From contig CAMAQX010000004.1 in NCBI GenBank assembly GCA_945860455.1, positions 1 through 34,357 of the forward strand: a stretch of DNA of 34,357 nucleotides. Reading direction: 5' to 3'. Source of the stretch: Lishizhenia tianjinensis. Its GTDB lineage: Bacteria; Bacteroidota; Bacteroidia; Flavobacteriales_D; Crocinitomicaceae. Below are positions 1 to 34,357 of the stretch, one piece after another (positions within the stretch are counted from its first letter, which is position 1; each line of letters opens with the position of its first letter). The position numbers and the translations under genes are program-made. The notes beneath the pieces are model-generated. The model did no database searches and was not told where the DNA came from. It worked only from the letters and a program-made list of their open reading frames with translations.

Positions 1-255
1 TCCAGCGGGTCTTTCAGCGGATGTATCAATCAAACAAACAACTTGACCTACTTTTACAACATCACCCTCCGCGGCTTTTAAAGTTATTATACCACTTGAT
101 TCAGCTGGTAATTCAAGCGTTGCTTTATCTGAATCGACTTCAGCAATAACCTGGTCTTTTTCAACATAATCTCCATCTGAAACTAACCAAGTTGCAATTT
201 CAACTTCTGAGATTGATTCTCCCGGGCTGGGAACTTTCATTTCAAGTACTGACAT
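1..255 (-). CDS. sucB: Dihydrolipoamide succinyltransferase (2-oxoglutarate dehydrogenase E2), N-terminal lipoyl domain, truncated by the window edge
   Basis: Minus-strand reading from ATG at 253-255 gives MSVLEMKVPSPGESISEVEIATWLVSDGDYVEKDQVIAEVDSDKATLELPAESSG..., with the lipoyl-lysine motif EVDSDKA; directly downstream of sucA. Not in the supplied ORF list. Confidence 0.93.
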   Translation of the reverse strand, partial: MSVLEMKVPSPGESISEVEIATWLVSDGDYVEKDQVIAEVDSDKATLELPAESSGIITLKAAEGDVVKVGQVVCLIDTSAERPAG

Positions 256-275
256 TGAATTTATTTTTTCTCTAA

Positions 276-3002
276 TTATTTAACTGGGACATTGACGTAA
301 CTGAATAACTGATCATATAATTTTCCTAATCGTTTTTCATGTAATTTTTTCGAACCTTCCGCACAAGCAGCAGAAGCGGGGCGGCAGATATCAATAAATG
401 GAATGTGTCTTAAACTCATCGCAATATGGGACCAAGCCCCCATGTTAGCTGGTTCTTCTTGTGCCCAAATTATATTTTTTGCATTCACATACTTTTTCAG
501 TATTGCTTCAATTTGGGTGACTGGGAGAGGGTATAATTGTTCGATTCGCACAAAGGCATAAGTATCAACTTCTAAAAAGTTTGCCTTTTCTTTCATTTCA
601 TAATAAAACTTACCCGAACAGAATACAAGCGTTTCTATTTTCAGTGTCTCAGCAGTTGAATCATCAATTAATTCTTGGAAGGAGCCAGAAGCCATTTCAT
701 CCAAAGTTGAAACTGCTGCAGGGTATCTCAAGAGCAACTTGGGAGAAAATACAACCAACGGTTTTCTAAATTCTCGTTTCAACTGTCTTCTCAACAAGTG
801 AAAATGATTCGCAGGAGTCGAGGTGTTTACAATTTGCATGTTATAATCTGCACATTGCTGAAGAAATCGTTCCATTCGGCCACTTGAATGCTCTGCTCCT
901 TGGCCTTCATAGCCATGAGGAAGAAGCATAACGAGTCCAGTTTGTGTAGACCATTTGTCTTCACCTGCAGAAATGAATTGATCAATCATGATTTGAGCAC
1001 CATTGAAGAAATCTCCGAATTGAGCCTCCCAAATTGTTAATCCATTTGGTGTTGCTAATGAATAGCCATATTCAAAACCAAGAACCCCATATTCTGACAA
1101 TATAGAATTGTAAATTTCGAATTTCGCCTGTTTATCAGAGAGTAAATTCAACGTAATTATTTCCTCCTCCGTATCCTCCGTTTTCACAACGGCATGTCGA
1201 TGAGAAAAGGTACCTCGTTCTACGTCCTGACCTGAAATCCGAACAGCATGACCTTCGTTCAGTAATGATGCATAAGCCAACATTTCAGCTGAACCCCAGT
1301 CTAATTTATCTTGTTTTATAGCATTTACTCGATCTTCAAAAATCTTAGCGATTTTTCTAAAATACTTTTTACCTTCAGGAAGCGTCGCTAATTTAACACC
1401 TAGTTCTAATAATGTTTTTTTATCAACTCCAGTTTTTGGGGAATCAATAAAATCCTCTGGTTTACTGTGTCTATACCCTTCCCACGAATGACTTAAAAAG
1501 TCATATACCAAGGCTTTATCTTGTGTTCGAGAAAAATCATACTCACTTTCTAAATAACTATTATATTCCCCCTCTATTTTTGCAGCTAATTCTTTAGAAA
1601 TAACTCCTTCTGTTTCCAATTGTTTAAAATAAATCTCTCTTGGATTCGGATGTGTAGCGATGATCTTATACAAATTAGGCTGTGTGAATTTAGGCTCATC
1701 CCCTTCATTGTGTCCATATTTGCGGTAGCATAATAAATCGATAAAGATATCTCTATTGAATTCTTGTCGATAGGCAATGGCCATTTCCATGGCTTGAACA
1801 ACCGCTTCTACATCATCACCATTCACATGAAACACAGGACACAAAGTAGTTTTTGCTACATCCGTACAATATGTTGATGAACGAGCATCCAAATAATTAG
1901 TAGTGAAACCGACTTGATTATTAACTACGATGTGAATTGTTCCCCCTGCTCGGTAACCGTCTAACTGAGCCATTTGAATGGTTTCATAAACAATTCCTTG
2001 TCCAGCTACAGCTGCATCACCATGAATAAGAACCGGACAAATTTTGGATTCTTGTTTTAATTCATGGTCTACCTTAGCCCGTGCTATTCCTTCAACTACA
2101 GTATTTACTGCTTCAAGATGCGAAGGATTAGGAGCCAATGTCAATCCAATGCGTTTTCCATTTTCTAAAGTCACATAAGAAGTAAAACCTTGATGGTATT
2201 TTACATCGCCATCAAACGGGCCATCTGAATCAAATTCTTTTCCTTCAAATTCAGAAAAAATATCTTTTGGTCTTTTTTCAAAAATGTTAGTCAATGTATT
2301 TAATCGACCCCGGTGAGCCATTCCCATAACAAAATACTCAACCCCTAAATCAGATCCTTTTTTTACTAAAGTATCAAGTGCTGGAATAAGCGCTTCTCCA
2401 CCTTCAATGGAAAATCGCTTTTGGCCAACAAATTTTTTACCTAAAAAAGACTCAAAAGAAGAGGCTTGATTCAATTTTTTATAAATTTCAATCTTTCGAT
2501 TGGTATCAATGTTCGGTCTATTCTTAAGTTCAATTTTATGTTTTATCCACTCAACCCTTTCCGGATCGCGCATATAGGCATATTCAATCCCAATTGACTG
2601 ACAATATGTTTGATCAAGGTGATGGATTATATCCTGCAAAGTGGATGGTCCAATTCCAATAATTTCTCCGGCCTGAAAAACCGTAATTAAATCAGAATCA
2701 GACAATTCAAAATTCTCGATGGATAAATCTGGCGTATATTTCCTTCTTTCTCTAACAGGATTTGTTTTTGTAAAAAGGTGTCCCCTAGAGCGGTAGCCGT
2801 TTACCAAATTGATAACACGAAATTCTTTTTGATAATTTTCTGGAACTGCACCCTCTGAATCGAAATTTGTTCGAGCAAAATCGAATCCTTCGAAGAATTT
2901 TTGCCAACCTATATCAACGCTTTCGTGATTTTGACTGTATTGCTTGTACAGATAGTCTATTGCGGTTACATCCGCGTTTCCAACGTATGAAATTTTGTCC
3001 AT
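276..3002 (-). CDS. sucA: 2-oxoglutarate dehydrogenase E1 component
   Basis: 908 aa; typical motifs such as VEYFVMGMAHRGRLNTL, HGDAAVAGQG, RKYGHNEGDEP, ERGTFSHRHAVV, PHGYEGQGAEHSSGR; followed by sucB. Confidence 0.98.
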   Translation of the reverse strand: MDKISYVGNADVTAIDYLYKQYSQNHESVDIGWQKFFEGFDFARTNFDSEGAVPENYQKEFRVINLVNGYRSRGHLFTKTNPVRERRKYTPDLSIENFELSDSDLITVFQAGEIIGIGPSTLQDIIHHLDQTYCQSIGIEYAYMRDPERVEWIKHKIELKNRPNIDTNRKIEIYKKLNQASSFESFLGKKFVGQKRFSIEGGEALIPALDTLVKKGSDLGVEYFVMGMAHRGRLNTLTNIFEKRPKDIFSEFEGKEFDSDGPFDGDVKYHQGFTSYVTLENGKRIGLTLAPNPSHLEAVNTVVEGIARAKVDHELKQESKICPVLIHGDAAVAGQGIVYETIQMAQLDGYRAGGTIHIVVNNQVGFTTNYLDARSSTYCTDVAKTTLCPVFHVNGDDVEAVVQAMEMAIAYRQEFNRDIFIDLLCYRKYGHNEGDEPKFTQPNLYKIIATHPNPREIYFKQLETEGVISKELAAKIEGEYNSYLESEYDFSRTQDKALVYDFLSHSWEGYRHSKPEDFIDSPKTGVDKKTLLELGVKLATLPEGKKYFRKIAKIFEDRVNAIKQDKLDWGSAEMLAYASLLNEGHAVRISGQDVERGTFSHRHAVVKTEDTEEEIITLNLLSDKQAKFEIYNSILSEYGVLGFEYGYSLATPNGLTIWEAQFGDFFNGAQIMIDQFISAGEDKWSTQTGLVMLLPHGYEGQGAEHSSGRMERFLQQCADYNMQIVNTSTPANHFHLLRRQLKREFRKPLVVFSPKLLLRYPAAVSTLDEMASGSFQELIDDSTAETLKIETLVFCSGKFYYEMKEKANFLEVDTYAFVRIEQLYPLPVTQIEAILKKYVNAKNIIWAQEEPANMGAWSHIAMSLRHIPFIDICRPASAACAEGSKKLHEKRLGKLYDQLFSYVNVPVK

Positions 3003-3025
3003 TCTACTGAATACTCTTAGGTTAA

Positions 3026-3033
3026 CAAAGTTA
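3026..3033 (-). promoter_or_regulatory. Putative Bacteroidota -7 element (TAACTTTG) for sucAB
   Basis: Exact TANNTTTG on the minus strand, ~24 nt upstream of the sucA ATG; no convincing -33 TTTG found. Confidence 0.4.
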
Positions 3034-3192
3034 CAGAATTAAACTTACTTTCACGTAAAAATTTGGATTTTTAGCACCAAGGCATTGTGGATAAGCCTAT
3101 ATTTTTTAATTATTCGAAATTGTAATCAAAAAAATGCATTAATTTTAGATTAGATGCAACTTTACAAAACAAAGAAGAGTCTACAAAATGAC

Positions 3193-3741
3193 ATGATGGA
3201 AGACATCGATCTGGTACAAGCCTGTTTGAAGGGAAATCCACGTGCTCAAAAAGCGTTGTTTGAAAAGTTTGCGGCGAAAATGTTTGCAGTTTGTCTTCGG
3301 TATATGAATAATCATGACGAAGCACAAGATGCATTGCAAGATGGTTTTGTAAAGATTTTTTCAAAACTCGTTGATTTTAAAAATGAAGGGGTTTTGGAAG
3401 GGTGGATTAGGCGAATTATTGTTAATACTTGCCTCGATGCGATTAGAAAAAATGCAAAAACCAAATTTGACGTTTCATTGGATGATGTAAGTTATAAATT
3501 AGACTATACAGATAATGGGATGCAATGGCTAGAAGTGGAAGAATTGATGAAATTAATTCAATCCATGCCAAATGGTTACAGGGTTATTTTTAATCTATAT
3601 GCCATTGAAGGTTATTCACATAAAGAGATTGGTGAAAAACTAGGCATCAATGAAAACACTTCAAAATCTCAATATTTACGTGCGCGCGCTTTTTTAAGAG
3701 AACGATTAGAAAAAATCGAATGGACAGAAAAGACACTATAG
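3193..3741 (+). CDS. RNA polymerase ECF-type sigma-70 factor
   Basis: MMEDIDLVQACLKGNPRAQKALFEKFAAKMFAVCLRYMNNHDEAQDALQDGFVKIF (region 2) and GYRVIFNLYAIEGYSHKEIGEKLGINENTSKSQYLRARAFLRERL (region 4). The ORF track starts at 3154; the ATG at 3193/3196 matches the family N-terminus better. Confidence 0.93.
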   Translation: MMEDIDLVQACLKGNPRAQKALFEKFAAKMFAVCLRYMNNHDEAQDALQDGFVKIFSKLVDFKNEGVLEGWIRRIIVNTCLDAIRKNAKTKFDVSLDDVSYKLDYTDNGMQWLEVEELMKLIQSMPNGYRVIFNLYAIEGYSHKEIGEKLGINENTSKSQYLRARAFLRERLEKIEWTEKTL

Positions 3742-4610
3742 AAGAATTGTTTAAGCAAAAACTAGCTGACCATCAAGTTTCGGTAAATCCGGAATTGTGG
3801 TCTTCTATTGCCTCAAAAATTCCTGCAGTAACCCCAGCAGCGATTGACGGCGGAATGACATTGGTAGCTAAAGCGATTATTGGGGTTGCAGTTGCAGCTT
3901 CTGTTGTTGGTCTTGGTTATTTAATTGCTGTTCAGAATGCAACCACAGAAAAGAACACTATTAGAATTCAAGAGAAAACAACTATCAAATACCAACCAGA
4001 AAAAACAAATTCAAATTCTTCAAATGATCAATCCTCAGTTCCAGTTATTAAGGATGATGGAAAGAAAAAAATAATTTCAATAGTTACGAATCCATCAACT
4101 TTAACTAGTTCTTTAATTTCAGAAACACTAACAGGAGCTGAAATAATTCAATCTGAGGTTCAAAAGCTAATTCCTCCAAGTAATGAGAAAGGCAATTCAT
4201 CTAACATTCCCGTTAACGAAGAATTGGCTGCAGAGAAAACAGAAAATAATGCATCAAATACGCTTGTAGCTCCTATTACTTCTGGAAAATCAAATGCAAT
4301 AATACAAGACTTGAAACCAACCGAAGGGAGTAGTTTAACTTTAGTATTGCCAAATATTTTCACGCCAAACGGGGATGGAAATAATGATGTATTAACTCTA
4401 GATGCTTCGACAATCAGTGATTTCAGTATTGTAGTTCTTAACTCTGCTGGAATAGTTGTTTATCAATCCAGTGATTCTTCATTTAGCTGGAATGGAACGC
4501 TGCCAACGGGAGATCCTGTTAATGAAGGCAATTTTATCTATTATGTTACAGGAAAAGATTCGGAGGGAAAACTAATATCCAAACATAGTAGGCTAGTTAT
4601 TAAACATTAA
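3720..4610 (+). CDS. Predicted membrane protein with anti-sigma-like N-terminus, one TM helix, and C-terminal CHU_C/T9SS type-B (gliding-motility-associated) domain
   Basis: N-term LFKQKLADHQVSVNPELWSSIASKI, TM ~3855-3932 (MTLVAKAIIGVAVAASVVGLGYLIAV), C-term LPNIFTPNGDGNNDVLTL...FSWNGTLPTGDPVNEGNFIYYVTGKDSEGK; overlaps the sigma gene by 22 nt. Confidence 0.85.
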   Translation: MDRKDTIEELFKQKLADHQVSVNPELWSSIASKIPAVTPAAIDGGMTLVAKAIIGVAVAASVVGLGYLIAVQNATTEKNTIRIQEKTTIKYQPEKTNSNSSNDQSSVPVIKDDGKKKIISIVTNPSTLTSSLISETLTGAEIIQSEVQKLIPPSNEKGNSSNIPVNEELAAEKTENNASNTLVAPITSGKSNAIIQDLKPTEGSSLTLVLPNIFTPNGDGNNDVLTLDASTISDFSIVVLNSAGIVVYQSSDSSFSWNGTLPTGDPVNEGNFIYYVTGKDSEGKLISKHSRLVIKH

Positions 4611-5462
4611 TTAGATTTCGTTAAATCTAAAAGTTTCTTTAACTCGCACTCCTTTTTCCGTGTGTTGAACCGTACAACATTCATTCACGCTGTCATGTTC
4701 TAAAAACAGTATGAATTCTTCGTCAGCCGCACGATTTAAAAAAGCCTCTTTCTCAGAAATTGTTATTAGCGGTCGGGTATCGTACCCCATAACATATGGC
4801 AAGGGAATATGTCCTACACTGGGAAGTAAATCTGCCATAAATACTATTGTTTTGCCTTTATATTTTATGTGAGGAATCATCATACTTTCCGTATGACCAT
4901 CAACAAATAAAACATCAATATCCTTGAAACAGTTATCGGTAAAATCAGCTGTTCGTTCCAAAAATTTCAGTTGTCCACTTTCCTGAATAGGAAGAATATT
5001 TTCAGTTAAAAATGAAGCTTTTTCTCTCGGATTAGGCTTTGTTGCCCATTCCCAATGGTTTTCAGTACTCCAGTAATTTGCCTGTTCAAATGCAGGTCGA
5101 TATGCTGATTTCGAATCATTCCATTCAATGGCACCTCCACAATGATCAAAATGCAAATGCGTTAAAAAAACATCTGAAATATCCTTTTTTGAAAAGCCTA
5201 GTTTTTGTAGATTTCCACTCAAGGAGTCTTCTCCATGCAGAAAATAATGGGAGAAAAACTTATCAGATTGTTTATTTCCGATACCTGTATCCACCAAGAT
5301 TAACTGGTTACCATCCTCAATTAACAAAGACCGCATTGCCCATGTACACATATTGAATTCGTCAGCTGGATTGGTTTTTTCCCAAATTGTTTTTGGAACT
5401 ACCCCAAACATAGCTCCTCCATCTAATTTGAAAAAGCCCGTATTTAGCACATGTATTTTCAT
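4611..5462 (-). CDS. MBL-fold metallo-hydrolase (lactonase-like subgroup)
   Basis: Motif VFLTHLHFDHCGGAIEW (HxHxDH), later FVDGHTESMMIPHI and FMADLLPSVGHI. Confidence 0.9.
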   Translation of the reverse strand: MKIHVLNTGFFKLDGGAMFGVVPKTIWEKTNPADEFNMCTWAMRSLLIEDGNQLILVDTGIGNKQSDKFFSHYFLHGEDSLSGNLQKLGFSKKDISDVFLTHLHFDHCGGAIEWNDSKSAYRPAFEQANYWSTENHWEWATKPNPREKASFLTENILPIQESGQLKFLERTADFTDNCFKDIDVLFVDGHTESMMIPHIKYKGKTIVFMADLLPSVGHIPLPYVMGYDTRPLITISEKEAFLNRAADEEFILFLEHDSVNECCTVQHTEKGVRVKETFRFNEI

Positions 5463-5471
5463 AGTTAAAGC

Positions 5472-5498
5472 AAAAAAAGGCCAACATGAAGTTAGCCT
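5472..5498 (-). terminator. Rho-independent terminator downstream of the 5523..6425 gene
   Basis: Minus strand AGGCTAAC-TTCAT-GTTGGCCT followed by TTTTTTTG; 8-bp stem with one G-U. Confidence 0.75.
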
Positions 5499-5522
5499 AG
5501 ATTTTAAAAAGAATTCTAAAGA

Positions 5523-6425
5523 TTAACGAACGTATATTTTCTTGGTAACTTGACCTTGATCAAAAATTGTTTGAACTTGGTAAATACCCGTTGTAATATC
5601 ATTCAACACTATTTGAGTGTTTACATCGTTAATTTTAACACTATAAACTACTCTTCCTTCTAGGGAAACTAATTTCACCTCCCCTCCAATTAAATCAGGA
5701 GTAACATTGATATTAATCTGATCTAACATCGGTTTAATAGATACTTTGTCATCAACAGAAACTTGATTTAATCCAGAAACAGATCCTTCACCAGCAAGTA
5801 TTTGTTCATCTGGATTAATATTATAGGCGTAATCGTGTATTGTCAATTTTAGACCTGTTGGATCTAGGGTATCCAAGCTTAGGCGCACCCAACCATAATT
5901 AATATTAGTTCCTGCCGAAAATTTCATTCCTAAAAATTTCTGACTAACGCCCAAAAATTCACCTTGATTGATGTTGTAAGTAATATTAAATGCTGGAACT
6001 GAAACCACACCTTTTACACCAAGTGCGGCAGATTGAGAACTAAAATTATTTGCAGAAGTAATGGCATCTCCCCCATTGAGCGCTGTAACCCCAAAGGTAC
6101 TGCTCGAACCAATAACTTGTCCTTGAACACCACCAAGTGGGCCAGGTACAGCGTTAGCTTGCGACCCATTATATACATAGGTAAACGGAATCCCCATATA
6201 AGTAGATGACCCATTGCCATTGAACGAGGCGACTTGGAAAGTAATATCAATTCCTGTATCCACATTCATATCAATTTCAAACGGCCCACTTGTTTTATCC
6301 AAAACCACATCTGGATTAACATCGGTGTATTGAATATTTTGAGCTGTCGCCAAACCACTCATCAATAAGGAACTTGCGACAGCTGAGTAAGACTTAATTT
6401 TCGGGGATGTAGATAATTTATTCAT
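5523..6425 (-). CDS. Secreted protein with T9SS type-A-like C-terminal sorting domain
   Basis: Signal peptide MNKLSTSPKIKSYSAVASSLLMSGLATAQ; YTDVNPDVVLD motif; C-term INVTPDLIGGEVKLVSLEGRVVYS...GIYQVQTIFDQGQVTKKIYVR. Confidence 0.85.
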   Translation of the reverse strand: MNKLSTSPKIKSYSAVASSLLMSGLATAQNIQYTDVNPDVVLDKTSGPFEIDMNVDTGIDITFQVASFNGNGSSTYMGIPFTYVYNGSQANAVPGPLGGVQGQVIGSSSTFGVTALNGGDAITSANNFSSQSAALGVKGVVSVPAFNITYNINQGEFLGVSQKFLGMKFSAGTNINYGWVRLSLDTLDPTGLKLTIHDYAYNINPDEQILAGEGSVSGLNQVSVDDKVSIKPMLDQININVTPDLIGGEVKLVSLEGRVVYSVKINDVNTQIVLNDITTGIYQVQTIFDQGQVTKKIYVR

Positions 6426-6440
6426 AAATAATGTATTAAA

Positions 6441-6466
6441 ACAAAAAAGGCGGAATTACTTCCGCC
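6441..6466 (-). terminator. Rho-independent terminator downstream of the 6489..7346 gene
   Basis: Perfect 7-bp stem ggcggaa/ttccgcc (6449-6455, 6460-6466), loop ttac, then TTTTTTGT on the minus strand. Confidence 0.85.
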
Positions 6467-6488
6467 TTCAAATATAATAAAAAAAATA

Positions 6489-7346
6489 TTACTTAACGTA
6501 AACTCTTTTGTTCACTGAACCTGATTCAAAATTTGCAGTAACTGAATAAATACCAGAATCAACTCCTTCGAAAGAAATTGTAGTATTAACATCAGAAATA
6601 GCGATTGTTTTAACCACTTGACCCGCCATGCTAACCATGGAAATTGAACCACCAATTAAATCTGGCGTAACATTGATAGTTGCATCATTTAATGTAGTTT
6701 TGATTGTAACTTTATTTTCAACGGAAACATCTTCAATTCCAGCAGTTTGACAAGTATTAATAGTTGCACCTGGAGTTGCATTGAATGCATATTCTTTCAC
6801 TGTAATTGTTTCAGCATTGGCGGCAACAGAAAGTTTAACCCAAGCATAATGAGTTCCAGAAGTAGCAGTAAATTTAACACCTAAGTATTTGTCCGTAGCA
6901 CCTAAGAAAGGAGTTGTTGTGGAAGTAAAAGGTACTGTTCCGTTAATTAATGCGGCATATCCAAAGTTTCCGTAAGTATCAGTTCCAAATGTTGCAGCAG
7001 CAGAAACAGCAACACCACAATTCAACGCTGCAGCCATAGTTGCAGTATCAGCAGCAATGATTGCGTTTGCAGCAGGTATTGCAGCATAAGCTAATGCACC
7101 CTTATATGTGAAGCTTGAAGTAGCTCCTTCAATGTGAGCAACACCAAATGCGATATCCGGAGTAGCATCATTATTAAAATCAATAGCATAAGGATTTATT
7201 AACGTAGTATTTGAGTCTACAACCACGTCTGGATTTACATCCATATAGGTAATTTGAGCATTAGCAGCGCCTCCGGCTACAATTGCGCCAGCAACAGCTG
7301 TGTAACCAGCTAATTTAGACTTGTTGATTGAGGTAGTTTTTTTCAT
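6489..7346 (-). CDS. Secreted protein with T9SS type-A-like C-terminal sorting domain, paralogue of the 5523..6425 product
   Basis: Signal peptide MKKTTSINKSKLAGYTAVAGAIVAGGAANAQ; YMDVNPDVVVD; INVTPDLIGGSISMVSMAGQVVKT...GIYSVTANFESGSVNKRVYVK. Confidence 0.85.
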   Translation of the reverse strand: MKKTTSINKSKLAGYTAVAGAIVAGGAANAQITYMDVNPDVVVDSNTTLINPYAIDFNNDATPDIAFGVAHIEGATSSFTYKGALAYAAIPAANAIIAADTATMAAALNCGVAVSAAATFGTDTYGNFGYAALINGTVPFTSTTTPFLGATDKYLGVKFTATSGTHYAWVKLSVAANAETITVKEYAFNATPGATINTCQTAGIEDVSVENKVTIKTTLNDATINVTPDLIGGSISMVSMAGQVVKTIAISDVNTTISFEGVDSGIYSVTANFESGSVNKRVYVK

Positions 7347-7366
7347 AAGCTTATAAATATTTTTAG

Positions 7367-7398
7367 TAAAAATACAAAAAAAAAAGTTTAACTACAAA
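7367..7398 (-). promoter_or_regulatory. Putative Bacteroidota promoter for the 6489..7346 gene
   Basis: Minus strand TTTG (7395-7398) - 20 nt - TATTTTTA (7367-7374), one mismatch to TANNTTTG; overlaps the stop of the upstream gene. Confidence 0.4.
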
Positions 7399-9947
7399 TT
7401 ATGTAAATATTTCTTCATTTTTTCCAAGTCAAAATCACAATTTAAGAATTCACTTAGAATTGATATTTGTTCCACATCAGAATCTAAAAGCTCATTCCAA
7501 TTCAGAATAAGAACTTGTTGATTTGGTTGAGATTCTATCCATAAATCAATGATGTATTTCTCCTTTTCAATGGTTTTTAACATCTTTACTGCAATTGATT
7601 TTTCAGGTATCGATTTTTTCAATTTCGAAGTTCTAACTGGAAGAATTTCATCCAAGGTTTGATCCAAATAAATTACTTTGTAGTCATAATTTACTGGTAA
7701 ATCGCTTAAATTTCGACTTGGAATGTAAACTACTTTACCGATATTGTTTATTAACCAATCATTTGTAAATAAAATTTTTGATGCTTCATTGAATTCATCC
7801 TTATCATAATCAATTTTTAGTCCTCCGATATTTAGCAACTGCAGTAATTGCTCATATTCACAATTATCAACTCCAGTACAAACAATAATGTCTCCTTTTA
7901 TATTTGATTTCAAAAACGCCAAATTTTGTTCGGCTAGTTCGGGTTTGTTTAGTTTGTTTTGATAAATTTCCACCAACCATTTATGCGCTTTAGTCATTCC
8001 GGGGGTAAGTCGAGTACAAACTTGAAAGGCACTAACAGCATCTTCAAATAAATCCAATTTCACCAAAGCTTCCCCTAAATGATAGTGAATATTTGGCTGA
8101 AAGAAATCTTGTTCTAAAGCCAATAGAAATTCATCTACTGCCTCATTAAATTTACTTTGGCGCAAAAAAGACAATCCTAATCCATAATGAGCAGCGGTAC
8201 TTCTGTCATCGATGGCAAGCGCTGTAATATATTGATTTTCTGCCGCTTTAAAGTTTTTTCTAAGCGTATGGATTTGAGCAATACTTGTGGCTAATTGCAG
8301 GTTGTTCGGATTTTTTTTCTGAACATTTTCCAATAATGGAAGTGCTTTTCTCGGACGATTCATGGCAAGATTCAACAGTCCTTCCAGGTATTCCAAATAC
8401 ATTGGTTCTTCAAACTCATTATTCCCAAATGGATCAAGAGATTGTTCAGTTTCTTGTTTTCTTTTAGTGCGTTCCTCTAAATCAACTACTTTAAGTTTTT
8501 CTATAACTTCTTGGCATTTCAGATACATTTTTTTACTCAAATAGGCAAATGCAAGTCGTTGACCATAGCGCAAAACATTCGATTCTTCAAAAATACGTTC
8601 CAAAATTTCTATCGCAGGTTTCAATCTCCCGCCGTTAATCATATTTCGAGCGATATAATATTCGTTTTCGCGCTTGCTTTTTTCAACTTGCAACAATTTA
8701 TCGTCTTCCATTGCTTCAATGTAACCCAATTCCACCAATTGTTGAAGTGCTTCTTGTGCAGCCCAAGGATCTTCGCGCATCAAGGTATCGTGTTGACCAG
8801 AATTTCCTTCAACATTTTCCCATGATTCAATCATGTGAGCAGGCGAAGGAGTAGAAAAACATTGATATAGTACCTTTCCTTCCATATCTTTTCCTACGGA
8901 CAATCCAGCATGATAAAGGATTGTTGGAGTAATATCAATAATACTTGCTCCAGAAATTTGTTCTCCTTGCTTTATTCCAGGGCCAGCCATCACAAAAATC
9001 CCATAAGGACTGTGCTCAACTGCTGGGCCCGAAGGTTCCTGTGGTATATAAAGCGGGCGTTGATGATCGGAATGAAATCCATGATCAGAAAGAAGAATTA
9101 CAGTTGTATTTTCATCAATCATGGATAAAGTACGATCTAACATCATATCATGAAAACGATATCCTGCCTCCACAACATCTTTATAGTTTTCAAAATCTTC
9201 AAGGGGGATTTCGGGCCTTCTTGGTGGGAAATAGCGCATTGCGATATGACAAAAATGATCAATTGCATCGTGATAAACAGCCATAAAATCCCATTCAGTT
9301 TCAGCCATTAAATAGGTAGATGCAGAATGGATAGTTGCGGCGTTGGATAATGTTTTTAGAACAGAAAGCGTTTTATTCGCTTTTCGTAATTCAAGATTAT
9401 CTACAATATTTGGCATAAAAGGATGGGCCATTGCCAACGAAATTTCGTGAGGATGAACCCTGAACTCCTTCATTGTTTCACTCAAAGATTCCGGGTGAAC
9501 AGTACCATTTGGCATTTCCCAATCTTCACCAAGGGCTTTTGTGGCAACTTGATACAAGTTTGAAACCATAACTCCATTAATGGGCTCTGCTGGGTTACTT
9601 GGCCACCATGCTACAACATTGCTTTTCCAACCTTCTTGATTGAGAATATTCCAAATTGCTTTCACTTTTCGGGATGTTGTAGTAACCGGCCTCAGTCCTT
9701 CTCCATTTGGCGTTGGCTCAACAAAACCTCCAATTCCGTGTTTATCTGCTCGAACTCCGGTTGCTATACTTGTCCAAAGCATGGGAGACAAGGGGGGGTC
9801 GAGGGTTTGTAATCGGCCATGAACCCCTCTTTTCATCAAGGATTCAATGGCAGGCATTTTTCCTTGTTCAATCAAAGGCATTATAATCTTCCAATCAGCA
9901 GCATCCCAGCCAATTACAAGTATTTTATTTTTTATTTTTTTTGACAT
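7392..9947 (-). CDS. Alkaline phosphatase/type I phosphodiesterase-family protein with TPR repeats and a C-terminal sulfotransferase-like (apparently degenerate) domain
   Basis: N-term KILVIGWDAADWKIIMPLIEQGKMPAIESLMKRG, PPLSPMLWTSIATGVRADKHGI, VILLSDHGFHSDHQRP; TPR stretch AAHYGLGLSFLRQSKFNEAVDEFLLALEQDFFQPNIHYHLGEALVKLDLFEDAVSAFQ; last ~171 aa align by eye with the neighbouring sulfotransferase. Confidence 0.88.
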   Translation of the reverse strand: MSKKIKNKILVIGWDAADWKIIMPLIEQGKMPAIESLMKRGVHGRLQTLDPPLSPMLWTSIATGVRADKHGIGGFVEPTPNGEGLRPVTTTSRKVKAIWNILNQEGWKSNVVAWWPSNPAEPINGVMVSNLYQVATKALGEDWEMPNGTVHPESLSETMKEFRVHPHEISLAMAHPFMPNIVDNLELRKANKTLSVLKTLSNAATIHSASTYLMAETEWDFMAVYHDAIDHFCHIAMRYFPPRRPEIPLEDFENYKDVVEAGYRFHDMMLDRTLSMIDENTTVILLSDHGFHSDHQRPLYIPQEPSGPAVEHSPYGIFVMAGPGIKQGEQISGASIIDITPTILYHAGLSVGKDMEGKVLYQCFSTPSPAHMIESWENVEGNSGQHDTLMREDPWAAQEALQQLVELGYIEAMEDDKLLQVEKSKRENEYYIARNMINGGRLKPAIEILERIFEESNVLRYGQRLAFAYLSKKMYLKCQEVIEKLKVVDLEERTKRKQETEQSLDPFGNNEFEEPMYLEYLEGLLNLAMNRPRKALPLLENVQKKNPNNLQLATSIAQIHTLRKNFKAAENQYITALAIDDRSTAAHYGLGLSFLRQSKFNEAVDEFLLALEQDFFQPNIHYHLGEALVKLDLFEDAVSAFQVCTRLTPGMTKAHKWLVEIYQNKLNKPELAEQNLAFLKSNIKGDIIVCTGVDNCEYEQLLQLLNIGGLKIDYDKDEFNEASKILFTNDWLINNIGKVVYIPSRNLSDLPVNYDYKVIYLDQTLDEILPVRTSKLKKSIPEKSIAVKMLKTIEKEKYIIDLWIESQPNQQVLILNWNELLDSDVEQISILSEFLNCDFDLEKMKKYLHNL

Positions 9948-10077
9948 TTTCCTTGGAAGAATTGCGTATTTCTAATTTTTCTTTTTCAACAACCTCACGC
10001 CATTTACGTATGCCAACATGACCAAGCGCCAACAAGCCTAGTGATCCTTGTGAAGTAATTTGATATTCTTTTTCCAT
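9925..10077 (-). CDS. Small ~50-aa hypothetical protein
   Basis: ATG at 10075-10077 gives MEKEYQITSQGSLGLLALGHVGIRKWREVVEKEKLEIRNSSKENVKKNKK; fills the gap between two co-directional genes, 1 nt after the sulfotransferase stop and overlapping the next start by 23 nt. The ORF track's longer start (10143) lies inside the sulfotransferase gene. Confidence 0.72.
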   Translation of the reverse strand: MEKEYQITSQGSLGLLALGHVGIRKWREVVEKEKLEIRNSSKENVKKNKK

Positions 10078-10078
10078 G

Positions 10079-10630
10079 TTAAATTCTATTTCTATAAAGT
10101 GAAGGATTAACAGCTGAGGCGAGATCCTGCCATTTAGCATCAATTTGCAAAAAAGTAATGACTTTTTCCAATTCGTTTTTTGGATTCTGTATCAATTCTT
10201 TGTATAAAATATCTAAATAAGGAATATTATTTGAAACAAAAAATTGATGTGTTTTTTGAATGTAAGTTTCATAAATTGCAGCAAATTTTTCTCGTTCAGC
10301 TTGTTGATCTTTGTTCAGCATTATTTCTTGTGAACGCAATATTTCCTCAATTTCTCTTCGCATAAAAATAACACGATACGACAGTGATTTATCTATAAAA
10401 ATTGGAAGAGGAGCAACGATTTTTACAACTTTTCCCTTGGCTGATTTCAAAAACGAATTATCTTTTACAATTCCTTTAACGGCATCTAGTTCGAAGTATC
10501 CTTCAGGATTATTGTTATCCTTTTGGCGGATACCATCTGTTAGAATTTCCAAGGATGATTTTTCCAAAATTTGCATCATTAAGGAAGTTCCGGATCTTGG
10601 TAAACCGGTTACAATTGTTACAACTGACAT
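10079..10630 (-). CDS. Sulfotransferase family protein
   Basis: P-loop 5'-PSB motif VTIVTGLPRSGTSLMMQIL; GYFELDAVKGI; SYRVIFMRREIEEILRSQEIML. ORF-track start at 10648 is a TTG; ATG at 10630 preferred. Confidence 0.88.
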   Translation of the reverse strand: MSVVTIVTGLPRSGTSLMMQILEKSSLEILTDGIRQKDNNNPEGYFELDAVKGIVKDNSFLKSAKGKVVKIVAPLPIFIDKSLSYRVIFMRREIEEILRSQEIMLNKDQQAEREKFAAIYETYIQKTHQFFVSNNIPYLDILYKELIQNPKNELEKVITFLQIDAKWQDLASAVNPSLYRNRI

Positions 10631-10645
10631 ACGTTCAAATTGAGA

Positions 10646-10653
10646 CAAATGTA
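10646..10653 (-). promoter_or_regulatory. Putative Bacteroidota -7 element (TACATTTG) for the sulfotransferase operon
   Basis: Exact TANNTTTG on the minus strand 16 nt upstream of the ATG at 10630; overlaps the TTG used as start in the ORF track. Confidence 0.42.
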
Positions 10654-10692
10654 CTAATTATGGTCTAACCTAATGCCTGGTAAAAAGAAAGA

Positions 10693-11334
10693 TTAACTTT
10701 CGGAATAATCAGAAAACGATTGTTCATCAGCAAAATAATAGATTCTTACCAAGGCAGTATCGTTTAAAAAATCAATTTTACCGATATCAAATCGATTTAT
10801 ACTCAGTCCAGTTCTATTCTGCAAATCTGTTTTCATTTCTTCGTACTTTTCAGGTAATATTAAATCTATTCGTTCGTAGGTAATTGTTTTTCGCGTTTCA
10901 TGTTTCATTAACCACATGAATTCAAGCACATAAGTAATTACGACAACAGAAATATTAATAAGTAATACTTCACCAACCGACATACTACTATTAATTAACG
11001 CATTCACAACACTCACACCAATTATTAGAAAAAGGTAAGTCATTTCTTTAATTTCGATAGCATCCGTTCGATAGCGAATAATGCCAAAAATCGCAAAAAG
11101 TCCGAGCCCCATGCCCGTATCAATTCCAAATTTTTTCAACCCAAAACATAGAAAAAACGTGATGGTTCCGATCAAATAATAGGTAAATAGATAATCTTTG
11201 CGTTTTGTTTTGCAATAATAGAGAAAACGAATTATAATCGTTAAAAACAGCAAGTTGAAGCCAAACTTAATGATAAGGTTGTAAAAATCTGATGATACCC
11301 AGTTGATGTTTGCAAAAATTTCTGAAATATTCAT
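10693..11334 (-). CDS. DUF4956-family membrane protein
   Basis: Multiple TM segments; GMGLGLFAIFGIIRYRTDAIEIKEMTYLFLIIGVSVVNAL is characteristic of DUF4956; adjacent to a VTC-domain gene, as is common for this family. Confidence 0.85.
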   Translation of the reverse strand: MNISEIFANINWVSSDFYNLIIKFGFNLLFLTIIIRFLYYCKTKRKDYLFTYYLIGTITFFLCFGLKKFGIDTGMGLGLFAIFGIIRYRTDAIEIKEMTYLFLIIGVSVVNALINSSMSVGEVLLINISVVVITYVLEFMWLMKHETRKTITYERIDLILPEKYEEMKTDLQNRTGLSINRFDIGKIDFLNDTALVRIYYFADEQSFSDYSES

Positions 11335-11337
11335 GAG

Positions 11338-12093
11338 TTAACTATTTATTGAGTTTAAAATTTTTATTTTTTTCTTAAAACGATTTCCTTTAATTTTTTG
11401 TTGACCATGTATAGAGTACAAACCTACACAGTATTTACTGACACGAAGTGGACGAACACCTTGTTTTTTCATAATTTGATAAAAAAGTGAATTTCTATCT
11501 AAGTCGGCTTGTTTTAATTCAGCAACAACCACATTTTCCATTGCGAAATTGGATTCATCTTGATTGAAATTCAAATGTAAGTCAAGTGTAAGGCGTTCAT
11601 TCCTATTTTTTCCCGAGAGGGTGATGCGTTGAAATTCATTCCACAATACAGGAAGTAAATCCATTTTTTTTTGAAGGACATTATGAATAAACTCAATTTG
11701 AAAAGGATCGAATTTTTGAGCAAAATCAGTTAGTTCAATTCTAAGCTTATCTGTTCGATTTTTCACTTTATGTTTTATTTCCAAAAAATAGAGCTGAGAC
11801 TCAACATAATTTCGGATACGCACTTTAAATCGATTCACTCGTCCATTGTGATGTGCCTTAAAAAGCGAAAAGTTTTCATCATCGAAATACAAGCTTTTAT
11901 AGGTTTGAATCGTGCAATTATTTACTTGTAAACAATTAAAATCTTTAATCAAAAGTGGTAATAGTGAATTTAATGAGTCTATAGAAAAAACAAATTTTGT
12001 GTCTACACGATTCATTAACTTAATCTCATCCAACTCTTGTAATGTAATCCCATCAAATGGCTCCAATAAGGCTTGTACTTGTTGATCGTTCAT
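11338..12093 (-). CDS. VTC-domain (polyphosphate polymerase-like) protein
   Basis: LMNRVDTKFVF, YKSLYFDDENFSLFKAHHNGRVNRFKVRIRNYVESQLYFLEIKHKVKNRTDKLRIEL; start MNDQQ overlaps upstream stop as TAATG. Confidence 0.9.
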   Translation of the reverse strand: MNDQQVQALLEPFDGITLQELDEIKLMNRVDTKFVFSIDSLNSLLPLLIKDFNCLQVNNCTIQTYKSLYFDDENFSLFKAHHNGRVNRFKVRIRNYVESQLYFLEIKHKVKNRTDKLRIELTDFAQKFDPFQIEFIHNVLQKKMDLLPVLWNEFQRITLSGKNRNERLTLDLHLNFNQDESNFAMENVVVAELKQADLDRNSLFYQIMKKQGVRPLRVSKYCVGLYSIHGQQKIKGNRFKKKIKILNSINS

Positions 12094-12806
12094 TATAACC
12101 ACCTCACCCCCATTGTTTTACGTTTGCCTTTCTTCTTTGGTTGTATCTTATAGCAATAGGACATATTTAAAATATGGCGATACGTTGGATTTGGCAAGTT
12201 TAAAGATTGATCATAAATATATCCTAGAGCAAAATCATGAGGACCTTTTAATTCTAAACTAACACCAATAAACGATCTGATTTTTGAAAATCGTTTACCA
12301 AGTGGCCCATTAGCCGGATTGTAAAAAAACTCCACGGTAGCCGAAGGTGAAAAAATACTGTTATTAATATCGTATGAAATACTTGGTTTTAAGCGAAATG
12401 CTTGATCGAATTCAGGTTGGTAGTTTACACTCGCAACTCGGTCAAAAGAATATTGATAACGCAAACGAAAACCCAAATTGAGTCGATTGATTGATTTAGT
12501 AAATTGCAAATTAAAATTTAATCGATTTGAACCATTATAATTCGAATTTAACTCTCTTTTTATAACATATCTGTAGTCAATTGAAGGGCGAAACCAATCA
12601 TTTACCTTGTATTTTATAGAAGCTTGAGGAAACATTGTTTCAAATCCTTGATTGCCAATCCGATTTGTCCAATCAATAGTATAATCTAATCCTTTGACAA
12701 ATCGACCTTTAAATCCGGTTTCCATCCACAATTGCCCCTCTAAACTTTGGGAAAAAGCAATCAAATTCTGAAAAAAAAGGAGGGTAAAAATAATATATCG
12801 ACTCAC
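12093..12806 (-). CDS. DUF2490-family beta-barrel protein
   Basis: Signal peptide ending LIAFSQS; alternating beta-strand pattern, WFRPSIDYRYVIKRELNSNYNGSNRLNFNLQF, NLGFRLRYQYSFD; GTG start (12804-12806). Confidence 0.8.
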   Translation of the reverse strand: MSRYIIFTLLFFQNLIAFSQSLEGQLWMETGFKGRFVKGLDYTIDWTNRIGNQGFETMFPQASIKYKVNDWFRPSIDYRYVIKRELNSNYNGSNRLNFNLQFTKSINRLNLGFRLRYQYSFDRVASVNYQPEFDQAFRLKPSISYDINNSIFSPSATVEFFYNPANGPLGKRFSKIRSFIGVSLELKGPHDFALGYIYDQSLNLPNPTYRHILNMSYCYKIQPKKKGKRKTMGVRWL

Positions 12807-13196
12807 TTAGATTTTTTTTATGTTGATTGTATCCAAAGTTACAATCTCGTTATTCTCTGTAATTTCAATGGGTACAATAATTTCTTTTTTTCCACTCGGA
12901 CAGGTCAAACAATCTTCATAAACGAAAATTTTGTATAATCCTTTTTTCAAGTATCTGAATTCAAAACTTCCATCATAGCTTGTTTTGAGATCGTCGTCAT
13001 AAAATGTATTGCTATTTCCATAAATGATGTAAACATCTTTATCACCAACTGGATATTCAGCAATTATATTTCCTAATGTATTGTATTTCTGTTCTACAAC
13101 AACACCTTTAATTGTTGCTGAACCACCTTCACCTTCATATTTTGAACAAGAATTAAAAATTAAGATAAGAAAAGCAGCCCCAAAAAATAATTTCAT
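12807..13196 (-). CDS. Small lipoprotein with carboxypeptidase-regulatory-like fold
   Basis: Lipobox LIFNSC; ATIKGVVVEQKYN...TSYDGSFEFRYLKKGLYKIFVYEDC; first gene of the VTC/DUF4956 operon. Confidence 0.75.
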   Translation of the reverse strand: MKLFFGAAFLILIFNSCSKYEGEGGSATIKGVVVEQKYNTLGNIIAEYPVGDKDVYIIYGNSNTFYDDDLKTSYDGSFEFRYLKKGLYKIFVYEDCLTCPSGKKEIIVPIEITENNEIVTLDTINIKKI

Positions 13197-13229
13197 ATTA
13201 ATTTATTGTTAATTTAACATTCTTATTTT

Positions 13230-13237
13230 CAAATTTA
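13230..13237 (-). promoter_or_regulatory. Putative Bacteroidota -7 element (TAAATTTG) for the lipoprotein/DUF2490/VTC/DUF4956 operon
   Basis: Exact TANNTTTG on the minus strand ~34 nt upstream of the ATG at 13196; -33 not clear. Confidence 0.4.
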
Positions 13238-13315
13238 CAATTTTTGACGGTGACTTCATTAAAAAATTGTATTTTCAGAAATATATTTTTAATATTGATT
13301 CCTTAAAAAAACGAG

Positions 13316-16219
13316 ATGAAACTTTTATTTTTAGTCGCTCTCACCCTAGTTTCCTGTTTTTCAATTAATTCGCAAGTATTAATTAACGAATATTCTTGTT
13401 CCAATATGTCGGGTCCAACTGATGCATATGGGGAAAGAGAAGACTGGATTGAATTATATAACCCAACAGCTACCATCGTCGATTTAACAGGATGGTATTT
13501 ATCGGACAAAGCATCCAATCTGACTAAATGGATAATTCCGAGCGGTTCGATCTCCGGTAGTGGCTATAAAATGGTTTTCTGTTCAAAAAGAAACACGGTA
13601 AATGGTAATCAATACCATCCAAATTTTAACTTATCGCAAACTGAAGGAGATTGGATTATTCTCTCCAATACGTTCGGTAATGTGGTTGATTCTTTCAAAA
13701 TTGTACACATGACCAAAGCAGATCATTCTGTAGGAAGATCAACCAATGGTGCGGCAGATTACAAACTATTTACTTCACCAACCCCAAATTCGGCAAATTC
13801 GGGTGCAATCAATTTTTATACTCCCAAGCCAGTTTTCAGTATTCAAGCTGGATATTATCCTACAACACAGACCGTAAGTATAACATGCCCTGATCCCACT
13901 GCAACAATTAGATATACCCTCGATGGAAGTGACCCAACTAGTACTTCAACCTTGTACACAGGACCTATAACAATAAGTACTACTAAGGTATTGCGTGCTG
14001 CTGCCTTTAGTACAAACCTACAGTCATTTACGGAAACAAATTCATATTTTATAAATGTAAGTCATAGTATCCCTGTTGTTTCCGTTTGTAGTCAAGGAGT
14101 GTTTACCCTTGTGGCCAATGGAAATCAGATTGAGCCAGTTGGTGGTTTTGAATTATTTGAAGAAACCGGATTGTTTATAGATGAAGGACAAGGAGATTTT
14201 AATGAGCATGGAAACGATTCTTGGGCATACGACCAACGAGGATTCGATTTCATTATGCGCGACCAATATGGATACAATAGTGATATTGAGCATCAAATAT
14301 TCCCGGACAACACAAGGGATAATTTCCAGCGATTGATTTTAAAGCCGGCTGCAAGTGATAATTATTCTTTTGAAAATGGAGCTCATATTAGGGATGCATT
14401 TATTCATACCTTGTCTATCCGTGCCGACATGAAATTAGATGAGCGAACATGGCGTCCTTGCGTTGTTTATTTAAATGGAGAATATTGGGGTGTTTATGAA
14501 ATAAGAGAGAAATGTGACGATCACGATTACACAGATTATAAATATAATCAAGATAAATTTCATTTGGAATACTTAAAAACATGGGGAGGGACATGGGAAG
14601 AATATGGTGCGCCAAACGCCCTAAATAATTGGAACAGTTTAACAAATTATATTGCAACCAACAACATGGGCAATGCAACTAATTTTGCATACGTGGACAG
14701 TCTTTTAAATTGGGAATCATTGTGTGATTATTTTATGTTCAATTCTTTTGTTGTAAATCAAGATTGGTTAAATTGGAACACTGCATGGTGGCACGGTACA
14801 GATACTTTAGGTGACAAGAAAAAATGGCGTTATACACTTTGGGATATGGATGCTACTTTTGGCCATTACGTGAATTATACTGGAATACCCGATAACTCAG
14901 CAAATGCAGACCCTTGTAATGTTGAAAACCTTCCTAATCCAGGAGGACAAGGCCATACAGAAATATTAGAAAAATTAATTAATGAAAATCCTCTTGTAGA
15001 ACAATATTACATTACGCGCTATGCGGATTTAGCAAACACGTATTTCTCTTGTAATTACTTAATTCCGTTGCTTGATAGTATGGTGAATGAAATTGCCCCG
15101 GAAATGACCGGCCAATGCCAAAAATGGGGTGGGTCTTATGCAGATTGGCAAAATAAAGTTACTACGCTGAGGAATTTTATTAATACAAGATGTACAGCAT
15201 TAACTGCGGGTATGATTGATTGTTATTCGTTAGCTGGTCCTTTCAATGTAACTTTCAACGTTAGCCCTGTAAATTCAGGCGAAATTAAAGTGAATTCAAT
15301 TTGGGCGCCTAATTATCCTTGGAACGCTAGTTATTATGGCGGAATACAAACCAATTTAATAGCAAAAGGACTTCCTGGTTTTATCTTTGATCATTGGGAG
15401 TATACGATTGGCCCAATGGGATTACCCATCATTTCAGATACAAACTTCATTAATATTTCCGGTATTGAAAATATAGTGGCTGTATTTATTGTAGATGATC
15501 CAACAGAAGATACAGACGGAGATGGGATCACTAATGTTAACGAAAATACGGGGGGTTCTGATCCTTTGGATCCTTGTGACCCAAATCCGAGTACTGCACC
15601 ATGTGATCAAGATAGCGATGGATTAACCAATACAGAGGAGGCAGCAACTGGAACCGCAGCAACAAATCCAGATACAGATGGAGATGGTTTAACGGATGGG
15701 GATGAAGTAACCAATGGGTCTGACCCGTTGAATCCATGTGATCCAGACGACAGCAGTGTTGATTGTCAAATAGATACAGATGGTGACGGATTGCCTGATC
15801 CCCAAGAAGCAAATTTATGTACAGATCCAACTTTGTTTGATACCGATGGAGATGGATTGAGCGATGGAATGGAAATAAATACTGGTTCAAATCCATGCGA
15901 CCCTTGCAGTCCGGTAAATGATTCACCAGATTGTGCAGATGGCATACATATTCCTACCGCTTTTTCGCCTGATGGAGATGGGAATGTTACTAATGAATTC
16001 TACTCAATCATTGTAGGAAAGAATGTTAAATCTATTCAATTCATCATATTCGATCGCTGGGGCAATATAATACTTCAAACTACAAACAAGCAATTTACTT
16101 GGGATGGAACCTTCAAAACAAAAGACTGCAACAGTGGGATATATGCTTTTCAAGCACTAGTAGAATATATAAATGGAACTTCTGAAACAATTACCGGAAA
16201 TATTACTTTGATACGATAA
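13316..16219 (+). CDS. Secreted multidomain CotH-kinase-family protein: lamin-tail domain, chitobiase/HEX C-type domain, CotH kinase, thrombospondin type-3 repeats, CHU_C (T9SS type-B) domain
   Basis: VLINEYSCSN...EDWIELYNPTATIVDLTGWYLSDK (LTD); ATIRYTLDGSDPTSTSTLYTGPITI (CHB_HEX-like); WRPCVVYLNGEYWGVYEIREKCDDHDY and WRYTLWDMDATFGHY (CotH); repeated DTDGDGLTDGDEV (TSP3); IPTAFSPDGDGN...GIYAFQALVEYINGTSETITGNITLIR (CHU_C). Confidence 0.92.
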   Translation: MKLLFLVALTLVSCFSINSQVLINEYSCSNMSGPTDAYGEREDWIELYNPTATIVDLTGWYLSDKASNLTKWIIPSGSISGSGYKMVFCSKRNTVNGNQYHPNFNLSQTEGDWIILSNTFGNVVDSFKIVHMTKADHSVGRSTNGAADYKLFTSPTPNSANSGAINFYTPKPVFSIQAGYYPTTQTVSITCPDPTATIRYTLDGSDPTSTSTLYTGPITISTTKVLRAAAFSTNLQSFTETNSYFINVSHSIPVVSVCSQGVFTLVANGNQIEPVGGFELFEETGLFIDEGQGDFNEHGNDSWAYDQRGFDFIMRDQYGYNSDIEHQIFPDNTRDNFQRLILKPAASDNYSFENGAHIRDAFIHTLSIRADMKLDERTWRPCVVYLNGEYWGVYEIREKCDDHDYTDYKYNQDKFHLEYLKTWGGTWEEYGAPNALNNWNSLTNYIATNNMGNATNFAYVDSLLNWESLCDYFMFNSFVVNQDWLNWNTAWWHGTDTLGDKKKWRYTLWDMDATFGHYVNYTGIPDNSANADPCNVENLPNPGGQGHTEILEKLINENPLVEQYYITRYADLANTYFSCNYLIPLLDSMVNEIAPEMTGQCQKWGGSYADWQNKVTTLRNFINTRCTALTAGMIDCYSLAGPFNVTFNVSPVNSGEIKVNSIWAPNYPWNASYYGGIQTNLIAKGLPGFIFDHWEYTIGPMGLPIISDTNFINISGIENIVAVFIVDDPTEDTDGDGITNVNENTGGSDPLDPCDPNPSTAPCDQDSDGLTNTEEAATGTAATNPDTDGDGLTDGDEVTNGSDPLNPCDPDDSSVDCQIDTDGDGLPDPQEANLCTDPTLFDTDGDGLSDGMEINTGSNPCDPCSPVNDSPDCADGIHIPTAFSPDGDGNVTNEFYSIIVGKNVKSIQFIIFDRWGNIILQTTNKQFTWDGTFKTKDCNSGIYAFQALVEYINGTSETITGNITLIR
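15505..15940 (+). repeat. Thrombospondin type-3/calcium-binding DxDGDG repeats within the CotH protein
   Basis: DTDGDGITN, DQDSDGLTN, DTDGDGLTD, DTDGDGLPD, DTDGDGLSD separated by NPCDPxx linkers. Confidence 0.85.
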
Positions 16220-16223
16220 TTTT

Positions 16224-17240
16224 ATGCATTATTTAATTTCAATAGTGTCACTATTCGTTTTTGTAAAGTTGAACTTTTCGCAAGATTATCACTTCTCACA
16301 GATCAATCGAAACAACATGCTTTACAACCCAGCTGCTACTGGTATGTTTAATGGGTATGAACGTTTTTCCGTATCGCACAGAAATCAATGGATTGGAGCA
16401 GGAACACAGTTTATGACATCCCTAGCTTCCGGCGAATTCACAATCGGTAAAGGCATTCGAGATGAAAAATCTTATGTAGGCATTGGGGTTCTTTTGCTTA
16501 ATGATATTGGAGGTGACTCACGTTTTGGAAACAAAACTGGAGCAATTAATTTCGCGGGAATTGTGCCCTTTAACAAGCAAAATTTACTTTCAGCTGGAAT
16601 TCAAACTGCCTATACAAATCGCTCAGCAGATTTATCAAGAGTCACCTTTTTGAGTCAATGGAATGGAACAGCTATTGATCCAACAATACCAACAGGAGAA
16701 GAAAACAGCATGACTACTTTTGGATATTTAGATGCTTCTGCAGGAATAAATTATCAATATGGACAAAAACAAAACAAAGTAGTTCATGAAAATACGGTTT
16801 CAGTAGAAAGTGGGTTTGCATTTTTCCATCTTAACCGACCCAAACTTCGGTATAATGCAATAACAACTGATAAACTGGATATTAAATTTGTTTTCAATTC
16901 GAAAATCACTTACACAGTGTCATCTCGGGCAGCATTAGATTTTTGTTACTTACAGGCTAAACAAGGCAAACACAATGAAATTGTTGGTGGGGTTTACTAC
17001 AAAACACTTGTCACAGAAGGCTCAAAAATAACGAAGAATAAACAAGATTCTTATTTTGGTTTTGGTGCTTTTTATCAATCAACGGGTGTCCTAATTCCGG
17101 GAGTTTCATTAGATTTCGGCGGATTCAAATTTGGTGTTTCCTACGACATGTTGTTAACCAAATTACGCAATGGATATGGCGGTTCACTTGAGTTTTCATT
17201 TAGTTGGACAGCGATGAAATATTCCATTTTCAATAAATAA
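16224..17240 (+). CDS. Type IX secretion system membrane protein, PorP/SprF family
   Basis: QDYHFSQINRNNMLYNPAATGMFNGYERFSVSHRNQWIGAG...; VSLDFGGFKFGVSYDMLLTKLRNGYGGSLEFSFSW; immediately follows a CHU_C cargo gene. Confidence 0.93.
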   Translation: MHYLISIVSLFVFVKLNFSQDYHFSQINRNNMLYNPAATGMFNGYERFSVSHRNQWIGAGTQFMTSLASGEFTIGKGIRDEKSYVGIGVLLLNDIGGDSRFGNKTGAINFAGIVPFNKQNLLSAGIQTAYTNRSADLSRVTFLSQWNGTAIDPTIPTGEENSMTTFGYLDASAGINYQYGQKQNKVVHENTVSVESGFAFFHLNRPKLRYNAITTDKLDIKFVFNSKITYTVSSRAALDFCYLQAKQGKHNEIVGGVYYKTLVTEGSKITKNKQDSYFGFGAFYQSTGVLIPGVSLDFGGFKFGVSYDMLLTKLRNGYGGSLEFSFSWTAMKYSIFNK

Positions 17241-17317
17241 CCCAGGGAAATAAACCTTGTAATCAAATTTTTAGAAGGAGTTTTAATTGTTGACAGGAAT
17301 TGAAATACAAAAAATGT

Positions 17318-17325
17318 TATCTTTA
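17318..17325 (+). promoter_or_regulatory. Possible -7 element (TATCTTTA) upstream of the TPR-PD40 gene
   Basis: One mismatch to TANNTTTG; TTG candidates at 17290 (TTGACA) and 17300, neither with ideal spacing. Confidence 0.25.
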
Positions 17326-17344
17326 CTTAACTGAAAAAAATTGT

Positions 17345-18715
17345 ATGAATAAATTCTTTTTAACCTTGCTTGTAGTAATCGCAAGCTTCGGTTCTTTGAA
17401 AGCGACACCAACGAGTAAAGAACCTATTGACAGCTCGACTAATTTAATAAACAAAGCTCTGGCCTTAAAACTCTACGAAGATGGGTTAGAATTTTTTAAT
17501 ATGGGTCAAAACAAGGAAGCCTTGTCCAAATTTAAGGACGCTGCAATTAAAGATCCTTCTAATTGGAAAATTGTGTTTTATATTAGTTTAACCAATTATG
17601 AGTTAAATTATTTTTCGTTAGCCTTAGCGCAAGCAAAAGCGGCCTTAAAACTATCAAACGGGAAGCCAAATGCAGATTTTTATGAGCATTATGCAAAAGT
17701 GAACCACCGAATGGGGAATTTAGATACGGCACTTGTTTATTATAAAAAAGCAGAATTAAAATTACCAAGTTCGTTAAAAAAGGAATTCCAAATACCCTTA
17801 CGAATTCAACAAGTAGAATTTGCCAAAAAAGAATTGCTCAATGATAAATCATTTAAAAAATCGATATTAAGTAGATCGGTTAATTCAAATTATGCTGAAT
17901 ATGGACCCATTTTAGCGGACAGTGGGCAAGTGCTTTATTTTACAGCAAGAAAATCAGATACGAAAGGTCGAACCATGAATACAGACGATCAAGATTATTT
18001 TGAAGATATTTATGAAGCTAGGTGGAATTCAGAAACAAAGGATTGGGATAGTATCACGAATGCGTTGAAGTGGAATACGAAAGGATTTGATGCGCTAACT
18101 TATGTTTCTCGAGATGGAAAGTATGCCCTAATGACTATTAACAACGAGGCGCTCGAGCAAAAAACCACTTCTAGTTCGGATATTTTTGAGTTGTCGATTA
18201 CTACTTCAACTGGCAAATGGGGTTCTCCAAAACCGATTGAAAACAAATCAATTAATTCTTCTTATTACGATGGTTCAGCGACAATGACTTCTGATCGCAA
18301 AACAATGTATTTTGTATCAGATCGTAAAGGAGATAAAAAATCTACTGATCTATATAGGGTTCAAAAGGTAGGCAGCGCTTGGGGGAAAGCTGAAGCGTTA
18401 CCAGATTTTATTAATACTGTAGGTCGCGAAACCACACCCTATATTACTCCAGATGGTAAATTCTTGTTTTTTAGCTCTGATGGCTTACCTGGAATGGGTG
18501 GTTTAGATATTTATGTTTCTGAAATTAAAGCGGGAGTTTTTGGACAACCCATAAATCTGGGTTCGATTGTTAATTGTGTATCGGATGACAGCCATTTTTA
18601 TTATAGTCCAGAATTTAAAAAAGGTTTTGTTGCTTCTATAAACACAAAAAACGAAAAAGCCAATTACGATTTATACGAGATTGATTTAAGTGAGTTTACG
18701 TTGCCATTGAAATAG
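17345..18715 (+). CDS. TPR plus PD40 beta-propeller protein (PorE-like N-terminal architecture, no OmpA domain)
   Basis: MNKFFLTLLVVIASFGSLKA signal peptide; TPR LYEDGLEFFNMGQNKEALSKFKDAAIKDPSNW; PD40 SATMTSDRKTMYFVSDRKGDKKSTDLYRVQ, TTPYITPDGKFLFFSSDGLPGMGGLDIYVSE. ORF-track start at 17300 is a TTG. Confidence 0.87.
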   Translation: MNKFFLTLLVVIASFGSLKATPTSKEPIDSSTNLINKALALKLYEDGLEFFNMGQNKEALSKFKDAAIKDPSNWKIVFYISLTNYELNYFSLALAQAKAALKLSNGKPNADFYEHYAKVNHRMGNLDTALVYYKKAELKLPSSLKKEFQIPLRIQQVEFAKKELLNDKSFKKSILSRSVNSNYAEYGPILADSGQVLYFTARKSDTKGRTMNTDDQDYFEDIYEARWNSETKDWDSITNALKWNTKGFDALTYVSRDGKYALMTINNEALEQKTTSSSDIFELSITTSTGKWGSPKPIENKSINSSYYDGSATMTSDRKTMYFVSDRKGDKKSTDLYRVQKVGSAWGKAEALPDFINTVGRETTPYITPDGKFLFFSSDGLPGMGGLDIYVSEIKAGVFGQPINLGSIVNCVSDDSHFYYSPEFKKGFVASINTKNEKANYDLYEIDLSEFTLPLK

Positions 18716-20137
18716 TCAATAATTCCGATAATCATTCCACAGATTTGTTCGAAAACCGATTAAGGGAAGCAGGGAAAATCGCGAATAATCTGAGTCATAA
18801 CTCAAATTTATCTCTGCAAACACTTGATGAATTCCTTGTATCGCATAGCAAACATACCATTGATTTCTGACAAAATTGTTTTTCAATCCTTGACCAATTT
18901 CATTCTGATAATCATTTGGTCGGTTTGTATACGGTTGATAGATATCTCCGCCATAACTTTTTCCATTCTTGTCAAGTCCCCGAACACCATATGAAACAAA
19001 GGTTTTAAAAAGCCAATTCTTTTTTTGCCATTTTAATTCGCCTAAGATTTCCGCAAAATTTCCACCATAAGGATGTGCCAATGTATACCCGGCATTTCCA
19101 TAATTTTGCAAGGCATTCAAATGTGAATAGGTGTAGGGGCGCACAGCATTCCCTTCAATACGATAAAAGAATTTTTCTTTTTTAATTTCAAATCTTCCTT
19201 TTAGACCTAATTGCCCGCCATATTTATTAGCCCACCAGCCCGAACGGACTTTTATTTCTGCGAGAAGAAATTCGTCTAGTATTAGTTGTCCATAAACAGT
19301 TTGCTTTTTCCATTTAGCTGAAACTGATAATCCCAAAAGCACGTTATCAGATGATCCAATCGCATATTCTTGTGGACGATAAAAAATAACGGGATTTAAA
19401 TATTCAAGCTCATACCCTCTATTCAATAAAGTATCTTTCGGTTGAAAAATAACTGTTTCAAAAACCCCAACATTCAACCATTTCGTGACGTTCCAACTTA
19501 AGTAATGCATCGCACCATATTTTGATCGTTGTTTTTGTTTATTATTTTCACTGAAAAACTGGTACATGACAAGGTATTCAATATGCCAAAATCGCGCACG
19601 TATTTGAGCAAAAGGATAAGGTTTTCCGTAATCACTCAAAAACAACGAACGATTGCCTTCGCCAATAAAATTTCGATCGATACCGGCTTGAAAATTAAAA
19701 ATAGGATTGGGCGTGTATGATACTCTACCCAACAAATTATGCGAAAGAGGGATTTTACCTTGTTTTCGCGTATAAAAATAGGCTCTTGTGTCCAAATAAT
19801 TGGTATCATTAGAAAGAGAGGCGAAATTATATCCTATTCTCGCGTGCCATTTCGGAGAAATTTTCAAATCGGCTTGTACGCCTAAACCGAGTCTAGAATA
19901 GGTTGACAATGCAGAATTTTGGTCATACCCAACTGAATTATCAACCATAGGAAAAAATCCCAGACACTTTTTAAAAGAGGAATCGCGTATTATCTTTGGC
20001 CAAATGGATGAATGATTTTCAAAAGGCCTTGCTTGAATCGAATCAAACGGTAATTCCTCAATGAGATACCCTATCTTTCCTTGCCCAAAACAAGAAATAC
20101 TGAATAAAAAAATAAATGATAAAACCCTAATAATCAT
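18716..20137 (-). CDS. Outer-membrane beta-barrel protein, Wzi/RemB-like
   Basis: Signal peptide ISCFGQ; NFQAGIDRNFIGEGNRSLFLSDYGKPYPFAQIRARFWHIEYLVMYQFF. Confidence 0.7.
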   Translation of the reverse strand: MIIRVLSFIFLFSISCFGQGKIGYLIEELPFDSIQARPFENHSSIWPKIIRDSSFKKCLGFFPMVDNSVGYDQNSALSTYSRLGLGVQADLKISPKWHARIGYNFASLSNDTNYLDTRAYFYTRKQGKIPLSHNLLGRVSYTPNPIFNFQAGIDRNFIGEGNRSLFLSDYGKPYPFAQIRARFWHIEYLVMYQFFSENNKQKQRSKYGAMHYLSWNVTKWLNVGVFETVIFQPKDTLLNRGYELEYLNPVIFYRPQEYAIGSSDNVLLGLSVSAKWKKQTVYGQLILDEFLLAEIKVRSGWWANKYGGQLGLKGRFEIKKEKFFYRIEGNAVRPYTYSHLNALQNYGNAGYTLAHPYGGNFAEILGELKWQKKNWLFKTFVSYGVRGLDKNGKSYGGDIYQPYTNRPNDYQNEIGQGLKNNFVRNQWYVCYAIQGIHQVFAEINLSYDSDYSRFSLLPLIGFRTNLWNDYRNY

Positions 20138-21683
20138 TTGTTTGACTCATTAATCCGGTTCGAAATCCAACATGAAACAAAAAATTAGTTTGAACTACAT
20201 CGAGCATCTCTTTGCGCCAAAGAATTGAACTAAAAACCGTAAAATTTAAGGTTTGATTGATCCGTAATCCCGTTTCTAATTTCTGATTCAGAACAACGCC
20301 ATTTCTCAAAGTCGGTAATAGTTGAATAGGCTGTAATGCGTCCTCATTGTATTTGGTTAGGATGAAATTACTACTTTTAAAATCAATGTAAAATTTCTTA
20401 TATGCCCAATTTGTTCGAAATAAGAGTTCATTAAAATTGGTTCCTTTTAGATGGGCAATCGGTAAATTGTAGTTGCTGTAATCTAATCGAGATTGCAGAG
20501 ACGCATACATATCATTGATTGCTCCATTAAATTCCAATTGAATCATTAATTTTTTTATACCAAAACAAGAAATAGCTTTGCCACCTATTTGATATGCAAT
20601 TTGATTCTTCCTCCGACCAAATGCAACTTGTCCATATAAAAAGTACGTTTTAAAGAAATTCAAGTTTGCATTTAATCCATAAATTGAGTAGGTTTTTTGA
20701 GATGAAAATAGAGCTGATATACCGGGTAATGGAATAAAAAAAGAGGGGTTTAATCCTCGCGTTGTCAGTGAATCACCCATATTCCATATACTTCCTTCAA
20801 AAAAACTAATTGATAATTTATTAAACGGTTGATAGGTAATAAAATTTGCTGAATATCCTTTTGGTTGATAATAACCCTCAACGGTTGTATATTTTTTTTT
20901 TCGCACTAAATTCATGTATCGCGACCTTAGATAGTGAAAAGACCAATTCCTATTCAATCTAAAATCTAACCGAATATAGGGGGTTCCCACATTATTATTG
21001 GCTAATAACATCGAACGATATCCTGTTCCGATAAACTGTTGATTATTCCCTGCGATGATCGTCAACTGTTTCCATGGGCGGTAAACAAAATTTCCACTTG
21101 CAAATGCATAATCATATCCAGTTCCCTTAAAGGGTTTCGTGCGTGCAGCACCAGGAACGATTCCATTTTGTTGAATATAACCGTTTGAAGTTGTATAGAA
21201 TTCACCATTATTAGCAATAAAATGATTTTCGAAGGAACTGAACCTCGCCTGAGATTCATAAAAAGAAGTAGAAAAGGAAAAATTTCTGGTGATATCTCCC
21301 TCGACCAATATGCCTCGTGTATTTTGGAATAAAAATGCATTGGAGGAATCTTTCAAATCGTTACCAAGATTTAATTCGCCAACCGGAGAAACTTTTAGGT
21401 TGAAGTCCTTCCCTTTTATTTCAACAAGATGTTTATTAAAGTCTCGTTTAAAAAACGGCTTCTTAAGTTGGGCAGAATCAATATAAACTTCAATGACCAT
21501 TGGATACTTGGGTTGATAGTCATTTTCAATTACCGGGAATAAGCAAGGGACGTAATATCCGTTTTGCGAATAATCGAACGTCAATTTATCCCTAAAAAAA
21601 GGATTCGTAGGTAAAAGATTATTTTGACCGAACAATACAAATGTCAAGCGGGTAAAAACAAAGATTGTAAGTAAATACCTCAT
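20127..21683 (-). CDS. Outer-membrane beta-barrel protein, Wzi/RemB-like
   Basis: LTIIAGNNQQFIGTGYRSMLLANNNVGTPYIRLDFRLNRNWSFHYLRSRYMNL, same motif as the downstream gene. Confidence 0.7.
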   Translation of the reverse strand: MRYLLTIFVFTRLTFVLFGQNNLLPTNPFFRDKLTFDYSQNGYYVPCLFPVIENDYQPKYPMVIEVYIDSAQLKKPFFKRDFNKHLVEIKGKDFNLKVSPVGELNLGNDLKDSSNAFLFQNTRGILVEGDITRNFSFSTSFYESQARFSSFENHFIANNGEFYTTSNGYIQQNGIVPGAARTKPFKGTGYDYAFASGNFVYRPWKQLTIIAGNNQQFIGTGYRSMLLANNNVGTPYIRLDFRLNRNWSFHYLRSRYMNLVRKKKYTTVEGYYQPKGYSANFITYQPFNKLSISFFEGSIWNMGDSLTTRGLNPSFFIPLPGISALFSSQKTYSIYGLNANLNFFKTYFLYGQVAFGRRKNQIAYQIGGKAISCFGIKKLMIQLEFNGAINDMYASLQSRLDYSNYNLPIAHLKGTNFNELLFRTNWAYKKFYIDFKSSNFILTKYNEDALQPIQLLPTLRNGVVLNQKLETGLRINQTLNFTVFSSILWRKEMLDVVQTNFLFHVGFRTGLMSQTNDY

Positions 21684-22486
21684 GACATTTGATCAAAAAG
21701 CACTTTTGTTTTTGCTATGAAATTTGGGTTCGTTAGATTCTCTTTATTATAACGAAGAGGTTCACCCGTTTCTGCATGATAAACAACGCCGCCAAGTGTT
21801 TCCAGTATAGCTTGTCCGGCCGCAATATCCCATTCCATTGTTGGTGCAAAACGTGGATATGCATCGGCGATGCCAGTTGCTAAATCGAAGAATTTTAAAG
21901 AGGATCCTTTTTTTATATACTCAATTTCTGGTGAAATGGATTGTAGAGCTTCAATAAATTTAAGTACCGGTCCAGAATGATGACTCCTGGAACAGGTCAT
22001 GACCAAAGGTGAATTAATAGTCAGAGGAGTCTCAATTTTTTTCCATTTGGAAGTATCGTTCAGGTTGTCAAAATCTATAATGAAGACACCAAATTCCTTT
22101 GAACCAATAATGAACTCCTTTTTAACGGGCGATGCTATTAAGCCAAAAACTGGAATGCCTTTTTCAATTAATGCAATATTCACGGCAAACTCACCATTTC
22201 TACTTACAAATTCTTTTGTACCATCCAATGGATCAATACACCAACAACGTTTCCAATCTTTTCTAACTGAAAATTCAGAATTCAAACTTTCTTCACCTGT
22301 TATTGGAATATTTGTTTGCTCCAAAAAACGATGTAAAATATCAGTCGAAGCCAAATCAGCTGCTGTAATAGGAGAACCATCTATTTTATATTCAGCATCA
22401 AATCCTACTGAATAAATTTCCATTATTTTTAAAGAAGCTTCAATTGCTCCTTGCATCGCTAAACGATAAATTGAAGAAATTCCCAT
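21680..22486 (-). CDS. cysQ: 3'(2'),5'-bisphosphate nucleotidase CysQ
   Basis: Inositol-monophosphatase-family motifs ITGEESL, CWCIDPLDGTKEFVSRNGEFAVNIALIE, EWDIAAGQAILETLGGVV. Start MGISSIYRL overlaps the upstream stop (TAATG); ORF-track start 22528 lies in the upstream gene. Confidence 0.92.
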   Translation of the reverse strand: MGISSIYRLAMQGAIEASLKIMEIYSVGFDAEYKIDGSPITAADLASTDILHRFLEQTNIPITGEESLNSEFSVRKDWKRCWCIDPLDGTKEFVSRNGEFAVNIALIEKGIPVFGLIASPVKKEFIIGSKEFGVFIIDFDNLNDTSKWKKIETPLTINSPLVMTCSRSHHSGPVLKFIEALQSISPEIEYIKKGSSLKFFDLATGIADAYPRFAPTMEWDIAAGQAILETLGGVVYHAETGEPLRYNKENLTNPNFIAKTKVLFDQMS

Positions 22487-23424
22487 TATGGAATGATTGG
22501 TTGTTCGATTACTTGATAGATTTCCCAAGTTGTTCGATCGTACACATATATCAATACATGCATATTTTCAGGATTGTAGGCGCCATCTAATTGATTCGGC
22601 ACCACAAATGAATAATTAACATAGTATTTTCCATTGATCACATCAGCAGAAGATAATACACGTCCGAATGATTGATTATTTAAATTGCCTCGATGAATAT
22701 CCCTGTGAACATAGGAAGTATTATGAGAATTATCACTCATTTTTTGATCACCAACTAATGAATCCTCCAATATACTCGCAACAACACCTAATTCACTGAT
22801 TAATGTTGGGTCAATTTTTTCTACTTCGACGTGTAAAAATGCTCCTTTTGTTTCTGGATAATAATTTAAGTCCGATTGAATATTCACACGTAAATTATTT
22901 TCAGTCAATTGAGTATTAACCATGGAAGTCCAAGAATTAGGACTTTGAAAAATATATCCATTGTTAAATCGATTAATTGTTCCACGTGGATTACCAGAAA
23001 ACCCGCCGTCATTAGTGCCAAAGTAGGTTCCTATTTCAATCCCTTGCGGATTAGTAAAATCTACAGGATATTCAGGAGGAGACACTAATTGAAAATCACC
23101 TATTCCAGTTGGACCAGCGTGAATGGAGGAGACGAATACCCTAGAAGAATTTGCACCATGTAAAGCATGAGCTAAATCTGCAGCCGCGGGGCAATAAACA
23201 CATTGATGACCTGTGAAATCTTCAATCAATACATTTCTATTCACATTTGTATTTGCGGAAAACTGAGGCCATTCGTTGGTTACATAATCGCTCCAATTCC
23301 CAGGATAAAGCGTAGTATCCAATTCTAAATTTGGCACATTTGGATACGGATTATCCACATGATCGCATGATTCAAGGGAAAGCAGCAAAATCAAAACCAA
23401 AAAGCCTAAAGTGAACTTTACCAT
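22486..23424 (-). CDS. Omp28-related lipoprotein with thioredoxin-like CxxC motif
   Basis: Lipobox LLSLESC; VLIEDFTGHQCVYCPAAADLAHALHG typical of Omp28-like proteins. Confidence 0.85.
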   Translation of the reverse strand: MVKFTLGFLVLILLLSLESCDHVDNPYPNVPNLELDTTLYPGNWSDYVTNEWPQFSANTNVNRNVLIEDFTGHQCVYCPAAADLAHALHGANSSRVFVSSIHAGPTGIGDFQLVSPPEYPVDFTNPQGIEIGTYFGTNDGGFSGNPRGTINRFNNGYIFQSPNSWTSMVNTQLTENNLRVNIQSDLNYYPETKGAFLHVEVEKIDPTLISELGVVASILEDSLVGDQKMSDNSHNTSYVHRDIHRGNLNNQSFGRVLSSADVINGKYYVNYSFVVPNQLDGAYNPENMHVLIYVYDRTTWEIYQVIEQPIIP

Positions 23425-23425
23425 A

Positions 23426-25123
23426 TTAAAAACTTTGGGTAAAACTAAAAGTTAATCCATTTGATGCTGGAACAAAACGACAGACGCCTCCAACACAAAA
23501 TAATCCAGCGCGTTGCCTTCCATAATAAATAGAAAAGCGCGTTGCGTCCTTTACATAACCGAAAGTAAAAATCGGATAATGAACCCTTTTACTTTCAGTT
23601 GGATTTCCATAATTATATTGGTCCATAAATCCAAATGACCAATGTGGTGAAACGGTATATTCCAGTAAAATTGTACCCCAATTCCCTTTATCATTTATTC
23701 CACCTGCGTTCGGTACTCCTTTCTTAATTTTCTCAACGAAAAGCGCTTGAATTTCTGATCGAATTGCGTGTTTTTTGTTTATTTTAAAGGATGTCTCAAT
23801 TACACCAATATGCGATGAAATTATTCCTTTGGCATCATTTGAAATTTTAGCAACGTCATTATTAATGTTGATATTGAAATAAGAAAAAATGAAACTCAAC
23901 TTTTTATTTATTTTCTTCGTAATGTTAAAATTTATATCTCTCCAATACATACTATCACTTTTATCAAATGGTCGTGCAGAATAGGCTACACCGGTGGAAT
24001 CAAGTGGGCTAAATCCTGAAACATGATGCACTGGACGATACGTGGTTGATACATTCAAATTGACCGCTGCTCCGTATTTACCGCCCAATTTTGTGCCTTT
24101 TTTAATCGTATACAAAACCTCTGCTTGATAGGCCACTTCTCCCATTGGCTGAGTTGCATAAGGATATAAAGTTGCCACTAAATTGTATGTATGGGTTTTA
24201 TTTAGAGCTGGTAGGTAGTTGATAAAAACATCTTGAAGGTCCTTTGTTCGATCGGAGCGATAACTCATATTATCAACCGATTTTCCGGACAATAAGATTC
24301 CAAGTCCTTTTTTAGAATATCCTAAATTAAAAATAGCAGCATGGCCATAGTTATATATTTTACTATTATCATTAGATGGATCTTGTTCCTTCAGGATATA
24401 TTCTCCATTAAAATTAATGTTCTTGTACCGTGCTTTGAATCGTCCGCCATATGCGCCCACATTTTGAGGAAGAATTAATGCGTCATCATTATCCGCCTGA
24501 AACTTACTTACGAATGAAAGCCCAAGTCCAAAATCCCAATTATCATTCAAAAGAGAATCGAACGTTTCCTTGAAATTAATCTCTGCATCCACACCGCGGA
24601 CGATACCATCACCATGAACAATTTGACCTTGTTGAAATGATAATCGTTGATAACCATAAACACCCTTCAAGACAATACCTTTGTATGGTCGAACAATTAA
24701 TCGAGCACCGTCCAGTAAATTGTCATAACCTAAAGCTCGATCTTCATAAGCCCTTAGCGATAAACCAGCGCCAAATTGTTCGTAAAATGAACCCAATGTT
24801 ACATCCACCAATTTATTGACATAACCAATGTAACGCATTCCGATTCCGGTTCCGTCAAACCGATTTGGATAGCCTTGAATTCTAGGCAAATAAGATTCAA
24901 GTCTCATTCCTGCTTTGAAGTTTTTATTGGTATAAAAAACATTCATATAGGAATTTATTAATCCTTTTTGCTCGGGTTGATTTGCACCAATCAGAGTATC
25001 GCTATTTAAGTATTGAAAAGTGGATTCAATGTTTCCAGTAAATGTTCCGCCATTTGTAAAATCTTGGGAAAAGCCAAAACAAGTTAGAGTTAGAAAAATA
25101 ATTACTGGTATTTTAGAAACCAT
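23426..25123 (-). CDS. DUF6029-family protein (outer-membrane barrel-like)
   Basis: NGGTFTGNIESTFQYLNSDTLIGA...YTNKNFKAGMRLESYLPRIQGYPNRFDGTGIGMRYIGY...VTLGSFYEQFGAGLSLRAYEDRALGYDNLLDGARL. Confidence 0.8.
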   Translation of the reverse strand: MVSKIPVIIFLTLTCFGFSQDFTNGGTFTGNIESTFQYLNSDTLIGANQPEQKGLINSYMNVFYTNKNFKAGMRLESYLPRIQGYPNRFDGTGIGMRYIGYVNKLVDVTLGSFYEQFGAGLSLRAYEDRALGYDNLLDGARLIVRPYKGIVLKGVYGYQRLSFQQGQIVHGDGIVRGVDAEINFKETFDSLLNDNWDFGLGLSFVSKFQADNDDALILPQNVGAYGGRFKARYKNINFNGEYILKEQDPSNDNSKIYNYGHAAIFNLGYSKKGLGILLSGKSVDNMSYRSDRTKDLQDVFINYLPALNKTHTYNLVATLYPYATQPMGEVAYQAEVLYTIKKGTKLGGKYGAAVNLNVSTTYRPVHHVSGFSPLDSTGVAYSARPFDKSDSMYWRDINFNITKKINKKLSFIFSYFNININNDVAKISNDAKGIISSHIGVIETSFKINKKHAIRSEIQALFVEKIKKGVPNAGGINDKGNWGTILLEYTVSPHWSFGFMDQYNYGNPTESKRVHYPIFTFGYVKDATRFSIYYGRQRAGLFCVGGVCRFVPASNGLTFSFTQSF

Positions 25124-25130
25124 ACTTAAA

Positions 25131-25628
25131 TTATTTTGCTCCTAATTTCTTGATTTCTTCGTATAGTTTTTCTTCATCCCCAGGAGCATAATTATTATGA
25201 GAATAGACAATATTACCGTCTTTATCAATCAAAAAAGTATGTGGTACATTATTTACTCCCATTGCCCTTTTGAAATCTCCATTCGGATCTAGTAATACAG
25301 GAAAATCCCACGCTTTTCCGTTCACATAGGTCAATACAGAATTTTTAGTTTTTTCGTCATCGATTGAGACGGCAACTAAAGTAACTCCGGTTTCAGCTTG
25401 CCAATCTGCATATAATTCATGAATGGTATTTAATTCCTTTTTGCACGGAGAACACCATGTTGCCCAAAAACTAATAACAACAGGACCTTTAAATCCTAAA
25501 GAGGCCGTGTTTACTTTTTTCCCTTTTAAGTCTTTAAGATCTACTGAGGGCAATTGTTTTAAATCCGATTCTTGAGCAAAAAATGCAAATGCAAGAAAGA
25601 AAAAACTTGAAAAGAAAATTGTTTTCAT
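25131..25628 (-). CDS. TlpA-like thiol-disulfide oxidoreductase
   Basis: Signal peptide; PVVISFWATWCSPCKKELNTIHEL, VNNVPHTFLIDKDGNIVYSH. Confidence 0.93.
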   Translation of the reverse strand: MKTIFFSSFFFLAFAFFAQESDLKQLPSVDLKDLKGKKVNTASLGFKGPVVISFWATWCSPCKKELNTIHELYADWQAETGVTLVAVSIDDEKTKNSVLTYVNGKAWDFPVLLDPNGDFKRAMGVNNVPHTFLIDKDGNIVYSHNNYAPGDEEKLYEEIKKLGAK

Positions 25629-25671
25629 ATATTATTTTTAAGAATTAGTTTGGGCTTTGCAAATTCTTTAC

Positions 25672-25679
25672 CAAAAATA
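25672..25679 (-). promoter_or_regulatory. Putative Bacteroidota -7 element (TATTTTTG) for the tlpA-like operon
   Basis: Exact TANNTTTG on the minus strand ~44 nt upstream of the ATG; no clear -33. Confidence 0.38.
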
Positions 25680-25696
25680 AACAAAAAAAGAAATGA

Positions 25697-26764
25697 TTAT
25701 CCTTTGGGTTTAAATTTAATTGTATTTCTGTATAATAGAAAAAAGACAAGTATAAAAAAAAGAAGAAAAAACAAATTAGGTTGAATGATATTATGAATAG
25801 TTAAATAAACGATTAGAACAGATAAAATAAACGAAACCAACCCAATTAACGAAAAAATGTACCACACCTGTTTATCGGTAAAGCCTGCATACACTAAATG
25901 GTGGGTAGTATGATCTTTTCCGCCTACCATCGGTGACTTTCCTGCTCGCAAACGATTAATCACAACAGTTAAGGTGTCTGCCGCGGCCGGTGTTAATGCC
26001 ACCAATGTAATAATGATACTAATCCAAGAGTTTTGTTCTGTTGTTGCACCTAAATTCCATAAATACTTAATTGAAAAAAAAGCTACAAACAACCCAACAA
26101 ACTGACTACCGGCATCACCCATAAATAGTTTAGACGGATTGATATTAAAATAAAGGAATCCAACTAAAGCGCCCAACATGGCTACAATGGTAAAAAGCCA
26201 AAACGGCTGACTTGGGTTTCCAATCACGTAACAACTAGTTAAACAAGACAACAGCGCGAAAAAAACCGTGGTTGCTGTTATACCATCCATATTGTCCAAC
26301 ATATTGAGCGAATTCATTAATGTAATTACCCAAATTATTGTCAAGCCTGAATCAATTATCGGAATGTGGAACAAGTCAATTTTTATGTCAGTCAAGAGGA
26401 AAATAATACCACAAAAAATCTGCATAAAAAGTTTAAAAAATGGCTTTGTGTTATATGCATCATCAGCCATTCCCATAGTAAATGCTAAAGATGCTGCTAG
26501 AAAAAGACCAACATAATTAATGTCACCAAAAATATTGTAATCTGGAAAAAGCATTAATGAGAGAATCGTTGAAAAAAGAAAACCTGCAAAAAGACTTATT
26601 CCACCAAGAGAAGGCTTAGATTGATTACTCCATCGGACAAAAACATCATTTTTATTTCGAATTCCCAATGATTGAGAGAAACGCAATAATAAAATATTGC
26701 TAATTACGGATATTGCAGTTGCGCCAAGAAAAAAAAGAAGGTAGTGTAGTAAGGTAGTAGTCAT
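25697..26764 (-). CDS. MraY/WecA-family undecaprenyl-phosphate glycosyl-1-phosphate transferase
   Basis: Polytopic; PSLGGISLF, GMADDAYNTKPFFK, MNSLNMLDNMDGI, NINPSKLFMGDAGSQFVG, VGGKDHTTHHLVYAG. Confidence 0.92.
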   Translation of the reverse strand: MTTTLLHYLLFFLGATAISVISNILLLRFSQSLGIRNKNDVFVRWSNQSKPSLGGISLFAGFLFSTILSLMLFPDYNIFGDINYVGLFLAASLAFTMGMADDAYNTKPFFKLFMQIFCGIIFLLTDIKIDLFHIPIIDSGLTIIWVITLMNSLNMLDNMDGITATTVFFALLSCLTSCYVIGNPSQPFWLFTIVAMLGALVGFLYFNINPSKLFMGDAGSQFVGLFVAFFSIKYLWNLGATTEQNSWISIIITLVALTPAAADTLTVVINRLRAGKSPMVGGKDHTTHHLVYAGFTDKQVWYIFSLIGLVSFILSVLIVYLTIHNIIQPNLFFLLFFILVFFLLYRNTIKFKPKG

Positions 26765-26783
26765 CCAATTAAAATGTTAGTTT

Positions 26784-27326
26784 TTAGAACGGCGTTTCAA
26801 AATCAGCGAAAATCAATCCTTTTTTATCTTTATCGGAAATAATTGGATCTTCAATCTGCCAATCAATGTGCAGTGTACGGTCATTCCATAAAATGGTTTC
26901 CTCTGCTTCGGGATGATAGTAATTTGTGCACTTATAACAAAAAATTGTATTGTCTTCTAATGCAACAAATCCGTGGGCAAATCCTTCAGGTATCCAAAAT
27001 TGATTTTTTTTTTCGGCTGTAAGTAGGACTGTTTCATGCTGTCCAAAAGTGGGTGAATTTTTTCTAAGATCAACTGCCACATCCAATACGGATCCCTGAA
27101 TCACAGACACCAATTTACCTTGTGAAAATGGTGGTTTTTGAAAATGTAAACCACGCAACACTCCTTTCACTGACGATGACATATTATCTTGAACAAAATT
27201 AACGGGGCCTAGAATTTGAGCGTAACGGCTGGCATGAAAAGATTCAAGAAAAAATCCACGAGAGTCACCAAATATTTTTGGTGAAAGTTCAAATAATCCG
27301 TTTATTTTTTTGCCTTCGATTTCCAT
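26784..27326 (-). CDS. rfbC: dTDP-4-dehydrorhamnose 3,5-epimerase family protein
   Basis: DSRGFFLESFHASRYAQILG, FVQDNMSSSVKGVLRGLHFQKPPFSQGKLVSVIQGSVLDVAVDLRKNSPTFGQH, WIPEGFAHGF. Confidence 0.93.
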   Translation of the reverse strand: MEIEGKKINGLFELSPKIFGDSRGFFLESFHASRYAQILGPVNFVQDNMSSSVKGVLRGLHFQKPPFSQGKLVSVIQGSVLDVAVDLRKNSPTFGQHETVLLTAEKKNQFWIPEGFAHGFVALEDNTIFCYKCTNYYHPEAEETILWNDRTLHIDWQIEDPIISDKDKKGLIFADFETPF

Positions 27327-29773
27327 ATAAGGTTTTTCAATCGTTTGAAGATTCGTATGAAAAATGGTGCATCGTCTTCGTCATCCGTGTAATAACCTGA
27401 GCCATATCCGTAACTATTTCCGTATCCATATCCGTAACCATAACCGTAACCGTATCCGTAACCGTATCCGTAACCGTATCCATAAAAAGAACGCTTGGTT
27501 TCGATACCGTTCAGTATTACATTCAAAGAAGTTAATTTTTGTACTTCAAATAATTCTTCTACTCGTTTAACGAAAATTCGCTTGGAGTAATGTGATTTAA
27601 ATACATAAATTGGAATATCCGATGCAGCAAGAATTTGAATTCCATCAGAAACAATTCCAACTGGAGGGTTATCAATCATTACGACATCGTATCGATTTTT
27701 TAATTCCTCTAAGACCTCTTGAAATTCCTTGCTTTGTATTAATTCCGAAGGATTAGGTGGAATAGGTCCGGCGGTAATAAAGTCAAGCCCACTAATATGT
27801 GAATGTTGAATTACATCATCTACGGAAGCATTTCGAGATAAAATATTACTCATCCCAGCTACATTTTCAGCGGCAAAGCCATAGTGAACCTTGGGCTTTC
27901 TTAAATCCAAATCAAGCACAACCGTTGATTTACCTGAAACGGCAATCATTCCAGCCAAGTTTAATGCTACAAACGTTTTTCCCTCACCAGAAACAGAAGA
28001 TGAAATGGCAATCACCTTCGCATCTTTATTAATAAAACTCATATTTGAGCGAATGCTTCGAATTGCTTCTGCCATTCTACTTTTGGAAGATTCTGCAACA
28101 ACAACTTGAGAATACTTCATTTTACGTTTGTACATAGGAACACCACCCAGGAAATTTGTTTGTTTTGGCAACATTTTAATTAAATCTTCTGGGCCGACAA
28201 TTTCATTGTAGATTAAATATTTGAAAATCATCAAGGACAATCCAATGATCCCGCCGAAAAGTAGGGATATTATATAAATTAATTTTTGATTTGGACTCAA
28301 TGGACTTTCTGGTAAAATAGGAGCAGTTAATACTCTGTTTTCAGAGGAGTATCCTGCATTTGATAAAGCAAATTCAATTTTTTTCTCAGTAAACAAGGTA
28401 AAATATCGATTATTCAATTCTTCAATATATTTTAATCGATCAAATTTTAATGCCTTTTCAGGCATGCTAAAAAATCTATCTTCTGTTTCAGTTAATTTTT
28501 CTTGAATTAATCCGATATCTCCTTTCAATCGTTCTTCAATAACGGTCAAGCTTTTTTTTACAGATGCTTGTCGTAGTTCAATTTTATTTTTGTTCTTCTT
28601 ATATTCAGAATGTTCTTCTGTTACATCATTAAGTAATTCATCTCGGCGCTCCAATAATTTATTCAGATCCTCAATTTGGCGTAACAAAGATCCTTCAAAA
28701 CTTCGCTTACCTATCATTTCTGGAATCAATTTATAGACATCTAATTTATCCGGGTCTTGAATAAGCTTACCTTTAATCAAATATAATGTAACTAACTCCT
28801 CCTCAACCTCTAATAACTTCTTTTTCAATTCATTGACTTTCTCTGAAACAGATTCACTTTCAGATTTTGGGTCAGTAATCCGTTCCTTTCGTTGAAAATT
28901 ATTCATGCTATCACGTGCAATTTTTAGCACCTTTGACAATGAATCTAACTGAGTTTCAACAAAACCAATTACTTTCTGATTGTTTTGTTTTCCCATTTGC
29001 TCCTCGTACTTGAAAAAAGCATCCAACAAGGCAACAACGATATCCTGGCACAAACGAGGATTAAAGTGATCAAATGAAATTTGAATTGTCTTGGCACCTG
29101 GATCAACAGGCATCACCGTGAGTTTAGACATCCATTCCTTCATTAAGGAATATTTTTTGTTTAAAATAATATACAAATCATTACCTTCAATAGTTTCAAG
29201 CAATTCAGATTTTGATCCTGAAAATTGCAATTCAAAATCTTCATTTTTAAATTTACCATTTAAGACTCCTCTAATTACTTTTGCTTTGCCATTTTTATTA
29301 TACTGTAATTCGATTATATTATTGGCATATTTCACATCTATTCTCAATCCACAAACTGATGAATCCTTTATCTGAAGAGGAACAATTTTAAATCCTGTTG
29401 ATTTATAAAGATCTTTAGTTAGTAATTTTCCTTCTGAAAAAATGCCTACAGCCGTATTTATTTTACTAATTGCTTTTTCAAAAAGATACTCTGAGCGAAG
29501 AAATTCAATTGTTTTATTCATATCAGTACCTTTTGCTTGTACTGACAACGCCCCCTCTCCTAGTGCTTGTTTGACCTGGTCTTCTTCAACTAATTGTAAA
29601 ATTGCGGAAGATTGATAAAGCGGTTTTGTATAGCGTAAATACAAAAAAGCGATTGAGCCAAATATACACATGTATATCAGCGGAAGATACCAATGCCTAG
29701 AAATTATTTCACCCAAAATTATTGGGTTGAATTCTTTATTGATTATTAATTTTTTATCTTGACCTACTGACAT
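27302..29773 (-). CDS. Exopolysaccharide biosynthesis tyrosine autokinase/chain-length determinant (Wzc-like) with Tyr-Gly-rich C-terminus
   Basis: Wzz N-terminal domain with coiled coil; Walker A ISSSVSGEGKTFVALNLAG, Walker A' VVLDLDLRKPKVHY, YDVVMIDNPPVG; C-terminal (YG)n. Confidence 0.94.
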   Translation of the reverse strand: MSVGQDKKLIINKEFNPIILGEIISRHWYLPLIYMCIFGSIAFLYLRYTKPLYQSSAILQLVEEDQVKQALGEGALSVQAKGTDMNKTIEFLRSEYLFEKAISKINTAVGIFSEGKLLTKDLYKSTGFKIVPLQIKDSSVCGLRIDVKYANNIIELQYNKNGKAKVIRGVLNGKFKNEDFELQFSGSKSELLETIEGNDLYIILNKKYSLMKEWMSKLTVMPVDPGAKTIQISFDHFNPRLCQDIVVALLDAFFKYEEQMGKQNNQKVIGFVETQLDSLSKVLKIARDSMNNFQRKERITDPKSESESVSEKVNELKKKLLEVEEELVTLYLIKGKLIQDPDKLDVYKLIPEMIGKRSFEGSLLRQIEDLNKLLERRDELLNDVTEEHSEYKKNKNKIELRQASVKKSLTVIEERLKGDIGLIQEKLTETEDRFFSMPEKALKFDRLKYIEELNNRYFTLFTEKKIEFALSNAGYSSENRVLTAPILPESPLSPNQKLIYIISLLFGGIIGLSLMIFKYLIYNEIVGPEDLIKMLPKQTNFLGGVPMYKRKMKYSQVVVAESSKSRMAEAIRSIRSNMSFINKDAKVIAISSSVSGEGKTFVALNLAGMIAVSGKSTVVLDLDLRKPKVHYGFAAENVAGMSNILSRNASVDDVIQHSHISGLDFITAGPIPPNPSELIQSKEFQEVLEELKNRYDVVMIDNPPVGIVSDGIQILAASDIPIYVFKSHYSKRIFVKRVEELFEVQKLTSLNVILNGIETKRSFYGYGYGYGYGYGYGYGYGYGYGNSYGYGSGYYTDDEDDAPFFIRIFKRLKNLIWKSKAKK
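27391..27488 (-). repeat. Tandem hexamer-like repeat encoding a Tyr-Gly dipeptide tract in the Wzc-like C-terminus
   Basis: FYGYGYGYG...YGNSYGYGSGYY: about 11 consecutive YG then NS, two more YG, SGYY; DNA is alternating TACGGT/TACGGA. Confidence 0.9.
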
Positions 29774-29779
29774 ATTTCT

Positions 29780-30574
29780 TTATAAGCGCAAAAATATAAA
29801 AAAGAGCGTGAGACTTGTCGTGAACAAACTAATCCATGGAGCTGTTTCTGATAATATTGAGCTCGCAATTCTTGGTTTATAATCTATATAAATGTAATCG
29901 TTGCTTTGAACAATCATTTCTGCTGCCCTCACTCCTTCTATTGTGGACAAGTCAATTTTAAATACGGCGCGTTTATTGGATTTTGTGCGCCTCATTATCT
30001 TAATCGAATTTGAATAACTATCATTTCCCAATCCACCAGCAAGGGCTATAACCTCCAACAAGGTTGTGTTCACATTTGGCAAAATTACAACTTCTGCCAG
30101 ACCCCTCCCCGCAAAAACAATTACCCGTTGGTTGGTTAGCCGTATTTGAACAAAAGGATTCTGAAATTTTGAAGATAATATTTTGGTTAAAGAATCTTCC
30201 AATTGAACCACTGAAAGTCCAGCTACAGGATATAACCCAATTACAGGTAGTTCTGCATATCCATTTCTTCGTACCAAATAGTCCATAACCATCGTGCTAT
30301 TCTGGGTGATTGATTGACTCCCTATTCCTCCCACACCTGATAAACCATTTATGATTTTCTCCCCATTGTTTGTAGAGAAAAAGAAAGTGAAACGATCTCC
30401 TAACCCAATTTTATAATCATCTGAAGGTTGCATTTGCAAGGAATCAAATTGAAAACTTCCATCTTTCGGAATTCTAAACATTTGATTACTATTCACATTC
30501 TTCCATAATTTACAACTTTGCAGTAACACAAGCGCAGCAACAAAAAATAAAGTAAGACGAAAATATCTTATCAT
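29780..30574 (-). CDS. Polysaccharide export outer-membrane lipoprotein (Wza-like, with C-terminal TM)
   Basis: Lipobox LLQSCK; DDYKIGLGDRFTFFF; LEVIALAGGLGNDSYSNSIKIMRR; terminal hydrophobic helix APWISLFTTSLTLFFIFLRL. Confidence 0.9.
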   Translation of the reverse strand: MIRYFRLTLFFVAALVLLQSCKLWKNVNSNQMFRIPKDGSFQFDSLQMQPSDDYKIGLGDRFTFFFSTNNGEKIINGLSGVGGIGSQSITQNSTMVMDYLVRRNGYAELPVIGLYPVAGLSVVQLEDSLTKILSSKFQNPFVQIRLTNQRVIVFAGRGLAEVVILPNVNTTLLEVIALAGGLGNDSYSNSIKIMRRTKSNKRAVFKIDLSTIEGVRAAEMIVQSNDYIYIDYKPRIASSILSETAPWISLFTTSLTLFFIFLRL

Positions 30575-31752
30575 TTAGCTTGAGATAACAAGTGTTTATA
30601 ATATTTTTCCATATCTGTCACTAAGCGTGTATAATGAAATGAATCCTTAACAAAAGGCCATCCTTTGATACCCATTTCTTTACGAAGTGATTCATTATCA
30701 ATTAACTCAATTAATCTGTCTGCAAATATACGTGCATTATTATTAGGAACAATAAATCCAGTTACATTGTCAGAAATAATATCACGAACGCCTCCAACAT
30801 CAGTTGTGACAACTGGGACGTTAGCTGCTTGCGATTCAATCAAACTTACGGGAGTACCTTCATTTTTTGAAGTTAAACAGATGATATCCATACCAGCATT
30901 AAAAGAAGCAATATCCTTTATCCAGGATGTGAAGCGAATATCAACTCCTATTGCATTCAATTGATGGGTTTGTTCTTCTACAAAGTCACGAAGTTCACCA
31001 TCACCAACAACAAAAAAAACAGGTTTCTTTTGCGTGTTTTCATGAATAAGTTTGACGATTTCAAAAAACAAGGAATGATTTTTTACGGGAGCCAATCGTC
31101 CAATTATAGCCACTGCAACTTCCTCATCCTTAAGTTCAAACTTATTTCTTGTTACATTTCTTTTTTCTTCTAAGTTTGAATTAAACTTAGATAAATCAAA
31201 ACCAAGGGGAATAACTTTCGTTTTATGATTCTCTGTAATTCCATGATCTTCTACAATTTCCTTTTTTTGGGATTCAGAGATTGTTATAATTCCTGTTGAT
31301 TTTGAGGCTAATCTACGTTCAATGAATTTATATAAATTGGTTTTAAGAGCACCAAAATAGGAATGAAAAACATGTCCATGAAAGGTATGAACAACGACTG
31401 GCACCTTGCAATCAAAAGCTGCTTTTCTTCCCAAAGCACCTGCTTTTGCTGCATGGGTATGAACAATGTCCGGCTTAAATTCTCGAATGATTTTTTTAAG
31501 TTTAATCAAAGCCTTTCTATCACTTACAAAACTTGGCTTTCTCTTCATCTCTGGAAGAAAAATTGCTTCTACTCCATATTCCTCCAAAATATGTAAGGAG
31601 TCAGCCTCATCTTTTTCAGGCAACCCTCCCACAAGTATCGTTTCAAATTCATCCGATAAAAACCGCGTAAGAAAAGTAGCATTGTACGTAGGTCCACCAA
31701 TATTAAATCGATTGATAATACGTAATACTTTAATTTTTTTCTTTTCTTTCAA
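30571..31752 (-). CDS. Glycosyltransferase family 4 protein
   Basis: RIINRFNIGGPTYNATFL, DIVHTHAAKAGALGRKAA, IGRLAPVKNHSLFFE, LTSKNEGTPVSLIESQAANVPVVTTDVGGVRDII; appears to start with TTG; ATGA-type overlap with downstream wza-like gene. Confidence 0.93.
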   Translation of the reverse strand: MKEKKKIKVLRIINRFNIGGPTYNATFLTRFLSDEFETILVGGLPEKDEADSLHILEEYGVEAIFLPEMKRKPSFVSDRKALIKLKKIIREFKPDIVHTHAAKAGALGRKAAFDCKVPVVVHTFHGHVFHSYFGALKTNLYKFIERRLASKSTGIITISESQKKEIVEDHGITENHKTKVIPLGFDLSKFNSNLEEKRNVTRNKFELKDEEVAVAIIGRLAPVKNHSLFFEIVKLIHENTQKKPVFFVVGDGELRDFVEEQTHQLNAIGVDIRFTSWIKDIASFNAGMDIICLTSKNEGTPVSLIESQAANVPVVTTDVGGVRDIISDNVTGFIVPNNNARIFADRLIELIDNESLRKEMGIKGWPFVKDSFHYTRLVTDMEKYYKHLLSQAK

Positions 31753-31779
31753 ATGAAAATTTTTATTAAGCGTTGGCTT

Positions 31780-31787
31780 TATTTTTG
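31780..31787 (+). promoter_or_regulatory. Putative Bacteroidota -7 element (TATTTTTG) for dacB
   Basis: Exact TANNTTTG 25 nt upstream of the preferred ATG at 31813; -33 not evident. Confidence 0.38.
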
Positions 31788-31812
31788 TAATTTTCGATTA
31801 AATAATAATCCA

Positions 31813-33258
31813 ATGCGAAGTTACATATTTTTTGTTATTGTCTTTCTTACAAATTATGCTTCTGGACAAAATAAAATTCAGGATAAATTGGACCAACTGG
31901 TAAAAAATCCGCAACTGGAGAACTCCACCCTAACTTTTTTTGCGATTGATCTTGATTCAAAAGATACACTTGCTAAATGGAATCACAAAACGAGTCAGGC
32001 AAGTGCTTCAAATGCAAAATTATTTTCAACGTATACCGCCCTCGAGTTACTAGGGCCCAATTATCAAGCAAAAACTCGTTTATACTTGGATGGGACTATT
32101 TCAATAGATAGCATTTTTACCGGAGATTTATGGGTTCGTGGTGGTGGAGATATGTCATTAGGTAGTAAGTATTTCACGGCAGATGGGATAGAATTAGAGT
32201 TTTTAAACCAATGGACGGATACATTATTAAAACTAGGGATTAAAGAAATAAAAGGGTCGGTTATTGCCGATGGAAGTGAGTTTGGGTATGATGGTGCACC
32301 TGACGGTTGGGCTTGGTCAGACCACGGAAACACCTATGGAGCCCCACCCAGCGGGATTTGCTTTTATGATAATGTGATGAACTATTATTTCAAAACAGGT
32401 GCAGCTGGCACAACAACCAATTTAGTAAAAACATTTCCAGAACTTCCAGGGTTAACTTTTCATAATTATATTAAATCTTCCGGAAATTCAGTTGATAATG
32501 CCTATTTATATGGCGGTCCTTACTCGTATGACCGATTTGGAAAAGGTTTATTGCCTGCTTATCAATCGAGTTTTCAAGTAAAGAGTGCTATGCCTGATCC
32601 GGAGTATCAATTTGCCATTGTGTTTAAAAACTATTTAACAAAACGAGGCATTAAAGTAAATTCTGCCAAATCGGTACGAAAAGAAGATTTAACATCTCCC
32701 AACTACACCAGCTTAAGGCTGGCTTATACGCATTTAGGAACTTCATTATTAGAGATTATCAAAAAAACGAATATGCATAGCGTTAACTTTTTTGCTGAGG
32801 GATTGGTAAACCTTATTGGATATGAAAAAACCGGAATTGGGACAACAGAAAATGGAATTGATCAAATTGAAAAATTTTGGGCGAAGAAAATTAATACAAA
32901 AGGTCTTTTTATAAAGGATGGAAGTGGATTATCTAGAAACAATGCCATGAGTCCTTCGAATTATGTTGAAATGCTTGATTATATTTATAAAAGTAAGTAT
33001 TATACCACCTTTTTAAGTAGTTTACCTGTTGCAGGGACATCAGGAACATTATCTTCAGTTTGTTCAGGACAAATTGGGCAAGGGAAAATTAAAGCTAAAA
33101 GTGGATCATTAACGCGCGTAAAAGCTTATTCGGGATTTGTTAACTCCCAAAACGGAAAAAATATTGCGTTTTCCATATCAATACACAATTTTACTTGTGC
33201 TAAATATGAAATTGTTTCTCTGATTGAGCCTGTATTAAATGCGTTAGCGGGATATTAA
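31813..33258 (+). CDS. dacB: D-alanyl-D-alanine carboxypeptidase/endopeptidase (PBP4 family)
   Basis: SxxK ASASNAKLFSTYTALELLG, SxN MHSVNFFAEGL, KSG IKAKSGSLTRVKAYSG; MRSYIFFVIVFLTNYASGQ signal peptide begins at 31813. Confidence 0.93.
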   Translation: MRSYIFFVIVFLTNYASGQNKIQDKLDQLVKNPQLENSTLTFFAIDLDSKDTLAKWNHKTSQASASNAKLFSTYTALELLGPNYQAKTRLYLDGTISIDSIFTGDLWVRGGGDMSLGSKYFTADGIELEFLNQWTDTLLKLGIKEIKGSVIADGSEFGYDGAPDGWAWSDHGNTYGAPPSGICFYDNVMNYYFKTGAAGTTTNLVKTFPELPGLTFHNYIKSSGNSVDNAYLYGGPYSYDRFGKGLLPAYQSSFQVKSAMPDPEYQFAIVFKNYLTKRGIKVNSAKSVRKEDLTSPNYTSLRLAYTHLGTSLLEIIKKTNMHSVNFFAEGLVNLIGYEKTGIGTTENGIDQIEKFWAKKINTKGLFIKDGSGLSRNNAMSPSNYVEMLDYIYKSKYYTTFLSSLPVAGTSGTLSSVCSGQIGQGKIKAKSGSLTRVKAYSGFVNSQNGKNIAFSISIHNFTCAKYEIVSLIEPVLNALAGY

Positions 33259-34357
33259 AAACTTCCCAATTTGTCTTTCTTAAATAACTTACGGTACGTG
33301 TCATATACGTAGCCTAGCCATTTTTCATCATTGGGGTACTCTTTATACCAATGACCCTGAAGATTAACGATGGATTTAAACTCCGCGAGGGACACACCTA
33401 ATTTTTTAGAAATATACTCCATTTCTTTTTCAACGGTATTTTCGTTGTAGGAGGGTGTCTTTAGAATTTCAAGTGCTTCGTCACGTGTAACTGAATCCAC
33501 GCAAATTTGACTTGATAGTGTTGCTCTGCGGTAATCTAAATTGAATTTTTTAACGAGGTAAAAAGATTGTATAAAACCAGTATATTTGGATTCATAGTGT
33601 TTTCCACCATAATTTTTCCAATCTAACTCATTAATTAACAATTCAATAGCTTCATCTTTATTGTACGGTATAAAATTTAACAAATAAGTCATTTTAATAC
33701 CTTTGATAAATTTATAATACATTTCACTGCGAAAACCAAAAGTAGGAAAAGATTGAATTTTACCTTTTCCGAACTTGTTGTGTATGTATTTAAAATAAGT
33801 CAAATCTTTTGCGTTATAATGCCAAGACTTCGGTAAAATTCCCTCTGTTGCGAAATTCCCTCCGCTAATAATGTGCTTTACACCATATTTGGCAGCGACT
33901 TTATGTAAGGCAGATAAAATTGCAATATCTGTTGGAGTATCAGCCTCAGGGATTGAAGCCTTTAAAAAAGCTAATTGGATTTCTTTAAACTCTTCCCAAT
34001 CCAGCACATAACTTTCATAATCGACTCCTAAAATTCGAGCGATGTTCTTGATATTTAAAACGGCTTCTTCTGAATTCCAGCCATTGTCTAAATGTACCCC
34101 AAGTACTCTTAATCCTTCTCTTTTCGCAATAAATGCTGCATACGAACTATCAATACCACCACTTAGACCAACTACACAATCGTATTTTTTTCCTTGTCCA
34201 GTTCGTTTTATCTGTTGAATTAATTCCGCAAATTCCTGATCCGTTTCGGCTCCTTTATAGTTGTGATGAGATCTTATGAGTAGAAAATCCGTGCAATGAT
34301 TGCAAATCCCTTTGTCATTAAAACGAATGTCAGGATCTGTTGTGTCCATAACACAAC
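33255..34357 (-). CDS. N-acetyl sugar amidotransferase (WbpG/PseA-like), N-terminus truncated by the window edge
   Basis: PP-loop VVGLSGGIDSSYAAFIAKREGLRVLGVHLDNGWNSEEAV; frame stays open upstream of the listed ATG giving ...CVMDTTDPDIRFNDKGICNHC, the family's N-terminal Cys motif. Confidence 0.92.
   Translation of the reverse strand, partial: CVMDTTDPDIRFNDKGICNHCTDFLLIRSHHNYKGAETDQEFAELIQQIKRTGQGKKYDCVVGLSGGIDSSYAAFIAKREGLRVLGVHLDNGWNSEEAVLNIKNIARILGVDYESYVLDWEEFKEIQLAFLKASIPEADTPTDIAILSALHKVAAKYGVKHIISGGNFATEGILPKSWHYNAKDLTYFKYIHNKFGKGKIQSFPTFGFRSEMYYKFIKGIKMTYLLNFIPYNKDEAIELLINELDWKNYGGKHYESKYTGFIQSFYLVKKFNLDYRRATLSSQICVDSVTRDEALEILKTPSYNENTVEKEMEYISKKLGVSLAEFKSIVNLQGHWYKEYPNDEKWLGYVYDTYRKLFKKDKLGSF

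Follow-up and report, generated by a model that had tools for sequence, protein, structure and literature searches.

Introduction

CHU_C domains normally lie at the C-terminus of proteins exported by the type IX secretion system (T9SS), and ECF sigma factors are usually paired with anti-sigma factors that have a single transmembrane (TM) helix. In the flagellar system, sigma-28 is held by FlgM, a soluble anti-sigma factor that is exported whole by the flagellar type III apparatus. The Dma anti-sigma factors, which are confined to Bacteroidota and encoded beside an ECF sigma factor (ECF21), consist of an N-terminal sigma-binding part, a TM helix, a long disordered tether and an outer-membrane beta-barrel, and their regulon comprises vesiculation/PUL genes (PMC13088901). 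In P. gingivalis the surface protein PorA, which is made with a signal peptide, acts through the two-component system PorXY and SigP on the genes of T9SS components (PMC7712824); PorXY-SigP was the only studied route matching adhesin production to T9SS capacity that our literature search returned. The T9SS type-B C-terminal domain (CTD; CHU_C/TIGR04131) and the PorP/SprF shuttles have been described as well (PMC12618676, PMC9143113).

Here we describe a gene pair within a window of 34,357 nucleotides (the whole stretch of DNA that was analysed), in which an ECF sigma gene is followed by the gene of an anti-sigma-like membrane protein ending in a CHU_C domain. No description of a fusion between CHU_C and an anti-sigma factor was found in the literature searched.

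Results and Discussion

Organisation of the gene pair

The features of the locus are listed below with their positions in the window.

3155-3182, plus strand: predicted ECF-type promoter of the sigma gene, TGCAACTTT-N15-GTCT (-35/-10 spacing N18), conserved upstream of orthologous sigma genes
3193-3741, plus strand: ECF sigma gene, 182 aa, start ATG at 3193 or 3196, Pfam Sigma70_r2 and Sigma70_r4_2
3720-3741, plus strand: 22-nt overlap of the sigma and anti-sigma genes, translational coupling, from the open reading frames
3720-4610, plus strand: anti-sigma-like membrane protein with C-terminal CHU_C domain, 296 aa
3720-3854, plus strand: cytoplasmic anti-sigma-like segment, residues 1-45, conserved kDxIkxLFxxkL...VxPeLWxxisS
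3867-3935, plus strand: TM helix, residues 50-72, from the AlphaFold2 helix and the hydropathy in orthologues
3936-4328, plus strand: disordered periplasmic linker rich in Ser/Thr/Asn/Lys/Glu, residues 73-203, from pLDDT and hypervariable sequence
4329-4607, plus strand: CHU_C / T9SS type-B-like domain without RWG, residues 204-296, from PF13585, pLDDT and Foldseek

In the sigma factor Pfam recognised region 2 (E 4.5e-14) and region 4 (E 2.6e-15) and no others, and its length also agrees with the about 180 aa of an ECF sigma factor; its nearest PDB chains are the ECF sigma factors SigE/SigH/SigW/RpoE. The closest named match, with 98% identity, came from a MAG labelled Lishizhenia tianjinensis; the host genome assembly, of which the window is one contig and which falls into the Crocinitomicaceae by its named relatives, comprises 2.47 Mb and is 87% complete. 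The original prediction of an ECF sigma factor whose gene overlaps that of a membrane protein by 22 nt was thus confirmed, the first part by the two Pfam regions and the second by the reading frames at 3720-3741. Among relatives the distance between the two genes ranged from -29 to +47 nt, mostly from -29 to +2.

The longest open reading frame of the sigma gene begins with an ATG at 3154, which was rejected as start codon since it runs into the conserved promoter at 3155-3182; the previously proposed start at 3193 (or 3196) was therefore retained. The -10 element lies no more than 10-13 nt before the start codon (window 3179-3196), and about 2-20 nt were counted in relatives; the sigma mRNA therefore probably has no leader or almost none.

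Anatomy of the anti-sigma-like protein

The alignment of orthologues showed a conserved N-terminus, in which D5, V22 and W27 are invariant within residues 1-45, followed by a TM segment, a linker of hypervariable sequence and the CHU_C domain, which is again conserved. An AlphaFold2 model built with 25 orthologues returned helices at residues 5-17 and 24-32, a TM helix at 50-72, disorder from about 73 to 200 (pLDDT mostly <50) and a confident beta-sandwich from about 205 to 296, with pLDDT of 82-92 over most of the length of the CHU_C domain. The hydropathy of the best 19-residue window had a median of 2.0 over 85 orthologues and the linker a median length of about 129 aa. The match of PF13585 (CHU_C) to residues 210-281 scored 50.8 bits (cut-off 27) with an E of 1.9e-13; the NCBI model TIGR04131 scored 34.5, just under its cut-off of 35. 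A PDB sequence search with the protein gave no match; Foldseek matched the beta-sandwich to PorZ, to a chain of the RemZ-containing SprA-PorV-RemZ complex and to other Ig-like domains. Pfam and AlphaFold2 together bear out the layout originally read from the sequence, namely a cytosolic N-terminal part, one TM helix, a linker and a CHU_C domain.

The absence of a cleavable signal peptide was also upheld. No cleavable Sec signal peptide was found in the protein, as its N-in TM helix at 50-72 comes after a cytosolic segment, and a cleavage-like A-x-A motif near the end of the TM helix occurred in only 2 of 88 orthologues.

Conservation of the sigma/CHU_C pair

Full-length matches to the anti-sigma-like protein were found among the 100 Crocinitomicaceae genomes searched. 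An ECF sigma gene lies directly upstream on the same strand in 29 of the 30 full-length family homologues fetched, the exception being a contig edge, and the pairing is therefore not due to chance. A second, independent set of 80 named loci was collected by searching with the sigma factor. A CHU_C-ended protein follows the sigma gene in 77 of them, and two of the remaining three sit near contig ends; among the carriers are Fluviicola chungangensis, Crocinitomix catalasitica, Brumimicrobium mesophilum, Brumimicrobium oceani and Lishizhenia tianjinensis. The search for this fusion among relatives, which the original prediction had proposed, thus returned a pair conserved across the Crocinitomicaceae.

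A profile of the N-terminus and TM helix matched 89 of the 100 family genomes and, across the phylum, 6 of 398 genomes, four of them outside the family. One of these four belongs to the same order and again has a CHU_C end. The other three (E 5e-6 to 5e-8) come from a different family within the class and share the layout up to its end, which is an outer-membrane beta-barrel.

A CHU_C domain without RWG

The RWG signature occurs in none of the 88 anti-sigma orthologues, compared with 52 of the 54 CHU_C domains of regulated cargo. The anti-sigma CHU_C domains retain FTPNGDGxND, WDG, GxYxY and the signature of the C-terminal strand, the counts for the other four signatures being 87/88 for A, 82/88 for C, 80/88 for D and 78/88 for E. 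In a tree of CHU_C domains those of the anti-sigma factors stood apart from cargo, with 2 label changes compared with 22 in shuffles, and 72% of the bootstrap trees needed one label change; as the alignment has few columns, this result is a weak indication that the anti-sigma domains form a lineage of their own.

Five conserved motifs have been defined in the type-B CTD of F. johnsoniae, each of them required for secretion (PMC12618676). Since each motif is required, the loss of RWG, presumably part of one of them, suggests that the anti-sigma domain is recognised and not exported, or that it no longer meets the machinery; we infer that the former fits the regulon described below better than the latter. 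The uncleaved N-in anchor, the predicted periplasm-spanning linker and the RWG-less CHU_C domain are consistent with a sensor and not with a secreted protein.

A promoter common to the sigma gene and T9SS cargo genes

The upstream regions of essentially all fetched family orthologues of the sigma gene have in common the motif TGCAAC-(C/T)TT...GTCT, in which the gap is always 18 nt, and a slightly looser form of it is present at 76 of the 80 named sigma loci. In the own genome a position weight matrix (PWM) trained on relatives scored 20.7 at the sigma promoter and no more than 10.2 at other background positions (268,390 positions). The sigma factor itself presumably recognises this promoter.

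The strict motif TGCAACYTT-N15-GTCT was searched in the 100 Crocinitomicaceae genomes and returned 161 sites, compared with 47 for the reversed pattern and 25 for a control with changed spacing (N21). None of the N21 control sites leads to a CHU_C gene and most of them fall inside genes. From the true sites 96 were fetched, none of them at a recognised sigma gene, and 73 of these, from ~70 genomes, could be evaluated. The first gene encodes a CHU_C-ended protein at 44 of the 96 sites, and at another 10 a secreted lead gene of 100-180 aa precedes the CHU_C gene; at 19 sites the gene is without CHU_C, about 11 of these having type-A-like T9SS tails when judged by eye. At the remaining sites the gene runs off the DNA (13, one of them itself a sigma gene), no gene follows (7) or the motif lies inside a gene (3). 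CHU_C cargo, either direct or after one small lead gene, was thus found downstream of 54 of the 73 evaluable non-sigma sites against a background of about 2%, giving a binomial P of about 1e-75, a value inflated by the kinship of the genomes. Since the CHU_C profile had been built partly from these same cargo proteins, nine held-out cargo C-termini were checked with Pfam, and all nine scored above the CHU_C cut-off. Where such lead genes stand between the promoter and the CHU_C cargo gene, the intergenic gaps measure -1 to +36 nt.

The original prediction had expected T9SS genes or cargo genes among the targets of the sigma factor. Cargo genes were indeed found (54 of 73 evaluable sites), while the part concerning the machinery did not hold, no T9SS machinery or shuttle gene being seen directly under the promoter. 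One relative carries a GldM-like gene (by eye) 109 nt after a promoter-bearing CHU_C cargo gene, and in this species the regulon is possibly linked to the motor. What is new here is this predicted promoter common to the sigma genes and to T9SS cargo genes.

The promoter in the own genome and in a genus without the pair

In the own genome the strict TGCAAC-N18-GTCT pattern occurred, besides the sigma promoter, at three sites, which lie inside genes or not plausibly before cargo. A one-mismatch search and the PWM yielded two cargo candidates, one, with a score of 26.3, lying 22 nt before the gene of a type-A-like-tailed protein of 900 aa and the other, with a score of 22.3, lying 26 nt before that of a CHU_C (type-B) protein of 757 aa; the PWM found only the sigma promoter and these two genes. 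As the genome has ~39 CHU_C genes and only a few bear the promoter, the predicted regulon is a subset of the CHU_C genes.

The window also holds other genes of interest. At 13316-18715 a CotH/TSP3/CHU_C cargo gene, a PorP/SprF gene and a PD40/TPR gene stand in a row, resembling the type-B sets of cargo, shuttle and anchor in F. johnsoniae; the ECF promoter was not found before this gene set. Two paralogous secreted proteins, 300 and 285 aa long, are encoded in tandem at 5523-7346, and their type-A T9SS tails score near threshold. The product of 27302-29773 is a Wzc-like polysaccharide kinase, whose long GYGYGY tail is possibly a tyrosine cluster and repeat tract.

One genus (g2, 8 genomes) is without the pair: the N-terminal profile was silent in seven of its genomes and found a weak paralogue in the eighth, and the best sigma matches reached 1e-47 to 1e-52, compared with 1e-87 for a true orthologue. 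Only 2 motif sites were found in these genomes, compared with 5 control sites and with the 14 that the frequency in the other genomes would predict. The pair and the promoter excess are therefore missing together in this genus. The proposed link to the T9SS is supported by this absence of an excess where the pair is absent and by the promoter that sigma and cargo genes have in common.

A proposed circuit and its alternatives

As the inhibitor ends in a T9SS tag and the promoter recurs before genes of tagged proteins, a dummy cargo seems to match cargo production to secretion. On balance we favour an autoregulated ECF sigma/anti-sigma pair controlling T9SS cargo genes, in which a tethered mimic of cargo would report on the engagement of the type-B machinery. 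Residues 1-45 would hold the sigma factor at the inner membrane, and the disordered tether (median about 129 aa) would span the periplasm, allowing the CHU_C domain to reach the outer membrane. Lacking RWG, the domain would be a mimic offered to type-B partners, that is the SprA translocon and/or a PorP/SprF-type shuttle. When the machinery is free the mimic would be engaged and, in the most likely polarity, pulling or proteolysis of the anchored protein would free the sigma factor, which would then transcribe its own operon and the cargo genes. Cargo would compete for the machinery and, upon saturating it, would leave the mimic alone, the sigma factor then staying off. At sequence level the circuit draws on the pairing, the coupling, the anatomy, the common promoter, the co-absence in one genus, the loss of RWG and the separate lineage; against it, the loss of RWG could mean that the domain has no contact with the T9SS and is now a generic Ig-like sensor.

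Two alternatives weigh most, a reversed polarity and a generic sensor of the Dma kind. The same facts (54 of 73 cargo sites, 77 of 80 pairings, loss of RWG) would also serve a circuit of opposite polarity, in which a mimic sitting on the shuttle or translocon is the OFF state and cargo displaces it, leading to proteolysis, to an active sigma factor and to a feed-forward burst of adhesins. Positive autoregulation through the common promoter would fit such a switch; however, a secretion machine of limited capacity would tend to become blocked if cargo induced the making of further cargo, and we regard this polarity as unlikely.

A generic envelope sensor, whose C-terminus would only anchor to or sense the outer membrane or cell wall in the manner of Dma, with its CHU_C ancestry unused and the adhesin regulon incidental, is suggested by the Dma architecture, by the absence of RWG from 88 of 88 orthologues and by the homologous N-termini that carry beta-barrels in another family. 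The retention of the other four signatures (A 87/88, C 82/88, D 80/88, E 78/88) and the fact that the regulated genes bear that very CHU_C domain argue against it and make it rather unlikely.

The promoter might instead be read by a different sigma factor, such as a paralogous ECF sigma, the pair being only one of its targets, given the 12 ECF-like sigma loci of the genome, of which one shows 47% identity. Yet g2, which is without the sigma orthologue and the motif excess, keeps a paralogous sigma in most of its genomes (best E 1e-47 to 1e-52), and this possibility appears slim.

An ordinary T9SS cargo protein with an extended N-terminus and no anti-sigma function, for which the presence of a CHU_C domain speaks, is hardly credible given an uncleaved N-in TM helix in place of a cleavable signal peptide, the coupling to an ECF sigma gene in 77 of 80 loci, an N-terminus common to barrel-ended anti-sigma-like proteins and the absence of RWG in every orthologue (0/88). 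The original reading of the protein as of anti-sigma type and not as ordinary cargo is accordingly supported by its uncleaved N-in anchor, its pairing with a sigma factor and its RWG-less CHU_C lineage.

Two further loci of the own genome resemble the pair. On contig C181 a second ECF sigma gene is followed by that of an anti-sigma-like protein of ~565 aa ending in PorP/SprF (Pfam E 4e-12), the T9SS type-B shuttle. About half of the 100 family genomes have this PorP/SprF-ended anti-sigma-like protein, and in every case where the fetched DNA extends far enough past its gene, a free PorP/SprF gene comes directly next. The protein may complement the CHU_C anti-sigma factor as the other half of the proposed T9SS control. 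On contig C270 the closest paralogous sigma gene (47% identity) is followed by the gene of a TM protein of 440 aa; this protein is similar at its N-terminus, and its C-terminus looks like a degenerate CHU_C domain and matches no Pfam family. Paralogues like it, of 420-470 aa, occur in many relatives.

Comparison with known systems

In this pair a single protein would connect the domain by which cargo is recognised to a sigma factor dedicated to it, a simple arrangement that bears on how Bacteroidota match very large surface adhesins to T9SS capacity. The predicted regulon and promoter are testable in cultured Crocinitomicaceae (Fluviicola, Brumimicrobium, Lishizhenia).

The CHU_C anti-sigma factor resembles Dma in its restriction to Bacteroidota, in adjoining an ECF sigma gene (29/30 and 77/80) and in its succession of N-terminal part, TM helix, disordered tether and folded C-terminal domain. 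Unlike in Dma, a T9SS type-B sorting domain (the Ig-like CHU_C) replaces the outer-membrane beta-barrel, and the predicted regulon comprises T9SS cargo instead of vesiculation/PUL genes. Since the defining beta-barrel is absent, we do not file the protein as Dma; the likeness is one of layout. In the reading proposed here the Dma class would be extended, the outer end of such anti-sigma factors being swappable and, in this case, reporting on a secretion machine.

With PorA-PorXY-SigP the pair would have in common that a protein bearing a T9SS CTD feeds back on T9SS-related transcription via an ECF sigma factor, whereas in the present pair CTD and anti-sigma factor are parts of one polypeptide and the predicted targets are cargo genes. 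The domain belongs to the same family as the CTD of type-B cargo and conserves the A, C, D and E signatures; it differs from it in being tethered to the membrane, without a cleavable signal peptide and without RWG, and in scoring just under the TIGR04131 cut-off.

As with FlgM, transcription of cargo genes would be coupled to the state of a secretion apparatus via an anti-sigma factor with an export signal; unlike FlgM, the CHU_C anti-sigma factor is membrane-anchored and probably not exported. We tentatively propose, as an idea that falls somewhat short of probable, that an export-disabled sorting tag on an anti-sigma factor acts as a gauge of T9SS vacancy setting the transcription of tag-bearing genes, a membrane-anchored counterpart of the FlgM checkpoint.

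Follow-up and report, generated by a model that had tools for sequence, protein, structure and literature searches.

A candidate pre-export protein modification cassette with a split phosphodiesterase-TPR-sulfotransferase, a microprotein and secreted clients in Lishizhenia tianjinensis

The window analyzed here is a 34,357-nucleotide stretch of DNA from Lishizhenia tianjinensis. It holds a compact gene cluster encoding an enzyme of the alkaline phosphatase (AP) superfamily with tetratricopeptide (TPR) repeats, a sulfotransferase, a microprotein and two secreted proteins, termed clients. The comparison of related loci makes it nearly certain that enzyme, microprotein and clients are linked, and the adjacency and co-occurrence data reject a chance grouping of the three genes first noticed. 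The wider interpretation is put forward tentatively, with somewhat less than even confidence. The cluster may represent an undescribed multi-phylum maturation system in which exported proteins with a KLxxY-type N-terminal signal are singled out for modification before export by a cytoplasmic phosphodiesterase-TPR-sulfotransferase. In Bacteroidota, a C-terminal tail-like element would have become a separate microprotein that works in trans.

Gene layout and the split enzyme

Three minus-strand open reading frames encode a stand-alone minimal sulfotransferase of 183 residues (10079..10630), a microprotein of 50 residues (9925..10077) and an AP/TPR protein of 851 residues (7392..9947). The 1-nt gap between the first two and the 23-nt overlap between the last two, both given in an earlier note on this DNA, are exact to the base. 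The sulfotransferase frame starts with ATG, and a TTG at 10648 is likewise in frame. The unit extends downstream of the region covered by that note into two further minus-strand genes, which encode client 1 (6489..7346, 285 residues), starting 45 nt past the end of the AP/TPR gene, and client 2 (5523..6425, 300 residues). A terminator-like hairpin (6446..6469, minus strand) follows client 1. The TANNTTTG box that had been reported at 10646-10653 is present, and on the minus strand it corresponds to TACATTTG (10646..10653), a candidate Bacteroidota -7 promoter element. Boxes of this type are no commoner in the window than chance predicts (58 found, 52 ± 7 expected), and their count was rejected as evidence by itself. 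It is plausible that this box is a real promoter because five relatives retain it immediately before the sulfotransferase start, and the flanks of three of these are unrelated. A PADLOC search gave no match to a defence system, and that reading of the locus was rejected.

The stand-alone sulfotransferase matches Pfam Sulfotransfer_3 at 39.3 bits (cut-off 27). It contains the P-loop GLPRSGTS (residues 9-16), D32, K70 and the R92/S100 3'-phosphate motif. The P-loop pattern GxPRxGTS and R92...S100 are invariant in 44/44 sulfotransferase sequences, and D32 and K70 are also kept. The AlphaFold model has a pLDDT of 91, and its top PDB matches are sulfotransferases (E down to 3.8e-5), with Teg12, TPST2 and SULTs as the closest solved folds. 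The motifs and the predicted fold identify the protein as a member of the PAPS-dependent sulfotransferase superfamily.

The AP/TPR protein lacks a signal peptide and is predicted to be cytoplasmic. Its amino-terminal domain (8709..9935, minus strand) is of the type I phosphodiesterase type and matches Pfam Phosphodiest (PF01663) at 89.1 bits (cut-off 23), which bears out the earlier placement of this region in the alkaline phosphatase/phosphodiesterase superfamily. Residues D15, S54, D230, H234, D288, H289 and H312 are invariant in 28 sequences, and the two-metal site is complete. The candidate nucleophile Ser54, which sits in LSPMLW, was assigned by aligning motifs by eye with known phosphodiesterases. 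The formylglycine sulfatase motif C/S-x-P-S/A-R was sought in the AP domain and is absent. A sulfatase of this kind that undoes the product of the sulfotransferase was rejected on this ground, and the cycle of transfer and removal suggested in the earlier note was not borne out. Several Pfam TPR models match the region that follows (approximately residues 430-664; 7956..8660, minus strand). The carboxy-terminal tail (7398..7892, minus strand) gives a single sub-threshold Pfam match, to Sulfotransfer_1 (E 0.044). A model made from relatives detects it at 55 bits over residues 686-850, without a P-loop. The tail had been called sulfotransferase-like from the letters alone, and it is a degenerate form of that domain.

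The AP/TPR protein was used to scan 84,980 genomes, which yielded 79 loci; loci taken from genomes of the same order and phylum were added later. Most relatives have an intact sulfotransferase domain at the end of the AP/TPR protein, and it belongs to the same subfamily as the stand-alone enzyme of the window. Cultured bacteria with the fused enzyme and an adjacent client include Psychroserpens mesophilus JCM 13413 (L095) and Winogradskyella ouciana ZXX205 (L098). None of the 64 loci with an intact tail, PRTGTS variants being taken as intact, has a stand-alone sulfotransferase, compared to 27 of the 33 loci, including the window, in which the tail is degenerate or absent (Fisher p 1.5e-18, with related loci counted as independent). 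Fused tails without a solo copy and split loci with one indicate that the window carries the split form of an AP-TPR-sulfotransferase enzyme. The six split loci without a stand-alone gene are three acidobacterial loci, a planctomycete contig, L053 and L139; the L053 contig stops right after the AP gene. The failure to find a sulfotransferase near L139 and some acidobacterial loci was counted against the proposal. The fused or split state switches several times in the AP/TPR tree, where well-supported branches force 6 changes for the split label (quick method). Comparison of the natural fusions with the complementary splits shows that the predicted phosphodiesterase, TPR and sulfotransferase activities belong together.

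The microprotein, the clients and their signal

The window microprotein has no match in Pfam or NCBIfam. Its core is (Q/E)GSLGLLALGxxGxxxWR. Across 35 microprotein sequences the core reads GSLGLLALGxxGLxxW with A17, G19 and W26 invariant, and no Tyr is conserved among the 35. The gene lies directly upstream of 45 of the 65 well-flanked AP/TPR genes, and in 41 cases it overlaps the AP/TPR gene or lies within 20 nt of it. Rare adjacency of the homologues had been named as the outcome to look for against a shared pathway; neighbourhood comparison gave the opposite outcome, and together with the distribution of the solo sulfotransferase (27/33 vs 0/64) it upholds the assignment of the genes to one pathway. 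The microprotein occurs in 16 of the 19 genomes of the order that have the AP/TPR gene (AP+) and in 0 of the 141 that do not (AP-). It is fused to the amino terminus of the AP enzyme in L052 and L066. The overlap and the natural fusions show, by comparison of loci, that the predicted microprotein belongs with the AP domain. It was not found beside the enzyme gene in G318 and G015, which was counted against the proposal.

The microprotein model, searched against 7,821 ORFs, also matches the extreme C-termini of AP-adjacent secreted proteins in loci that have no separate microprotein. Such client C-termini were found twice in L053 (E 1e-10 and 7e-10) and passed E 1e-3 in L063, L067, L093 and L102; others were weaker. 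For several clients in those phyla the tails are recognized PEP-CTERM or IPTL-CTERM sorting signals, and most of the genomes concerned carry an exosortase. A common descent of the microprotein and the client tails is suggested by these matches, and in our reading the microprotein would be a tail-like element acting in trans with the enzyme.

Client 1 begins with the signal MKKTTSINKSKLAGYTAVAGAIVAGGAANA followed by Q, and client 2 with MNKLSTSPKIKSYSAVASSLLMSGLATA followed by Q. The type IX secretion system (T9SS) C-terminal sorting domain is detected in client 2 at 27.2 bits (cut-off 23) and in client 1, a predicted beta-sandwich protein, at 20.5 bits, under the same cut-off. The client 1 model superimposes on solved T9SS C-terminal domains with TM 0.71-0.79 of the target. 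Sequence match and model thus identify both as proteins with a T9SS-type C-terminal domain. A fold search with the client mature domain returned nothing besides the T9SS domain. The window's own genome has two clients, both at this locus, and no others.

Clients lie within 1 kb of 46 of the 65 well-flanked AP genes; in 34 cases the client is downstream in the same orientation, and in 10 it is divergent. The AP/TPR gene is present in 19 of the 160 genomes of the order, and strong client matches occur in exactly those 19 (E 4.9e-21 in the weakest AP+ genome vs 1.4e-16 in the best AP- genome); the client model was made from AP-linked loci, and part of its score is the signal itself. A client model trained almost only on Bacteroidota gives AP-adjacent matches at E below 1e-6 beyond the phylum, in loci labelled Nitrospirota, Acidobacteriota, Ignavibacteriota and deltaproteobacteria. 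At several loci with AP and microprotein the model detected no adjacent client, and these were counted against the proposal. A phylum-wide sample of 248 genomes had AP in 2, with no client match at E 1e-5 in G121, and it shows only that the system is rare. The co-occurrence could not be replicated in an acidobacterial sample because one true member alone was present (668 bits); the other matches were distant AP/TPR paralogues scoring no higher than 343 bits.

The N-terminal signal of linked clients is long and weakly hydrophobic, of the KLxxYS or KLxxY(S/T/G) type. A KLxxY/F-type signal is present in 52/52 AP-linked clients (50 Tyr, 2 Phe) and in 0/21 unlinked homologues. The latter are weaker matches with the same mature domain, either from AP- genomes or unlinked in AP+ genomes, and they have short, ordinary Sec signals throughout; the homologue in L113 is an example. 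Mean signal length is 30 residues in linked and 20 in unlinked proteins, and peak hydrophobicity is 1.88 vs 2.61 (p 8e-10). This signal swap serves as the independent test. One unlinked-type member lies between two linked-type members in L138. The KLxxYS/RYG-like motif stands apart from the hydrophobic segment in four loci (L055, L074, L087 and L089), which suggests that it is an independent recognition element. The comparison shows the system to be co-inherited with the predicted KLxxY(S/T/G) signal and not with the clients' mature domain. The two Phe-bearing signals are both in G409, and the Tyr is missing from some proteobacterial clients; therefore, the signal Tyr is not a universal acceptor. 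Its role as a universal sulfation site was rejected, and its lack of universality was counted against the proposal.

APS kinase is the maker of PAPS. It is present in G000 and in 18 of the 19 AP+ genomes of the order vs 72 of the 141 AP- genomes (p 1.5e-4, shared ancestry ignored). Without the frameshifted G333 copy the count is 17/19 (p 1e-3, shared ancestry again ignored). The kinase gene adjoins the enzyme gene in G331 and has similar coordinates in G418. G030 has the cassette, and the APS kinase search there gave no match, which was counted against the proposal.

Proposed mechanism and alternatives

Our estimate is evenly balanced on whether the locus is a client-modification cassette, in which a cytoplasmic PAPS-using complex would modify dedicated proteins before export. 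The two-metal phosphodiesterase-type domain, the TPR region and the PAPS-dependent sulfotransferase, encoded here by two genes, would work with the microprotein on clients encoded nearby. Because the AP/TPR enzyme has no signal peptide, any encounter with the clients would take place in the cytoplasm, ahead of their export. Both the reaction and the acceptor are inferred. The TPR/AP part may recognize the KLxxY-type signal on the unfolded client; the sulfotransferase, using PAPS, would modify either the client or a group attached to it, and a coupled step on a phosphoryl or sulfuryl ester would fall to the AP domain. Sec and the type IX secretion system would then export the modified client. 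The microprotein would be a detached tail, now serving in trans as an enzyme subunit or a membrane tether. The chances are about even that the client itself is what the enzyme acts on, and a sulfated client as the product is possible but rather doubtful.

It is unlikely, though the chance is not negligible, that the cytoplasmic target of the enzyme is instead a small molecule, lipid or glycan, with the clients as carriers or anchors and the signal serving only to time or localize export. Such a role would fit the superfamily, whose sulfotransferases mostly have small molecules and glycans as substrates; it would also fit the closest folds, which include Teg12 and SULTs besides TPST2, and an AP domain of type I phosphodiesterase character. 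However, no glycosyltransferase or lipid gene recurs in the cassette among the tabulated loci, and the co-inherited partner is a protein signal, for which an enzyme of soluble metabolites has no need. The glycan or lipid target suggested in the earlier note was not borne out, as the strongest partner proved to be secreted proteins with a special N-terminal signal. We consider less probable still an AP/TPR protein that is a client-specific export chaperone or gatekeeper, with nucleotide chemistry (PAPS, PAP or a dinucleotide) regulating export. The TPR repeats, the cytoplasmic location and the tie to a weakly hydrophobic signal agree with it, and PorX, a PglZ protein for which regulation of type IX export by nucleotide chemistry has been proposed, offers the precedent of an AP-superfamily phosphodiesterase linked to T9SS (PMC10951265). 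A gatekeeper does not account for the full sulfotransferase active site, retained even where the gene is separate, or for the occurrence of the system in phyla whose client tails are PEP-CTERM or IPTL-CTERM and not T9SS domains.

Two other readings concern the microprotein. A sulfated signalling peptide that the sulfotransferase produces and the neighbouring genes help to mature or export would resemble RaxX, and the small gene does lie beside a sulfotransferase gene as raxX adjoins raxST (PMC6637879). This is highly improbable: the core has no conserved Tyr, two loci encode the microprotein as part of the AP enzyme, it accompanies AP/TPR in fused loci too, and the cassette has no transporter gene. 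A free-standing exosortase substrate, that is, an orphan PEP-CTERM signal, is disfavoured and the least credible of the readings, despite the likeness to PEP-CTERM tails of clients in exosortase-bearing genomes. Three representative microproteins reached at best 11.9 bits against the PEP-CTERM cut-off of 20.7, and a search for exosortase (PF09721) in 15 genomes from the window's family, its own among them, gave no match.

If client modification is the correct reading, bacteria own a dedicated route of pre-export protein modification with its own recognition signal and enzyme. A function would be given to a large multi-domain enzyme known in databases by its domains alone, the conserved microprotein of about 50 residues would be explained, and protein sulfation would become testable in environmental members of Bacteroidota, Acidobacteriota, Nitrospirota and other groups. 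Linked and unlinked homologues, with their swapped signals, already amount to a natural experiment.

Comparison with known systems

Full-text literature searches, whose reach excluded most subscription journals, found no matching system, in line with the earlier note, which could name no described system of this composition; an earlier description is possible. RaxX-RaxST likewise sets a PAPS-dependent sulfotransferase gene beside the gene for an exported polypeptide, here the putative substrate, and the fold matches of the window sulfotransferase include the tyrosylprotein sulfotransferase TPST2. In contrast, the window system has no type I secretion genes, its clients are beta-sandwich proteins of about 285 residues, its sulfotransferase is normally fused to AP and TPR domains, and there is no universal acceptor Tyr. 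TPST2 shares its place among the closest folds with SULTs, and the client signal has Tyr in 50/52 and Phe in 2/52.

Like PEP-CTERM/exosortase systems, clients in other phyla end in PEP-CTERM or IPTL-CTERM, mostly in genomes with an exosortase, and the microprotein core resembles such a tail. However, no exosortase was found in 15 genomes of the window's family, the microprotein falls under the cut-offs, and it is an N-terminal signal that is linked to the enzyme. PorX/PglZ and the type I phosphodiesterases share a cytoplasmic AP-superfamily domain with intact metal ligands and a tie to type IX secretion clients, whereas a response-regulator domain was not found in the AP/TPR protein, which has TPR and sulfotransferase parts instead, and the window system extends to phyla in which the clients have no T9SS tail. 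The T9SS-type C-terminal domain aligns the window clients with type IX secretion (Por_Secre_tail) cargo, but a dedicated enzyme goes with their N-terminal signal, which departs from the usual Sec type. The parts belong to known superfamilies, RaxST, PEP-CTERM/exosortase, sulfatase and PorX are all poor fits, and the system appears to be undescribed.

Tandem cassettes and client copies

Tandem pairs of cassettes are found at four related loci (L137, L134, L029, and L028). The microprotein and the AP/TPR gene each occur twice in such a pair, together with several clients, the secreted proteins encoded beside the AP/TPR gene. There is just one intact sulfotransferase per pair, as if it were common to both cassettes. 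Locus L138 (genome G333) encodes three client homologues in tandem (5697-8421); the middle copy has an ordinary Sec signal, and both outer copies have the special KLxxY-type signal.

Genes neighboring the cassette

The adjacent minus-strand operon (10693-13196) encodes DUF4956, a protein with a VTC domain (polyphosphate polymerase-type), DUF2490, and a small protein. The DUF4956/VTC/DUF2490 operon also adjoins the cassette in L024 and L025, and other genes take its place in L027. The window also encodes a 967-residue secreted protein on the plus strand (13316-16219) that, judged only by eye, has stretches resembling a lamin tail, CotH, and calcium-binding repeats, as well as a carboxy terminus of the gliding type. 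Two related genomes encode, close to their AP cassettes, a secreted protein of ~523 residues that by eye resembles purple acid phosphatases (L028:4435-6006 and L139:7834-9405).

AP/TPR-type proteins of Acidobacteriota

Acidobacteriota genomes encode a separate set of AP/TPR-type proteins (L144-L172), many of ~1000 residues, with at most seven copies per genome. These proteins score 207-343 bits with the AP model, compared to 668 bits for the one true member.
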